DNA of 64,000 nucleotides from Octadecabacter arcticus 238 (GTDB taxonomy: Bacteria > Pseudomonadota > Alphaproteobacteria > Rhodobacterales > Rhodobacteraceae): assembly GCF_000155735.2 (NCBI RefSeq), contig NC_020908.1, forward strand, positions 1,245,001 through 1,309,000, written 5' to 3'. Position 1 is the stretch's first letter, and every line of letters starts with the position of its first letter. A model generated the notes under the pieces. That model was not told the DNA's origin, made no database searches, and saw nothing but the letters and a program-made list of their open reading frames with translations. A program made the translations under genes and the position numbers. Below, one piece after another: positions 1 through 64,000 of this stretch.

Positions 1-2
1 AC

Positions 3-1406
3 AAAGACTTCTCATGCGTCAACGGGTTTTGCCCGTCATTTGTAACGGTTGAAGGCGCACAATTGAAAAAGGCGGCGACCACATCCGTTGATCTGCCTGA
101 TCTGCCCGATCCGGTTTTGCCACAGATCAACGGCACGCATAATGTTGTGATCACCGGCGTTGGTGGTACGGGCGTTGTGACCATCGGCGCGGTGCTGGCG
201 ATGGCGGCACATGTGGACGGCAAGGCGGCTGGCATGATGGAAATGGCTGGGCTGGCCCAAAAGGGCGGTGCGGTGCATATCCATTGTCGATTGGCTGAGG
301 AGGCCTGCGATATTCATGCGATCCGCGTGTCGACTGGCGAATGTGATACGTTGATTGGCGGCGATTTGGTTGTGTCTGCTGGTGCCAAAACGCTGGGGCT
401 GATGTCGACAGGGCGCACGTGCGGCGTGGTCAATTCGCACGAAGTCATGACCGGTGATTTCACCCGCGATGTTGATTTCAAATTGCCCACAGATCGCCTG
501 ACGCTGGCGTTGGAGGTGCGTCTAAAAGATCGCCTGTCGATGTTTGATGCCCATTCGCTCGCCAAAGCACTGATGGGGGACGCGATTTATTCCAACATGA
601 TGGTGTTCGGGGCGACGTGGCAGATGGGCGGGATCCCGATTTCGGGTGCGGCGATCCGCCAAGCGATCGAATTGAATGGTACCGCGGTGCAGCGCAATTT
701 GCAGGCGTTTGAATATGGTCGCTGGGCGGTGCTTCATCCGACACAAGTCGAACAAGTTTTGAACCCGACGGTGGTTAATAAGCCAAAAACGCTGGACGAA
801 AAAATCGCGTTTCGTGCACAGCATCTGACCAAGTATCAAAATGCAAAGTACGCCAAACACTATACCGATTTTGTTGCCGGATTTGATGGTGATCTACGTG
901 AAGCGGTGGCGCTTGGGTATCATAAGCTGTTGTCTTACAAGGATGAATACGAAGTCGCGCGGCTACTGATCGACACGCGCAGACAGGCTGAGGCGGAATT
1001 TGAGGGGACGCTAAAGCTGACCCACCACCTCGCGCCGCCGTTAGTGAGCGGAACAGGATCTAACGGGCGACCAAAGAAGATCGCAATGCCCAAGGTTACG
1101 GCAAAGCTGTTCCCGCTTCTTGCGCGCATGAAGGGATTGCGCGGCACCGCGTTGGATATTTTTGGCCGCACCGATGAGCGTAGAATGGAACGCGCGCTGA
1201 TTGCGGAATATGAATCCGATATGATTTCGGTGCGCGGGGACGTGCGCCCTGACAGCGTCGACGCTGCCGTCGCACTTGCCCGTTTGCCGCTCGATATTCG
1301 CGGGTTTGGACCGGTGAAACTGGACTACGCCGCCAAGGCTGCAAAACGGCGCGAAGAATTGCTGGCGGTTCTGCGTACCCCAGAAGGGCGTGTTGCTGCA
1401 GAATGA
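3..1406 (+). CDS. Indolepyruvate ferredoxin oxidoreductase, C-terminal part (5' end outside window)
   Basis: The reading frame is open to the left edge of the window, so only the last 467 residues are visible. The first visible residues, CVNGFCPSFVTVEGA, match the conserved stretch before the gamma domain of fused indolepyruvate:ferredoxin oxidoreductases. The gamma domain follows, with a glycine-rich GVGGTGVVTIG and the characteristic GLAQKGGAV motif, and then the long alphaproteobacterial C-terminal extension. The family oxidatively decarboxylates aryl pyruvates from aromatic amino acid transamination to aryl-acetyl-CoA in the cytoplasm, reducing ferredoxin. A TTG at 63 is not a real start because the homology runs through it. 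The gene ends 88 nt before murI. Confidence 0.9.
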   Translation, partial: KDFSCVNGFCPSFVTVEGAQLKKAATTSVDLPDLPDPVLPQINGTHNVVITGVGGTGVVTIGAVLAMAAHVDGKAAGMMEMAGLAQKGGAVHIHCRLAEEACDIHAIRVSTGECDTLIGGDLVVSAGAKTLGLMSTGRTCGVVNSHEVMTGDFTRDVDFKLPTDRLTLALEVRLKDRLSMFDAHSLAKALMGDAIYSNMMVFGATWQMGGIPISGAAIRQAIELNGTAVQRNLQAFEYGRWAVLHPTQVEQVLNPTVVNKPKTLDEKIAFRAQHLTKYQNAKYAKHYTDFVAGFDGDLREAVALGYHKLLSYKDEYEVARLLIDTRRQAEAEFEGTLKLTHHLAPPLVSGTGSNGRPKKIAMPKVTAKLFPLLARMKGLRGTALDIFGRTDERRMERALIAEYESDMISVRGDVRPDSVDAAVALARLPLDIRGFGPVKLDYAAKAAKRREELLAVLRTPEGRVAAE

Positions 1407-1494
1407 GGCGAAAAACCTGCATGGATTTCCCGTGGAAAGGCACGTAGAACCCAACCAACGGCGTTTGCGCGTCTCATAATCAAAGGCAAGGCAG

Positions 1495-2304
1495 ATGGCA
1501 GTTGGCATTTTTGACAGTGGTTTGGGCGGGTTAACCGTGCTGGATGCGGTGCAGCAGCGCCTGCCGGATGTGCCGTTTGTCTACTACGCCGACAGCGCAA
1601 ATGCGCCCTACGGCGTGCGCACGGCAGATGATATTTACAACCTGACCACGGCGGCGACACAAGCGCTGTTTGATGCAGGTTGCGATCTGGTGATCCTAGC
1701 CTGCAACACCGCATCGGCCGCGGCACTGCGGCGTATGCAAGAAAGCTGGGTACCAAAAGACAAGCGGGTTTTGGGGGTTTTCGTTCCACTCATTGAGGCC
1801 ATGACCGAGCGGTCGTGGGGCGACAATTCCCCGCCACGCGAAGTCGGTGTCAAACACGTTGCGCTATTTGCCACACCCGCAACCGTTTCGAGCCGCGCAT
1901 TCCAGCGCGAACTGGCGTTTCGCGCCATCGGCGTAGATGTCGAAGGACAAGCCTGCGGTGGCGTGGTTGATGCGATTGAGGAAGGCGACATGATCCTTGC
2001 CGAAGCCTTGGTGCGCAGCCACGTTGACGCGCTAAAGCGCAAGATGCCGGAACCGGATGCTGCCGTGCTAGGCTGCACACATTACCCGATGATGCAGGAC
2101 GCGTTTCAGGCTGCCCTTGGCGCAGACGTGAAGGTTTTCAGTCAGGCCGATCTGGTTGCCGACAGCCTTGCGGATTATTTGCAACGGCGGCCAGAAATGG
2201 TGGGCGGTGGCACGTCAAAGTTCCTGACATCGGGGGATCCAAAACGGGTCAGCGACCGCGCGACACAGTTCCTGCGACGACAGATCACGTTTGAGGCGGC
2301 GTAA
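1495..2304 (+). CDS. murI: Glutamate racemase
   Basis: The 269-residue product has the family's usual length. The Asp/Glu racemase signatures are visible: [10 protein letters not shown] at the N-terminus, [11 protein letters not shown] near residue 30, CNTAS near residue 70 with the first catalytic cysteine, and GCTHYP near residue 195 with the second. It converts L- to D-glutamate for peptidoglycan precursor synthesis in the cytoplasm. The ATG at 1495 starts directly before the conserved N-terminal strand, so little room is left for another start. It runs in the same direction as argC, 54 nt downstream. Confidence 0.96.
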
Positions 2305-2358
2305 ACCAATTAGATGTGACGAAGATATGCGCTGAACTGTCAGCGTGAGGATACTGAA

Positions 2359-3387
2359 ATGACTTATAAAATTGCGATTCTTGGGGCGTCTGGATACACT
2401 GGTGCCGAACTTGTGCGCCTGATTGCTGGCCACCCGTCTATCGAGATTGCCGCGTTGTCGGGAAATTCGAAAGCCGGGCAAAGCATGGCGCAGGTTTTCC
2501 CGCATTTGCGCCATCTGGACCTGCCGATCTTAACCACGATTGAAGACATGGATTTTGACGGGATTGACCTGGTGTTTTGTGCTTTGCCGCATAAAACCAG
2601 CCAAGAAGTGATCGCTAAACTCCCAAAAATACTCAAGATTGTTGATCTGAGTGCGGACTTCCGGCTGCGCGATCCTGCGGCCTATAAAAAATGGTATGGC
2701 AATGACCATGCTGCGTTGGACCTGCAAAAAGAGGCCGTATATGGCCTGACTGAGTTTTACCGCGATGACATTGCGGCAGCGCGGCTTGTGGCTGGCACGG
2801 GATGTAACGCGGCGACCGCGCAATTCGCGCTGCGGCCTCTTATTGCTGCGGGTGTGATTGATCTGGATGACATTATCATCGATCTCGCCTGTGCTGTGTC
2901 AGGCGCGGGGCGGTCGTTAAAGGAAAACCTGTTGCATGCGGAGTTGTCCGAGGGCGCACATGCCTACGCGGTTGGCGGAACGCACCGTCATTTGGGGGAA
3001 CTGGATCAAGAATTCAGTGCGATTGCTGGACGCCCGGTTGAAGTGCAATTCACACCGCATCTGATACCGGCGAACCGCGGGATTCTGGCGACTGTTTACG
3101 TGAAGGGTGACGCGCAAGCCCTTCATAACGTGCTACAAAAGCAATATGCGGATGAGCCGTTCATTGAGGTCCTGCCGATCGGCGAACATCCGAGCATCCG
3201 CCATATTCGCGGATCGAATTTCTGTCACGTGGGTGTGGTTGCAGACCGGCGCGACGGGCGGGCGATTGTCATTGCAGCGCTTGATAACCTCACCAAAGGG
3301 TCAAGTGGTCAGGCATTGCAGAATGCCAATCTGATGTTAGGTCTGCCAGAGACAGCGGGACTTATGATGGCGCCATTGTTCCCATAA
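2359..3387 (+). CDS. argC: N-acetyl-gamma-glutamyl-phosphate reductase
   Basis: The 342-residue protein opens with the NAD(P)-binding motif [13 protein letters not shown] (residues 8-20) and carries the active-site cysteine in [10 protein letters not shown] (about residue 147) and [13 protein letters not shown] near residue 215. It reduces N-acetylglutamyl phosphate to the semialdehyde in arginine biosynthesis. The length and the full-length open frame indicate an intact gene. It is followed 25 nt later by ccmE, which suggests shared transcription into the cytochrome maturation genes, although the pathways are unrelated. Confidence 0.96.
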
Positions 3388-3412
3388 TTTTACAACCTTC
3401 TAGGGTAGATCG

Positions 3413-3895
3413 ATGAAATCTCTTAAGAAAACCAGACGCATTCAGATTATTTTGGTCGCCTTTGTGGCGCTAGGCTTGTCGACGGCAATCATTGGATATG
3501 CCTTGCGCGACGGGATTAACTACTTTCGGTCCCCCACTGACGTCGTGTCCGAACCGCCCCAAGAGAGTGAGCTGTTTCGCATTGGCGGCATGGTACAGGA
3601 TGGATCGATTGTGCGGGGCGAAGGGCTTGAAGTGTCGTTCGTTGTCACCGATTGCTGGAACGTCGTGCCTGTGACCTTCAACGATATATTGCCGAGCCTG
3701 TTTGAAGAAGGTCAGGGCATGGTTGGTCAGGGTTACTACATTAACGGAACATTTGAAGCCGTTGAAATTCTTGCCAAACATGACGAAACATACATGCCTG
3801 CTGAGGTCGTGAATATGCAGGAGGCGCAGAATTTCTGTGACCCTCTCGACGCGGTTGACGCGGACGCAACGGACGGTGCCGCCACCAGCGGTTAA
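3413..3895 (+). CDS. ccmE: Cytochrome c maturation protein CcmE (periplasmic heme chaperone)
   Basis: The 160-residue protein starts with a basic N-terminus (MKSLKKTRR) and one membrane helix at residues 12-30, followed by the periplasmic beta-barrel domain. The heme-binding histidine is in AKHDETYMP near residue 123, the conserved CcmE motif. It takes heme from CcmABCD and delivers it to the CcmF/CcmH lyase. Two lysis-type genes lie between it and ccmF, an arrangement worth noting. Confidence 0.95.
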   Translation: MKSLKKTRRIQIILVAFVALGLSTAIIGYALRDGINYFRSPTDVVSEPPQESELFRIGGMVQDGSIVRGEGLEVSFVVTDCWNVVPVTFNDILPSLFEEGQGMVGQGYYINGTFEAVEILAKHDETYMPAEVVNMQEAQNFCDPLDAVDADATDGAATSG

Positions 3896-3940
3896 CCTTT
3901 TATCTGCACCCTGCATGGTCAAACGCATGGGGGTGTTCTG

Positions 3941-4552
3941 ATGAACGATGTCAATCAAATTGCCGAAGAAATTGTCACCCGTGAGGGCGGCTATGTGAAC
4001 GATCCCGACGATCCGGGCGGTGCGACGAATTTTGGTGTGACAATCCATACGATAAGCCGGTTGGGGCTTGATCTGGATCACGACGGCGTCGTGACAGAAC
4101 AGGACGTGCGCATGTTGTCGCGTGAACAAGCTGTGGCGATTTTCATCAACCACTACTTCGAACGCCCGCGTATTCGCGATTTGCCTGCTGCACTGCACGC
4201 ATCGGTATTTGATATGTATGTGAATGCGGGCGCGAACGCGGTGCGGATTTTGCAGCGTTTGTTGCGCGATATGCGGATCGACGTCGGTGTGGACGGGGTG
4301 ATCGGGCAGCAAACGATTGCGGGCGCGCAGCAGGGCATGGCGGCAGCCGTTGATCATTTCGTTGATGCTTACGGAATCGCGCGGCGCAATTATTACTACG
4401 CGTTGGCCGATGCACGCCCAACCAGTCGCAAATACGCACGGCGTCTGGATGGCGGCAAGGGGGGCTGGATCACGCGCGCGGAAGAGTTCATTTCACCGCG
4501 CTATCACCTCAGTCACGACGAGCACCGTGAAAGGATCGCACAATGGGTTTGA
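3941..4552 (+). CDS. Glycoside hydrolase family 108 endolysin-like peptidoglycan hydrolase
   Basis: Near the N-terminus the 203-residue protein has the GH108 active-site signature REGGYVNDPDDPGGATNFG, whose first glutamate (about residue 16) is the expected catalytic acid. A C-terminal part resembling the PG_binding_3 domain follows, with YVNAGANAVRILQ and DGVIGQQT. No signal peptide is seen, as in endolysins that depend on a holin. Its last 10 nt overlap the next gene, which encodes a holin-like membrane protein, so the two are probably translated together. The family is N-acetylmuramidase-like. A role in phage-like or gene-transfer-agent lysis is inferred from the pairing. Confidence 0.85.
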   Translation: MNDVNQIAEEIVTREGGYVNDPDDPGGATNFGVTIHTISRLGLDLDHDGVVTEQDVRMLSREQAVAIFINHYFERPRIRDLPAALHASVFDMYVNAGANAVRILQRLLRDMRIDVGVDGVIGQQTIAGAQQGMAAAVDHFVDAYGIARRNYYYALADARPTSRKYARRLDGGKGGWITRAEEFISPRYHLSHDEHRERIAQWV

Positions 4553-5118
4553 TTGAACGCATTTTTAGTTCGGTGTTTGGCAATGGTCGCAATGTGATCG
4601 TGGAAACCGCACAGGTGTTTCGTGAAAACGCCGAAGGGGCGGCGGTGCGACAGGCGTCGATCCAAACACAGTCAATGCAGCAGTTTGCGTCAGAATTTAG
4701 GGTGCAGCGACAGGGCGGGTTTGACCGGTTCATGGATGCATTAAACCGCTTGCCCCGTCCGTTACTGGCGTTCGGCACGATCGGATTGTTCGTCGTGGTG
4801 ATGTCTGATCCTGTTTGGTTTTCCACGCGGATGCAGGGCATTTCGCTGGTGCCTGATCCGCTGTGGTGGCTGATGGGCGCGATTGTCAGTTTCTATTTTG
4901 GCGCGCGTCATCAGGCACACAGTCAGGACTTCCAACGATCTATTGCGCAGACATTGGCGCGGGTTCCGACCGTTGTGCAAAACACCCGTGCGCTGCAAGC
5001 GTTGCGATCAGATACGCCGCAGGTGGCGCAAAGTGCGCCGTCGGCTGAATTGACACTTGGGGCTTTGGCACCGAGCGATAATCCGGCGCTGCTTGAATGG
5101 CAAAACAGCCAGCCGTAA
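4543..5118 (+). CDS. Holin family protein (3TM type)
   Basis: The 191-residue protein has an amphipathic N-terminal third (residues 1-60), then hydrophobic segments around residues 67-88 and 105-122, in the pattern of the alphaproteobacterial three-TM holin family. The charged tail is rich in Ala, Gln and Pro. The start codon lies inside the end of the upstream GH108 gene (10-nt overlap), typical of endolysin-holin pairs. It would open the inner membrane to release the muramidase. No other phage genes lie nearby, so it looks like a resident lysis cassette, not a prophage remnant. Confidence 0.75.
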   Translation: MGLIERIFSSVFGNGRNVIVETAQVFRENAEGAAVRQASIQTQSMQQFASEFRVQRQGGFDRFMDALNRLPRPLLAFGTIGLFVVVMSDPVWFSTRMQGISLVPDPLWWLMGAIVSFYFGARHQAHSQDFQRSIAQTLARVPTVVQNTRALQALRSDTPQVAQSAPSAELTLGALAPSDNPALLEWQNSQP

Positions 5119-5217
5119 CCTGACGCTGACGCTGACGCAGACGTGACGTGACGTTTCGCCTCGCATATGTGGGGCGGTTTCGCTGGCTCCATAGGCAGGG
5201 CGGACTATACTCGACCA

Positions 5218-7254
5218 ATGATTACAGAACTTGGACATTTCGCTTTGATTCTTGCGGCCCTTGTGGGGGTCGTTCAAATGGTTGTGCCTCTGGTTGGTGC
5301 ACACAAAGGCTGGCGCGGTTGGATGGGGTTGGCGGACCCCGCAGCGGTGGTGCAGTTGCTTCTTGTCGGCTTCAGTTTTTCCGCATTGATGTATGCGTTT
5401 GTGGTGTCTGACTTTTCGGTTAAATTGGTGGTGGCGAACAGCCATTCGGCCAAGCCGTTGCTGTACAAAATTTCAGGCGTTTGGGGCAACCACGAAGGGT
5501 CTATGTTGCTGTGGCTGCTTATATTGGTGCTGTTTGGCGCTTGTGCCAGTTGGTTTGGCGGCAACCTTCCGGCCAGTTTGCGGGCCCGGGTTTTGGCTGT
5601 GCAGGCGGCGATCAGCGTCGCCTTTTATGCCTTTGTCCTTTTTACGTCGAACCCGTTTGAACGCTTGGCATTTCCGCCCTTTGACGGGCGCGACCTGAAC
5701 CCGCTGCTGCAAGACCCCGGCTTGGCATTTCATCCGCCGTTTTTGTATTTGGGGTACGTCGGGCTTTCGATGTCGTTCTCGTTTGCAATTGCAGCCTTGC
5801 TCGAAGGGCGGGTCGATGCTGCTTGGGGGCGGTGGGTGCGCCCGTGGACCTTAGCGGCGTGGATTTTCCTGACAATCGGCATCGCGCTGGGGTCTTGGTG
5901 GGCGTATTACGAATTGGGCTGGGGCGGCTTTTGGTTCTGGGATCCGGTTGAAAACGCATCCTTCATGCCGTGGCTTTTGGCGGCCGCATTGCTTCATTCG
6001 GCCATCGTTGTCGAAAAGCGCGAAAGCCTAAAGGCGTGGACAATCCTGCTTGCGATCCTTGCATTCGGATTCTCGTTGCTTGGGACATTCATCGTGCGAT
6101 CCGGCGTGCTGACATCGGTACATGCCTTTGCCAATGACCCCGAGCGCGGTGTTTTCATCCTCCTTATCCTCGCGTTTTTTGTCGGTGGTGGCCTGTTATT
6201 GTTCGCCCTGCGCGCCAGTGCGATGGAATCCAAAGGCGTGTTCGGTATGGTCAGTCGTGAGACCGCCGTCGTGTCCAATAATGTGCTTTTGGCGGTGTCC
6301 TGTTTTGTGGTGTTCTGGGGAACGATTTGGCCGCTGGTGGTGGAGCTCGCGTCGGCCAATCCAGTCTGGGGCGCAGGTATGACCAACCCATTTTACGCCA
6401 TGGGGCTGTTTGATCGACCGGAACAAGTGTCCGTCGGATCGCCATTTTTCAACTTTGCCTTTACGCTGATCTTTGTGCCACTGACGCTGATCCTGCCGAT
6501 TGGGTCGGTGCTGGCGTGGAAACGTGGCAGTCTGGCGCGGGCGGCTAAAGCCATGGCACCGTTAGCGGTCTTGGCAATTGCCTTTGGGTTGCTGGCTTAT
6601 GCCGTGCAGACTGGACGATCCGCGATGGGACCAATTGGTGTCGTCCTTGGAATATGGGTCGTTGGCGGCGCTGCCATGGATCTATGGCTGCGCACAGGGC
6701 GTGCAGGGCTGGCAGATCGCGCGGGGCGTCTAACCCGTTTGCCGCGCGCGGATTGGGGTAAATTCACCGCGCATGCCGGTATGGGGATCACGGTCTTTGC
6801 GGTCGCTTCATTGCTGGCATGGGAAGACGAAGACATCCGCATTGCGCAAATCGGCGATCGCTGGCAAGTCGGAATTCATGAGATCGAACTGACTGATGTG
6901 ATCGGCATTGAAGGGCCAAACTATTTCGGCGAAGGCGGCATCATCACAGTGTTCCGCAATGGGCGCGACGTCGGGCAGGTCTTTGCGGAAAAACGCATTT
7001 ATCCAGTGGCACAGATGCCGACAACCGAAGCGGGCATTCGCAATGGCATCCTGCGCGACGTTTATGTTGTGCTTGGTGATCCGCAAACGGGGGGCGGTTG
7101 GGCCGTGCGCACCTACATCAAGCCCTTTGCAAGCTGGGTCTGGGGCGGCGCGATATTGATGGCGTTGGGTGGCTTCATTTCGCTCAGTGACAGGCGGTTG
7201 CGGGTGGCTGCGGGTGCCGCAAAATCCAACGCAAAATCGGTACCGGCAGAATGA
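5218..7254 (+). CDS. ccmF: Cytochrome c heme lyase subunit CcmF
   Basis: This is a large polytopic membrane protein of 678 residues from the ATG at 5218. An upstream in-frame ATG at 5167 would add 17 residues without homology, while MITELGHFALIL is the normal CcmF N-terminus. The tryptophan-rich WWD heme-handling motif is clear (ELGWGGFWFWDPVENASFMP). A periplasmic domain lies between residues about 520 and 640, before the last helix. CcmF works with CcmH to ligate heme to the CXXCH of apocytochromes. It overlaps ccmH by 4 nt (ATGA). Confidence 0.96.
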   Translation: MITELGHFALILAALVGVVQMVVPLVGAHKGWRGWMGLADPAAVVQLLLVGFSFSALMYAFVVSDFSVKLVVANSHSAKPLLYKISGVWGNHEGSMLLWLLILVLFGACASWFGGNLPASLRARVLAVQAAISVAFYAFVLFTSNPFERLAFPPFDGRDLNPLLQDPGLAFHPPFLYLGYVGLSMSFSFAIAALLEGRVDAAWGRWVRPWTLAAWIFLTIGIALGSWWAYYELGWGGFWFWDPVENASFMPWLLAAALLHSAIVVEKRESLKAWTILLAILAFGFSLLGTFIVRSGVLTSVHAFANDPERGVFILLILAFFVGGGLLLFALRASAMESKGVFGMVSRETAVVSNNVLLAVSCFVVFWGTIWPLVVELASANPVWGAGMTNPFYAMGLFDRPEQVSVGSPFFNFAFTLIFVPLTLILPIGSVLAWKRGSLARAAKAMAPLAVLAIAFGLLAYAVQTGRSAMGPIGVVLGIWVVGGAAMDLWLRTGRAGLADRAGRLTRLPRADWGKFTAHAGMGITVFAVASLLAWEDEDIRIAQIGDRWQVGIHEIELTDVIGIEGPNYFGEGGIITVFRNGRDVGQVFAEKRIYPVAQMPTTEAGIRNGILRDVYVVLGDPQTGGGWAVRTYIKPFASWVWGGAILMALGGFISLSDRRLRVAAGAAKSNAKSVPAE

Positions 7255-7697
7255 AATGGCTCGCCCTCGTCTTTTGTTTGTTGGCTGCGCCTTTGGCGGC
7301 TGTGCAGCCGGATGAGGTGCTGGACGACGCCGCCCTTGAACTGCGCGCCCGCGCGCTGTCCGGCGAATTGCGCTGCCCCGTGTGTCGCAATGAAAGCATT
7401 GATGAAAGTCACGCCGACATTGCCCGTGACCTGCGGTTGATGCTGCGCGAACGGCTGGTTGCGGGTGACAGCGATGCGCAAGCGATGCAGTTCTTGGTGG
7501 ATCGTTACGGCGAATATATCCGGCTGAACCCACGGGTTGAGGGGGCCAATATTCTGCTGTGGTTTGCCGCACCAATCATGCTGCTGCTGGCAGGGGCAAT
7601 CGCGCTTGCCACTATCAAGGGACGGTCGCGTGCGGCTGGGCCCGCCGCCTTAAATGTCGATGAACAAAAGCGCCTTGATGAGATTATGGACAAATAA
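7251..7697 (+). CDS. ccmH: Cytochrome c maturation protein CcmH/CcmL (apocytochrome thiol reductant)
   Basis: The 148-residue protein has a cleavable signal peptide (residues 1-17), the redox motif LRCPVCRNES with its CXXC, the helical domain, and one C-terminal membrane helix at about residues 100-120. It reduces the apocytochrome c thiols at the periplasmic face and forms the lyase with CcmF. The start overlaps the ccmF stop by 4 nt, indicating translational coupling. The CcmI-like extension found in some homologues is absent. Confidence 0.94.
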   Translation: MKWLALVFCLLAAPLAAVQPDEVLDDAALELRARALSGELRCPVCRNESIDESHADIARDLRLMLRERLVAGDSDAQAMQFLVDRYGEYIRLNPRVEGANILLWFAAPIMLLLAGAIALATIKGRSRAAGPAALNVDEQKRLDEIMDK

Positions 7698-7796
7698 AAT
7701 GGCGGTTGCGTTTTGATCGACTGACGCGGCGTTTGGGCTTTTCTAAACAGCACAGTTCACTACTGTGGGAGCAACTTAATTAATGAAGGACGCCCC

Positions 7797-8573
7797 ATGG
7801 AATACGCCGTCATCCAGCTTGAGACTGCCAACAATGTCGCCACGCTGACGCTGAACCGACCTGCCATGAAGAACGCGCTGAACGTGCAAATGCGCGCTGA
7901 AATCACCCACGCTGTGAAGGCGGCTGAGCGGGATGCGCGCGTGTTGGTGATCCGTGGTGCGGGGGATGCGTTCTGTTCTGGTCAGGATTTGGGCGACAGC
8001 GGCAATGCCACAAACCTTGATCTTGAACGCACGTTGCGCGACGAATATGTGCCGATGCTCAAAGCGATCTTTGATTGCAAAATTCCGACGATTTGTGCCG
8101 TGCATGGTGCTGCTGCGGGGGCAGGTGCGAACCTTGCGCTTGCGGCGGACGTGGTGATTGCGGCTGACGAAGCTTATTTCATTCAGGCATTTACCCGAAT
8201 TGGCCTGATTCCAGATGCAGGTGGCACCTATTGGTTGCCGCGCCAGATGGGGGCAGCCAAGGCCATGGGGGCGGCGCTATTTGGTGACAAGATCACCGGA
8301 CGCCAGGCCGCTGATTGGGGCATGATCTATGAAGCCGTGCCGCTAAAAGAATTCGACACCCATGTGGCCGCGCGGGCGCTGCATTTGGCAAAGGGGCCAA
8401 CGGCTGCCTACCAGCGTGTCAAAACGGCGATGCGGGGATCTTTTGAGAACACGTTGGACCAACAGCTCGCTATGGAAGCGCGGCTGCAAGGCGAATGTGG
8501 CAAGACCCGCGATTTCCAGGAAGGCGTTTTGGCATTTTTGGAAAAGCGCCCCGCGAACTATGAGGGGCGCTGA
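7797..8573 (+). CDS. Enoyl-CoA hydratase/isomerase family protein (PaaG-like)
   Basis: This 258-residue crotonase-fold protein has the oxyanion-hole segments FCSGQDLGD near residue 60 and AVHGAAAGAGANLALAADVV near residues 100-120. FTRIGLIPDAGGTYWLPR near residue 140 is most like the PaaG group, the 2-(1,2-epoxy-1,2-dihydrophenyl)acetyl-CoA isomerases. GAAGAG in place of one catalytic glutamate also fits PaaG-type members. The start at 7797 follows GAAGGA at good spacing. No phenylacetate genes are adjacent, so the substrate is open. The coding end contains the hairpin that terminates the convergent RTX gene. Confidence 0.88.
   Translation: MEYAVIQLETANNVATLTLNRPAMKNALNVQMRAEITHAVKAAERDARVLVIRGAGDAFCSGQDLGDSGNATNLDLERTLRDEYVPMLKAIFDCKIPTICAVHGAAAGAGANLALAADVVIAADEAYFIQAFTRIGLIPDAGGTYWLPRQMGAAKAMGAALFGDKITGRQAADWGMIYEAVPLKEFDTHVAARALHLAKGPTAAYQRVKTAMRGSFENTLDQQLAMEARLQGECGKTRDFQEGVLAFLEKRPANYEGR
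8541..8570 (-). terminator. Rho-independent terminator of the RTX gene
   Basis: On the minus strand a 7-bp GC stem (GCGCCCC / GGGGCGC, 8546-8570) with an 11-nt loop is followed by TTTT. It lies 23 nt past the stop of the RTX gene and inside the last codons of the convergent enoyl-CoA hydratase gene. Confidence 0.6.
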
Positions 8574-8592
8574 TCAAGATGTCGCGTCGGGG

Positions 8593-9702
8593 TTACGCGG
8601 GCGTGTAGATTGACGTGAAGACATCGGCGCCGAGCCCGTCGACCGGATCAAATGTCCCGACGATGATGGCTGCGGTAATTCCATCAATCAAAATCAACCG
8701 GCCGTTGCCAGACTCCAGGTCGGCATCTGTTATTGTGATTTCGGCATCTACGTTATCATCGGCCAGCATCACCACAATGACGTCTTCGGAGGTGTCGAAA
8801 TCTGTTACAAGGGCGGCATTTCCGCGTCCGATCCAGTCTCCTATGACAAAATCATCAAAACCTGCTCCGCCCGTCGCGACGTCATTCTGCCCAAGAAATA
8901 AGAGATCATTCCCATCGCCGCCTATCAAGGTGTCATCCAAATTTTCAGAACTAGCGACGTCAGTTCCAGTGAGGCCCCATTCGGGGAAAATGGAATCACC
9001 GTCTTCGTTGATTGGTAAGGTGTCACTTCGTAGGCTTGTATAATCTTCCGATGTTAATTCGCGACTGAACAGCGTCGATCCCATGAGTACGTCGTCACCA
9101 TCGCCGCCATCCAAAAAGTCTTGGCCTGCGCTGCCCAACAGCAGGTCGTCCCCACTGCCGCCGAACAAGCTGTCGTCGCCAGCGCCGCCAACCAACAGAT
9201 CGCCGCCGTTGCCGCCGTTCAGAACATCATTGCCATCGCCGCCAAACAACCCGTCAACCCACGCATCGCCGTTGAGGATGTCGTTGCCGCTGCCACCTTC
9301 CAACAGGTCCTTACCGTCGCCACCCGAAAGTTGATAGTTGCCCGATCCGCCGTCCAGATCATCAAAGCCGCCCCCGCCGCTTAAGATGTCATTCCATCCG
9401 CCGCCTGAAAGTGTGTCATAGCCCGCACCGCCAAACAATTCGTCCTTGCCCAAGTCGCCTTCAATGATGTCGTTGCCGGTTCCACCCGCGATCGTGTCAA
9501 ACCCTGCAAGTCCATCAATGCTGTCATTTCCAGCGCCGCCATCGTAAAAATCGGGGCCACCTGTCAGAACAACGGTGTCATCACCATCGGTGCCCACAGC
9601 GGGATCACTGTCTGTCGATGGGGTGTCAGGGTCATCATCGCTGCCCCCTGAAATGAGCGCGCCAAGACCCAATGCAACTAATAGTGCGAGAAGAATTTCC
9701 AT
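8593..9702 (-). CDS. RTX/hemolysin-type calcium-binding repeat protein with N-terminal membrane anchor
   Basis: The 369-residue protein starts with a hydrophobic helix (residues 3-19) and a short acidic linker of Asp, Pro, Ser and Thr. About 18 glycine- and aspartate-rich nonapeptide repeats follow (GGxGxDxLxG, roughly residues 40-200) that should fold into a Ca2+-binding beta-roll. The C-terminal region (about 200-369) includes a second short roll piece and a domain seen after RTX repeats in roseobacter proteins. The product is likely exported or surface exposed. A good RBS (AGGACAG) precedes the ATG. An IS630 copy now begins 40 bp upstream, so the native promoter has been moved about 1.3 kb away. 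Confidence 0.85.
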   Translation of the reverse strand: MEILLALLVALGLGALISGGSDDDPDTPSTDSDPAVGTDGDDTVVLTGGPDFYDGGAGNDSIDGLAGFDTIAGGTGNDIIEGDLGKDELFGGAGYDTLSGGGWNDILSGGGGFDDLDGGSGNYQLSGGDGKDLLEGGSGNDILNGDAWVDGLFGGDGNDVLNGGNGGDLLVGGAGDDSLFGGSGDDLLLGSAGQDFLDGGDGDDVLMGSTLFSRELTSEDYTSLRSDTLPINEDGDSIFPEWGLTGTDVASSENLDDTLIGGDGNDLLFLGQNDVATGGAGFDDFVIGDWIGRGNAALVTDFDTSEDVIVVMLADDNVDAEITITDADLESGNGRLILIDGITAAIIVGTFDPVDGLGADVFTSIYTPA

Positions 9703-9831
9703 AATTCTGTCCTGATGACGTAACTCGTAAAAAATAAATTATACTCCTGCGCCTGAATTGACCTGACGATTTTGGGCCTGCGATTCACTTCGTCGCATGG
9801 CCAAAGGCGGTTCAGTCTGTATTTTGAGTTT

Positions 9832-10993
9832 ATGATCAAGCAATACAAAACAGTCTCCTTATCCGACGAGCAGCGCATAGCACTTGAAGCGCTTTGCCGC
9901 CGCCGCAAAGTTGACGCCCTTGTATAGCACTTGAAGCGCTTTGCCGCCGCCGCAAAGTTGACGCCCTTGTATAGCACTTGAAGCGCTTTGCCGCCGCCGC
10001 AAAGTTGACGCCCTTGTTTGGAAACGGGCGCGCGCGTTTCTTCTTTTGGACGCAGGAGAAGACGCCGGAACGGTTTGCCGGATTTTGGATATTGGCCCGA
10101 CAGTTTTGACGGAGTGGCGATTTGCCTTTGCCGGTGCGGGACTATCGTTTTTCGGTCTGAAGGACTACAGCCAGCGTCAGGGTCATTTGTCCGTCGTGCA
10201 AGAGCAGGCGGTGAGAGCCCATTTCACCGCGCAGCCTGCCCGCAATGCCGATGAAGTCTGTGCCTATGTTCTAGCCGAGTGCGACCAAAACTACAGCACG
10301 TCGGGAGCCGCCAAGCTGATGCGCCGCCTGGGGTTCGCGTATAAGAAACCACAATTGCTGCCTGCACAGGCCGATGAAGCCAAGCAGGCTGCGTTTATTG
10401 CCAAATATGAGGCCCTGATGAACGGGTTGGCCGCAGATGAGATGGTTGTCTTTTCGGACGCTGTCCACCCCGAACACCAGAGCCGCCCCGCCCATGGTTG
10501 GTTCCCCAAGGGACAAAAGACGGCCCTGAAGGCGACATCAGGGCGCAAGCGGCTCAACATTCAGGGCGCGCTTGACCTTGAGACTTTCCAGTTCACCTTT
10601 GTGGAAGGCGAGAAGATCAATGCCCAGACAACCCGACAGATGCTGGAAAAGTTGGAACGCAACAACCAAACCAAGACGGCCATCCACGTCTTTGTCGACA
10701 ATGCCCGCTATCATCATGCCAAGATACTACAGCCATGGCTGGACAGCCCAGCACGTCGGGTGAAGTTGCATTTCTTGCCAGCATATGCCCCGCACCTCAA
10801 CCCGATCGAGCGTCTTTGGGGTGTTATGCACAAATGGGTCACCCACAATCGGCACTATGCAACGTTCAACCAATTCACAGAGGCTATTTTCGACTTCTTC
10901 CGCAAGACCCTGCGAGAAAAATAGCCAGAGTTCCGCGACACCGTCACCGACAACTTCCGCGTCATATCGCTCAAGGAATACAAAGTGATTTGA
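9832..10993 (+). pseudogene. IS630 transposase, frameshifted and nonsense-mutated
   Basis: This is the same gene as the intact 355-residue transposase at 19808. A tandem triplication of a 47-bp unit adds 94 bp after about codon 31 and shifts the frame. Near the end a TGG codon is TAG (10921), cutting the last 23 residues. The DDE residues are still encoded (VVFSDAVHPEH, FVDNARYHH, NPIERLWGVM) but not in one frame with the N-terminal HTH. It is not expected to be active. Confidence 0.92.
9877..10017 (+). repeat. 47-bp unit repeated three times in tandem
   Basis: Three identical copies run 9877-9923, 9924-9970 and 9971-10017, starting ATAGCACTTGAAGC. The second IS630 copy has a single unit at the same place, so this is a local duplication after the two copies diverged. 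The 94 added bases break the transposase frame. Confidence 0.95.
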
Positions 10994-11145
10994 GGGGAAA
11001 ACCTCAGGTCAATTCAGGCGCGGGAGTATAATATCTTTTTAATTTACAGAGTCTTCTGAATTCGTAAGACAAACTGTTTCCAAAATCGAAATAGGACTTA
11101 CGCAGGCCGTGGCAGAGCGAGGTAGACGCTGTCTGACCACACACC

Positions 11146-12230
11146 TTGGATTTAAACATCAAGTGCAACGGTTGATTTAAAGGCCACGATTTCGTCGGCC
11201 ATAGCTTCAGCGGGTGTTCTCCATCCGAGGGTTTTTCTTGGACGGTTGTTCATCAGGTTTGCAACGTCGTTGAGCCATGTTTGGCTTGCACCGCTCAGGT
11301 CAGTTCCTTTGGGCATGAACTGACGCAGCAGTCCGTTGGTGTTCTCGTTGCTGCCGCGCTGCCAGGGAGCATGCGGATCGCAGAACTAGATATCAATTTT
11401 CAATCGTCGCGCCAATTCCGGATGGCAGGCCATTTCGGAGCCACGGTCATAGGTCATGCTCTTGCGCAAATCAGCGGGTAGTCGTCTCATCTGGCGGGTG
11501 AAGCTGTCAAGCGCGGCCTCGGCCCCATTGCCATCCATTTTGCAAAGAATGACAAAGCGTGTCTTGCGCTCGACCAAGGTCCCCACTGACGAGCGATTGA
11601 ATGCGCCCTTGATGAGGTCGCCCTCCCAATGGCCTGGTACCAGTCGTGCTTCGATCTCTTCAGGGCGATTGATAATGCGCAATGATTCCGGGACCATAGC
11701 ACTGCCCGCCGCTGTCCTGCGCTTGAGCCCACGCTTAGGCTTCGCTTGACGCAACGCCTCGATCATCGCCGCCTTCAGCCCGCCACGTGGCTGCGCGTAA
11801 ATCGCGGCATAGATGGTCTCATGGCTCACATGGGCGGATGGATCATCAGGCTTCATGAGACGCAGTCTCTGCGCAATCTGCTCAGGCGACCAGTGCAGAT
11901 GTACGAGCTTGCCATGAACGAAACGATAAAGATCGCTCCCCTCCACAAGCTTGCGCTTGCGGCGGCAGCGCGCGCGCCGGGCATCATAGGCCTGCCGCGC
12001 CGCTTGCGGGCAATAGCTGCCGTCTTCCTGCCGACCTCGCGCCAGCTCACGGCAGATCGTGCTCGCCGGGCGATGCAAAAGCTGGCCGATCAACCGCTGA
12101 CTGCTGCCCCTATTATGCTCGGCTAATATCACGCCACGGTCCTCGCTGCTGAGGTGCTTGCTTCGTATGTCCATCACAACATCCTATGCCCAAAGGGCTC
12201 TGAGTGTTGCATTTGAAACTTGAGTCTAAG
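11146..12230 (-). mobile_element. IS30-family element inserted in a GNAT gene
   Basis: It is bounded by CACC on both sides (11142-11145 and 12231-12234), interpreted as the target duplication. Its ends are imperfect inverted repeats sharing about 17 of 24 positions, including TGCAAC. It carries a single transposase gene on the minus strand. Confidence 0.85.
11152..12174 (-). pseudogene. IS30 transposase with internal stop
   Basis: The 340-codon frame encodes an IS30 transposase: HTH_38 at residues 1-45, EGDLIKG (first catalytic Asp) near residue 185, and MTYDRGSEMA (second Asp) near 245. At 11386-11388 a TAG interrupts the frame after LKIDI. It continues in the same frame with [18 protein letters not shown], which carries the catalytic Glu, to the stop at 11152. 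The ATG at 12174 starts MDIRSKHLSS. Without readthrough the product lacks the catalytic Glu and should be inactive. Confidence 0.9.
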
Positions 12231-12703
12231 CACCGTCGATGCAAAATGTGCCTTTGGCGCGGTGGGTTTCGGTAAAACCAAGGGACGTGAGCAGCCCGAC
12301 TGACGCGGTGTTGAGCGGGTCTGCATCGGCGGTCAGTTCGGTGTGATCCGTGTTCGCCCATAGGAAGGGGATGATTGCACCCATCGCTTCGGTGATGATG
12401 CCTTTGCGCCAATGATCGGGGTGCAGGATGAAGCCGACTTCGTTGTCGACGTGATTGCCCGCGTTGCCAATAAGCCGTCCGTCCAATTCGATCTGGAAGT
12501 AGGTTTTTCGGCTGTGCCAGTCGTTAAGGCGCCACTCAAGGCTTCGTTTCGTCACTGCGCGGCTCTCATGGGGCGCGGTTGACCAGTACTGCATGGCGCG
12601 AGGATCTGAATAGATCGCAAACATATCGTCTAAATCGCCCGCCTGTGGGCCGCGCAAGATCAGTCGTTCGGTAAATATCATAAAATAAGCTCCCCCAAGC
12701 AAT

Positions 12704-12734
12704 AAGGGCCCCCAAGATGAACTTGGAGGCCCTT
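12704..12734 (-). terminator. Terminator between gltA and the GNAT gene
   Basis: A 13-position stem with one mismatch (AAGGGCC..CCAAG / CTTGG..GGCCCTT, loop 5 nt) lies 21 nt past the gltA stop on the minus strand. Only a weak T-rich tail follows, so it may terminate incompletely. Confidence 0.6.
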
Positions 12735-12754
12735 TGGTCTGTCATTTAGACAAA

Positions 12755-14047
12755 TTAACGGTCTTCGATATCCACATAATCAATGGCCGCTTCACCCATG
12801 TACAGCTGACGGGGACGCCCAATTTTCAGCTGTGGATCATCAAGCTGTTCTTTCCACTGCGAAACCCAGCCGACGGTGCGCGCCAATGCGAAGATCGGCG
12901 TGAACATTGACGTCGGGAAACCCATCGCCTCAAGGATAATGCCGGAATAGAAGTCAACGTTCGGGAATAGCTTTTTCTCTGCAAAGTAGGGATCAGCGAG
13001 TGCCTGTTTTTCAAGTTCCATCGCGACCTGAAGCAGTGGATTGTCTTCGACGCCCATCAGTTCGAGCACTTCGTCAGCAGATTTTTTCATTACCGTCGCG
13101 CGCGGGTCGAAGTTTTTGTAAACGCGGTGACCAAAGCCCATCAAACGGTAGTTGTCGTTCTTGTCTTTGGCGCGGGCAATGAATTCAGGTATTCGATCAA
13201 CCGTGCCAATTTCTTTTAGCATCTCAAGGCAGGCTTGGTTTGCGCCACCATGTGCAGGCCCCCAAAGACAGGCGATGCCAGCGGCAATACAGGCGAACGG
13301 GTTGGCGCCAGATGAGGACGCAAGGCGCACCGTGGACGTAGATGCGTTTTGTTCATGATCCGCGTGCAGCGTGAAAATACGGTCCATCGCGCGCGCAAGG
13401 ATCGGGTTCACGTGGTATTCTTCTGCGGGAACGCTGAAACACATATGCAAGAAATTGGACGCATAATCGAGGTCGTTGCGCGGGTACACAAACGGTTGCC
13501 CGATTGAATACTTATACGCCATCGCTGCAATTGTCGGCATTTTCGCTACCAAACGAATGGACGCCACTTCGCGCTGGTGTGGATCGTTGGGGTCCGTGCT
13601 GTCGTGATAGAAAGCAGACATTGCACCAACCACGCCAACCATCGTCGCCATCGGATGCGCATCGCGACGGAACCCGCGGAAGAAGTTGTGCATCTGTTCG
13701 TGGATCATTGTGTGGTTCGTCACGAGACGTTCAAATTTCTCCAACTCTTCAGCAGATGGAAGATTGCCGTAGAGCAGTGCAAAACACACTTCGAGATAAT
13801 GGGATTTTTCGGCCAACTGGTCAATCGGGTAGCCGCGGTGCAGCAATTCGCCCTTGTCGCCATCGATAAAGGTAATCGTGCTGTCGCAGGCCGCTGTCGA
13901 CGTAAAGCCAGGATCGTAGGTGAACACGCCCGCTTGGCTGTAGAGTTTGCGAATATCTATGACATTCGGCCCAGCGGTTGGGGAAAGAATCGGCAGCTCA
14001 TATGAAATGCCATCAATTGTCAGTGTTGCGGTTTTCTGTTCAGCCAT
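12755..14047 (-). CDS. gltA: Citrate synthase (type II)
   Basis: The 430-residue length is standard for the hexameric, NADH-sensitive Gram-negative type. Active-site segments are present: [30 protein letters not shown] and PNVDFYSG, carrying the catalytic His, His and Asp. It condenses acetyl-CoA with oxaloacetate to open the TCA cycle. The ATG at 14047 begins [13 protein letters not shown]. It lies 97 nt downstream of gltX in the same direction and is followed by its own terminator. Confidence 0.97.
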
Positions 14048-14144
14048 GTTTTTTCCCTTTCAAGGCACGCCCATGGGGGTCCCAAGCAGCGTCAGCGGTT
14101 ATCTGGTTCACTTTTCGTTACCCAAGAAAGGTAACAAAAGCGTT

Positions 14145-15548
14145 TCAGCAGGTGGCGTCTTGAATACGAGAGATAGTTTCTTCGCGTCCAAGGATCAACA
14201 TCATGTCAAAAATCGAAGGGGACACACCGCGACCCGCGAGCGCCGCGCGAAGCGGGCCAGCCAGTTTGCCGAGTTTGGTGTCATGGGCCTCAGCGAGGGC
14301 GGCCACGATCCCCTCAAGTTCTTCTCTGGACCAGCTAGCAGTTTGCAGCTGCGGCGTCAATTCTGCCAGTATACCTTTGTGTACATCGTCAAGCGACTTG
14401 GCAGGCTTTTCATCAATGGATATAGGCCGCGACGTCAAGATAAAGTGTGCCTTATCAAGAAGTTCTGGAAATGTCTTCGCACGTTCTTTCAGGCTAGGCA
14501 TGGCCTTCAACATGCCGTTACATTGCGCTGCAGTCAGCGCAGGTGCGTCCGTTGCCACCAGAAACACCTCAAGTTCATGCAGCAGCGCAGCATTTTCTGC
14601 GACTGCAACATGCTGACCACACAGGTTTTCGAGCTTTTTGGTATCAAATCGCGCGGGGCTTTTGCCGATGCCATCGAAATCAAACCAGTCACGCGCCTGC
14701 GCATCGCTGAAAAATTCATCATCGCCATGTGACCAGCCTAAACGGGTCAAATAATTACGCATGCCTGCCGCTGGATAGCCCAAAGCCTGATATTCGGACG
14801 CACCCGTCGCGCCGTGGCGTTTGGACAGCTTTTTGCCATCAGGCCCGAAAATAAGCGGTATGTGGGCGAGTGTGGGTTTGCTCCAGCCCATGGCGTCGTA
14901 AATCAGGTTCTGGCGAAACGCATTTGCAAGGTGATCGTCACCACGGATCACATGGGTGACTCCCATATCATGATCATCCACCACCACCGCAAGCATATAG
15001 ACCGGCGAGCCGTCAGAGCGCAGCAATATCATGTCATCGAGTTGCTCGTTTTGCCATGTGACGTCGCCTTGGACCTCATCATGCAAGGTTGTCGCTCCGG
15101 TGCGCGGAGCTTTGAGGCGCACAACAAAGGGCAGGTCGGGGTGGTCGGGGTCTGCCACGTCGCGCCAAGGTGAGCGGTAGAGGGTCGAGACCTTGTTGGC
15201 GCGCGCATCCTCTCGGAACGCCTCAATCTCGTCTTGGGTTGCGAAACATTTGTAGGCATGCCCATCTGCAAGCATCTGGTGCGCGACCTCTGCGTGACGA
15301 TCAGCTTGTGCGGCTTGCGATGTTGGCGCACCGTCCCAATCCAGGCCCAGCCATGTCAGCCCGTCAAGGATCGCTTGGGTGTTTTCGTCCGTTGATCGCG
15401 CCTTGTCGGTGTCTTCAATGCGCAGCAAGAACTTGCCGCCACGCCCGCGCGCATAAAGCCAGTTGAACAGCGCCGTGCGTGCGCCGCCGATGTGCAGCGC
15501 ACCCGTTGGTGAGGGGGCAAAGCGGGTGACGACGGGCGTTTCGGACAT
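14145..15548 (-). CDS. gltX: Glutamate-tRNA ligase
   Basis: This 467-residue class I aminoacyl-tRNA synthetase has the HIGH-type motif in [16 protein letters not shown] (residues 8-23) and the KMSKS-type motif as KLSKRHG near residue 240. It charges tRNA-Glu (some alphaproteobacterial forms also charge tRNA-Gln). The gene is complete. It is transcribed away from the divergent comEC, with 83 nt between them, so the two promoters share this short gap. Confidence 0.97.
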
Positions 15549-16550
15549 GGGAAATTAACCTTTTGCTAACCACCATTTTGGTATGTTGGTGGGCTTAGGC
15601 GGGCAATACTAACAACTTGAGGGAATATCCAGTGCGCAGGCTGCACGACCTTGGGACACAATTCGGTGCCCAGCGGGGCCATCTGTTCGGCTGGACACCT
15701 GTTCTGCTGGGTCTTGGCATTTGCGGCTACTTTGCAGCGCAGACCGAACCCGCTGCGATCACTTGTGTAATGCTACTTGGGATCGGGCTGTTCGGGATCG
15801 CTGTGCAACGGCTTTTGCCAGATGGTGCGCGCATTATCGTTGTTGGCGTGGCGCTGCTTCTGGTCGGGTTTGGTTTGGCCGGACTGCGGGCCAATATCGT
15901 GGCGGAACCGGTGTTGGGGTTTCGCTATTATGGCCCCATTCAAGGGCGCATCATCGAAATTGACCGGTCCGGCATACTACACGACTCTTGTGATTATGTG
16001 TGGAATTAGTATCCACGGTGAGACAGCGGCGTTTGGGTCTGACCTGAGCAGTTTACGGAGCTGATCGAAGCCAATTCGAAAGAATGACTTTGCAAAATAT
16101 CCGTGTTTTTTCCGCTTCATTTTCCCGCCTCCAATAAGCTTTGTGGCGGTTTTAGATGCCCATGCAACCGCGAGCGCAACGCCCCCTACAAGAAGCTCAA
16201 GTTTTTTGGAGATGGTCAGTCGTGTGTCTTCAAGATTGAAGCCGCGTGTCTTTGTGTCGCCAAAGAGGCTCTCAATGGCCCATCTTTTCTTGTAGGTGGC
16301 GAGGGCCCGATGTGCGGGCCGGTTAGAGACGACGATCAAAAGCTCACCCCCCTTGATGCGCTTTGCAGCAAAGCTAAACCACGTGGCCTCCCCCAAATTG
16401 TTGCCTCCAAATCGGGCATCAAAGTTGCGCTTACCGCGACAGGTGCGCAACAAGGTGCTTAGATTTTGCGTTTTCCCGTCCTGTGTGGTCACAAGTTGGT
16501 TTGCTTTGATACGGATGACAAATGGGACGTTGTTTTTATGAAGAAAATCC

Positions 16551-18155
16551 GTAACTCCCAAGGACCCCATCGGATATCGGGTTTTGTGTTGCCCTTGCGA
16601 CGTTAGAGCCGAGCGATGATCTGTTGTGGTGATAGGGTGAGTGTTTCGAGGATATTGCCCCCGTGTTTTCTGACCGTCGAGATGACGGATCTGATGTCAG
16701 CGAAGACCTGCGCGCCCTCGAGGGTGCGGAAAGTTCCCGAGATTTTCATGCGCAACTTCATCATGCGCAGGTCCCGTTCGGCCTGATTGTTGGTGAAGGG
16801 AACTGTGAAGTCCGTAAGGAACCTTAGGACGTCATCACGGTAGTCGCGCAAGCGGACCAGAAGGTTATGGCCTGGCCGCCTGGCTTTTCGGCCTCGCGCA
16901 CCAGTGCGTCTAGCCAGTGGGTCTTGTCGCTCATGGAAGGCGAGGCCCTCGGTGAGGATAGCCATGTATTTGGTGAGGATGCCGTGGTGAACCGACGTGG
17001 GGAGTTCGGTCTCGCCTCGCCCCTGAGCCGCGCACTTGAGCTGATTGGCGCTGTTGAGCAGCACGCTCATCGCGCACGCCCACAGCTCCTTTTCGATTTC
17101 TTCGATGGCCTTGAGTTCCCGTAAATGATGCGCCCCGCACAGGGCGTGCGCGTCCACCCCACTCATATGGGCGTAATAGGACTTCCAGTGGTCATGAACA
17201 ATTGTCCCGCCGGTCAGGAAGGATGGAACAGCACCGCGCTTGGCGCTGATGCGATAATGCGTGAAGGCGAGATCGCTGATTGAGTGCAGCCAGTGCAGCT
17301 TACCATCAACACGAAGTCCGGTCTCATCCAGATGCCGAACGCCGCCTTCATTGAGCCGGGCCAGAATGTGTTCGACGACGCCACCCAAGGTACGCGCTGT
17401 GCCGTTCACCCAGTTGGTCACGCTGGCCGCGCATAGGCTGGTGGCACCAAACAAATCACGCAGGAGTTGGCAGACCCGATCCTCGGGGATCAGCTGCTGA
17501 ACATTGCAGTAGACCGCCGCCGCCCGAATGCGCTTACCGTATTGCACGTGTGCATTCACGCCATCGGGAAAGGTGGCTGTCGTCGTGGCTCGGCAATGGC
17601 CACAACAATAAATCGCTGCCTGATGCTCTGTGACCTCCAGACGCGGCACCGGTATGTCATAAACCTGACGCCTCTCCACCGCCTTGATCATCCCAGCCGT
17701 CAAGCCATGCTGACAGGTGCCACAGGCCTCAGCCTCATGTCGCTCCACAAAGTCAGGCGTTGCTGTCTGACGTAGGGTGTCGCCTCGGTGGCCAACTTAA
17801 CCACCACTTTTCTTACCGGACTTACCACGCAGGCTACGCGGTACCGGCTTCTTCAACCCATCACTCGAAGGCGGCTTGCTGCTATTACTGCTGTTCTTGG
17901 CCAACTGACGCCGCAGATCCGCATTCTCTTGCGCCATGCTCGCCAACGCGGCTTCCAACTCGGCGATCCTGCGCAGAGCCGTGGCGAGGAGTTGTTCAAG
18001 AGCAGTAACTTGGTCCATTCCACCAATGATTCAGAGAAATCGTCACAGCGCCACGAAATTCAGACCACAACAGAAAATTCATGCGCCTAATAACCAAGGA
18101 GACTCACATCAAAACTGACAAAAACCCGTTATCGGCTGGGGTGCTTGGGAGTTAC
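16551..18155 (-). mobile_element. IS66-family element (single-ORF, ISBst12-like) inside IS4 copy A
   Basis: The ends start GTAACTCCCAAG, the GTAA-type terminus of IS66, with extended imperfect repeats. An 8-bp target duplication GAAAATCC is at 16543-16550 and 18156-18163, the size typical of IS66. It is 1605 bp long and encodes only the TnpC-type transposase, with no tnpA or tnpB. Confidence 0.93.
16603..18018 (-). pseudogene. IS66 transposase (TnpC type) with nonsense codon 74
   Basis: The N-terminal 73 residues hold the leucine-rich coiled coil and the typical KNSSNSSKPPSSDG segment. A TAA at 17797-17799 replaces what homologues carry as Gln in GGQVGHRGD. The same frame then continues through the zinc-binding CGTCQ..CCGHC segment, LDETGLRV, VHDHWKSYY and NNQAERDLRMMKLR (DDE residues) to the stop at 16603. 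The full frame is 472 codons. A start at 17748 would lack the DNA-binding N-terminus. It is probably inactive unless the stop is read through. Confidence 0.88.
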
Positions 18156-19266
18156 GAAAATCCAACCATTGTGCTCCAATGAATTCCCGGTCCGCTAACA
18201 AGAACTTGATGGTGGAGACCTCAAACACCGACAGATAACGTTTCATCAAGGCAATGCGCTGAGCAGTATCGCTGTTCCCTGCACGCCCCAAAACGCTCCA
18301 CATCAACGGAATACGGTGGCGGCGTGTGACAATGGCTAAGACCAAGAAGTTGACATGGCGTTGGCCAATTTTCCAATTTGTTCGGTCCAAGCATAAATGC
18401 CAGGTGGGGCCAGAACCAATCATTTTAACAAGCAAGGGGGCCGCCCAATCCGAGCCAAGATCAACATGCTGGAAAAAGCGTTGTAGGCGACGGTAGGTGC
18501 TTTCAACCTTGCTATCGGTAGGAAACTCACAGGCCAGATGGCTCAAATTTACCGTCCGGGCATTCACCATTCCCATGATCAAGAGGCACATCGTTTCAAG
18601 GCGACTGTTGCTCAACTCTAAATGGGGGGATAACCTCTTCTTGAGGGTCGTCAGGGCTTTCGTGATCATCCGTGGAACCTTTTTTAGCGATAAGAGTCCG
18701 CTCCTAAATCACCTTCTGACACCCTCAACCACCCTACTTTCGTGTAGTATGCCGGTCCGGATCAGACGCCGTGCGCCTGACGCTTGATCGTGTTGTGCTG
18801 GCGCGGATGGACACAGCCCGCACGCCCGCAACCGTGCGTATTTCGTTGCATGGCGATCAGGGGTTTATCACGCCCGAACCGGGGCAGGTCGTCTTGATGA
18901 CGGGGCATCTGTCGCCGCCATCCGGCCCTGTGGAACCGGGTGGTTTCGATTTTCAACGCATGGCATGGTTTGAAGGGCTCGGCGCGGTCGGCTATACACG
19001 CACCCCTGTTTTATTGGGCGCTGAGGCCAGCGAGGCCGCGGCGGGTCTGTGGGTCTATCGCCAAAGGGTCGCAATCAGTCGCGGCGTGCAGGACCGATTG
19101 AACGGCGAATCCGGTGCCTTTGCCGCTGCGATCATGACGGGGGACCGATCCGGCATGGGGCAGGACAGTTTGGCGGCGCTGCGGGCGTCCAATCTGGCGC
19201 ATTTACTTTCCACAAACGGGATTAAAGCCACCGGCTTCCAGCCGGTCCGCTTTAGCGTAATGTACT

Positions 19267-19335
19267 ATAATCTTCCCTCTCATTTTTAAGACCCCGCGAA
19301 GCGGTAAGGGTCTTAAAAATGAAAGGGAAGATTAT
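19267..19335 (+). promoter_or_regulatory. Long inverted repeat over the tnpA start region
   Basis: A hairpin with arms of about 28 nt (ATAATCTTCCCT... and ...AGGGAAGATTAT) and a GCGAAGC-type loop covers the Shine-Dalgarno (AGGGAAG) and start codon of tnpA. In IS200 elements such a structure is known to block incoming transcription and to hide the ribosome site. The same role is inferred here. Confidence 0.75.
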
Positions 19336-19732
19336 GATCTATTCCACAGGAAGCCATACCAAATTTTATCACCGATTTCACGTCGTCTGGACAACAAAAT
19401 ACCGATACAAAGTTATGCGCGGTGAAATGCGTGAGCGTATCCGTGAAACCATTATCCAAACATGCCAAGAACTTGGCGTGCATATTGAGACGGGCGTATT
19501 GTCGACCGATCACGTCCACATGTTCATATCGGTCCCGCCTCAGATAGCTTTGTCAAAGGTGATGATGCGGATCAAGGGACGCTCGTCTTATAAGATACAG
19601 CGCGAGTTTCCCGAACTGCGCAAACGGTACTGGGGCCAGCGGTTTTGGGCTCGCGGATTTTTCTCAACAACCAGCGGCAATGTCACTGACGCTGTCATAC
19701 TTCAGTATCTTGAATTATACTCCTGCGCCTGA
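19334..19732 (+). CDS. tnpA: IS200/IS605 TnpA (Y1 HUH transposase), C-terminus altered
   Basis: From ATG 19334 the product reads MIYSTGSHTKFYHRFHVVW, with the HUH motif as HVHMF near residue 60 and the catalytic tyrosine in ILQYLE near residue 127. The IS630 copy 2 inserted after this tyrosine. The last native residues, ending LHSKREPTGVSR beyond the IS630, are replaced by LYSCA encoded in the IS630 end. All catalytic residues remain, but the C-terminal helix is shortened. ATG 19319 lies in the hairpin arm and is less likely as the start. Confidence 0.85.
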   Translation: MIYSTGSHTKFYHRFHVVWTTKYRYKVMRGEMRERIRETIIQTCQELGVHIETGVLSTDHVHMFISVPPQIALSKVMMRIKGRSSYKIQREFPELRKRYWGQRFWARGFFSTTSGNVTDAVILQYLELYSCA

Positions 19733-20910
19733 ATTGACCTGACGATTTTGGGCCTGCGATTCACTTCGTCGCATGGCCAAAGGCGGTTCAGTCTGTATTT
19801 TGAGTTTATGAGCAAGCAATACAAAACAGTCTCCTTATCCGACGAGCAGCGCATAGCACTTGAAGCGCTTTGCCGCCGCCGCAAAGTTGACGCCCTTGTT
19901 TGGAAACGGGCGCGCGCGTTTCTTCTTTTGGACGCAGGAGAAGACGCCGGAACGGTTTGCCGGATTTTGGATATTGGCCCGACAGTTTTGACGGAGTGGC
20001 GATTTGCCTTTGCCGGTGCGGGACTATCGTTTTTCGGTCTGAAGGACTACAGCCAGCGTCAGGGTCATTTGTCCGTCGTGCAAGAGCAGGTGGTGAGAGC
20101 CCATTTCACCGCGCAGCCTGCCCGCAATGCCGATGAGGTCTGTGCCTATGTTCTAGCCGAGTGCGACCAAAACTACAGCACGTCGGGAGCCGCCAAGCTG
20201 ATGCGCCGCCTGGGGTTCGCGTATAAGAAACCACAATTGCTGCCTGCACAGGCCGATGAAGCCAAGCAGGCTGCGTTTATTGCCAAATATGAGGCCCTGA
20301 TGAACGGGTTGGCCGCAGATGAGATGGTTGTCTTTTCGGACGCTGTCCACCCCGAACACCAGAGCCGCCCCGCCCATGGTTGGTTCCCCAAGGGACAAAA
20401 GACGGCCCTGAAGGCGACATCAGGGCGCAAGCGGCTCAACATTCAGGGCGCGCTTGACCTTGAGACTTTCCAGTTCACCTTTGTGGAAGGCGAGAAGATC
20501 AATGCCCAGACAACCCGACAGATGCTGGAAAAGTTGGAACGCAACAACCAAACCAAGACGGCCATCCACGTCTTTGTCGACAATGCCCGCTATCATCATG
20601 CCAAGATACTACAGCCATGGCTGGACAGCCCAGAACGTCGGGTGAAGTTGCATTTCTTGCCAGCATATGCCCCGCACCTCAACCCGATCGAGCGTCTTTG
20701 GGGTGTTATGCACAAATGGGTCACCCACAATCGGCACTATGCAACGTTCAACCAATTCACAGAGGCCATTTTCGACTTCTTCCGCAAGACCCTGCCAGAA
20801 AAATGGCCAGAGTTCCGCGACACCGTCACCGACAACTTCCGCGTCATATCGCTCAAGGAATACAAAGTGATTTGAGGGGAAAACCTCAGGTCAATTCAGG
20901 CGCGGGAGTA
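19718..20910 (+). mobile_element. IS630-family element, copy 2 (intact)
   Basis: It is 1193 bp with inverted ends TACTCCTGCGCCTG / CGCGGGAGTA, flanked by TA at 19716-19717 and 20911-20912. It sits near the 3' end of the IS200 tnpA gene and is nearly identical to copy 1 apart from that copy's 94-bp expansion and a few base changes. Confidence 0.94.
19808..20875 (+). CDS. IS630-family transposase
   Basis: This is an intact 355-residue transposase. ATG 19808 (MSKQYKTVSLSDEQR) is preferred to 19748, whose extra 20 residues lie in the terminal repeat region. The N-terminal HTH is at residues about 15-110 with GDxAxxLDIGPTVLTEWR-like spacing. The DDE_3 domain follows with VVFSDAVHPEHQ (about 185), HVFVDNARYHH (about 255) and HLNPIERLWGVM (about 295) supplying D, D and E. 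This copy is probably functional and could mobilise copy 1. Confidence 0.93.
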   Translation: MSKQYKTVSLSDEQRIALEALCRRRKVDALVWKRARAFLLLDAGEDAGTVCRILDIGPTVLTEWRFAFAGAGLSFFGLKDYSQRQGHLSVVQEQVVRAHFTAQPARNADEVCAYVLAECDQNYSTSGAAKLMRRLGFAYKKPQLLPAQADEAKQAAFIAKYEALMNGLAADEMVVFSDAVHPEHQSRPAHGWFPKGQKTALKATSGRKRLNIQGALDLETFQFTFVEGEKINAQTTRQMLEKLERNNQTKTAIHVFVDNARYHHAKILQPWLDSPERRVKLHFLPAYAPHLNPIERLWGVMHKWVTHNRHYATFNQFTEAIFDFFRKTLPEKWPEFRDTVTDNFRVISLKEYKVI

Positions 20911-22263
20911 TACATTCAAAAAGGGAACCTACCGGCGTCAGCCGGTAGTCGTTCAGTTGCAATCTCCGGCATGCATATGGGCATTTTGGCCGCATTCATA
21001 TTTGCGACGCTGCGCTATGGGTTCGCGCTGTGGCCTACGGCCGCGCTGTATTGGCCGACCAAGAAAATAGCCGCCATTGGCGCATTGATCGTGGCGGCGG
21101 GCTATTTGGCCCTGTCGGGTGGCAATGTATCGACGGAACGCGCGTTTGTTATGGTCGCGGTGATGTTGGTGGCGGTATTGTTTGATCGCCGTGCCCTGAC
21201 GTTGCGCGCCGTCGCGATTGCAGCGCTAATCGTGCTGACATTGCGGCCAGAAGCGCTGTTTGGCCCTGGATTTCAAATGTCGTTTGCGGCAACGACAGCC
21301 CTAGTCGCGGTGTTTGGTGTGATGCGCCAAATGGACTTGCCGCGCATGCCGCGATGGGCGAAATCCGTCGGCGCTGTAATTATTTCGTCCCTTGTGGCAG
21401 GGTTGGCAACAGCCCCCTTCGCGGCGTTCCATTTCAACCAGATCGCGCAGCTTGGGCTGATTGCGAACCTGATGTCGGTGCCTTTGATGGGGACGCTGGT
21501 GATGCCTGCGGCAGTGTTGGCCGCGGTCCTCGCGCCCTTGGGAATGGAGATGGTCGGGCTGTGGGCGATGGATTTGGGCCTGCGTTGGATTTTGGGCGTG
21601 GCACATTTTGTCGCCGATCAGGACGGTGCCTTGCGCCATGTTGTGACACCGGGACCAGAGATTTTGGCCCTGATCTCATTGGGTGGGATCTTCGTGGTGC
21701 AATGGCGCGGGTCGATCCGTTGGGCAGGTGTCGCGCCGGTGATTTTGGCGTTTGCGCTATGGCATCTGGCGCAACGTCCGGCGCTGTTGATCGCCGAGTC
21801 GGGGTCGTTGATCGGCGTGATGACCGAAACTGGTCGGGTTGTGTCCAAAGAAAGCGTTGAAGCATTTGCCGCAGAAAGTTGGTTGGAAAACGACGGCGCA
21901 CCGGTTGCGCAATGGGTGGCCTATGAGCGGGACGGATTTTTGGAACAGGGCCGCACGGTGTCCGTGACAGTAGCAGGCACGCGGGTATTGAACCTGCGCG
22001 GAGCCACCGCGCTGGCGGCGATTGAGGGCTGCGGTGGGGCTGATATCGTGATTACCAACCAAGAAATGCGGGCCTTGGCGGGCTGTGAGGTGTACGACAT
22101 CGTGCGCTTGCGCCAAACGGGTGCGCTGGCGGGATGGATCGAGACGGGCAAACTGCGGCTGATTTCCGTGCGCGATCACACAGGGGATCGGATCTGGAAC
22201 ACCGCGTCCGTGCGCAGGCGCGAGCGGCCGTTGATGACCCTGCTCGCGCAAGCGTTGAACTGA

Positions 22264-22965
22264 TTAGTAGGTGCGGATGAGGCCCACCAAACGGCCCTGA
22301 ACCTTGACCTGATCATCGCGATACAGGCGGGTTTCGTAAGCTGGGTTCGCCGCCTCAAGTGCTATGGCACTGCCGTTGCGCCGATAACGTTTCAGCGTCG
22401 CTTCGGCGTCTTCCACCAAGGCCACAACGATGTCGCCGTTGTCCGCTGTCGATGTCTCCCGGATCACCACGACATCGCCGTCATTGATGCCCGCGTCGAT
22501 CATCGAATCGCCTTTGACTTCAAGGGCGTAGTGTTCCCCTTTGCCAACCATAGAGGCCGGCACAGAAACGTTATGGCTGATTTCGGAAATCGCCGCGATC
22601 GGCACACCTGCAGCAATGCGGCCCATCACGGGCAATTCAATCGCGCCACCAGTTTCAAGCGGTTGTGCGCCGTGCGGGCGGCTGTCGGGACGATCGCCAT
22701 CAATCACGCGCGGGGTGAATCCGGACGCGGCATCAAGCTTGTTTTGCAACGCCTCGGGCAGTTTCACAATTTCAAGGGCGCGGGCACGGTGCGCGAGGCG
22801 GCGGATAAAACCGCGTTCCTCAAGCGCTGTAATCAGGCGGTGGATGCCAGATTTAGACCGTAAATCAAGGGCTTCTTTCATTTCATCAAAGCTCGGCGGG
22901 ACACCATCGCGGGCCACGCGTTTCTGAATGAATTCTAACAGATCAAGTTGCTTCTTTGTGAGCAT
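22264..22965 (-). CDS. lexA: LexA repressor
   Basis: The 233-residue SOS repressor has a winged HTH at residues 1-65 ([16 protein letters not shown]), the Ala-Gly self-cleavage bond in [11 protein letters not shown] (about 128), the catalytic Ser in [14 protein letters not shown] (about 160) and the catalytic Lys in EATLKRYRR (about 197). ATG 22965 with AGGGAGA upstream is preferred to the GTG at 22971. A perfect LexA box lies 35 nt upstream, so it is autoregulated. It converges directly on comEC. Confidence 0.96.
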
Positions 22966-22999
22966 ATGCACTCTCCCTCAACACCAATTGATTTGTGAT

Positions 23000-23014
23000 G
23001 TTCTATCCTTGTTC
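23000..23014 (-). promoter_or_regulatory. LexA box (alphaproteobacterial SOS operator)
   Basis: GTTC-TATCCTT-GTTC fits the consensus GTTC-N7-GTTC exactly. It lies between moeA and lexA, 35 bp before the lexA start, where it would mediate autorepression. Confidence 0.9.
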
Positions 23015-23038
23015 CCGTTTTGTGTCAATATGTTCTAT

Positions 23039-24229
23039 CTAGATCGGGTAGATGGTGACCGGATCGCCTGACGCTTTTGCGGTATCATCGATCGGGCGCA
23101 GCAGCAGGCAATTGGCTAGCGACAAGACGGTCAGCATGGAACTGTCCTGCTTGTCGAACGCGGAGACGATGCGGGCGTTTTTACCTTCGCTGAAGTGCGC
23201 ACGCATGTAATGCGCACGTGGGCCACCTGTGGGCAAGGGCGCATCAAGTCGGGCGGACACACCGCGTGGCAAAACGTCAGATTGGCCAAGTGCGCGGCGC
23301 ACCATCGGCAACAAGAACAGGTGGCCACAGACCACCGCAGAAACCGGGTTTCCAGGTAACCCGAGAAAGGCCGTTGAGCCCAAAGCGCCTGCCATCAGCG
23401 GCTTACCCGGACGCATGGCAATTTTATGAAAGCTGCGGGTCACACCGAAACGGTCCAACGCAGGTGCCACGAGGTCATGATCCCCCACCGACGCGCCACC
23501 GATGGTGACGATGATGTCCGCACCCCAATCACTGGCCTGTTGCAGGATGTCATCAAGGGCGTCTGGCGTGTCTGGCGCGATGGGCAGGACGTTGGGGATT
23601 GCGCCAGCGTCAATCAGCATGGCCTGAAGCGCAAAAATGTTGGACGCTATGATTTGATCGGGCGCAGGATCGCCCCCCGGCATCAACAATTCATCGCCGG
23701 TAGATATTAGGGCGACCTTCGGGCGGTGGGTGACGCGCACCGATCCGTGGTTCATCGCCGCGATCAGGGCGAGGTCGGAGGCCGTCAATTTTCTAGGTGC
23801 ATTAAGCGTGAAGGTTTCTTTAAAATCAAGGCCTTGCGGTCGAATATTAATGTTACCTATCGCGTCGGGGCCAAGAGTAATCGTCTCACCTGTGCGGGTC
23901 ACATTTTCCTGAATAACGACTTGGTCCGCGCCGTTTGGCACCGGCGCTCCTGTAAAAATGCGGACAGCTTGATCAGCGTTGACAGTGCCGTCCCAACCGT
24001 GTCCCGCCGCGGATTCTGCGATGACCGTGAGGGTGGCACCAATCTTTGCGTCGTGGCTGCGTATCGCATATCCATCCATCGCCGACGCGGAAAACGGTGG
24101 CTGGTCACGTTTGGCCCGTAGCGGTTCTGCCAAAGTGCGACCATGGGCATCGGCGAGCGCGATCGTTTCGACAGGTCCGGTTTGGACCAGCGCAAGGCAC
24201 AACGCCTGCGCTTGTTCAACGGTGATCAT
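23039..24229 (-). CDS. moeA: Molybdopterin molybdenumtransferase MoeA
   Basis: The 396-residue protein has the MoeA domain order: [11 protein letters not shown] near residue 45, [15 protein letters not shown] near 90, the MPT-binding domain with STGDELL and GGASVGDHD near 185-255, and [11 protein letters not shown] near 300. It inserts molybdate into adenylylated molybdopterin. The ATG overlaps the moaC stop by 4 nt, so the two are translationally coupled. Confidence 0.95.
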
Positions 24230-24714
24230 CCTTCAAATCGGCCGGATTTACCGCCGTCTTTCAAGGTCACATGCAGCCCGCCAATTTCCATGTCTTTCTG
24301 CACCGCCTTGAGCATGTCGTAGACCGTGAGGGCCGCGATTGAGGCCGCGGTTAGGGCTTCCATTTCGACGCCAGTTTGCCCGGTGGTTTTAACCGTCGCT
24401 TCGATCCGCACACCGGGCAGCGTGGGGTCCGGCGTCAGATCGACCGCGACCTTTGTGATCGCCAATGGGTGACACAGCGGGATGAGGTCTGATGTCTTTT
24501 TTGCGCCCTGAATACCTGCGATGCGGGCGATATCAAGGACATCACCCTTTTTGGCGGTGCCTGCGGTGACATGGGCCAGCGTTTCAGGTGACATCTTGAT
24601 CCACGCGGCGGCCGTTGCGATGCGCGACGTGATGTCCTTGGTGGACACATCAACCATGTGCGCCTGTCCCTGCGCATCGAAATGGCTTAGCGTGTCTGGC
24701 GTCTTTTGGGGCAT
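24226..24714 (-). CDS. moaC: Cyclic pyranopterin monophosphate synthase MoaC
   Basis: At 162 residues the length is typical. Conserved segments are [38 protein letters not shown] (active-site Lys and His) and [12 protein letters not shown]. It rearranges the MoaA product to cPMP in molybdenum cofactor synthesis. It begins right after the trpC stop and overlaps moeA, forming a trpC-moaC-moeA operon. Confidence 0.96.
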
Positions 24715-25521
24715 CTACATACCGCCCATAATGTTGGGGCTGGCCAGCAGCCGGCGGGTGGCGGCGGCCACATCGTCTTGGCGCATCAGGCTTTCCCCGA
24801 TCAGAAAACTGCGCGCGCCATATCGTGCCATATCCGCGAGGTCTTGGGCTGTGTTCAGCCCACTTTCGCACACGATTGTCCGATCCGCAGGAACAAGACG
24901 CGACAGGGTGCGTGTGGTGTCCAAAGTGGTCTCAAACGTGTTGAGGTTGCGATTGTTGATGCCCATCAGCGGCGATTTGAGAGCGCTTGCGCGTTCCAAT
25001 TCTGCCGCGTTATGGACTTCAAGCAGGACATCCATGTCCCACTCAAGTGCTGCGGCTTCTAGTTCAGCCGCTTGCGCGTCGCTGACCGTGGCGAGGATGA
25101 TCAGGATCGCGTCGGCCCCAAGGGCGCGCGCTTCGGTGACTTGATAGGTGTCATACATGAAATCTTTGCGCAACGCGGGAAGTTCGACGGCGTCGCGTGC
25201 GGAGGTCAGGAACTCGTCCGCACCTTGGAAGGATGGACCATCTGTCAGCACGCTTAAACAAGTGGCACCGCCAAGGGCGTAGGCTGCGGCCAGTTCGGGT
25301 GGGTTGAAATCTGCGCGGATCAAACCCTTGGAGGGGCTGGCCTTCTTGATCTCGGCTATTAGGCCAAAGCCTTGGCGACTGGCTTCGATCAGGCGATCTG
25401 CAAAGCCGCGCGTCGGCGAGGCGGCACGGGCGGCGGTTTCGAGTTCGGCCAGTGGGCGCGCCTGTTTACAAGCGGCGATATGGTCGAGTTTGTAAGCTTT
25501 TATTTTGTCTAAGATATCCAT
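24715..25521 (-). CDS. trpC: Indole-3-glycerol phosphate synthase
   Basis: This 268-residue (beta/alpha)8 barrel has [13 protein letters not shown] (substrate-binding Lys, about residue 55), [19 protein letters not shown] (catalytic Lys), IGINNRNL-type [12 protein letters not shown] and [11 protein letters not shown]. It converts CdRP to indole-glycerol phosphate in tryptophan synthesis. In relatives trpD and trpG lie just upstream in the same operon. Here that side is IS debris, so this trpC is separated from them and must have a new promoter. Confidence 0.96.
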
Positions 25522-26142
25522 GGCGTAGTGTTAGCGCTGCTGGCTACCGTGTGCAATTGCGCGTGCCGCGGATGGGTGCAAAAAGTAAAAAATTTGCGGT
25601 GATTCGTACGGCGGGTCTCGATGTGGGAACCGATAGGTGGCGCCGTTTGGCGGATTTGGAGGGGGCCTGCCCCTACTGTATGTCGTCAGGTTTATGGGTC
25701 CAAAGGCGGCTTAAACTAAAAGAGAGTTCGGCTCATCTGGTTGGTTTCATTATGCGGCGCGTTGCCTATGATGCAAGCGTCGTGCTTCGGGCGTCTTTCG
25801 TTTGATCCTTTCGCGCTGTTGCAGAATGGCTTTGTCACGTCCGAAGTAGCCGTCAGATGGCGTGAAGTTGTTCAGGCTCTCGTGGAAGCGCCGATGGTTG
25901 TAGTGATCGACGAAGGCTTCGATCTGCGCTTCGAGATCACCTGGCAGAAAGTAGTTTTCGAGCAAGATGCGGTTCTTCAAAGTTTGATGCCAACGTTCGA
26001 TCTTGCCTGGGGTTTGAAGGTGGTAGGGCGCGCCGCGAGAATGCTTCATTCTCTTATCTTGCAGCCATTCCGCCAAGTCGCCTGAGACATAGCTGGATCT
26101 GTTGTCGCTGAGCAAACGCGGCTTGTGAACAATGTGGTCTCC

Positions 26143-27308
26143 CATACTACACGACAGTAGGGTGTTTGAGGGTGCCAGAAGGTGATTTAGGAGCGGACTC
26201 TTATCGCTAAAAAAGGTTCCACTGATGATCACGAAAGCCCTGACGACCCTCAAGAAGAGGTTATCCCCCCATTTAGAGTTGAGCAACAGTCGCCTTGAAA
26301 CGATGTGCCTCTTGATCATGGGAATGGTGAATGCCCGGACGGTAAATTTGAGCCATCTGGCCTGTGAGTTTCCTACCGATAGCAAGGTTGAAAGCACCTA
26401 CCGTCGCCTACAACGCTTTTTTCCAGCATGTTGATCTTGGCTCGGATTGGGCGGCCCCCTTGCTTGTTAAAATGATTGGTTCTGGCCCCACCTGGCATTT
26501 ATGCTTGGACCGAACAAATTGGAAAATTGGCTAACGCCATGTCAACTTCTTGGTCTTAGCCATTGTCACACGCCGCCACCGTATTCCGTTGATGTGGAGC
26601 GTTTTGGGGCGTGCAGGGAACAGCGATACTGCTCAGCGCATTGCCTTGATGAAACGTTATCTGTCGGTGTTTGAGGTCTCCACCATCAAGTTCTTGTTAG
26701 CGGACCGGGAATTCATTGGAGCACAATGGTTGGATTTTCTTCATAAAAACAACGTCCCATTTGTCATCCGTATCAAAGCAAACCAACTTGTGACCACACA
26801 GGACGGGAAAACGCAAAATCTAAGCACCTTGTTGCGCACCTGTCGCGGTAAGCGCAACTTTGATGCCCGATTTGGAGGCAACAATTTGGGGGAGGCCACG
26901 TGGTTTAGCTTTGCTGCAAAGCGCATCAAGGGGGTGAGCTTTTGATCGTCGTCTCTAACCGGCCCGCACATCGGGCCCTCGCCACCTACAAGAAAAGATG
27001 GGCCATTGAGAGCCTCTTTGGCGACACAAAGACACGCGGCTTCAATCTTGAAGACACACGACTAACCATCTCCCAAAAACTTGAGCTTCTTTTAGGTCTC
27101 GTTGCGCTCGCGGTTGCATGGGCATCTAAAACCGCCACAAAGCTTATTGGAGGCGGGGAAATGAAGCGGAAAAAACACGGATATTTTGCAAAGTCATTCT
27201 TTCGAATTGGCTTCGATCAGCTCCGTAAACTGCTCAGGTCAGACCCAAACGCCGCTGTCTCACCGTGGATACTAATTCCACCCATAATCACAAGAGTCGT
27301 GTAGTATG
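26143..27308 (+). mobile_element. IS4-family element, copy B
   Basis: It is 1166 bp with the same CATACTACACGA ends as copy A, flanked by a 9-bp duplication GTGGTCTCC (26134-26142 and 27309-27317). It is inserted in the IS3 remnant. Confidence 0.95.
26225..27304 (+). pseudogene. IS4-family transposase, copy B, three lesions
   Basis: Compared base by base with copy A there are three inactivating changes: an extra T in a T-run near 26420 (six instead of five) that shifts the frame after RRLQRFF, CAA to TAA in the GQRHVNF codon near 26533, and loss of one G in a G-run near 26931 that ends the frame after IKG. The rest, from MITKALTTL to ITRVV, is nearly the same as copy A, so decay is recent. 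Confidence 0.93.
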
Positions 27309-27569
27309 GTGGTCTCCTTCAGCGCCAGCTTCACAACTTTGCGCCGCACCTCATCAGGAATGCGGTTCCAAACGTGTTTTGGTTTGGGAGATTGATCCTG
27401 CAACCCAGCCTCACCGCGTTGAAGGTATCGGTCGTACCAGCGATAGAATGTGGTGCGAGGAATACCCAGCTTGGCTAACGTCAGACGTGCCGATAGATGC
27501 GATCCTTACCACAAGCCGGATGATCTCCAGCGTCTCAGATGCCGGGTACCTCATTCGTGGTCGCCCCAT

Positions 27570-27612
27570 CCATTGCCCGGCAGGCGATTTCAAAGCAATC
27601 TGCCGAGAGGGG
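27570..27612 (-). repeat. Small palindromic element, copy 1
   Basis: On the minus strand it reads CTCTC, then an imperfect inverted repeat GGCAGATT..AAATCGCC, then TGCCGGGCAA. It lies between the orfA and orfB parts of the IS3 remnant, where related elements encode the end of OrfA. It shares the tail and layout with the copies at 28102, 28198, 31103 and 40428. Confidence 0.55.
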
Positions 27613-28101
27613 CCTATCATGCTTTTTTTGAGCAAACGGAGTTCAAGCGTTTGTTCCGCCACGACCTCCTTCAGGTCACGGGCCTCTTGGCGCAGGTCTT
27701 TGACTTCGTCAGTCGTGGCAGCACGGGCGGTGTCTCCAGCCAGTCGGCGCTTCCCAGCTCCATGAAGTCCTTCGACCATTTGTAATAGATGCCTTGGGAA
27801 AGGCCCTCACGACGGCACAGTTCGGCAATACTGTCTTCACCTCGCAGACCGTCCAAGACGATCCTGATCTTCTCTTCCGACGAATAATGCTTGCGGGTAG
27901 CCCGTTTGATATCTTTGACGAGCTTCTCGCCAGGGCTTTTGCGTATTCCAGTTGTCTGTCTCATGTTCCACTCCTCAGTGGTTACGATGAGCCAACAACT
28001 CTCTCCTATCAAATATGGCTATTGGGACCCATAAGCGCTGACGTCAGACAGTTCCAAACGTGTATCAGCTACGGCTGTCAAAGCATGGGTTCAAGGTCTC
28101 G

Positions 28102-28140
28102 CCCTCTCATGCATGTAAACAAACCACTGCCGGGCAGCGG
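28102..28140 (+). repeat. Small palindromic element, copy 2 (in-frame insert)
   Basis: A 39-bp insert runs from CCCTCTCATGCATG to TGCCGGGCAGCGG between GTCTCG and ATGAGTGGG of a transposase fragment, adding exactly 13 codons. Its left arm resembles copy 5 and its right arm (AAACAAACCAC) matches copy 4, so its stem is poorly paired. Confidence 0.75.
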
Positions 28141-28197
28141 ATGAGTGGGAAAGGTAATTGCTATGACAATTCGATGGTTGAGACGTTCTTCAAATCC

Positions 28198-28239
28198 ACT
28201 CTTATCGGTGAATATGAATATTCACCTGCCGGGCAAGGC
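28198..28239 (+). repeat. Small palindromic element, copy 3 (in-frame insert)
   Basis: A stem GGTGAATAT-GA-ATATTCACC (28207-28226) is followed at once by TGCCGGGCA (28227-28235). The insert is about 39 bp and keeps the transposase fragment in frame. Exact ends cannot be fixed because the native codon at the junction is unknown. Confidence 0.7.
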
Positions 28240-28431
28240 AAGGCAGAGTTGATCTGGCGCAACCGTTGGGACACACGCCGTCAGGCAGAAGGCGCGATCT
28301 TCCAGTATATCAGTGGGTTCTATAACCCGCGCCGCCGCCACTCATCACTAGGCGGCAAAAGCACCTTGGCATTCGAAAGAAAGGCCGCATAAATGAGTTC
28401 AGAGACCGGAACGTAAACGCGACAAGACCAC

Positions 28432-28476
28432 TTATCAAATTACCCTATTTGGACCCATAGGCGCTGATGTCTAACA
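28432..28476 (+). mobile_element. Solo right end of an IS3-family element
   Basis: TTATCAAAT..ATTTGGACCCATAGGCGCTGATGTCTAACA parallels the right end of the IS3 remnant (28006-28050) at most positions. It marks another, mostly lost, element of the same group. Confidence 0.6.
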
Positions 28477-28721
28477 GGCAGCATATGCTGATGACAACAC
28501 AACGCCTTCACGCCGCGAAATTTTTTAGCCGCTGATCGCGACCCAGCACAGTGCCAAAGTTGTACACGCCATTAAGCTCAGGGTGGCGATAGCGGAGATG
28601 AAGGTAAAGTAAGACTGTCAGATTGGACATTGGGGCGCGCAATTTTCTAATAAGTCGCCAAGAAGAAATAAAATTCGGCGACCCATTGTAACCGCATTTC
28701 GATGTACCCAATTCTCATACA
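28477..28721. other. 245 bp with no recognised gene upstream of groES
   Basis: A 67-codon minus-strand frame (28508-28711) has no features I recognise. The segment presumably holds the groES promoter near its right end. Confidence 0.4.
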
Positions 28722-28748
28722 TCGGCACTCAGGTGTGGCGAGTGCCAA
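28722..28748 (+). promoter_or_regulatory. CIRCE element (HrcA operator)
   Basis: TCGGCACTC-N9-GAGTGCCAA closely follows the CIRCE consensus TTAGCACTC-N9-GAGTGCTAA, with compensating changes that keep the arms paired. It lies 53 bp before the groES start, so HrcA repression of this groESL operon is expected. Confidence 0.9.
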
Positions 28749-28801
28749 TTAGTCTCTAAGTATGCCACCCATTCCCGGAAATCTTCAGAAGGAACATTTC
28801 C

Positions 28802-29089
28802 ATGTCGTTTACCCCCCTACATGACCGTGTCTTGGTTCGCCGCATCGACGGTGACGAAAAGACTGCAGGCGGCCTTATCATCCCCGACAACGCAAAAGAA
28901 AAACCTCAAGAAGGTGAAGTTATTTCCGTCGGTGCTGGCGCAAAAGACGACGCAGGCGCACGCATCGCTATGGACGTCAAAGCTGGCGATAAAATTCTGT
29001 TCGGAAAGTGGTCCGGTACTGAAATTAAGATCGACGGCGAAGAACTGATGATTATGAAGGAGAGCGACATTCTTGGCATCATGGCCTGA
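28802..29089 (+). CDS. groES: Co-chaperonin GroES
   Basis: The 95-residue protein has the N-terminal [14 protein letters not shown], the mobile loop around [17 protein letters not shown], and the C-terminal [16 protein letters not shown]. The heptamer caps GroEL during protein folding. CIRCE control is seen upstream, and groEL follows after 44 nt. Roseobacters often have more than one groESL set. Whether this one is the housekeeping copy cannot be decided from the window, though its position inside an IS-rich zone suggests an additional copy. Confidence 0.97.
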
Positions 29090-29118
29090 ACCTCGCACCT
29101 ATTATCCCATATTTTTAG

Positions 29119-30768
<1,650 letters not shown>

Positions 30769-30839
30769 ACGACCGCCGTCACGGCCTGCAGATGGAAGTT
30801 TGCAGGCCAGACCCATGCGTCGCCGATAAAAGATAAGAG

Positions 30840-30863
30840 ATTTACATTTTTGATGTAAATTTT
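30840..30863 (+). terminator. Terminator after groEL
   Basis: An 8-bp stem ATTTACAT / ATGTAAAT with a 5-nt loop is followed by TTT. A GC-rich hairpin (GGCCTGCA / TGCAGGCC) without a T-run lies just before it at 30783-30808. Confidence 0.6.
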
Positions 30864-30915
30864 CACAGTTAAAAAGTTGGATTGACGGTCGACTAAGAGC
30901 CGAGTTTCTGGTCGT

Positions 30916-30964
30916 CGACCTTCGACCTTCGACCTTCGACCTTCGACCTTCGACCTTCGACTTT
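30916..30964 (+). repeat. Tandem repeat of CGACCTT
   Basis: Six exact and one imperfect copies of a 7-bp unit lie between the groEL terminator and an IS110 remnant. No frame or known function is associated with it. Confidence 0.9.
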
Positions 30965-31102
30965 CAGCCAATCAGTTTAATTATTCTGGATCCGGCCATT
31001 GGTGCGCCCGCAGCGAAAGCTCACTTTGTTCTGTGTGGATGGCTCCTGCTTAGCAAGACATTTCTGATGCGATTTATTTTTGTCAGATGCGGTCTTATGT
31101 TC

Positions 31103-31138
31103 CCGCTGCCCGGCAGTGGTTTGTTTGCAAACCATGAG
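31103..31138 (-). repeat. Small palindromic element, copy 4
   Basis: On the minus strand: CTCAT, stem GGTTTG-CAAA-CAAACC, then ACTGCCGGGCAGCGG. It sits 13 bp past the stop codon of the IS110 remnant. The part from ACAAACC onward is identical to copy 2. Confidence 0.75.
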
Positions 31139-31150
31139 TATCCGTATTGG

Positions 31151-31329
31151 TCAAGCTGGATATTCGCCCCATTTTCGCTGATCCCGTAGAAGGGCATTTG
31201 CGGTGACAATCAGCTTTCGCATAACTGCTGTGATCGCCAGCTTCTTGCATTTCCCAGTCGATATCAGATGTTCGTATTTTGCCTTCATGTCTGGATTGAA
31301 GCGTGTTGCAACGGGTCTGTCAGATCATT
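31151..31329 (-). pseudogene. IS110-family transposase, C-terminal remnant
   Basis: The last about 59 codons read FNPDMKAKYEHLISTGKCKK, LAITAVMRKLIVTANALLRD and end WGEYPA before TGA. This matches the conserved end of the Transposase_20 domain. The rest is cut off by the IS3 that begins at 31330. Confidence 0.8.
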
Positions 31330-31368
31330 GAACTTCGTCCCGTTTTCCGGACAGTTTGCTTATTGACC

Positions 31369-32268
31369 CTACGCTGCCATTTTCCAAGTCATATCTTCGA
31401 AAGCCTGTTTTGGCGTTTTGTAGCCGACGCCTGAATGACGGCGCTGGCGGTTGTAGAAGACCTCAATGTATTCGAAGATGGCGGCCTTGGCCTCAGCGTG
31501 TGTTCTAAAGCGCCGCTGGTGAACCATCTCCTTTTTCAATGAAGCAAAGAAGCTTTCCATCGGCGCATTGTCGAGGCATTGGCCCTTGCGGCTCATGGAT
31601 TGAGTGAGTTTCGCCTTTTTGATCAGCTTGCGATAGTCCCCGCCAGCATATTGGCCGCCCCTATCGGAGTGGTGTATCAATCCCGGAACCGGGCCTCTGC
31701 GTCCCAGAGCCATCTCGAGGGCGGCGCAGCAAAGCTCCGCACGCATGTGATCCTCCATCGCCCAACCGACGATCTCACGCGTGGCTATGTCCTTCACGCC
31801 AGCCAGATAAAGCCAGCCTTCGTCCGTGTCGATATAGGTGATATCCGCCAGCCAAACGGCATTAGGCGTCTGGCTGTGGAATTTCTGTTCCAACAAGTTT
31901 GGGGATGGCTTCAGCTTATGATTGCTGTCCGTTGTGATTGGCTTTCTACGCTTGCGAAGAAGCGGGGACACCTTGTGTTCCTTCATTATTCTCGCAACAC
32001 GGCGCTCGGAGACGACCTCACTATCCGCCAGTAAGTCTTGGTAAATACGCTTTGATCCATAACATTTCTTACTGGCCTTGAAGAAGGTTTTTATCTTGGG
32101 AAGCAACGCCTGATCCCGAGCGTCGCGATTAGCTTGACGCTGATCACGTGCAGGCTGACTGGCTGGGAACCCGTAGAACCAGCCCCGGGATATCTCTAGA
32201 AGACGGCATAATATTGAAACCGCGTATTGAGCTTTATGGGCGGTGACGAAAGCACGCTTGTTCGTCAT
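31369..32268 (-). CDS. IS3-family transposase OrfB (integrase catalytic subunit)
   Basis: The 299-residue product has an N-terminal HTH_21 segment (KKCYGSKRIYQDLL) and the rve domain with WLADITYID (Asp, about 142), IHHSDRGGQYAG (Asp, about 200) and CLDNAPMESFFASLKKE (Glu, about 240). YNRQRRHSGVGYKTP closes the domain. It overlaps orfA by 4 nt, and a T6 run near the orfA end could allow the programmed frameshift that makes the OrfAB fusion. All catalytic residues are intact. Confidence 0.93.
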   Translation of the reverse strand: MTNKRAFVTAHKAQYAVSILCRLLEISRGWFYGFPASQPARDQRQANRDARDQALLPKIKTFFKASKKCYGSKRIYQDLLADSEVVSERRVARIMKEHKVSPLLRKRRKPITTDSNHKLKPSPNLLEQKFHSQTPNAVWLADITYIDTDEGWLYLAGVKDIATREIVGWAMEDHMRAELCCAALEMALGRRGPVPGLIHHSDRGGQYAGGDYRKLIKKAKLTQSMSRKGQCLDNAPMESFFASLKKEMVHQRRFRTHAEAKAAIFEYIEVFYNRQRRHSGVGYKTPKQAFEDMTWKMAA

Positions 32269-32561
32269 GGTTTCACCGCCCGCGCCGCGAAAAAAGCGGA
32301 TGCTTTGTGCAAAATCTCCACTTCCTCAGCAAGCCGCTTGTTGTCTTTGCGAAGGCGGAGCAATTCAGCCGCATCCGCCTGCTGACGCCGTTTGGCTTCA
32401 ACTGAGCCAAACGCCTCAATTTCCAAGCGCCACGTCTTCAGCTGCGTCCCAGTGATCCCAAGCTCCTTGGCAACGCTGCCTTGCGTCGCACCAGGCTCAT
32501 ATAACCGCTCAACTGCAGCTGCCTTATACTCGTCTGTATAATTGCGTCGATGTTGTCCCAT
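32265..32561 (-). CDS. IS3-family transposase OrfA (HTH)
   Basis: The 98-residue protein has a helix-turn-helix (RNYTDEYKAAAVERLYEPG, QGSVAKELGITGTQLKTWR) and a leucine-rich coiled coil (ELLRLRKDNKRLAEEVEIL). It binds the IS ends and is fused to OrfB by frameshifting in this family. Confidence 0.92.
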   Translation of the reverse strand: MGQHRRNYTDEYKAAAVERLYEPGATQGSVAKELGITGTQLKTWRLEIEAFGSVEAKRRQQADAAELLRLRKDNKRLAEEVEILHKASAFFAARAVKP

Positions 32562-32624
32562 TTGGTGCCCCTTTCACGGACTGGGGTAAAGTACCCCAAT
32601 GTCCGGCAACAGGGACGAAGTTCA

Positions 32625-33659
32625 ATTGACCCTTTAGAGGAAAAAAAGACGCGCAGGATTGAGCCAACAGTCGCAGACCTTGCATCAGATTGGCTTGATG
32701 TTCACGCGAGCGGCCTAAAGAGCGAGCAAGCCATTCGTTCGCTGATCGGTGGCGATCTTGTCAAAGCCATTGGAAGGATGAAAGTGACGGACGTGCGCAG
32801 GCGCGATGTGATTGAGGCGGTAGAAGCTAAAGCAACGACCGCACCGCGTCAGGCCGCTCTGATGCTGTCTTATGCGCGTATGCTGCTAGACTACGCCACC
32901 GACCGTGACATAGTCCGAGCTAACCCTGTTGCAGGATTGAAGCCGGCTTCAATTAAGGTGGCGGGCAAGCGTGATCCGCTTAAACCCGTCGTACGCTTAC
33001 GAGTGTTGGATGCTGAGGAAATTAAAAGCATGTGGGTGAACGTCGAATCCTGCGGGTTACATTTGCTGACGGGCCTTGCGCTCAAATTGGTTTTGGTGAC
33101 GGGCCAGCGACCCGGTGAAGTTGCGGGGATGCATGAGAACGAAATAAGTGGGCGGCTGTGGACTATTCCGGCAAGTCGCAGGGGCAAAACAAGCACTACA
33201 CAGACAGTATATCTGACTGACACTGCCTTAAATATCATCACTGTTGCAAAGGCTGAACTTGAACGCCTGCAGGGCCGCAGGAAGGGCGCACTGAGTGGCT
33301 ATATATTCGAGGCCAAAGGAGGCTCATCAATTACCAATTCGGCCTTGCCACGGGGCGTTCAGCGCTCCCATGAAGCTTTGGGGGTAAAGGATAATGAAAC
33401 CTGGGGACATTGGACGCCGCATGACTTGCGCCGCACCATGCGTACTGGACTTTCAGCATGTAAGATTGCCCCTCACATTGCCGAATTGACCATCGGCCAC
33501 ACCAAGCGTGGAATTGTTGCGACATACGATCAGCACACTTTTGATAGTGAGCGCCGAGATGCGATGATGGCTTGGGAGTTGCGGTTGATGACAATCGTCG
33601 CGGGGAATAACCCTGATGCAATAGTGGACAACGTTTTAAAGCTGGAGGCGAAGGCATGA
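32625..33659 (+). pseudogene. Tyrosine integrase (P4/DUF4102 type), 5' end lost to IS3
   Basis: The retained frame starts at the IS3 boundary with IDPLEEKK, which in P4-type integrases follows the arm-binding DUF4102 domain of about 80 residues. That domain is missing. The core-binding domain (TVADLASDWLDVHAS) and catalytic domain are whole: GQRPGEVAGM (Arg), HDLRRTMRTGL (HxxR), IGHTKRGIVATYDQH (His and Tyr). A frame starting at 32550 would begin inside the IS. Integration needs the N-terminal domain, so the element is probably locked in place. The stop overlaps the next gene's ATG. Confidence 0.85.
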
Positions 33660-34199
33660 CTGATCAGTTGCCTCAAGAAAGCCAGACTGCCAAAGACTTG
33701 CTGATAGAGCACTTCCCTGAAGTTGAATGGACAGAAGGCCAGTTGGATTTCTATTGTAATTTTTTGTCCCCAAGCTGGTTGACCGCTGGTAGTTTGGTGG
33801 AGGCTGTCGAGGCGAAGGTGGTGAACAAGCGGCTTGATAATATCGAACGCTTGGCGGATAATCTTTGGACTGAATATCACAAGCTTCCCCTCCAAGTGCG
33901 CGCGAAACGCTTAGGTGACGAAGAGCACGACCTTTGGCGACGACTTATGAAAGTGACATACGACATCACGGGTAAAACCCCTTTCGTAGTTCACGGTGCG
34001 GGGCAAGAAATAGTTGCCCGCGCCATGCCTCGAAAGATGGGTGCATTACGGAGGATGCGGGAGAGAGCTTCTAATTTTTTTCCCATGCATCACAACCAAC
34101 GTCAGTGTGAGTTTTCTAGTAAGGTACACCTAGTGACTCACTGCCGTGAGTTGTGGCTAGATCTCAAAGGTGAAGATGCGCCTGTCGCACCGTCGGCAG

Positions 34200-35419
34200 C
34201 AGGGGAATCGCGTTTGGAACTGAGTGAGTAAAGGATTGCTCTTGCAGGTGATGGCGGGATGGATTCTGGATGGGTGGTTGTTCTCATCGGGTGCTCATCG
34301 CCATGCATATTTTTCTATCCGCCTTCGACGAAGTTCCTGATCCGCGCGCCAGTAACGTGCGCCACGACCTTGGTGAACTGCTCGTTATCGCCTTCGTGTC
34401 GGTCTTATGTGGATCGACCTCCTGCGCCGAGATGGCCGCATTTGGCCGTGCAAAAGAGAGCTTTTTCAGGAACTTCCTGAAACTCAAGCATGCCATTCCA
34501 TCGCATGATACCTTCTCGGAGGTCTTCCGGATCATCGACCCGAAGGCACTCGATGCGGCCTTCAGTAAGGTACTTGCCGATGTGACCAAGCTCCTCAAAG
34601 ACGGTGATATCATCGCGATTGACGGCAAAGCGTTACGGGGTGCGCGCGACCCGGGCGAAAGCGCACGGACCCGCATGATGGTCTCAGCCTATGCCTCGCG
34701 GCTGCGCCTGACGTTGGCGACAGTACCTGCCGACTGAGGCACAGAACTCAGCGCGGCCATAGAGGCGCTTGGGTTGATCGATCTGCGGGGCAAGGTGGTC
34801 ACCGGTGATGCATTACATTGCAACCGCCGCACGGTTGCCGCAATCAACGCAGGCGGCGGTGATTGGTGCCTCGCCCTCAAGGGTAACCAGGAATCCCTGT
34901 TGTCTGACGCCCGTGGATGTTTCAGCAAGGGGCACAAAAGCGATCCAACAGCCGTTACGGAAAATACCGGCCATGGAAGAAAAGAAACCCGTAAGGCGGT
35001 TGTGGTATCGGCTAAGGCATTGGCAGAATACCACGAATTCCCTGGCCTCAAGGGGTTCGGTCGCATCGAGGCGACCAGAGAGACGGGCGGAAAGGTGACC
35101 TCAGAGACCCGCTACTTCGCGCTGTCTTGGGTTCCCACACCTGAGGTGCTGTTGGCCGCTGTCCGCGACCATTGGGCCATCGAAAATGCCCTTCATTGGC
35201 AGTTGGATGTGTCTTTCCGCGAGGACGCCGCACGCAATCGGAAAGACAACGGTCCCGGCAACATCGCCGTTCTACGTCGCCGCGCACTCGACGTCCTCCG
35301 GCGTGACACATCCAAGGGCTCTCTCTCCATAAAAATCAAACGTGCAGGCTGGGACACCACCTTCTTACGCAGCATTCTCAGTGACTTGGCAACAACATGA
35401 GCCAAACGCGATTGCCCTG
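34200..35419 (+). mobile_element. ISAs1-family element
   Basis: It is 1220 bp. The ends CAGGGGAATCGCGTTTGG and its inverted partner with CAGGGC are flanked by a 10-bp duplication CCGTCGGCAG (34190-34199, 35420-35429). Confidence 0.94.
34303..35400 (+). pseudogene. ISAs1-family transposase with TGA at mid-gene
   Basis: The frame from ATG 34303 (MHIFLSAFDEVPDPRASN) has the N-terminal DDE_Tnp_1-associated region and IAIDGKALRGARD (first Asp). It then has TGA at 34735-34737 inside VPAD-GTELSAAI, where a CGA codon is likely ancestral. The same frame continues with VTGDALHCNR (second Asp) and HWAIENALHWQLDVSFREDAAR (Glu) to 35400. One base change would restore it. Confidence 0.9.
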
Positions 35420-35622
35420 CCGTCGGCAGGAGCACCTTTCTATAACTTTGTTGGTGACGTAATTATGCAAGCTGGAAAAGAATGGTCTGTCGACGTCACC
35501 TTAAGAAAACATCGGATGTTCACTACAAACGAGTAAGCCAAATAAATCGTATTTACCTGAAAGTGAGATGTTCTAGACAATCACCGACTTTGACTCATGT
35601 TATTAACGCATGAGGCGACACA

Positions 35623-35829
35623 ATGGACTTTCAAAACGACTTAATACGCGAACCTGAATATGCGCGCCTGACCGGCCGCAATGTTAGAACCGTTCAACGC
35701 GAACGGGCAAGACGCATTGGCCCCGCTTTTATCCGTATTGGCCGTAAGGTTTTTTACCGCAAAGCCGCAATAGAAGCTTGGTTACTTGCTCAAGAGCAAG
35801 CTCAGCCAAGGTCAGTGAGGGGGCGGTAA
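35623..35829 (+). CDS. AlpA/excisionase-like helix-turn-helix protein
   Basis: This small 68-residue protein has a MerR-like winged helix: REPEYARLTGRNVRTVQRER (turn and recognition helix), IRIGRKVFYRKAAIEAWL (wing and second helix). Such proteins next to a tyrosine integrase regulate excision or early genes. It ends TAATG, sharing one base with the next gene's ATG. Confidence 0.85.
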   Translation: MDFQNDLIREPEYARLTGRNVRTVQRERARRIGPAFIRIGRKVFYRKAAIEAWLLAQEQAQPRSVRGR

Positions 35830-36332
35830 TGCATCAGGCAAAACAAACCACTATTTCAGCCAGAACTACAACTGGGGTTGATTATGCAAAAGCGGCTAGC
35901 TTTAGTAGGCAAGAAAATCTGGAAAGCAGTTGCAATGTAGTTGCAGGACTTATTGATAGCTTACTAGCCTCCGCCCGCTGCCGCCACGAAAGACGCGTCA
36001 CCACAGTCATGGTGCCGGCCAATTTGGGGCTCGATGATGCGCTCTCAATATGCACAATATACTTAGACCAGCATTGCGCAGGTGACCCGCATTATGACTC
36101 CTTTGGAAACATTCGGAAATCTGCGGATTGGTGGGCAGATCTTGCGAACATCGTTGAGTTTCAATGCTACTTTGCGGCAGCAATGAAATATTTTAAAGAT
36201 CAGATCTCGAGGGTCAAGGCACGAAAGTGCACATTCACTGCCCTTTGGTTTGCTTTAACTAATGAAGATCGACAGGCATCTTTGACCCGCGTTGACGCCA
36301 AAGGTAACTTTTATCGTAAAGGTGGCTCATGA
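35829..36332 (+). CDS. Hypothetical protein of the integrative element
   Basis: This is a 167-residue soluble protein from ATG 35829, which overlaps the upstream stop codon. Features are a central helical region rich in Trp and aromatic residues (SADWWADLANIVEFQCYFAAAMKYF, quoted here in part) and several cysteines. No family is recognised. It overlaps the following ATPase gene by 4 nt (ATGA), so the three genes form one operon. Confidence 0.7.
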   Translation: MHQAKQTTISARTTTGVDYAKAASFSRQENLESSCNVVAGLIDSLLASARCRHERRVTTVMVPANLGLDDALSICTIYLDQHCAGDPHYDSFGNIRKSADWWADLANIVEFQCYFAAAMKYFKDQISRVKARKCTFTALWFALTNEDRQASLTRVDAKGNFYRKGGS

Positions 36333-37522
36333 TGGATGATTTTCATGACTGGCCACCAATGCCGCCGGTTGAGACTTACCTGGAAGGCAAATTAAATGTG
36401 TCGACACAGTTGCAGTTTCCTACACCTTTTGTTTGGCAAGATCCGGCAACATTGCCGCGACGTCCGTGGCTCTATGGGCGTCACCTGTTGCGTCGCCAAG
36501 TCTCTGTCACTGTCGCACCGGGTGGTGTTGGTAAGTCTTCACTGACGATCTGTGAAGGGCTGGCGATGGCATCGGGTCGCGATTTGATGGGCGAATGGAT
36601 CGCTGATGATTTGTCTGTCTGGATATTCAACTTGGAAGACCCCCGCGACGAATTGCAACTGCGGATCACGGCGGCGATGCAACATCACAAGGTCGCGCCA
36701 GAGGAGATCGAAGGACGTTTATACGTGGACACTGGGCGTGAACGCGAACTTTGCACGGCTGTCGCTGGCCGTGATGGTACGAAGATCGTTAAGCCCGTAA
36801 TGGATGCACTGGCCGAAGAAATCATCTCTCGCAATATCGACGTTCTGGTGATCGACCCCTTTGTGTCGTCACACCGCGCAGGCGAGAATGACAACAACGC
36901 AATTGATATGATTGCTAAGGAATGGGCGCGGCTGGCCGATAGGTGCAATTGCGCAATCGAGTTGGTTCACCATACGCGAAAAACCAATGGAGCTGAAGCG
37001 ACAACGGAAGATGGGCGTGGCGGGTCTGCCCTGCTGGCTGCTGCACGTTCAGGCCGTGTCCTCAATAAAATGGCGGATAATATGAAGGAGGACGCCGGCA
37101 TCCCTGCGTCGGACCTGCGCACATATTTCGCAGTTATCCGTGATAAGGCTAACTTAGCGCCGGTGGGCAAGCGACAATGGCGTCGCATGGAAACTTTTGA
37201 GATGGCCAATGGTGAAGACGTTGGTGTCTGTGAGGCCTGGGAATGGCCTGACACGTTTGACGGTATGACTTCCAAAGACCTGTTGGCTGTCCAGAACGCA
37301 ATCGAAGGCAAGGCTGCACGGTTCTCTGAACAAGCTGGCGACCAATGGGTGGGCTGCATTGTGGCCGATGTGCTCGGCATAGATGTCATCAAAAATCGCA
37401 AGCGTATCAAGCGGATCATAGCAGGATGGTTGCAATCTGGGGCGTTTGTGAAGGGTGAGGCCTATGGCCCGCAACGCCGCAAGGTGCCGGTTCTGGAGGT
37501 GGGTGAATGGGCAACCGAATGA
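36329..37522 (+). CDS. AAA family ATPase (RepA/AAA_25 type, replicative helicase-like)
   Basis: The 397-residue protein has Walker A as APGGVGKSSLTIC near residue 65, Walker B as DVLVIDPFVSS near 170, and a RecA/RepA-like sensor segment CAIELVHHTRKTNG near 210, followed by a GGSALLAAARS motif. This is the AAA_25 (RepA helicase) architecture found in integrated elements and small plasmids. The C-terminal about 80 residues look like a winged-helix domain (IKNRKRIKRIIAGWLQSGAF). It may unwind the element's DNA for replication. It ends the operon. Confidence 0.85.
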   Translation: MMDDFHDWPPMPPVETYLEGKLNVSTQLQFPTPFVWQDPATLPRRPWLYGRHLLRRQVSVTVAPGGVGKSSLTICEGLAMASGRDLMGEWIADDLSVWIFNLEDPRDELQLRITAAMQHHKVAPEEIEGRLYVDTGRERELCTAVAGRDGTKIVKPVMDALAEEIISRNIDVLVIDPFVSSHRAGENDNNAIDMIAKEWARLADRCNCAIELVHHTRKTNGAEATTEDGRGGSALLAAARSGRVLNKMADNMKEDAGIPASDLRTYFAVIRDKANLAPVGKRQWRRMETFEMANGEDVGVCEAWEWPDTFDGMTSKDLLAVQNAIEGKAARFSEQAGDQWVGCIVADVLGIDVIKNRKRIKRIIAGWLQSGAFVKGEAYGPQRRKVPVLEVGEWATE

Positions 37523-38425
37523 TGTGCGTGACCACCTCAAGAATGGTGGTAGCGCAGGGTCGCGCAGACCATTGCAAATCAGGTGCGCCACTACCACCAC
37601 CCCCTAAAGGGGGTGGGTGGTAGTGGTCGCGTTGCATGCCTTCATGGTGGGGTAGTGGCGCAAGCTGGTTTTGATAAAGTGTAAATCGCGCTTTCAAAAG
37701 CATAGGGGGGTGGGCGCAGGTTGTTGTTATGCGTTTGATCTGTTTAACTGGCCGCAGTTTCTGGGATGTGAATCTGTCAATATCTAATTGAGTGATAATC
37801 TGACCCCATCGATTATAAGGGAGGGGTGGGTCAAATCGCTCCAGACTCTTTATGGCGCAGACCCACTACACCCCCACGCGCAGATTTTATTTCCCGGTAA
37901 GAGTTAGTATTTGGTGCATGACGACAGTTACACCTTCGAGGATAAGGGTGTTGAGTAACTGTAACAATTATTGCTTTTAAACCGTTTATATTCAGTATCT
38001 TAAGGGCACTCTCTTAGAGCGTTTGTCGCGACGATGCTTTTTGGTCAAAGTTCAAATCGTTTTTCCCGAAACGTGTAATTATGGTTGGAAAAGCTGCTGT
38101 TCGGAGCTAATTAATAAGTGTTGTTTCCGGCCCTGAGCTGCCTTTCGCCACCTCTTTAATTTGCTGCAGTGCGGCCCGTCGAAGCCGCTCTCTGTCTGTG
38201 GTTAAGTCAAGGGTGTTAGGTTCTGTGTCTTCCGGGTCCGTGGTTCTCTACGAGGTCAGGGATTATCCTGCCTCCTGATGGCGTACGGGACTGATCTGCC
38301 AAAATGTCATTCACGAGGTTGGGATTTGCCCACCTCAGCCGCTTTTCTGGCTCGATCTGCCTCCGTCCCGGAGGACGTCGAACCTACCCCTTGTCTCTCG
38401 GGCAGGTATTCAAAATCTCAATCTC
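37523..38425. other. About 900 bp without a recognised gene
   Basis: Apart from a strong hairpin at 37588-37626, nothing is recognised here. It may hold the far end or origin region of the integrative element. Plus-strand frames near 38300 are antisense to an IS110 gene and are not counted. Confidence 0.5.
37588..37626 (+). repeat. Strong inverted repeat after the AAA ATPase gene
   Basis: An 18-bp stem (CCACTACCACC.. / ..GGTGGTAGTGG) has one bulged G and a 2-nt loop. It lacks a T-run on the plus strand, so a plain terminator is not certain. Roles in replication or as a recombination site are possible. Confidence 0.8.
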
Positions 38426-39465
38426 TCAGCTGGCGCCCCCCATTCCAGGCTCAAACACTTTTTCGTTTCGCCAGAGGCAATGTAGGAGGACAGCAATTTT
38501 CCGGGAGGCGGCCACAGCTGCTTTCTTGTGCCCTTTGCGCTCGGCTAACTTTGTTGCCCACTCTTTCAAACGAGAGGGCTTTCTCGTGCAACTGATCAAT
38601 GTTGATGCGGCTGAGTATAATAACCGGCGCATATCACAATCACCGCATTTGGATATTTTACCCGACCAATCCACCTCGCCCGATTGATGGCGTTTTGGTG
38701 TGAGGCCAAGGAAAGCCCCAACATCGACCGATTTCCTGAACCGTTTTCATCGTCCAGTGTCGCGATATATGCCAACGCCACGATGGGACCAACTCCTGGT
38801 ACGGTCATCAGTCGACGCGCCAGCTCACTTTCTCGCGCCATCATCCTTACTTGGTCGTCCAGCGCATCTCTGGCAATGCAGAGTGTCTTGTGCAGAGGGA
38901 TGAATGTTTCTGACAACAGCGCAATCGCCGGATCCGTATCCGCCGCAGCTACGAGTTGATCTCGAAAGTCCCTTCGCAACTTCCCCGTTCCAACCGACGT
39001 CATGCAAACACCGAACACCTTGAGAACGCCACGTACATGACCTTCAAGATCCTTACGCATACGGATCAGCCGCTCGCGGGCACCAATGAGAACGCGCACG
39101 CGCTCCGATGCCTCGCTGCGGATATGGACCTGAGTGAACCAACCCGTTCGCGCCAACTGAGCCAGTCCTTCAGCATCGCCCTGATCGGATTTGTTAATGC
39201 GCCCCGACAACGCTTTGTGCGCGAGACGCGCATCGATGCAAATGATCGGCACACCACGTTTCTCTAACTCACGGGTCAACCAAATCGCCAGAATGCCGCT
39301 CTCATGAACAACCCGCTCTACGTCTGGCGCGTGCTTCGAGATAAAGTTCGAGATCAAATCTGGATCTGTTGAGATATCCGTGCGCGCCGCAACAACGCCC
39401 TTGTCATCCATAATACAAATCGACGTTTCTTTGACGGACACGTCCAATCCAACATAATATGCCAT
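38426..39465 (-). pseudogene. IS110-family transposase with one frameshift
   Basis: From ATG 39465, MAYYVGLDVSVKETSICI carries the first Asp of the DEDD RuvC-like domain, followed by INKSDQGDAEGLAQLART and the Transposase_20 segment MTVPGVGPIVALAYIATLDD. Right after DDENG (about 38740) the frame shifts. The continuation FRKSVDVGAFLGLTPKRHQS, WSGKISKCGDCDMRRLLY to the stop at 38426 is in another frame. The C-terminal Ser region is therefore lost from the main frame. Confidence 0.88.
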
Positions 39466-39664
39466 TGTCGTTCTCCTTTGTGGCTGCTTCATTGAGGCCA
39501 GTATACTGTACCTCGTTTACCCAGGAGAGCGGCATCCACAGACACACCATGTCATTCGTGCAGAGCGCAGCATTTTGTTGGCTGACCCAAACGCCGCCGC
39601 CGCGTGGCGTCACGCAGCCGGATAATATCTTGAGGCGATGATCAGGTTGCCTTAAGCCAGCAAT

Positions 39665-39784
39665 TCAAGCGTTCGGAGGAACGATCTTCGCCAGCTTAAT
39701 AAGCCCCTTTGGGATTAAGAGAACCTGTTCGGCGATCTTTTCTGACCCGTCAGAACGTGTGACCGTCTTTGTCTTATGCTCCAT
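39665..39784 (-). other. 39-codon reading frame next to an IS3 end, unrecognised
   Basis: MEHKTKTVTRSDGSEK continues to LLIPKGLIKLAKIVPPNA and a stop. It starts 10 bp from the left end of the IS3 element and may be the tail of a gene cut by that insertion. I do not recognise it. The rest of 39466-39793 holds nothing I can name. Confidence 0.25.
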
Positions 39785-39855
39785 CAGGCCTTGTTAAGTG
39801 GTCCTGCTTTTTTTGGACAGTTTTGCGGCTTGGCTGAGATGCATCTGGTGTGAGT

Positions 39856-41019
39856 TCATGCCACTTTTCGTATCTCGGCGTGGCCAAAAGTATGCGATGT
39901 CCGGAGTGCGCTTATCAAGGGCAGTGTGAGGGCGCTCTGAGTTGCAGAACTCAATCCAGTCATCGATAATCCGTTTCGCTTGAAACTGTCTGTGATTTCA
40001 TGCAGATAGACTGCCTTTTGTTTCAACAACGGCCACAGGCGTTCGATAAAGATGTTGTCCAGATAGCGGCCCCTGCCAACCATCGATATTTTGATGTCAG
40101 ATTTGGTCAAAGTTGTGATCCAACTGGAGCCTGTATATTGGCTGACTTGGTCCGTATTCATTATCTCTGGCTTGCCATATCGGGCAATTGCCTCCTCCAA
40201 CGCCTCAACACAAAAGCTTGCATCCAACGTATTGGAAAGCCGCCAGGTCAAAACTTTACGGGTCGCCCAATCCATGATTGTACCAGATACAGAAAGCCAT
40301 TTTTGACTGGAATATAGGTGATGTCGCTGATCCAAACCTGATTGGTTCGGGTGATTGCCAGTTTTCTCAGCAGGTAAGGGTAAATGCGGTGCTGTGGGTG
40401 CTTCTTGCTGGTGTTCGGCCCCTTGTACAATCTCGTGCATGTAAACATGCACTGCCGGGCAGCGGATGGCCTGCACCCCATGATGTTCATCAGGCGACGA
40501 ACACGGTGTCGTCCGGCCGAGAAGCCAGACTGAGGAAGGTAAGCAACAATCTGGCGACTTCCGAAAACTGGTATTTGGTGAACACCCTATCAATCTCATG
40601 CATCAGCTTAAGTGTCTCAGCATTCACCCCAACTGGTGTGTAATAGATCGACGAACGGCTGATCTTGAGCAGCCACACTGGCGCGTCAGGCTCAGTTTTG
40701 AGTTATCTTTGCGGATCATCTCGCGGCGTTTTAATGGGCTCACCGCTTCAGCCCTTGTGACAAAAAAACGTTCTCCACCGCCAGCTGACCAATCTTGGCG
40801 TGCATCTCCTTTATCTCACCGTCCGTATTCTCAGCCTTTTTTTACCGTTTCGGAAAAAACGCCTGCCATGCTTTTGATCGCCTGACGTTTCCATGTGCCC
40901 ACCTGTGTAGGGTGGAGTTGGCGCTTGGCCGCAATCTCCTGAACCGTCTTGTCACCGCGCAGCGCTTCAAGCGCCACAGCAGCTTTAAACTGGTCTGAAA
41001 AGTTCCGTCGCTTTGTCAT
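39856..41019 (-). pseudogene. IS3-family orfA/orfB with multiple frameshifts
   Basis: orfA begins at 41019 (MTKRRNFSDQFKAAVALEAL) and loses frame after VFSETVKKG. orfB pieces follow: LLKISRSSIYYTPVGVNAET, NTSKKHPQHRIYPYLLRK, NQVWISDITYIPVKNGFLYL (first Asp), TIMDWATRKVLTWRLSNTLD, EIMNTDQVSQYTGSSWITTL and YLDNIFIERLWPLLKQKA (Glu). These are spread over at least three frames. One shift is caused by the 37-bp palindromic insert at 40428. A Gly to Val change in the NTDQ motif adds to the decay. Confidence 0.88.
40428..40464 (+). repeat. Small palindromic element, copy 5
   Basis: A 37-bp insert consists of CAATCTC, a perfect stem GTGCATGT-AA-ACATGCAC, and TGCCGGGCAGCG. It splits the transposase sequence VQAI-YKGPNTSKK and shifts its frame. 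Confidence 0.8.
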
Positions 41020-41122
41020 TCTCGTATCCATTCGTTCGTGCTGGATACATCTTAGCATGCTGTCCGAATTTGCCGGACCACTTCACGGCTGGCAGGGTGG
41101 CGCGGACCCAACGACCGAGCAG

Positions 41123-41959
41123 CTATTTCATATGCAGCAAAAACAGGCTGAACAGTTCCACCTGAGACGAGATTTGCAGCTTGGAATAGATGTTGCGCCG
41201 GTGCGTTTTGACCGTCGCCAACGAGATGCCAAGGTTCAGCGAAATCGACTGGCTGGAATGGCCGATCAGGATCAGCTGCGCCACCTCGCGTTCACGTGCG
41301 GTCAGGATATCACCGCCGAAATCATGAAATCGGTCCTCCTGGTTGGCAGGGCTGTCAGCCGCCTCCAGACTGGCAGGGTTGAGCGCGAATTGGCGGTGCA
41401 GCACCGCGTCCAGCATCGGATAAAGCTGTGTCATCATCGCGCGACAGGCCGTGGTCTGCGCGCTGCCCAGAGGCGTGAGAAAGCTGAAGTCAAGCGCGGT
41501 GCCATTCGGCAGGGCGATCAGCAAGATCACCTCGGCCATGTTCTTGGGCCAGCCGGGAGTGCGATAGCCGATCAGCTCGTTCTCTTCGATGTGAACGTCG
41601 ATATCGGGCTGATCGATAGTGGCGCTGTCCTTGGGAAAGAAGTCCGAGATCATATAGACGCCCGAAGCTTGCCCCTGTTGATAGGCGCGGTAGGCGGGAT
41701 TGATAACATGGGTGTAGGCTAGGTAATTCTGCAATCCGCGCGCATGGGCGGGGGGGTCGGGGTGATTGGCCAGCGCGGCAGGCCCCTGCGCCTTGCAGTA
41801 GAGAAAGATGTGAAACGACTGAAACTCAAAGCTGTCGGCCAGCACCCCGGCCAGATCGCGGGCAAAACTGTCTCGACCGATCAACGCAATCAGCGCGGCG
41901 ATCTGTGCCGAGCTGGGCTGGTGGTCAAGCGGTGGTGCGAGTGGGGGCACAGGCTTCAT
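41123..41959 (-). CDS. LuxR-family transcriptional regulator
   Basis: The 278-residue protein has an N-terminal sensor part (residues 1-205, no recognised ligand domain) and a C-terminal LuxR HTH: LTAREREVAQLILIGHSSQS, SLATVKTHRRNIYSKL, at about residues 212-270. It is transcribed away from the aminotransferase-like gene and ABC transporter with 157 nt between them, and probably controls that cluster. Base composition is visibly GC-richer than the flanking IS region. Confidence 0.88.
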   Translation of the reverse strand: MKPVPPLAPPLDHQPSSAQIAALIALIGRDSFARDLAGVLADSFEFQSFHIFLYCKAQGPAALANHPDPPAHARGLQNYLAYTHVINPAYRAYQQGQASGVYMISDFFPKDSATIDQPDIDVHIEENELIGYRTPGWPKNMAEVILLIALPNGTALDFSFLTPLGSAQTTACRAMMTQLYPMLDAVLHRQFALNPASLEAADSPANQEDRFHDFGGDILTAREREVAQLILIGHSSQSISLNLGISLATVKTHRRNIYSKLQISSQVELFSLFLLHMK

Positions 41960-42116
41960 GGAGCCATTAACACCGCCCCGCTTGCGCAGATCAAGGGCCG
42001 CGTGTGGCTTGAGCGCGCCTCTGCCTCATCCTTTAGGATGATATGTTTGCAGCAGCGTTGGTCGCATACTGATCCAAAGACGGCCCGCGACATTCGCGGC
42101 AAGGGGGATATTGACC

Positions 42117-43385
42117 ATGGCTTTTCCGATTGACGACGTGCGCGCCATGTTCCCGTCGTTGGCGCAGACCGACGATGGCGCCGCGCGCTGTTATCTGGAC
42201 AATCCGGCGGGCACGCAGGTGTCCAAACTGGTGATCGACGCGGTCAGCGACTATTTCATCCACCACAATTCCAACGCCGGCGGCGCCTTTGTGACCAGCC
42301 GCCAGACTGACCGCATCTGGGCTGGGGCGCATGACGACATGGCGCTTATGCTGGGCGCGGCATCGAGTTCTGAGGTGGTCATCGGCCAATCCATGACCAG
42401 CCTGACGTTCCATCTGTCGCGCTGCATTTGCCATGATTTCCAGCCCGGCGATCAGATCGTGATCACCCGAATGGAGCATGAGGGCAACGTTGGCCCGTGG
42501 CTGGAGATCGCCAAGGACAAGGGGCTGGAAATCCGCTGGGTCGATTTCAACCGCGAAACTTGGCAGGTCGAGCCCGAGGATCTGGCCGCGCAACTCAGCG
42601 ATCGCACACGGCTGGTGGCGCTGAACTACGCCTCGAACATGACTGGGTCTATAAATGATATTGAGGCGTTAACGAAGGTTGCCAAGGACGCGGGCGCGTT
42701 GGTGTTCGTCGATGCGGTGCAATTGACGCCGCATCATCTGGTGGATGTGCAGGCACTGGGCTGTGACTTTCTGGCCTGTTCGTCGTATAAATTTTTTGGC
42801 CCGCACATGGGCATCGTCTGGGGCCGACATGATCTGCTGAACACGATCTACCCCTACAAGGGCCGCTGCGTGTCGAACGCCAGCCCCGACCGGCACGAAA
42901 TGGGCACGCCGCAATATGAATTGCTGGCCGGGTTGTCCGCCACCGTGCGCTATTTTGAGTCGCTGGGGGGGATGTTGGGCGGCACCGGCAGCCGCCGCGA
43001 TCTGATCGCGCAGGCCTACAGTGCCTCGCGCCAATATGAGGAACCGCTGACTGATACGCTGATCGCCGGGCTTCAGGATATTCCCGGCATCACCATTTAC
43101 GGCATCACCAATCCCAACCGGATCGGCGAGCGGGTGCCGACCGTGTCGATCCGCCACGCGTCCGTCGCGCCCCAACTCATCGCCGAGGCGCTGGGGGCGG
43201 CGGGCATCCATGTCTGGCACGGGCATAATTATGCGTATGAGCCCGCGCGCGCGTTGGGCCTGCCGCTGGATGAGGGCGTCGTGCGAATTGGTATCGCGCA
43301 TTACAATACACAAGCCGAAATCGAGCGCGCACTGCAAGAGATTCACAAGGCCGTTACAAAGACCGGATTAATTCGACACTGGTAA
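42117..43385 (+). CDS. Cysteine desulfurase-like / class V aminotransferase PLP enzyme
   Basis: The 422-residue protein has the class V fold. The PLP lysine is in ACSSYKFFGPHMG near residue 225, the cofactor-binding Asp in ALVFVDAVQLTPHH near 200, and SMTSLTFHLSRC near 95 serves the phosphate cup. It resembles the SufS-like cysteine desulfurase-like subgroup, but I do not see the mobile-loop cysteine of true desulfurases. ATG 42117 follows AAGGGGGA and is chosen over TTG 42111. It heads the operon with the amino acid transporter, so its substrate may be the imported compound. Confidence 0.82.
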   Translation: MAFPIDDVRAMFPSLAQTDDGAARCYLDNPAGTQVSKLVIDAVSDYFIHHNSNAGGAFVTSRQTDRIWAGAHDDMALMLGAASSSEVVIGQSMTSLTFHLSRCICHDFQPGDQIVITRMEHEGNVGPWLEIAKDKGLEIRWVDFNRETWQVEPEDLAAQLSDRTRLVALNYASNMTGSINDIEALTKVAKDAGALVFVDAVQLTPHHLVDVQALGCDFLACSSYKFFGPHMGIVWGRHDLLNTIYPYKGRCVSNASPDRHEMGTPQYELLAGLSATVRYFESLGGMLGGTGSRRDLIAQAYSASRQYEEPLTDTLIAGLQDIPGITIYGITNPNRIGERVPTVSIRHASVAPQLIAEALGAAGIHVWHGHNYAYEPARALGLPLDEGVVRIGIAHYNTQAEIERALQEIHKAVTKTGLIRHW

Positions 43386-43410
43386 AATATAAACCAGGAG
43401 AAAACAGACC

Positions 43411-44223
43411 ATGAAACGACTCCACGGACTATTCGCCGCCGCCGCTGCGGCACTGACCTTGGGCACCACCCTGCCTGCCAGCGCCGAAACGTTGCGCGTC
43501 GGCATGGAATGCACCTATGCCCCCTTCAACTATCGCACCGACGCGGGCGAGTTGGCGGGCTATGACGTCGACGTTGCCACTGGCGTGGCTGCGATCATGG
43601 GCGCCGACCTTGAATTCGTCTGTCAGCAATGGGACGGGATGATCCCCGCGCTGCTGGCCAACAAGTTCGACTTGATCGTCGCCTCGATGTCGATCACCAA
43701 CCAGCGTTTGGAAAAGATCGACTTTTCCAGCCCCTACCGCGATTCCGTGGGCCGTCTAGTGGGCCGATCGGAAGCCAATTTGAACCTGTTCGACGAGGCG
43801 AGCAATCCCATTCCCGAGAACTTCAAGGGCCTGCGCATCGGGATTGAACGCGCCTCGACCTATGAGGCCTGGTTCAACGCCACGCTGCCCGATGCCGAAA
43901 CCGTTCTCTATGACGGGAACGAACCCATGTATCTGGACCTGCGCAATGGCCGCGTCGATGCGATCATGACCAACCCGATGAAGGCGCATCTGAGTTTTTT
44001 GGCCACCGAAGAGGGCAGCGGCTTTGAATTCGTCAGCCCCGCAATTTCCGAGATCGAATATTTTGGCACCGGTGTCGGCATCGGTCTGCGCCAAGGCCAG
44101 CCCGAATTGATGGCCCGGCTGGACGCCGCGATCAAGCAGTTGATCAACGACGGCAAGCTGACCGAATTCGCGCTGAAATATTTCCCCTTCCCTATCCACA
44201 ACGAAAAATGGGGCGATAGCTGA
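43411..44223 (+). CDS. Polar amino acid ABC transporter, substrate-binding protein
   Basis: The 270-residue protein has a Sec signal peptide (MKRLHGLFAAAAAALTLGTT, cleavage near PASA-ET). The SBP family 3 core follows: RVGMECTYAPFNYRTDAGEL, GYDVDVATGVAAIMGADLEF, WDGMIPALLANKFDLIVASM and TNQRLEKIDFSSPY. This is the lysine/arginine/ornithine/histidine type. It captures substrate in the periplasm for the permeases downstream. A terminator-like hairpin after the gene should allow more binding protein than permease. Confidence 0.93.
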   Translation: MKRLHGLFAAAAAALTLGTTLPASAETLRVGMECTYAPFNYRTDAGELAGYDVDVATGVAAIMGADLEFVCQQWDGMIPALLANKFDLIVASMSITNQRLEKIDFSSPYRDSVGRLVGRSEANLNLFDEASNPIPENFKGLRIGIERASTYEAWFNATLPDAETVLYDGNEPMYLDLRNGRVDAIMTNPMKAHLSFLATEEGSGFEFVSPAISEIEYFGTGVGIGLRQGQPELMARLDAAIKQLINDGKLTEFALKYFPFPIHNEKWGDS

Positions 44224-44242
44224 TCCCTGATCTGATCGCATG

Positions 44243-44275
44243 GGGCGGCGCGCGCAGGTTCGCCGCCCTATTTTT
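44243..44275 (+). terminator. Attenuating terminator between binding protein and permease genes
   Basis: Stem GGGCGGCG / CGCCGCCC (44243-44250, 44261-44268) with a 10-nt loop is followed by TATTTTT. It would lower transcription into the permease genes. Confidence 0.75.
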
Positions 44276-44302
44276 ACCTTAAACCACGAAAAGGGGCACG
44301 CC

Positions 44303-44998
44303 GTGGACGTTCTGACAGGCTGGTGGGACGATTTCTTCTGGGGCTCCGTCGTGGTGGCGCAGGTGTTTCTGGCCTCCCTCGTGCTGATGGTAATCTTTGG
44401 CCTGTTAGGCGCGGCGGCCAAGCTGTCGAGTAATCGGATCTTTCAAAAGATCGCCAACGGCTATACGATCGTGTTTCGCGGTACGCCCGAAATTCTGGTG
44501 ATCCTGCTGCTGTATTTCGGCTCGGCCATCGCGCTGACTGCCATCGCGCAGGTGTTCAACCCCGAGATCAAGTTTCTGGACGTGCCGCCCTTCTGGGCCG
44601 GGACCATCGCCATCGCGCTGATCGTCGGTTCCTACGCGACCGAGACGTTTCGCGGGGCCTTTCTGGGCGTCAAACCCGGCAGTATCGAGGCGGCGCAGGC
44701 GCTGGGCATGAATGGCTTTCAGGTGTTTTTCTATGTCCGCGTGGCTGAAATGTGGCGCCTGGCCCTGCCGGCCTTCGGCAATCACATGCTGTCGCTCATC
44801 AAGGATACCGCGCTGATTTCCATCATCGGCCTAAACGAGACGCTGTTCGTCGCCAAACAGGCCATCGCCACCACGGGCGCGCCGTTCATCATGTATATCA
44901 TGGTGGGCGTGATATATCTGGGTTTTTCCACGGTGATCACCCTGACGGTCATGACGCTGGAATACTATGGCACCCGCCATATGAGGTCGGCGACATGA
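44303..44998 (+). CDS. Amino acid ABC transporter permease (HisM/HisQ family), first
   Basis: The GTG start at 44303 follows AAGGGGCAC and begins VDVLTGWWDD. The 231-residue protein has five or so membrane helices, the HisMQ signature YTIVFRGTPEILVILLLYFG near residue 55 and the EAA loop EAAQALGMNGFQVFFYV near 130. It overlaps the next permease by 4 nt. Confidence 0.9.
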   Translation: MDVLTGWWDDFFWGSVVVAQVFLASLVLMVIFGLLGAAAKLSSNRIFQKIANGYTIVFRGTPEILVILLLYFGSAIALTAIAQVFNPEIKFLDVPPFWAGTIAIALIVGSYATETFRGAFLGVKPGSIEAAQALGMNGFQVFFYVRVAEMWRLALPAFGNHMLSLIKDTALISIIGLNETLFVAKQAIATTGAPFIMYIMVGVIYLGFSTVITLTVMTLEYYGTRHMRSAT

Positions 44999-45696
44999 GC
45001 TTTGATGTTTCCCTGATTTTCTCCGCCCTTCCCAAGATGCTGATGGGCATTGGCTTGACCTTTCAATTGCTAGTGCTGTCGGGGGTGCTGGGTCTGGCGC
45101 TGGCTATTGTGCTGATGCTGATGCGCGTCAGTGGTAAATGGTATCTGGACTGGCCCGCACAGACCTATATCTATATCTTTCGCGGCACGCCGATCCTAGT
45201 GCAGATCTTCATCGTCTATTACGGCTTTCCGCAGCTTGAGTTCATCCGTGAGGGTATCCTGTGGCCGATCTTCCGCGATCCGTTTGGCTGTGCCATCGTC
45301 GCGCTGACGCTGAACACTGGGGCCTATGTGTCAGAAATCCTGCGCGGTGGCGTTCTGGGCGTGGATCGCGGCATATTGGAGGCGGGCGAGGCGCTGGGCC
45401 TCAATCGCTGTCAGCGGTTCACCTATCTGACCACCCCCATCGCCGCACGGCTGGCCCTGCCGGCCTATGGCAACGACGTGATCAGCCTGCTAAAATCCAC
45501 CGCGCTGGTCAGCACGATCACGCTGGCGGACATGACGGGGATTGCGCGGACCATCGTGGCGCAAACCTATGCGCCATATGAAATCTTCATCTCGCTGGCG
45601 ATCGTCTACATGATCATAACGCTTTTCATCCAGAAACTCATGGCCCGGATCGAACGCTGGCTGGGCCGCTACACGGTAAGGACGGGCCAGACATGA
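44995..45696 (+). CDS. Amino acid ABC transporter permease, second
   Basis: The 233-residue partner permease starts at ATG 44995. It has [38 protein letters not shown] and the EAA loop [17 protein letters not shown]. It pairs with the first permease in the membrane. The start overlaps the upstream stop and the end overlaps the ATPase gene by 4 nt. Confidence 0.93.
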
Positions 45697-46439
45697 GTGC
45701 CACGCAACCTCTCATCCGCATGGAGCATGTCGGCAAGAATTTCGGCACGTTCAAGGCGCTGCATGACTTCAATCTTGTGGTGACCAAGGGCGAACGCATC
45801 GTGGTCTGCGGCCCCTCCGGGTCGGGCAAATCAACGATGATCCGCTGTATCAACCGGCTGGAAAAACATGACGAGGGTCGGATCTTCATCGGCGATATCG
45901 AGTTGACGGACAAATTGAAGGATCTCAACGCCGTGCGCCGCGAGGTCGGCATGGTGTTTCAAAGCTTCAATCTGTTTCCGCATATGACCATCCTGAAAAA
46001 CCTGATGCTGGCCCAGAAACTGGTGCGCAAGACCCCCAAGGACGAGGCGCGCGAGGTGGCGATGCATTATCTAAACCGCGTCAAGATCCCCGAACAGGCC
46101 GATAAATACCCCATCCAGCTGTTGGGCGGTCAGCAACAGCGCGTCGCCATCGCCCGTGCCCTGTGCATGAAGCCCGAGGTGATGCTGTTCGATGAACCCA
46201 CCTCGGCGCTGGACCCCGAAATGATCAACGAGGTGCTCGAGGTGATGACCGACCTTGCCAAGGACGGCATGACCATGATCTGCGTCACCCACGAAATGGG
46301 CTTTGCGCGGTCGGTCGCGGATCGCGTGATCTTTATGGACGCGGGCGAGATCGTCGAAGAGGCGACGCCCGAAATCTTCTTCGGCGCGCCCAGGAACGAG
46401 CGCACCAAACTGTTTCTCAGCCAAATCCTGACACATTGA
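45693..46439 (+). CDS. Amino acid ABC transporter ATP-binding protein
   Basis: The 248-residue protein has Walker [16 protein letters not shown]-loop [10 protein letters not shown], signature [15 protein letters not shown] (Leu in place of the usual Ser) and Walker [16 protein letters not shown], with the H-loop in VTHEMGF. It energises the permease pair. The LLGGQ signature is a minor variant and is not expected to abolish function. Confidence 0.95.
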
Positions 46440-46449
46440 AAGACCGACC

Positions 46450-47232
46450 ATGACGCGACCCGACGACTCTGAATTTATGGCCTTTGCCGAAACCTTGGCT
46501 GATCTCAGCCGCGCCATGCTGATAGCGGCCGCACGCCACAAGCCGGACATCGAAATCAAGGCCGATGCATCCTTTGTCACCACCACCGACAAGGCGGTCG
46601 AGTCTGCCCTGCGCGAACGTATTCTGGCGACCTACCCGGATCACGGCATTCTGGGCGAGGAATTTCCCAGCGTGAACACTGTTGCCGAATTCGTCTGGGT
46701 GCTGGACCCGATCGACGGCACTGCGCCGTTCATCGCCGGCATCCCCGTCTATGGCACGCTGATTTCACTGGCCTGGAATGGCGCGCCCTGGCTGGGAGTG
46801 ATCGATCATCCGGTGACATCCGACCGCTGGACCGGCGTGGCGCATGAAAGCGCCCATCACAACGGCGTGCCGGTGCGCGTGCGCGACTGCGCGGCATTGG
46901 AGCGCGCGTTGATCACCTGTAGCAACGCCGATTTCATGGCGAGCGAAGCGCGCACGCAGTTTGACATCATCCGCAGGCGGGCGCAATATGTGCAATACGG
47001 CGGGTCATGCTTTGCTTATGCCGTGATGGCCTCGGGGCGTACGGATATGGCGATTGACGGCGGCATGGATCCGTTTGATGTCTACGCACCGGCGGCAGTG
47101 ATCCTTGGCGCGGGTGGGTATTTCTGCGATTGGCAGGGTCAACCGCTGAGCTTTGCGATGGATGGCTATGTTCTGGCCGCTGGGGACAAGGCCCGGCTGG
47201 ACGAGGCGCTGGCGGTTTTGGGCGGCGCATAA
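46450..47232 (+). CDS. Inositol monophosphatase family protein (HisN-like)
   Basis: The 260-residue metal-dependent phosphatase has GEEFPSVN (metal-binding Glu) near residue 75, VWVLDPIDGTAPFIAG (DPIDGT motif) near 90 and GGMDPFDVYAPAAVI near 205 (usual form WDxAAG, here changed to FDVYAP). It is closest in layout to histidinol-phosphatase and related IMPases. It is 10 nt downstream of the ATPase gene, so it is part of the operon. The substrate is unknown. Confidence 0.85.
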   Translation: MTRPDDSEFMAFAETLADLSRAMLIAAARHKPDIEIKADASFVTTTDKAVESALRERILATYPDHGILGEEFPSVNTVAEFVWVLDPIDGTAPFIAGIPVYGTLISLAWNGAPWLGVIDHPVTSDRWTGVAHESAHHNGVPVRVRDCAALERALITCSNADFMASEARTQFDIIRRRAQYVQYGGSCFAYAVMASGRTDMAIDGGMDPFDVYAPAAVILGAGGYFCDWQGQPLSFAMDGYVLAAGDKARLDEALAVLGGA

Positions 47233-47242
47233 CGGAGACCAT

Positions 47243-47386
47243 ATGGGCAAACCGATCATTCTGGACCCCGCTGACGTCGCCGCGCACCTGCAACGGCTGG
47301 ACGTTGTGGCCGAATTGCGCGCGTTGTTCCGCGCCTTGGGTGACGCTAGTCGGCGCGAACCCAGCCGGCAAAAAAAGTCCTTCTGA
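47243..47386 (+). pseudogene. Ornithine cyclodeaminase/mu-crystallin family, N-terminal fragment
   Basis: After a good RBS (GGAGAC) the frame encodes MGKPIILDPADVAAHLQRLD and VVAELRALFRALGDA, the normal N-terminus of this family. It then diverges at about 47345 and stops at 47386. About 270 residues of a usual 310 are missing. The right border of the transferred cluster lies here, at a deletion or recombination junction. Confidence 0.8.
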
Positions 47387-47415
47387 CACTGCCCAAAGGG
47401 CGGTTTCGCGCCTGA

Positions 47416-48066
47416 TTATGCTGCGGTAAACAGTGTTGGACGGGCAGACAGCTCTGGCTGTCGCAGATCGTGGCCGCCGTCGTGGACATGGGTAGACACC
47501 CCGGCACCCTGTGCTGCAAACCAATCGATCAAACGCTGGCTTAGGGGCCACGGACAAATCGGATCGCATTTTCGGGCGGTAATCAGGACCTTCTTACCAG
47601 AAAGTGGAGGGTTCGCCGCCGGTTCCCAAGGGATCAGCGGATGCAACAATACGATCAGCGCAAACAGATCGGGATTTGCTATTGCAACAGAGGCAAGGAT
47701 ATTTGCCCCGTTCGAATAGCGAAAGCCATAGACCAGCGAGGCAGGGTGTTGCGCTTTATGCAAGGCTAAAAATGCCGCCACCGTCTCTGTGCGGCGGGCC
47801 CGATCGTCCATATCATAAATGCCCTCGCCGGTGCGGCGAAAGAACCGCTCCGCGCCGCGTTCGGACACATTACCGCGTGGCGAAACAACGCCTGCCCCCG
47901 GAGAAAGCTGTTGCGCCAGATCAAAGAACTGATGCTTGTCGTCGCCGGTCCCGTGAAAGGCAAAGATCAGCGGCGCGTCCGCTTTGGGGGCTTTGGTCAA
48001 CGTGTGATAGCTGTCTTTGACATTGGAGTTTCCTTTAAGGTGCAGTCGGGGGCAAAAGACGTTCAA
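47416..48066 (-). CDS. Phospholipase/carboxylesterase family alpha/beta hydrolase (MhqD-like), start damaged
   Basis: The serine hydrolase has LIFAFHGTGDDKHQFFDLAQ (oxyanion loop), FRYSNGANILASVA (nucleophile Ser), CDPICPWPLSQ (Asp) and HDGGHDLRQPEL (His). It is closest to MhqD-type quinone-stress esterases. The best Shine-Dalgarno (AAAGGA) serves ATG 48023, but that ATG is in another frame and stops after 8 codons. A 1- or 2-base indel after the start codon is likely. The frame can be opened only from ATG 48066, inside the upstream gene fragment and without an RBS. It may be a pseudogene. Confidence 0.65.
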   Translation of the reverse strand: MNVFCPRLHLKGNSNVKDSYHTLTKAPKADAPLIFAFHGTGDDKHQFFDLAQQLSPGAGVVSPRGNVSERGAERFFRRTGEGIYDMDDRARRTETVAAFLALHKAQHPASLVYGFRYSNGANILASVAIANPDLFALIVLLHPLIPWEPAANPPLSGKKVLITARKCDPICPWPLSQRLIDWFAAQGAGVSTHVHDGGHDLRQPELSARPTLFTAA

Positions 48067-48226
48067 TCTCGGCGCGGTGCTGCTCGTATCGGGTGGGCAG
48101 CTTCAGGGCCTGACCCAGTTGCGCGGTGTTTTCGTCACGGTCAAAGCCTGGCTTGTTGGTCGCAACTTCGAACACGACATTAATCAGGCTCTTTGTCGCT
48201 GCTTTGGGCACTGACCAAACATCCAA
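48035..48226 (-). pseudogene. VOC-family ring-cleaving dioxygenase (MhqO-like), C-terminal fragment
   Basis: The end of a glyoxalase-fold dioxygenase is visible: VVFEVATNKPGFDRDENTAQ, LGQALKLPTRYEQHRAEIER and LLPP. The metal-ligand Glu is in FEVAT. The front of the gene is missing. In bacteria mhqO and mhqD are often neighbours, which supports both assignments. Confidence 0.65.
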
Positions 48227-49028
48227 TTCTTATTGTCGAATAACATCTACTCTAATGGCCGCTTTCAAGAAAACATGAGTTCAATTTGCGAACGCAGCGA
48301 AAGGCTGCCAACCGCCCTTTGTGGCAGAATTAAACGCGCAAGTTTGAAGTGTTTGGGTCCTTCCGAGGCTCTTTCCCTCACAGGGGAAATGCGCACCCCG
48401 TTACGTAAGACAGGCGGGAATTTTCTTAGCTGATTGTTTGGGTTCTTGTTGTTGTTATTACGCTACCTGACCTGAGTATATCTAACGCTATACGACGAAC
48501 CCGCCATTAGCTACAGACCACGCCAAAGACAAAACTCCTGACACAGCTCCCCTGCCAAAAACGGCACGTTTCAGTTGTTAAAAAGCAAGCCAAAGGCAAT
48601 AACCCGCATTACACAACCTACAGCCTACGGTTAAAAAAGGGGGGGAAGGCCGCCTGATTGGACTGACCAAGGGCGGCATGAATACCAAACTGCATGCGAT
48701 CACAGACACCAGCGGACGCCCTATCCGTATCTTTATCACAGCAGGGCAAGTCAGTGATTATACTGGCGCTAACGCCTTGATGAATAATCCAAGCATAATG
48801 CATTGTCGGCTTGGAGAACTGGTTCACCTTCCATCAGTAATGACCAAAAAAGACGGGCGCTGCGTCATTCGGATAAGCAGATCTTAAGACATCATCTGGC
48901 AGTGGTTGGTCCGGCAGTTCTTCTGGATTACGAACGGATATCCGATCTTATTTCACGTCAACCCACACATCAGATCCGAGCTTAGAGCGACCATGATCTC
49001 AAACAGGCGGGCTATTAAGCGCCTTTCC
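48227..49028. other. About 800 bp of gene debris
   Basis: Only an IS5-type transposase fragment at 48648-48790 is recognised. The rest has no supported gene and separates the truncated MhqO-like fragment from the CaiB-like gene. Confidence 0.5.
48648..48790 (+). pseudogene. IS5-family (IS427-like) transposase fragment
   Basis: GRLIGLTKGGMNTKLHAITD and SGRPIRIFITAGQVSDYTGA match the middle of IS5-family transposases, including the first catalytic region. The sequence diverges after ANALMNN. No ends are found. Confidence 0.75.
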
Positions 49029-50207
49029 CTAAGATAAGCTTTCATCTGACGGGCTTGGGCGAAACTGCGCTAGTATGATTTCGGTATCAGCGCCCAATTC
49101 TCGAATGGAGCCGAGCGGGCAATGCGCCACTGTTTGTCCGATGCGAAACGGCAAACTCGGCACTGTCAGTCCAGTCTGTTCATCGTGGTGCAGGTAGCCT
49201 CGGGCCTTGCTATGCGGTGTGTTCAGGCTTTCCGGCAAGGTACGTACTTTGGCAACCGGCACGCCGCTTTCCAGCAGATGCGCTTCCCAGTCGTCCGCGC
49301 TCCTCTGCGCAAGGGCCTCGACGAGCACATCTTCTAAAAGGGGCGCGTTTTGCTTGCGGTTCTGGCGTTCCGCGAACCGCGGATCGGTTAGCCAGTCCGC
49401 CCGGCCCAGCCCGATGGCCAGCGCGCGAAATTGACTTTCCTCGTTGACGCCGAGGCTCAGCACGCCCTCCTTGCAAGGAAAGCTTCCGGCCCCGGGGCTG
49501 CGGCTGTTGGCGGCGTTACCGCGCGCGGCGGGCACATTTCCGGTCGCCAGGAAGTCGGTGATCGTCGAACTCATCAAAGTATAGGCCGTGTCCAACATGG
49601 AGACGTCGATGAAGGTCCCTTTGCCCGTTTTCTCTCGCTCAAACAGCGCCGCAGCGATGGCAAAGCCTGCCGCTAGTGCGACAGAATAATCCATGATCGG
49701 TGCGCCTGTGCGTAGCGGTCCGGTGTCTTTGGTGCCCGTCAGGGTCATGATGCCGGAGGTGGCCTGTATGTTCACATCATAGGCTGCGGCATCTTCGTTT
49801 TTGCCGCCGCGTCCGTAGCCAGTCATCGCGCAGTGGATAAGCCGGGAGTTTAGCGCCAACGTGCTGCCCTCGTCGAGGCCGAGCGCTTTGAGCGTGACGG
49901 GGCGATGATTTTCCACAAGCACATCGGCGGAGCGCAGTAGGTCCTGCATAGAAGCCTTCCCGTCCGCACTATCCAGATCCAGCGTAATCGCAGACTTCCC
50001 GGCGGCCTGAGTCACATAGGCTGTGCTCATGCCGTTGGCGGAACGTGCGGGATCGGTTCCGCCCCGATGCCGCATGGCATCTCCCCGCTCCGGTCGTTCC
50101 ACTTTGATGACCTCCGCGCCCAGAAGGCCGAGGTAATAGGCGCAGGCAGGACCGGCGAGCACATGGGTAAAATCGATCACCCGAACACCCGTCAGCGGGC
50201 TGGTCAT
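49029..50207 (-). CDS. CaiB/BaiF family CoA-transferase
   Basis: The 392-residue class III CoA-transferase starts at ATG 50207 (MTSPLTGVRVIDFTHVLAGP) after GGAAGGGAT. A longer frame start at 50243 would run into the upstream gene. Typical segments are GAEVIKVERPERGDAMR, VLVENHRPVTLKALGLD and GAPIMDYSVALAAG, whose Asp is the likely covalent CoA carrier. It moves CoA between organic acids. It overlaps the DUF3604 gene by 4 nt and ends the operon. Confidence 0.92.
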   Translation of the reverse strand: MTSPLTGVRVIDFTHVLAGPACAYYLGLLGAEVIKVERPERGDAMRHRGGTDPARSANGMSTAYVTQAAGKSAITLDLDSADGKASMQDLLRSADVLVENHRPVTLKALGLDEGSTLALNSRLIHCAMTGYGRGGKNEDAAAYDVNIQATSGIMTLTGTKDTGPLRTGAPIMDYSVALAAGFAIAAALFEREKTGKGTFIDVSMLDTAYTLMSSTITDFLATGNVPAARGNAANSRSPGAGSFPCKEGVLSLGVNEESQFRALAIGLGRADWLTDPRFAERQNRKQNAPLLEDVLVEALAQRSADDWEAHLLESGVPVAKVRTLPESLNTPHSKARGYLHHDEQTGLTVPSLPFRIGQTVAHCPLGSIRELGADTEIILAQFRPSPSDESLS

Positions 50208-52456
50208 GCGGTATCCCTTCCGACGTAGATCGGGCTGGACCACGCGATATGCCCGTCTTCCAGTGCAACGCGGGCAAAAACCGCCCGTTCCCCAGTTTTG
50301 GGGATCGCGATATCGCGGGAGACCGTAATTCGCTTGTCCGAGAAGACTTCAGGAAGGCGTTGGACGGACAGCGTCTTGTCAATGCCACCACATTCCAAGA
50401 CAGTTGGCGTAACGCCGATGTCGGACATGGCCAACTTGAGAGTTCCGAGATTGGTTTCGATCTCAATCTTCGCATTCGTGTCTACACGCGAAAGCCAGAC
50501 GTCAATCGCTGAGAAGCCGCCTGTGGTGACAGTCACCCAGTCGATGATGCCGGGCGCGGTCAGCTTCGGTTGCTTGTCGGGGTTATAGTAGTTCACCGCC
50601 GCGATCCGTGAAGCATTGGCTCCGGACAGGCGCGCTTGCCCAGTCCATTTTACCAGACGTCCACGCCCCCAGGTTTCCTGTCCCTTGCAGATAATCCGCA
50701 GGCGCGCGCCCAGATCGGCGTCCGTGAAGGGCCTGATCGTTTCCAAAAGCGTGGTTCCGTCGAACAGGTCGACCCGCTCGACTGGGGAGGGGGCCGAAAC
50801 CTCGATGTCTAACCGTGCCGTGTCTGTCTGCGTGCGGACGATATCGCCCATGATGGCCTTGGAATGATGCACGAAGCTTTTAGGCTCGAAGTCGGGGTTG
50901 CGGTGGAAGATGCGGGCCGGTTCCTCAAAACTCAGGCTGGTAGACAAGAACAGGCGTACGCCCGTGGTGGCGTAGTGGTGGCGGCGCCGGAACTCCTCAA
51001 ACAATGCGTCGCGGCTGAGGTTTGGCAATAGGTGACAGGTCAACCCGCCGTAGGAGCCGAATTTCGCGTCGCCGGGATAGCTGGCACCGGGGCGGCCCTT
51101 GTGGCCGTCGCTGCCCGCTACGATGCCGATGCGGTGGCCGTTCTGCAAGCTTTGTTCCACGATCCAGTCAAAGGTGCCCCAGGAAGAATGGACCTCCACC
51201 GAAGGCTCCAATCGCGCATCATGGGCGTAGGAGACGTCGGCGAAGCGCCCGCCGACATGCGGCACGACGATGACATCTTCGTCCAGTAGCGCGTCGAACA
51301 GGTCCTTGACGTCGTGGCAGTCGGTTTCGGGGCGAGTCTCGTCTGAGATCAGCGCTCGGCTGGAGCGATAAATGGGCCGGCCTTCGGTCCTGTACCAGAT
51401 GTTGTGATCGCCGCCCAAGCCGGTGTTGCCCGACCATTCATAACCGGGCAGGCAGAGGAATTTCCCCTCCACGTTGAATTCAACGGCGAGGGCATTGATC
51501 TCGTCCCAGAAGGCGTCGGTGACCTGAAAATCGTTGGCCTGATGGCCGGTGATGTCAATGAAACTTCGGTCCCGCGCGAAGGCGAAATATTCCCGGGCCG
51601 TGCCAGTGCCGATGCTTTCGCCGGACTGACCGTGCATGTCGGACCAGAAATGCGCGAAGGGACTGTCCGCGATACGGAGCGGGTTGGAGGTGGCGTGCAG
51701 CGTGTCGCCGTCGAACACTTCGACGGTGTAGTCCCCCTGAACGTCCAGCGTCAGCTCGTCGACGATCGTCGAAAACTGACCCCGCGCCAAGGTGACGGAG
51801 GACGGCAGGCCGTCGATCTGCGGCTTAGCTTTCAGGCGCAGGGATCCGTCGAACTGGTCACTCGGGTTGCCCCACCGATCCTCGGCCTTGATTATCAGAC
51901 GAAACGGCTCTCCAGGGCGGCGCAGGGTCGGCAATAGCGCTTTCCATACCACGGGTGGGCCAGGGATGATGGTGACGGTCGGCTGATGTTCTTCAAGGAC
52001 CGGCGTGTAGTCGACCGAGGCGAAAGCATCGACTGTCACGCGGAACTGGAACGCGCTTTCGCAGTGGGTCTGCATCCGCACACCAGGGCAGCCCTGTCGG
52101 CTGTCGCCGATGCGGAAGGTCAGCGTGTCGTTGGGCCGCAGGAAGCCCTTGCACAGCACGGTGATACAGTTGCCCCATGGGCGGATGTTGCGCTTGTAGT
52201 CGAAGCGGTATTCGAGCGGTGCTCCGTTCGATGCCTCAACCGTCAGGTAGCCAGGTGCCTTGGGATCGGTCGTTTGCAACGGGGTCATGTCTGAATGCGT
52301 CCGCATCGCCACGCGAACGCTGCCCAGATCGTCGATACCGAATTTGCCCGCCGTGTAGATGAGGGTGAAATTCGTCCAAGATCCCGCCACAATGGGCGAG
52401 GTATCGGCCAGTTTGGCGTGACCCATCAGGTCCATACGATAGGAATGGTCAGGCAT
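50204..52456 (-). CDS. DUF3604 family protein (PHP-like metallohydrolase)
   Basis: This 750-residue protein has an N-terminal beta-rich half. A central metal-dependent domain has FWSDMHGQSGESIGTGTARE (HxH-like start) near residue 305, DITGHQANDF and LPGYEWSGNTGLGGDHNIWY. VVPHVGGRFADVSY, LEPSVEVHSSWG and IGIVAGSDGHKGRPGASYPG contribute further His/Asp ligands. No signal peptide is visible. The reaction is not known. Its place between a TctABC transporter and a CoA-transferase suggests it processes the imported compound. It overlaps TctA by 8 nt. Confidence 0.85.
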   Translation of the reverse strand: MPDHSYRMDLMGHAKLADTSPIVAGSWTNFTLIYTAGKFGIDDLGSVRVAMRTHSDMTPLQTTDPKAPGYLTVEASNGAPLEYRFDYKRNIRPWGNCITVLCKGFLRPNDTLTFRIGDSRQGCPGVRMQTHCESAFQFRVTVDAFASVDYTPVLEEHQPTVTIIPGPPVVWKALLPTLRRPGEPFRLIIKAEDRWGNPSDQFDGSLRLKAKPQIDGLPSSVTLARGQFSTIVDELTLDVQGDYTVEVFDGDTLHATSNPLRIADSPFAHFWSDMHGQSGESIGTGTAREYFAFARDRSFIDITGHQANDFQVTDAFWDEINALAVEFNVEGKFLCLPGYEWSGNTGLGGDHNIWYRTEGRPIYRSSRALISDETRPETDCHDVKDLFDALLDEDVIVVPHVGGRFADVSYAHDARLEPSVEVHSSWGTFDWIVEQSLQNGHRIGIVAGSDGHKGRPGASYPGDAKFGSYGGLTCHLLPNLSRDALFEEFRRRHHYATTGVRLFLSTSLSFEEPARIFHRNPDFEPKSFVHHSKAIMGDIVRTQTDTARLDIEVSAPSPVERVDLFDGTTLLETIRPFTDADLGARLRIICKGQETWGRGRLVKWTGQARLSGANASRIAAVNYYNPDKQPKLTAPGIIDWVTVTTGGFSAIDVWLSRVDTNAKIEIETNLGTLKLAMSDIGVTPTVLECGGIDKTLSVQRLPEVFSDKRITVSRDIAIPKTGERAVFARVALEDGHIAWSSPIYVGRDTA

Positions 52457-53963
52457 CTTTGAGAGAAGCCTCCTTTGCGTGCTGGCTCAGCGTCCTTGCA
52501 CGGAAGGCAAGGGCGGCAATGCCGATGATGAGGAAGAGGAGCGCCACGGGTCGTGTTACGAAGATCAGCAGGCCGTTTTGGGACAAAAGAAGCGACTGGC
52601 GAAACGTTTCCTCCGCGCCGCCGGCTAAGACGAAGCTGATGATGAAGGCGGCCGGGTTGAAATCGAATTTCTTCATCAGCCAGCCGCCGAATCCCGCGAT
52701 GACCATAACAAACACGTCGAACAGGTTTCCGCGCGAGGCGAAGGCCGCGATGAAGGCGGTTAGGAAAATGATGGGGTAGAGAACTTTGACCGGGATCATG
52801 GTGATGAAGCGCCCGACCCAGGCCGCGCCAAAATAGCCAATCAAGCCATACATCGCGATGCCGATCAGGCCACAGGCGAACAGGCTGAAGATCAGTTCAC
52901 GCGAGGTGATGAACAGGGTCGGACCAATCTGGATGCCGTGGATCAGGAAAACGCCCATCAGGATCGCACCGATGGTCGAGCCGGGAATTCCCAAAGTCAG
53001 CAGCGGCGCCATGGAGGGGCCGGAGACGGCGTTGTTGGCGGCCTCGGGTGCCGCGACGCCTTCCAGCGCCCCGTGCCCCCAATCCTCTGGATTTTTCGCG
53101 CGACGCTTGCCCTCGCCGTAGGCCACGAAGGCCGCGATGGAGGAGCCGAGACCCGGCAGAACCCCGATGAAGGCCCCGATGAAAGAAGATCTGATGACAT
53201 GGGGCATGCAAAGGCGATACTCTGCCCAGCTCAGTCTGTTGCGGGCCTTGCCCTCTGCTCCAGTTGGGTATTGGGTAATCTCGACGGGGGCGTGGCGCTT
53301 CTCGAGCTGGGAGAAGACTTCGCCCAGCACGAAGATACCGATCATCAGGGGCACCAGCGAGATGCCGTTGGTCAGGTCAAACAAGCCAAAGGTAAAGCGA
53401 TCCTTGGCGGAAATCGGGTCAAGCCCGATCATGTTGATCAGAACCCCGAGCGCCGCAGATGCCAGCCCTCGGGTGATGGATTTGCCGATGACCGAGCCGA
53501 TCACCACGAAGGCCGCGAAGTAGATCGCAAAAAGCTCCGGCGGCCCGAGGCTCAGGGCGATCGCCGCAATTGCGCCGACGCCCACGATCAGTAGGATGTC
53601 CCCCGTGAAGTCGCCGATGACCGACGATATAGTCGCCACCTTCATCGCCTTGGAAGCCATGCCGCGTCTGGCAAGCGGATAGCCGTCGATCTGCGTCGCA
53701 GCCGATGCGGCGGTGCCGGGTGTGTTGAACAGGATGGCGGAAATCGATCCGCCGTAACGCCCCGATTTTCCGATCACGTACAGGAACGCGAGCGCCGAGA
53801 TCGGCTCCATGTAGAAGGTCAACGGCAGTAACATCGCGATGGCCGCTGAGGCGGTCAGGCCCGGAATGGCACCAGCAATCATGCCAACGATGGCGCCGGC
53901 TAGAACCCAGCCCATAAGGGCGGGATCGGTCAGGACGCTGCCGAGGGCGAGAAAAATTTCCAT
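52449..53963 (-). CDS. Tripartite tricarboxylate transporter large permease, TctA family
   Basis: The 504-residue protein has about 12 membrane helices, with the TctA signatures GAIPGLTASAAIAMLLPLTF at the N-terminus, ILFNTPGTAASAATQIDGYP near residue 75 and FIGVLPGLGSSIAAF near 265. With TctB and the periplasmic TctC it drives secondary uptake of carboxylates. It is in the minus-strand operon TctC-TctB-TctA-DUF3604-CaiB. Confidence 0.94.
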   Translation of the reverse strand: MEIFLALGSVLTDPALMGWVLAGAIVGMIAGAIPGLTASAAIAMLLPLTFYMEPISALAFLYVIGKSGRYGGSISAILFNTPGTAASAATQIDGYPLARRGMASKAMKVATISSVIGDFTGDILLIVGVGAIAAIALSLGPPELFAIYFAAFVVIGSVIGKSITRGLASAALGVLINMIGLDPISAKDRFTFGLFDLTNGISLVPLMIGIFVLGEVFSQLEKRHAPVEITQYPTGAEGKARNRLSWAEYRLCMPHVIRSSFIGAFIGVLPGLGSSIAAFVAYGEGKRRAKNPEDWGHGALEGVAAPEAANNAVSGPSMAPLLTLGIPGSTIGAILMGVFLIHGIQIGPTLFITSRELIFSLFACGLIGIAMYGLIGYFGAAWVGRFITMIPVKVLYPIIFLTAFIAAFASRGNLFDVFVMVIAGFGGWLMKKFDFNPAAFIISFVLAGGAEETFRQSLLLSQNGLLIFVTRPVALLFLIIGIAALAFRARTLSQHAKEASLKDA

Positions 53964-53966
53964 ACC

Positions 53967-54458
53967 TCAGTACCCCTGGATCACGTCGAGCAAATCGAAC
54001 CAGCTGCCGTAGGTAGGGAACACCCCCAGACCTACGAAGAATATCAGGTGATAAATTGCGGGGCACAGTACCGCCGCCGCCAGAAGGCCGCGCCGGTCGC
54101 GGATTCCGAAAAGCATCAGCGCCAGCGGTGCCACTATTGCCGTGCTGACGAGATATCCCACGAGGCCGACAGCCCAGGCATAGCCGAGCGCGAGTGCCAG
54201 CAGACCCGCGACGGCCCACCCGTCGAAGGCTGGCAGCGGGGTGGAATGCCCTTCCCGCAGGCCCTTCGCCAGTTCAACAAGGCCTAGCACGGCCAACGTC
54301 CCTGCGCCAGCAAGTGGAAAGATTCGGGCTCCCCAGCCGCCGTCACGATCAAGATCAATCTGGAAACAGGCCACGAGGGCCGCGATGCCGAACACTGTCA
54401 GCACCACGCCCACGTTTGTGGTTTGATTCATCCGTACGAGAGGGGAGGCGTTGGCCAC
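53967..54458 (-). CDS. Tripartite tricarboxylate transporter small permease, TctB family
   Basis: The 163-residue protein has four predicted helices (about residues 18-36, 45-60, 82-115, 125-150) and the TctB-typical opening VGVVLTVFGIAALVACFQID. The start could be GTG 54458 or ATG 54431, and neither has a strong RBS. It is 3 nt upstream of TctA. Confidence 0.88.
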   Translation of the reverse strand: MANASPLVRMNQTTNVGVVLTVFGIAALVACFQIDLDRDGGWGARIFPLAGAGTLAVLGLVELAKGLREGHSTPLPAFDGWAVAGLLALALGYAWAVGLVGYLVSTAIVAPLALMLFGIRDRRGLLAAAVLCPAIYHLIFFVGLGVFPTYGSWFDLLDVIQGY

Positions 54459-54460
54459 GC

Positions 54461-55420
54461 TTATTCAATCGCCGCTATGATAGGGGCAGCGGCGTCGCGC
54501 ATTTGCTCCAGCCGGGCTCGGGCAGCATCGCCGTCCAGATAGGCCGGGGTGTTTCCAAGCTCCAACATGGCGGCGGCAAACTCGGGCTGGCTGGTGATGG
54601 TTGCCAGCGCGGCTTCCATGCCCGACACGATCTCTGCATCCATGCCAAGTGGCGCAAAGAGAGTGATAGGCGACGAGATGACTGGCACATCATATCCCTG
54701 CTCTGCAAATGTAGGAACCTCAGACGCAATGGAATCGCGCGTGTTGGAGATCAGAGCCAGAACCCTCAGTTCGGACTCGAACCCGGCGGCCTGCTGAATA
54801 CCGATCATGCCAAAATCAACCTGCCCGCTGATTACCGCTGCGCGCGTTGCACCGCCGCCATCGAAAGGCACATCAACCCCGTTGAGGCCTGCGGCATTCA
54901 TGAAGCCCTGGCCCGCAATATGGTGGAAGCTTCCGCGCCCGGTATGGTTCCAGCGCATCTCTCCGGGACGGGCCCTTGCATCGGCCACGAGGTCGTCGAT
55001 CGTCTGATAAGGGCTGTTTGTCGGCACCATCAGCGAGGTGGTCAGATCACCGATCTGGCCTACGGTCACGAAGCTGTCGAAGGGGTTCACGTCGGTGTCT
55101 CGCAACAGGTAGGTCAGTAGGAACGAACCGCCCGAGGTCATCATGAATGTGGTCCCGTCGGGCCGCGCGCCCGCAACCTCGGTCGCGCCCGTGATGCCTG
55201 ACGAACCAGGTCGGTTCACCACGACCAGCGGAACGGACAAGGCGCTTTCCGCACCTGCGGCCAGCGCGCGCGCAAAACTGTCAGTGCCGCCGCCTGCACC
55301 GTAGGGCACGATCAGGTTTATCGGACGACGCGGTTCCCATTGGGCAAAGGCGGCGGTGCCAGACAGGGCGGCAATCGCCGGTGCCGCGAGGGTGATATGC
55401 AGAAATGACCTGCGGTCCAT
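54461..55420 (-). CDS. Tripartite tricarboxylate transporter substrate-binding protein, TctC family
   Basis: The 319-residue protein begins at ATG 55420 (AAGGAG upstream) with a Tat-like signal MDRRSFLHITLAAPAIAAL. The Bug/TctC domain follows: RPINLIVPYGAGGGTDSFAR, VVVNRPGSSGITGATEVAGA and MRWNHTGRGSFHHIAGQGF. A longer open frame to 55615 is not coding because it runs through the promoter region shared with the LysR gene. It is the first gene of its operon and divergent from LysR. Confidence 0.93.
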   Translation of the reverse strand: MDRRSFLHITLAAPAIAALSGTAAFAQWEPRRPINLIVPYGAGGGTDSFARALAAGAESALSVPLVVVNRPGSSGITGATEVAGARPDGTTFMMTSGGSFLLTYLLRDTDVNPFDSFVTVGQIGDLTTSLMVPTNSPYQTIDDLVADARARPGEMRWNHTGRGSFHHIAGQGFMNAAGLNGVDVPFDGGGATRAAVISGQVDFGMIGIQQAAGFESELRVLALISNTRDSIASEVPTFAEQGYDVPVISSPITLFAPLGMDAEIVSGMEAALATITSQPEFAAAMLELGNTPAYLDGDAARARLEQMRDAAAPIIAAIE

Positions 55421-55507
55421 GGAAAGCTCCTTGTTGAGGTGTACCGGATCAATTCCCGGATTGTTATTTATTGATGCTATGGCAGAAAAGTTCTTCGTAA
55501 AAATAGA

Positions 55508-55520
55508 ATATTTGAAATAT
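55508..55520. promoter_or_regulatory. Palindrome in the LysR/TctC intergenic region
   Basis: ATATTT-G-AAATAT is a perfect 13-nt dyad between the divergent genes, a plausible LysR-type binding site. It is AT-rich, so chance is not excluded. Confidence 0.45.
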
Positions 55521-55577
55521 AACTTCCAAATATGTGATGAATTTTCTATTGCCGGGACAGGACCGAAGGATGCGTCG

Positions 55578-56480
55578 ATGAACCTCAAGAGCCTCCGTGT
55601 TTTCGTCAACGTCATGGAAGAGGGGACGCTTGCTCAGGCATGCCGAAAGCTGAACCTTAGCCAGCCGGCCGCCAGCCGCCTGATCCAAATTCTCGAAGCC
55701 GAGTTCGATATTCAACTGTTCCATCGGGAAAAAAAGCGCCTAATCCCGACTCATGAGGGAGAAACTTTTTATCCCGAGGCCCTGCGCATCCTCGCCTCGA
55801 TCGACGATCTGCCGGGGATGTTCGAGCAGATCGCAAAAGACGCTGCCCCCCCCTTGCGGGTCATCTGTCACCCCCGCCTAGTGGAGGGCCTGATCGTTCC
55901 TGCGATGGCCGAGCTGATCAAGCGCGTCCCCTCCGTCAAGGTCAAGCTGGAGGTCCACCCCCGCCGCTACCTCGGCCGTCGCATCCTTCACGGGTTGTTC
56001 GACGTTGGCATCGCGACTCTACCTTTGCCGGATCGGAACCCCACGCCTCGATTCCTGGCCCGCACCGACATGCTGGTGGCCCTGCCCGCCGCGCATCCCT
56101 TGGCGGCCAAGGCAGTTCTGACCCCCGGCGATGTTTCAGGAATGGCCTACGTCGCACTGGAGGACACCACGAACATGCGCAGTTTGCTGGATCGAGAGTT
56201 GGCGAAAGCGGACGAGCATCTTGAGGTCACGCACGAAATGTCCACAAGCTTGGCCGCGTGCCTACTTGTCAAGGAGGGGATCGGCTTCACCTTTACGGAC
56301 GCCATCACCGTAAGCCCTGAAGATGAGCGCGGCATCGCGATTCGCCAATGGCGCCCACGTGTAAACATCGAATTCGGCTACTTCGTCTCGGATACCAAAC
56401 GCCCGCACAGGGCTCGGGATGAGTTCCTAAGTATCCTGAAGCAAATCTGTGCAAGCCGAGCGGAAACAGAGCTTGATTGA
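55578..56480 (+). CDS. LysR-family transcriptional regulator
   Basis: The 300-residue protein starts at ATG 55578 and has the LysR HTH MNLKSLRVFVNVMEEGTLAQ, SQPAASRLIQILEAEFDIQL at residues 1-60 and the substrate-binding effector domain at about 90-290. It is divergent from the TctC-TctB-TctA operon and is the likely activator responding to the transported acid. The upstream extension to 55356 is the antisense of the TctC start and is rejected. Confidence 0.92.
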   Translation: MNLKSLRVFVNVMEEGTLAQACRKLNLSQPAASRLIQILEAEFDIQLFHREKKRLIPTHEGETFYPEALRILASIDDLPGMFEQIAKDAAPPLRVICHPRLVEGLIVPAMAELIKRVPSVKVKLEVHPRRYLGRRILHGLFDVGIATLPLPDRNPTPRFLARTDMLVALPAAHPLAAKAVLTPGDVSGMAYVALEDTTNMRSLLDRELAKADEHLEVTHEMSTSLAACLLVKEGIGFTFTDAITVSPEDERGIAIRQWRPRVNIEFGYFVSDTKRPHRARDEFLSILKQICASRAETELD

Positions 56481-56798
56481 GGCCTAGGAACACCCGCTGG
56501 TTGGCCTGGTTTCAAAGAACGTTATTCACAAGTAAAAAGCAACACATCGTTGTCGCGGATACCAGAGCGGAGGCGCACTGGGGCAGCCTAACAGATTGAG
56601 ACCGCTCGGGAACCAAGACTGGTTTGCATTAGTCTGACAGCACCCAAAACTCGACTGTGCATCCCTTTGCCAGTCTTTATCTCCTTCATAGCAAATATTG
56701 CTCGCAAGAGGTTGGAATTAAACTTGGAGCGGATTTTAGCCGGTTTTGCTATGATTTTACGTTGACAGCCCTTTAAAGCAAAGTTAGGTATTGCGAAG
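56481..56798. other. About 320 bp intergenic, no gene seen
   Basis: AT-rich spacer between two unrelated transport clusters. No IS end or RNA gene is recognised. Confidence 0.5.
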
Positions 56799-56814
56799 TT
56801 TTGGTATACCAAAA
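56799..56814. promoter_or_regulatory. Probable GntR/FCD operator
   Basis: TTTTGGTATACCAAAA is a perfect 16-bp palindrome with the TGGTATACCA core common to FCD-type GntR regulators. It lies 51 bp before the first gene of the sugar-acid operon, which encodes such a regulator (62002). Confidence 0.8.
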
Positions 56815-56864
56815 TGTCAATCGTGTGGTTTTCGGATTAGGCCATGCACAAGGGAGGAATTGAA

Positions 56865-57833
56865 ATGTCCAATTACACCACGACGCTATTACGGTCGTTC
56901 GTTTACAGTGCGGCAATTCTTGGTGCAGCGACGCTGCCCGCGATAGCCGAAGATTTTCCAACACGCACCATTGAGGTGATCACCCACGCCGGCAACGGCG
57001 GTGGCACCGATGTCACCACACGAATGATGATGATCCGTGCTCGGCGCGCGTTCGACACCGACATGGTAGTGGTGAATCGCGGTGGAGGTGGTGGCGCGAC
57101 CGCAATGGATTACTACCTTACGCTTGAAGCCGACGGCCACAGCATCTTGACCTACACCATCGGCCATGCGGCCACGATGGCACTGGGCAACACGGATATG
57201 AAATTGTCGGACATTCGTCCAATCGCGCGTGGAACTGATGATCCGCAGATCCTCATGGTGCGTTGCGGTGAATACGACAGTGCCGACGCATTCTTAAACG
57301 CACAGCGCGAAGACGGACTCATCTACGGCACCACACACTTGGGCGGCATCGACGATGTCTCGGCTTTCATGTTCGCGCGTAAAGGCAACCTTGCTACGCC
57401 AACAATGCTACCGTTTGAAGGTGGCGGTGAATTAGCCACGCAGTTGATTACAGGCGCAGTTGATGTGGCGGTTCTGAATTTAGCCGAGGCTGGGTCGCAG
57501 ATTGCAGCTGGGGAGGTTTGTCCGATAGTTGTAATGGCGCCTGAGAGAATGTCGGGCTTGCCTGATGTCGCTACGGCTATGGAGCTGGGCATTGACGCCA
57601 ACTTCTCAACCGTGCGTGGCTTTGTTGTGCATGCCGACACGCCTGACGATGTGGCGTTGAAGTTGGAGGAGGGGCTGTTGGAGGCTATGAACCATCCAGT
57701 TTATCAAGCCTTCCTTGAGTCCGCTGGGTTGGACGCGACATCTGTGGCTGGATCCGAAGTATGGGGTGGCCAGATCACCTCTATGCTGGGTGATATGGAC
57801 GCGGCGCTGCGCGACCTAGGCTTCATCGAGTGA
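56865..57833 (+). CDS. Tripartite tricarboxylate transporter substrate-binding protein, TctC family (sugar-acid operon)
   Basis: The 322-residue protein from ATG 56865 (GGGAGGA upstream) has a signal peptide ending near PAIAED. The TctC fold follows: TIEVITHAGNGGGTDVTTRM, MVVVNRGGGGGATAMDYYL, TTHLGGIDDVSAFMFARKGN. Cys in MVRCGEY and EVCPIV may form a disulfide. It binds the imported acid in the periplasm. A hairpin follows the gene. Confidence 0.92.
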   Translation: MSNYTTTLLRSFVYSAAILGAATLPAIAEDFPTRTIEVITHAGNGGGTDVTTRMMMIRARRAFDTDMVVVNRGGGGGATAMDYYLTLEADGHSILTYTIGHAATMALGNTDMKLSDIRPIARGTDDPQILMVRCGEYDSADAFLNAQREDGLIYGTTHLGGIDDVSAFMFARKGNLATPTMLPFEGGGELATQLITGAVDVAVLNLAEAGSQIAAGEVCPIVVMAPERMSGLPDVATAMELGIDANFSTVRGFVVHADTPDDVALKLEEGLLEAMNHPVYQAFLESAGLDATSVAGSEVWGGQITSMLGDMDAALRDLGFIE

Positions 57834-57845
57834 TCAATAAATTGC

Positions 57846-57876
57846 ATGTGCCAGGGGTGTTCAGCCTCTGGCACAT
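57846..57876 (+). promoter_or_regulatory. Intercistronic hairpin after the TctC gene
   Basis: ATGTGCCAG / CTGGCACAT forms a 9-bp stem between the TctC and TctB genes with no T-run. Such hairpins can stabilise the upstream mRNA and give more binding protein than permease. Confidence 0.6.
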
Positions 57877-57921
57877 GTGCCCTGATTGGGGAAATAACAC
57901 TTGCTTCGGGAGAAAACTGAA

Positions 57922-58401
57922 ATGAGCAGATTTATAGTCCCTTTTGGGCTGATCGTATTCTGCGTGCTTACGTATTGGCAGACCACTCAGTTCGATCGGG
58001 TGCCACCTATCCTTCTTCGTGGGATGCAGCCTGCCGATTTTCCGCAGTTGGTACTATTTCTGATTGTGTCACTTAGTGCCGTGTTGCTGTATCAGGCTTG
58101 GCATTCTAATCCGCCAGAGCCAGAAGTGGGCGCTGAGCCCGACGATATCACGCCCACCATGTCGCCGAATGTCTGGAAGACGATGGGACTATTTATCGTC
58201 TTCGCTGTCGTCGCGCCCGTTGATTTATTTCTAGGGCTTGGTGTGTTTGGGTTATGCTTGACGGTCCTTTGGGGAGAGCGCCGCATCTGGACGCTTATGC
58301 TGGTCGCGGTCATCGCGCCGCTCCTCATATTTTTACTTTTTGACCAGGTTTTCGAGATCCGCTTCCCTCGTGGCCTCTTAACCAACCTTTGGTACGGATA
58401 G
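57922..58401 (+). CDS. Tripartite tricarboxylate transporter small permease, TctB family
   Basis: The 159-residue membrane protein from ATG 57922 (GGGAGAAAA upstream) has four helices: FIVPFGLIVFCVLTYWQTT, FPQLVLFLIVSLSAVLLYQA, WKTMGLFIVFAVVAPVDLFL and a last pair in LMLVAVIAPLLIFLLFDQ. It is the partner of the TctA gene 4 nt downstream. Confidence 0.9.
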   Translation: MSRFIVPFGLIVFCVLTYWQTTQFDRVPPILLRGMQPADFPQLVLFLIVSLSAVLLYQAWHSNPPEPEVGAEPDDITPTMSPNVWKTMGLFIVFAVVAPVDLFLGLGVFGLCLTVLWGERRIWTLMLVAVIAPLLIFLLFDQVFEIRFPRGLLTNLWYG

Positions 58402-58405
58402 ACTC

Positions 58406-59905
58406 ATGAATGATCTTATTTCAGGCCTTTTGGCCATCGCTGATCCGCAACTTCTGATCATTCTTTTCGCGGCCACCTTGGCAGGCGTCATCATCGGCGC
58501 GCTGCCTGGGTTGAACGCCACCACAGGGGCGGCGTTAATGCTGCCGTTCACCATTACGATGGACCCGATCCCTGCTATCGCCGTCCTGACGACGATTTAT
58601 TGCTCCGCCACCTTTGCAGGCGCGATCACGGCGATCTTGATTAACACACCCGGCACCTCGGCAAGTGCGACGACCTGCCTTGACGGCTACCCGATGGCGC
58701 TGCGCGGCGAAGCGGGCCGCGCGCTTGGAATGGCTACGGTGTCTTCTACTTTTGGTGGCATTGTGTCGATCCTGTGCCTAATGGCAGCAGCTCCTTTGAT
58801 GGCGCGTGCTGCCTATAATTTTGCGCCACCGGAGTACTTTGCGCTCACTGTCTTTGGCTTATCAATGTTGGCAACCATTGGAGATGGATCTCCAATAAAG
58901 AACCTGATTGCTGGTGCGGTTGGAGTGCTGGCTGCAACTGTTGGCAAAGACCTTCTTACCACCGTAGACCGCTTCACCTACGGGATGTCGGAGCTAACCG
59001 AGGGCATCGGATTTGTGCCTGTAATGATCGGCCTTTTCGGTATTTCGGAGCTGCTTGTTCAAGCAGGCCGATTGTCAGTTGAGCGTCAGCAAATAAAGAT
59101 GAAGGCTATAAAGTTGCCAAGCCTCGCGGACTACAAGAAGGTCTGGAAAACTATTCTTCGATCCTCTGGCATTGGTACCTTCATTGGTATCTTGCCTGCG
59201 GAGGGAGCCACAGTTGCATCAATGATCGGCTATAACGAGGCACGGCGCTGGTCCAAGACGCCTGAAGAATTCGGCAAAGGAGCGATTGAAGGCATTGCCG
59301 GTTCTGAGGCTGCCAACAATGCTGCTACTGGCGGCGCCATGGTGCCGACCCTTGCGCTTGGTATTCCAGGCAGCCCAACCGCTGCGGTGATCCTCGCTGG
59401 CATGATGATCCACGGGCTGCAACCCGGGCCGACTATGTTCACTGAGCAGGCTGTGTTTGCCTACGCCATTTTTTGGTCGATGATGTTTGTGAACATCTTG
59501 TTTATTTTTGTGGGCCTGTTTGGCGCCAAGCTGTTTGCGCGGATCAGTTTCGTACCAATTCCAATCCTGTGGCCCATCGTTTTCACGTTCTCGATTGTCG
59601 GGGCTTATGCGCTTGATCAATCCATCATCGATGTCTGGATCGCGATTGGTGCAGGTTTTCTTGGCTACTTCATGCGGCGCTTTGGCTATTCGGTTGTGCC
59701 GCTTGCCATTGGACTTATTTTGGGCGGGATGTTGGAAAAGCGCCTTGGCCAGTCATTGATCATGCTCGATGATCAATGGTGGTTGATGCTGACCCGCCCA
59801 CTTTGCATTTTATTCTTCGCTTTAACCTTCCTCGCACTGTTTGGGTCTGCCATTTGGCGCAGGCTCTTTACGCAGCGCGATCCGCTCAAGTCAATGGGAG
59901 AATAA
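58406..59905 (+). CDS. Tripartite tricarboxylate transporter large permease, TctA family
   Basis: The 499-residue polytopic protein has the TctA motifs [20 protein letters not shown] at residues 28-47, [20 protein letters not shown] near 77 and [20 protein letters not shown] near 257. It transports the substrate in symport with protons or sodium. It is only about 30-50 percent like the TctA at 52449 by eye, so this is a separate system and not a duplicate. Confidence 0.94.
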
Positions 59906-59909
59906 CCTT

Positions 59910-61082
59910 ATGACCAAGATCAAATCTGTCCGAACCAAAGTATGGAACTGGACCGGTAAAACTGTTCCTCCCCAAGGAAGTTTCTGCACCAATGCGGGTG
60001 ATGCTCTTTACGAGCGAGGCGACGCTATGGGAAGCTTCCGTTTCCACCAATGGCTGACTTGCGAAATTGAGTGCGAAGATGGCACCATCGGCATTGGAAA
60101 CGCAGCGCTGGCACCTAATTTGGTGAAGGCGACAATCGATCAATATTTGGCTCCAATGGTGATTGGCGAAGATCCATTCGACTACGCTTATCTGTGGGAA
60201 AAGATGTACCGCAAGACCCACGCTTGGGGGCGTAAAGGCATTGGCATGACGGCGATCTCTGCGGTCGATATTGCGATCTGGGATCTGATGGGCAAGCTGA
60301 CGGGAAAGCCAGTGTTCAAGCTGCTTGGAGGGCGCACGAAAGAGTCGATCCCGGTTTATTACTCCAAGCTCTATTCTGGGCCCATTGATGCGATGCAGGC
60401 CGAGGCAGCTGAGGCACAGAAAAGTAACTATCAAGGCTATAAGATGCGCTTTGGGTTTGGCCCAAAGGATGGCATGGCAGGCATGCGCGAGAACCTTAAA
60501 CGGGTGGAGGCCGTGCGGGAGGTAATCGGCTATAACGTTGACTTAATGCTGGAATGTTACATGGGGTGGAACCTCGATTATACACGCCGGATGCTACCGA
60601 AGTTGGAGAAGTACGAGCCGCGGTGGTTGGAAGAGCCCGTGATCGCCGACGACATCCACGGCTATGCAGAGTTGAACCGCGGGCCGATCCCGATATCGGG
60701 TGGGGAGCATGAGTTCTCACTGATGGGCTTCCGGCAGCTGCTCGATCTGCGTGCAGTAAGCGTCATTCAGTACGATACCAATCGGGTGGGAGGCATTACG
60801 GCGGCGCAGAAGATCAACGCATTGGCTGAGGCCTACCAAGTACCAGTGATCCCCCATGCAGGCCAAATGCACAATTACCACCTCACCATGGCGAACGTGA
60901 ATTGCCCGATCTCAGAATATTTTCCTGTGTTTGATGTCGAGGTCGGGAACGAGCTTTTTTATTATGTCTTCGACGGTGATCCTGTGGCTGAAAACGGGTT
61001 CCTGCAGTTGGATGACACTGTGCCTGGCTTAGGGCTAAGTCTGTCTGACAGGCATTTGAATGACTTTGAGATTGAGGAGTAG
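59910..61082 (+). CDS. Enolase-superfamily sugar acid dehydratase (mandelate racemase subgroup, rhamnonate/lyxonate dehydratase-like)
   Basis: The 390-residue protein from ATG 59910 carries the superfamily residues in order: YKMRFGFGP (Lys region), [11 protein letters not shown] (metal Asp/Glu), RWLEEPV (metal Glu), SGGEHEF (metal Glu) and [10 protein letters not shown] (catalytic His). The layout with His on a late strand and YKMRFG is that of L-rhamnonate dehydratases. The expected reaction is loss of water from an aldonic acid to a 2-keto-3-deoxy acid. The gene is 4 nt after TctA, and the next gene product can dehydrate such a product. Confidence 0.87.
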
Positions 61083-61088
61083 ACGCGG

Positions 61089-62000
61089 ATGAATATTTAC
61101 AGTGGAATTTGGCCCGTAGCGCCGACGCCGTTTCACCCCAATGGCGCCGTTGATTATGAAGGCATGGAACGTGTGCTCGATTGCATAATTGATCAGGGCA
61201 GCGATGGCATTTGTATCCTTGCAAATTTCTCGGAGCAGTTTCTGATTACCGATGAAGAACGACGTCTGCTGACGGAACGTAGTCTTGCCCATGTGGCGAG
61301 GCGCGTGCCTACGATTGTCACGATTAGCCACTATGCCACACAGATCGCCGTAGGTCGTGCAAACCACGCCAAAGCTCACGGCGCGGAGATGGTGATGATG
61401 ATGCCGCCTTATCACGGCGCGCTGATGCGCGGCACAGCAGAGCAAACCTATGATCAATTCGCCCGTGTGGGTGAAGTTGGCCTGCCGATCATGGTGCAAG
61501 ATGCGCCATTGTCCGGCGTTGATTTGCCTGTGCCGCTGTTGGTTCGGATGGCGCGCGAGATTGAAATGGTGAAGCTTTTCAAGATCGAGTGCCCACAAGC
61601 GGCCTCCAAAATACGTGCGTTGATTGCGGAAGGCGGCGATGCAATTGAGGGTCCGTTCGACGGCGAAGAGGCGATAACTTTGATGGCTGATCTGGATGGT
61701 GGGGCGACAGGGGCGATGACGTCTGCCATGATCCCTGACCAGATCAAGCTGGTTCTGGCCCACCATGCTTCAGGAGACCGGGATGCAGCGCAGGCCGCCT
61801 ATGCGCGTGTCCTACCATCTATCAATTTTGAAAACCGTCAATGCGGATTCCGTTCGGCCAAGGCAGTCATGGTAGAAGGCGGCGTTATTGGCAGTGAATT
61901 TTGCCGCCATCCGATTTCACCACTTCACCCTGATACCCGTGCGCAACTGCTGGAGCTGGTGCGCCCATTGCAACCTATCGCTTTAAATTGGGGACGTTAA
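61089..62000 (+). CDS. DapA-family 2-keto-3-deoxy sugar acid dehydratase (L-KDA dehydratase-like)
   Basis: The 303-residue (beta/alpha)8 enzyme has GIWPVAPTPFHPNGAVDYEG, GSDGICILANFSEQFLITDE, MMMPPYHGALMRG (Tyr) and VKLFKIECPQAASKI (Schiff-base Lys). The FSEQF segment, PFDGEEAITLMADLDGGATG and NRQCGFRSAKA agree well with L-2-keto-3-deoxyarabonate dehydratases of the DapA family, better than with DapA itself. It would turn a 2-keto-3-deoxypentonate into 2-oxoglutarate semialdehyde. Confidence 0.85.
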   Translation: MNIYSGIWPVAPTPFHPNGAVDYEGMERVLDCIIDQGSDGICILANFSEQFLITDEERRLLTERSLAHVARRVPTIVTISHYATQIAVGRANHAKAHGAEMVMMMPPYHGALMRGTAEQTYDQFARVGEVGLPIMVQDAPLSGVDLPVPLLVRMAREIEMVKLFKIECPQAASKIRALIAEGGDAIEGPFDGEEAITLMADLDGGATGAMTSAMIPDQIKLVLAHHASGDRDAAQAAYARVLPSINFENRQCGFRSAKAVMVEGGVIGSEFCRHPISPLHPDTRAQLLELVRPLQPIALNWGR

Positions 62001-62001
62001 G

Positions 62002-62712
62002 ATGCCAGCCATGGAAGACTTGAAACAAGCACTTTCTGGGGTTGGCGGTGTAACCCGCTCACTTAGTCTCGCAGAGGACGCAGCGGAGAAAATCCGCGAG
62101 ATGATTCTGCTGGAACGGCTAGCGCCCGGCACCGCCCTGCCCGAACGTGATCTGGCTGAAGCCTTGGGGGTAAGCCGCACACCAATGCGTGAGGCCATCA
62201 AGCTTTTGGCCAATGACGGCCTTGTGGACTACACTGCGTCACGTCGCCCGTTCGTGGCCGACCCCTCCTTAGAAGAAATCTGCGATTACCTCCGCGTTCA
62301 AGGTGCGCTAGAGGCACTCGCTGGTGAACTGGCGTGCATCAATACAACCGACGCACAATTGCATGGGATCGACATATTGAACCGTGAGATCGTCGAACGC
62401 GCAGACGGCGATAAGATGATGTCGTTTAACCGTGATATGGCGTTCCATAATGCCATTGTGCTGGCCTCAGGTAATGCAGCGCTGATTGAGACACACGGAC
62501 GATACAACGCGCGGCTTTGGCGCGCACGCTTCATGTCCTCGCAACGGACAGTCAGTCGAGCAAGCACTACGCAAGAACATTCCAGGATTGTGCAGGCGCT
62601 GCTGGCGCGGGACGAAGCAGGGGCCTCTCAGGCCCTCAAGAAACACTTGAAGACTGCTGAGACCAACATCGCTGAGGCGATATTTGAACGCGCCCTTAAG
62701 AGTGGAAAATAG
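62002..62712 (+). CDS. GntR-family transcriptional regulator (FCD domain)
   Basis: The 236-residue protein has an N-terminal wHTH (AEKIREMILLERLAPGTALP, RDLAEALGVSRTPMREAIKL) at residues 25-95. A helical FCD ligand domain with Asp/His metal ligands (FNRDMAFHNAIV and RTVSRASTTQEHSRIVQALL) follows. It is within the operon and probably represses it through the palindrome at 56799, with the sugar acid or a keto acid as inducer. Confidence 0.93.
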   Translation: MPAMEDLKQALSGVGGVTRSLSLAEDAAEKIREMILLERLAPGTALPERDLAEALGVSRTPMREAIKLLANDGLVDYTASRRPFVADPSLEEICDYLRVQGALEALAGELACINTTDAQLHGIDILNREIVERADGDKMMSFNRDMAFHNAIVLASGNAALIETHGRYNARLWRARFMSSQRTVSRASTTQEHSRIVQALLARDEAGASQALKKHLKTAETNIAEAIFERALKSGK

Positions 62713-62716
62713 GCAC

Positions 62717-63733
62717 ATGACCAAACCTAAAATTGCTATCATTCCTGGCGATCCGTCCGGTATTGGCCCCGAATTAATTGCCCAACTTCTTGCAAGCGAC
62801 GGCGTGAGCGAGGCAGCGGATATCTTGCTTGTTGGCGATACACATATTTGGGAACAAGGTGCGCGGCAGGCGGGTGTAAGACTGCAGCTTGATCCGATTG
62901 CGTGGGCTAATTTGGCGGAATTCTCGGGTCTTCGCCAGTTGGAGATGGAAACTATAGATGTGGCTGACGTAAAGGTCGCCGAAGTCACGATACAGAGTGG
63001 CAAAAGCGCGCTTCGCACTCTCGACCAAGCACTCGATCTGGCCGTCGCAGGTATTGTGGACGGCGTCCTGTTTGGGCCGTTCAATAAAGCGGCCTTAACC
63101 GCCGCTGGCCTCAATGCCGAGGATGAGCACCGCTATATGGCACGCTATCTAGGATTTAAGGGATATCATAGCGAGGTCAATGTGCTGGATGACCTGATGA
63201 CTACTCGAGTGACCTCTCACATTGGTCTGCGCGAGGTGGCGGATAACATCACCGCCGATGGTGTGCGCAAGGCTATTATGATGGCCCATGATACGCTGGC
63301 GAAGGCAGGTAAGTCACGGCCCCATGTGGCCGTCGCGGCGCTGAATCCCCACGCGGGGGATAACGGTAAGTTTGGGCGCGAAGAGATCGATATTCTGGCT
63401 CCTGTCGTAGCCGAATATCAAGGGCGGCATATGCATGTGTCAGGTCCATGGCCATCCGATACCGTGTTTCTAAAGGCCAAAGCTGGTGAGGTCGATGCAG
63501 TCGTCACAATGTATCATGATCAAGGCCAAATCGCGATCAAGCTTATGGGATTTGACCGGGGCGTGACTGTTGCAGGCGGGCTGCCGATCCCTGTGGTGAC
63601 CCCCGCCCATGGTACCGCGTTTGATATTGCGGGTCAAAGCGTTGCCAATGTGGGCGCGACACGCAACGCCTTTAACCTTCTATTGCGGCTTGCGGTAACC
63701 CACCGCGAGACGCGCATTGCCCCAATTAAATAG
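62717..63733 (+). CDS. PdxA-family dehydrogenase (PdxA2-like)
   Basis: The 338-residue protein from ATG 62717 has GDPSGIGPELIAQLLAS at the N-terminus, the metal-binding His in MMAHDTL, LNPHAGDNGKFGREE and MYHDQGQIAIKLMGFDRGVT, and the NAD site near TPAHGTAFDIAG. PdxA makes pyridoxine precursor from 4-phosphohydroxythreonine. Copies in sugar-acid operons act on other phosphorylated acids, for example 4-phosphothreonate. No kinase gene is visible nearby, so its role here is open. Confidence 0.85.
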   Translation: MTKPKIAIIPGDPSGIGPELIAQLLASDGVSEAADILLVGDTHIWEQGARQAGVRLQLDPIAWANLAEFSGLRQLEMETIDVADVKVAEVTIQSGKSALRTLDQALDLAVAGIVDGVLFGPFNKAALTAAGLNAEDEHRYMARYLGFKGYHSEVNVLDDLMTTRVTSHIGLREVADNITADGVRKAIMMAHDTLAKAGKSRPHVAVAALNPHAGDNGKFGREEIDILAPVVAEYQGRHMHVSGPWPSDTVFLKAKAGEVDAVVTMYHDQGQIAIKLMGFDRGVTVAGGLPIPVVTPAHGTAFDIAGQSVANVGATRNAFNLLLRLAVTHRETRIAPIK

Positions 63734-63737
63734 GATT

Positions 63738-64000
63738 ATGCCCATGCTGTCAGGACTACATTTCATCGATGGAACTTGGGTTTCTTCAGACACTCAACTC
63801 GACGCACCCGACAGCCCTCTGGCAGGTGTCCACCAAGTCAGTGATGTGCAGATCGGCGCTGCCGCCCGCGCTGCCCGTGCCGCATTTCGGCCTTATAGTT
63901 CAACGAAGACACAGGACCGCGCGACTTTCCTAGAAGCCATCGCGGAAGAGATCGACGTGCGAGGTGATCAAATTACTGAGGCGGCCGTTGCGGAATCTGG
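63738..64000 (+). CDS. Aldehyde dehydrogenase, N-terminal part (2-oxoglutarate semialdehyde dehydrogenase-like), runs off window
   Basis: The first 87 codons read MPMLSGLHFIDGTWVSSDTQ, DVQIGAAARAARAAFRPYSS and RATFLEAIAEEIDVRGDQIT, ending EAAVAESG at the window edge. This matches the N-terminus of 2,5-dioxovalerate dehydrogenases. It would oxidise 2-oxoglutarate semialdehyde to 2-oxoglutarate, completing the pathway. The catalytic Cys and Glu are outside the window, so the subfamily is an inference. Confidence 0.82.
   Translation, partial: MPMLSGLHFIDGTWVSSDTQLDAPDSPLAGVHQVSDVQIGAAARAARAAFRPYSSTKTQDRATFLEAIAEEIDVRGDQITEAAVAES

Follow-up and report, generated by a model that had tools for sequence, protein, structure and literature searches.

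Short hairpin units with fixed ends and free stems in the insertion sequences of Octadecabacter arcticus and related bacteria

Short palindromic units, similar at both ends and different in their stems, lie in and beside insertion sequence (IS) remnants of Octadecabacter arcticus 238. What kind of repeat are they, and how did they come to reside in transposase genes? The preliminary description located five copies in a 64,000-nucleotide stretch of the chromosome (the window, to which positions refer unless otherwise indicated), and all five are present there. A covariance model was trained on ten copies from elsewhere in the genome, with lightly hand-edited leads, and run on the window with filters off. 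The five best matches were 31102-31138 (minus strand) and 40431-40466 (plus strand), both with E = 3e-7, 27569-27612 (minus strand, E = 3e-6), 28101-28141 (plus strand, E = 7e-6) and 28199-28236 (plus strand, E = 0.018); the sixth-best reached only E = 0.46. Taken by itself, the 9-base motif does not reach significance in the window (37 matches with at most one mismatch, 31.9 expected), and no Rfam family matches the window at gathering scores.

Units measure about 37–43 bp, and are made by the lead CCCTCTC, of which a CTC-like form had been noticed in the window, a hairpin of free sequence, and the tail TGCCGGGCAGTG. The commonest lengths are 37, 38 and 41 bp, and an extrahelical (bulged) A marks the 41-bp class. 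Copy 1 (27571..27611, minus strand) is a 41-bp unit of the bulged-A class, with one stem mismatch. It resides close to where orfA and orfB overlap in a transposase sequence of IS3 type, annotated relatives being IS3 transposases, and the same site is also filled at loci L231 and L233. Copy 2 (28102..28139, plus strand) is a 38-bp unit in an IS3-type orfB remnant, empty homologues of which are L176 and L180. As had been suspected, its arms belong to two different types; they do not pair, and the unit folds no better than shuffled sequences. Copy 3 (28199..28238, plus strand), found 60 bp after copy 2 in the same remnant, has the divergent lead CTCTTATC and a paired stem. Copies 2 and 3 share one open frame of this remnant (28060-28392), and the IS3-type remnants hosting copies 1 to 3 extend over 27411..28392. 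Copy 4 (31104..31140, minus strand) has the degenerate lead ATACTCAT and the stem TGGTTTG/CAAACCA. It has no recognisable ORF around it, but adjoins an IS3-type copy, identified by eye from its ORFs, and its 5' flank recurs at G000:C1:300341-300377 (L010; G000 is the O. arcticus genome). Copy 5 (40428..40464, plus strand) is a 37-bp unit with the stem TGCATG/CATGCA, set in antisense within ORF 39856-40599 (minus strand), by eye an IS3-type orfB remnant; a near copy occupies the same site at L005. Arms thus pair in four copies (1, with bulge and mismatch, 3, 4 and 5), and all five copies lie in or beside IS remnants.

Selection on structure with free arm sequence, proposed from the window copies, is supported by covarying stems across many copies. 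The Watson-Crick fraction of stem cells is 0.81–0.91, against 0.51–0.68 with 3' arms shuffled among elements, and 0.10–0.30 with slid arms. Stem mismatches include 31 G.T and 49 A.C. As wobble (G-U) pairs are not preferred, the kept stem structure looks like DNA, not sense RNA. The number of C residues ahead of CTCTC varies from 0 to 7, and the TGCCGGGCAGTG end is sharp.

The family is large and patchy. Covariance-model matches mark at least 113 places in the O. arcticus genome and at least 150 in its congener G006, with the best 150 candidates per genome scored; 61 matches were found in G025, and 34 in G031. Further covarying copies in related genomes, whose existence the preliminary description had left to be checked, are numerous: 19 of 61 sampled genomes, O. 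arcticus included, gave matches. The same search found none in 24 genomes of other families.

Uninterrupted IS homologues exist, and tail and stem are therefore not part of the normal IS sequence. By an automatic criterion, an empty homologue was found in the DNA compared for 203 of 273 sites (46 are listed, some of them weak). Insertion was nearly seamless in the empty and filled sites inspected, with no duplication or 1 bp, as at copy 2, where 1 bp of target is duplicated. The TGCCGGGCAGTG end mostly abuts GAY in the target. One and the same hairpin can be followed by as many as 9 distinct 12-base flanks. Of 40 random sites, 24 have an adjoining Pfam match of transposase type, 3 have a generic HTH match and 13 have none; in 40 further stretches, some 30 of 53 sites correspond to one of a few transposase pieces, the others being unassigned. 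Orientation relative to the host gene is balanced (13 sense, 14 antisense), and no constant codon is found on either side of the insert. The sense-strand bias that by-eye translation of the first sites had suggested did not persist once Pfam matches were used to call orientation. The longest open frames across junctions did not discriminate exact joins (114 of 266) from joins off by one (80 and 72); the test is uninformative because long chance frames arise in GC-rich DNA.

The reading that we favour, with a confidence somewhat above even, is that these units are non-autonomous DNA nano-elements, hairpins recognised by shape, which behave as parasites of insertion sequences. The substrate would be a single DNA strand, folded and recognised through its shape and end sequences, and a recombinase supplied in trans would move it. 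Survivors may build up in transposase genes because IS are dispensable, multi-copy, and carriers to new genomes, and interrupted IS copies would be mobilised in trans by intact relatives. The fold z-scores of the units are modest (-1.3 to -2.2) and count against a folded single-stranded substrate; likewise, in a 20-base example taken as single-stranded DNA the folding partner is the tail, not the stem, which counts against this explanation.

Filled IS copies bear on whether the interrupted transposases still function. In O. arcticus an IS30 has five filled copies; 34 further matches have the length of empty copies, and the 20 of these that were read are all empty. The closest filled copy differs from empty ones at 4–6 of 360 flank positions, and no fork is supported in the IS30 tree, from which 8 of 36 rows lacking flank were left out. 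In two IS families, codon variants among filled copies are nonsynonymous in 17 cases and synonymous in 4, about the ratio of sites. Filled IS thus multiply with neutral-looking variation, which favours mobilisation in trans over removal of the element from the message as a mini-intron, or its bypass by the ribosome, with the transposase staying functional. We regard splicing or bypass as unlikely, yet several observations fit it. A four-element IS in G031 is filled in 6 of 6 full copies, six other matches being fragments, and a two-element IS in G006 is filled in 10 of 10, with no empty full copy among the 40 of 155 candidates scored. In one G006 IS, omission of six recognised elements from the orfB part restores a single frame, bar one further interruption. 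Two elements are identical between L031 and L043, whose flanks diverge by 7%; the changes between them are nonsynonymous in 14 cases and synonymous in 21 (pN/pS 0.24). This pair and L161/L164, which also share elements and have low pN/pS, look constrained, contrary to the neutral variation elsewhere. Against splicing or bypass are the equal frequency of sense and antisense units, the lack of G-U excess in stems, of Rfam matches in the window and of a constant codon flanking the insert, and the nonsynonymous nature of all 11 codon variants common to at least two multiplied filled copies. Elements in G031, moreover, vary at the rate of their flanks: they make up 12% of the length and hold 3 of the 26 variable positions. 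That the host inserts frame-shifting hairpins as a defence inactivating transposases is very improbable: transposases are the majority of host genes, and in sense inserts the target GAY is often, by eye, the Asp codon of a conserved motif, but 14 inserts of the 27 run antisense, and GAY encodes no Asp in these, filled IS keep multiplying, and one unit occurs at several sites.

Sites and stems are linked. A hairpin is shared with the same site in another genome in 38% of draws, and with other sites in 4.6%. In pairs with flanks 75–85% alike, elements differ at no more than 6 positions in 29 of 63 (mean, 3.1%), and an IS1182-type mosaic switches parent at or next to the element. Such data would fit site-specific homing, or short-tract gene conversion that spreads the element among copies of one IS, jumps to new sites being rare. 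This mode of spread seems to us rather unlikely, as hairpins are clearly different in about half of diverged same-site pairs, and flank divergence falls only in the first 15 bases past the tail, a fall found, though weaker, in unlinked pairs too. The sharp tail and variable C-run would instead suit insertion of a folded RNA via reverse transcription, which predicts one precise end and a C-run of variable length at the other. In some copies the C-run seemingly replaces target bases (L032 compared with L034, L161 with L157), and template switching could account for units whose two arms differ in type; stems show no wobble excess, however, and the C-run in part reflects C residues of the target, and we deem this route quite unlikely. 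Linkage of site and stem, and low pN/pS in the two element-sharing pairs, are not predicted by simple hitch-hiking of dead elements, and count against the favoured reading. That stems are rapidly rewritten from one near-identical IS copy to another was rejected on closer comparison. One loop variant had seemed exclusive to the IS30 site, but it occurs elsewhere in G006 too (L330), and the idea was abandoned.

Non-autonomous elements derived from IS200/IS605, and REP/RAYT systems, also feature hairpins, and move in trans without target duplication at one-sided target motifs. The present units resemble IS200/IS605-type elements in the hairpin and in the lack of target duplication at inspected empty sites (1 bp at copy 2). 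They differ from both in being shorter, with free stem sequence, no Y1 co-occurrence and a guide tetranucleotide not shown. A co-occurring HUH or RAYT-type enzyme gene had been suggested as a thing to look for. Y1_Tnp (PF01797) is absent from the element-bearing genomes G031, G020, G017, G007, G008, G001 and G024, the first five of which have 34, 11, 9, 11 and 6 element matches at E ≤ 0.1, and is present in G033, which is element-free. Y2_Tnp (PF04986) co-occurs in part only: it resides in element-bearing G000, G006, G020 and G025, is missing from element-bearing G031, G017, G007 and G008, and is found in G035, G039 and G043, all without elements. No longer, enzyme-bearing version was found among 235 distinct tails in the DNA compared; the lead is in place in 222, and 11 of the remaining 13 look like degenerate copies, the last 2 not. 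These results, with the Y1 and Y2 distributions, weigh against the favoured reading.

Other known systems are less close. Integron attC sites are folded single strands recognised by shape, with a variable terminal hairpin, a RYYYAAC/GTTRRRY core and an associated cassette. A variable hairpin, and the extrahelical A of the 41-bp class, recall them, but no such core is evident in the consensus or, by eye, in the units, and no cassette is present. Mobile bypassing elements (byps) and the GC clusters of yeast mitochondrial DNA are hairpins of comparable size inserted in genes; here hosts are bacterial, and free orientation and neutral host-gene variation argue against bypass. Rickettsia RPEs are likewise short palindromic repeats inside alphaproteobacterial genes. 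They are described, in the parts of PMC10969869 consulted, as about 150 bp long and, for the most part, inserted in frame into ordinary genes; the present units measure 37–43 bp, are mostly frame-shifting, and reside in mobile-element genes in both orientations. The likeness to such in-frame elements, drawn earlier, is unsupported because most units are 37, 38 or 41 bp long and orientation is free; length is divisible by three at just 26 of 150 distinct sites. The initial view of a short, mobile-looking family with structurally conserved stems in IS genes holds, without its in-frame RPE likeness. No earlier description of the element was found in the portions of the literature searched (palindromic and hairpin repeats, Octadecabacter and Rhodobacteraceae genomes, bypassing, interrupted transposases), and the motif TGCCGGGCA is not among the palindromic-element literature matches listed. 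A term search of the main text of PMC3646047, in the part covered, retrieved neither 'palindrom' nor 'repeat'.

Taken further, and as a tentative proposal that we hold with less than even confidence, the units may represent mobile DNA of a new class. They would be hairpins of about 40 bases, moved by some enzyme and recognised not through the stem sequence but through shape and a short sequence at each end, parasitic on IS across the Rhodobacterales, and re-entering the same site of diverged host IS copies, each time with their own hairpin type. If so, few known units of mobile DNA would be smaller, and they would be parasites of parasites. They would also be a reason why some transposase genes are annotated as split or missing in these genomes, one case being IS66 on a plasmid of O. 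antarcticus. With hundreds of units, fixed ends, free covarying stems, empty sites and multi-copy hosts, the family would provide a natural experiment on DNA recognised by shape.

Short hairpin units, made by a fixed lead, a stem of free sequence and a fixed tail, recur in the genome of Octadecabacter arcticus 238. The five copies reported in the window by the preliminary description are real, and correspond to the five best matches in it of a covariance model trained on ten copies residing elsewhere in the genome, with leads lightly edited. The core nonamer by itself is not enriched in the window; what supports a family is lead, stem and tail combined. Over the three contigs of the whole genome (5.48 Mb) the 14-base tail was matched 151 times with up to 2 mismatches, versus 69 for the reversed pattern, and the model identified at least 113 places at E <= 1 among the best 150 of 3949 candidates scored. 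The window also hosts ORFs reading as a groES/groEL pair (28802-30768), located between IS remnants, and the 7-mer CTTCGAC repeated in a short tandem array (30918-30964).

In the consensus, CCCTCTC is followed by A or G, then by the stem, a C and TGCCGGGCAGTG. The spacing from CTCTC to TGCC, counted with a pattern allowing 16 to 23 bases, measures 18, 19, 20, 21, 22 and 23 bases at 42, 25, 25, 9, 48 and 1 of 150 distinct sites, respectively, and a few units with 24-base spacing are also present. Because the spacing runs from 18 to 24 bases, units measure 37 to 43 bp; unit length is divisible by three at 26 of the 150 sites. A bulged A is kept in the 22-base class. Stem arms are paired in 0.81–0.91 of cells, depending on the class (42, 31, 38, 24 and 59 distinct sequences; misparsed ones, three in all, were dropped), versus means of 0.51–0.68, and 0.73 at most, when 3' arms were permuted among elements, and 0.10–0.30 when arms were slid. 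Stem mismatches included 31 G.T and 49 A.C, hence no sign of sense-strand wobble tolerance. Of four typical examples folded as single-stranded DNA, three formed the stem, and two of these three also the tail hairpin CTGC-CGG-GCAG, whole or in part; for the 20-base example that hairpin outcompetes the stem, and window copy 2 folds no better than shuffles.

A covariance search of related genomes with free stem arms, proposed in the preliminary description, revealed further copies with covarying arms: 19 genomes in a sample of 61, own genome counted, have matches at E <= 0.01, and none of 24 genomes from other families of the class has any. At least 119 stretches were found by an exact-pattern scan of GTDB. 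Nearly all the 80 matches listed reside in Rhodobacterales; others are in Vreelandella neptunia (2), one Hyphomicrobiales MAG, one Robiginitomaculum MAG, and two further MAGs named only as Alphaproteobacteria. The V. neptunia elements (L193, L217) lie on a gammaproteobacterial contig; perhaps they were brought in by IS transfer. Elements are also present in an O. antarcticus plasmid and in four viral contigs. One hairpin type was found in 76 plasmid records, another in 11, and a third matched no phage record. Plasmid annotation, in a table that omits pseudogenes, mostly shows no feature beneath the element. Ten elements, one having arms of different types, crowd a single locus (L330) of the congener genome G006.

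Host genes were analyzed at 40 sites drawn at random from 112 in the GTDB-scan loci, one flanking ORF each being picked by a codon-composition heuristic. Pfam matches, part of which score below cut-off, denote 24 ORFs as transposase, integrase-core, IS ATPase or HTH_21; 3 matched generic HTH only, 13 had no match, and none of the 40 matched other gene kinds. Elements are in sense orientation in 13, and antisense in 14, of the 27 ORFs with matches. In O. arcticus and the congener, 10 of the 16 sites with no empty homologue were examined: two had IS66, one a DDE family, one a weak HTH_21 and five no match, and at the last, L007 of O. arcticus, the element adjoins the frame of a tyrosine recombinase, not of a transposase. 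The hosts are thus mobile genes, and not transposases alone.

Uninterrupted relatives were found for 203 of 273 distinct sites by an automatic criterion on compared sequences; some of the 46 listed are weak. The empty IS homologues that the preliminary description suggested looking for thus exist, clear examples being of the IS5 type (L177, congener, empty; L014, O. arcticus, filled; 99% alike) and of the IS30 type (L035 empty, L059 filled). In both, the insert is exactly the unit, without duplication; window copy 2 has one extra base at the insertion. The target 3' of the tail is G (89%), A (82%), T/C (87%), G (56%) at 150 sites. CTCTC is preceded by 0 to 7 C residues, which in part are target sequence and in part seem to replace target bases. 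In O. arcticus, comparison of L032 with L034 shows a longer C-run apparently in place of three target bases upstream of the element.

Among 361 element contexts, 184 same-site pairs were found. One element was drawn for each site in each genome, giving 26 site clusters and 82 pairs per round (loci assigned to genomes by an ad hoc rule, some single-genome loci counting as separate). Elements sharing a site in two genomes had variable parts with no more than 3 differences in 38% of draws, versus 4.6% for elements at other sites. Where flanks are 75–85% alike, elements have at most 6 differences in 29 of 63 pairs, with a mean of 3.1% in these selected pairs. The linkage may reflect an active type shared at a hot spot, or else homing or recombination. 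Congener locus L390, IS1182-type by eye, is L330-like upstream of the element and L393-like downstream, and is a recombinant, with the switch point at the element or in the identical stretch after it. pN/pS is 0.26 in linked (n=59) and 0.29 in unlinked (n=47) pairs, values meaningful only in comparison, the frame being chosen to minimise them and sides with indels or lacking an open frame being excluded; accordingly, most flank divergence arose in working IS lineages.

No enzyme-bearing version of the element was found among 235 distinct tails: 222 carry the lead at its normal distance, and 11 of the remaining 13 resemble degenerate copies. Y1_Tnp is encoded in 11 and Y2_Tnp in 7 of the 61 genomes, neither in G031, which has 34 element matches. 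Of known kinds, RPE-like palindromes and non-autonomous transposons of the single-strand type come nearest, and tests of defining features of both came out negative. As far as the open-licence literature searched shows, the family is undescribed.

Filled IS have multiplied. All six full copies of an IS3-type IS in G031 carry the same four elements, two copies having their own 3-bp target duplications (six other matches are fragments), and all 10 copies of a second IS3-type IS, found in the congener among the best 40 of 155 candidates scored, carry the same two. In a third IS, leaving out six recognised orfB elements yields one frame, save one further interruption (orfB only). These data invite the view that elements are spliced out or bypassed, the transposase staying functional. 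L031 and L043, which have two identical elements in common, are on the same side, differing by 14 nonsynonymous and 21 synonymous changes (pN/pS 0.24); the first 150 bases past one element hold 9 and 6, respectively. So are L161 and L164 (29 and 17, pN/pS 0.52), a figure partly doubtful because the alignment differs by 8%, versus 3.5% in BLAST. Against splicing or bypass, codon variants were 12 nonsynonymous and 3 synonymous in six copies (sites 846:252), 5 and 1 in nine copies (sites 768:231), and all 11 variants common to two or more copies are nonsynonymous, which fits neutrality, numbers being small. Moreover, orientation to the host gene is free, and element positions vary at the same rate as flanks. 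In orfA of the two-element IS, some copies (L312-L318 versus L320-L327) are 12 bases longer, owing to a tandem repeat in frame (GISQ) that directly adjoins the element.

Filled and empty copies coexist in O. arcticus in an IS5-type family (eight and two, respectively). Five filled copies and at least 34 empty-length matches, 20 of which were read, were found for an IS30-type family among the best 40 of 130 candidates scored; the filled copy closest to the empty ones has 4–6 differences over 360 flank positions, the other filled copies at least 10. This family shows a setting for help in trans, and mobilisation of filled IS in trans is more likely than splicing or bypass. The hairpins form a real family of mobile-looking DNA elements living in insertion sequences.
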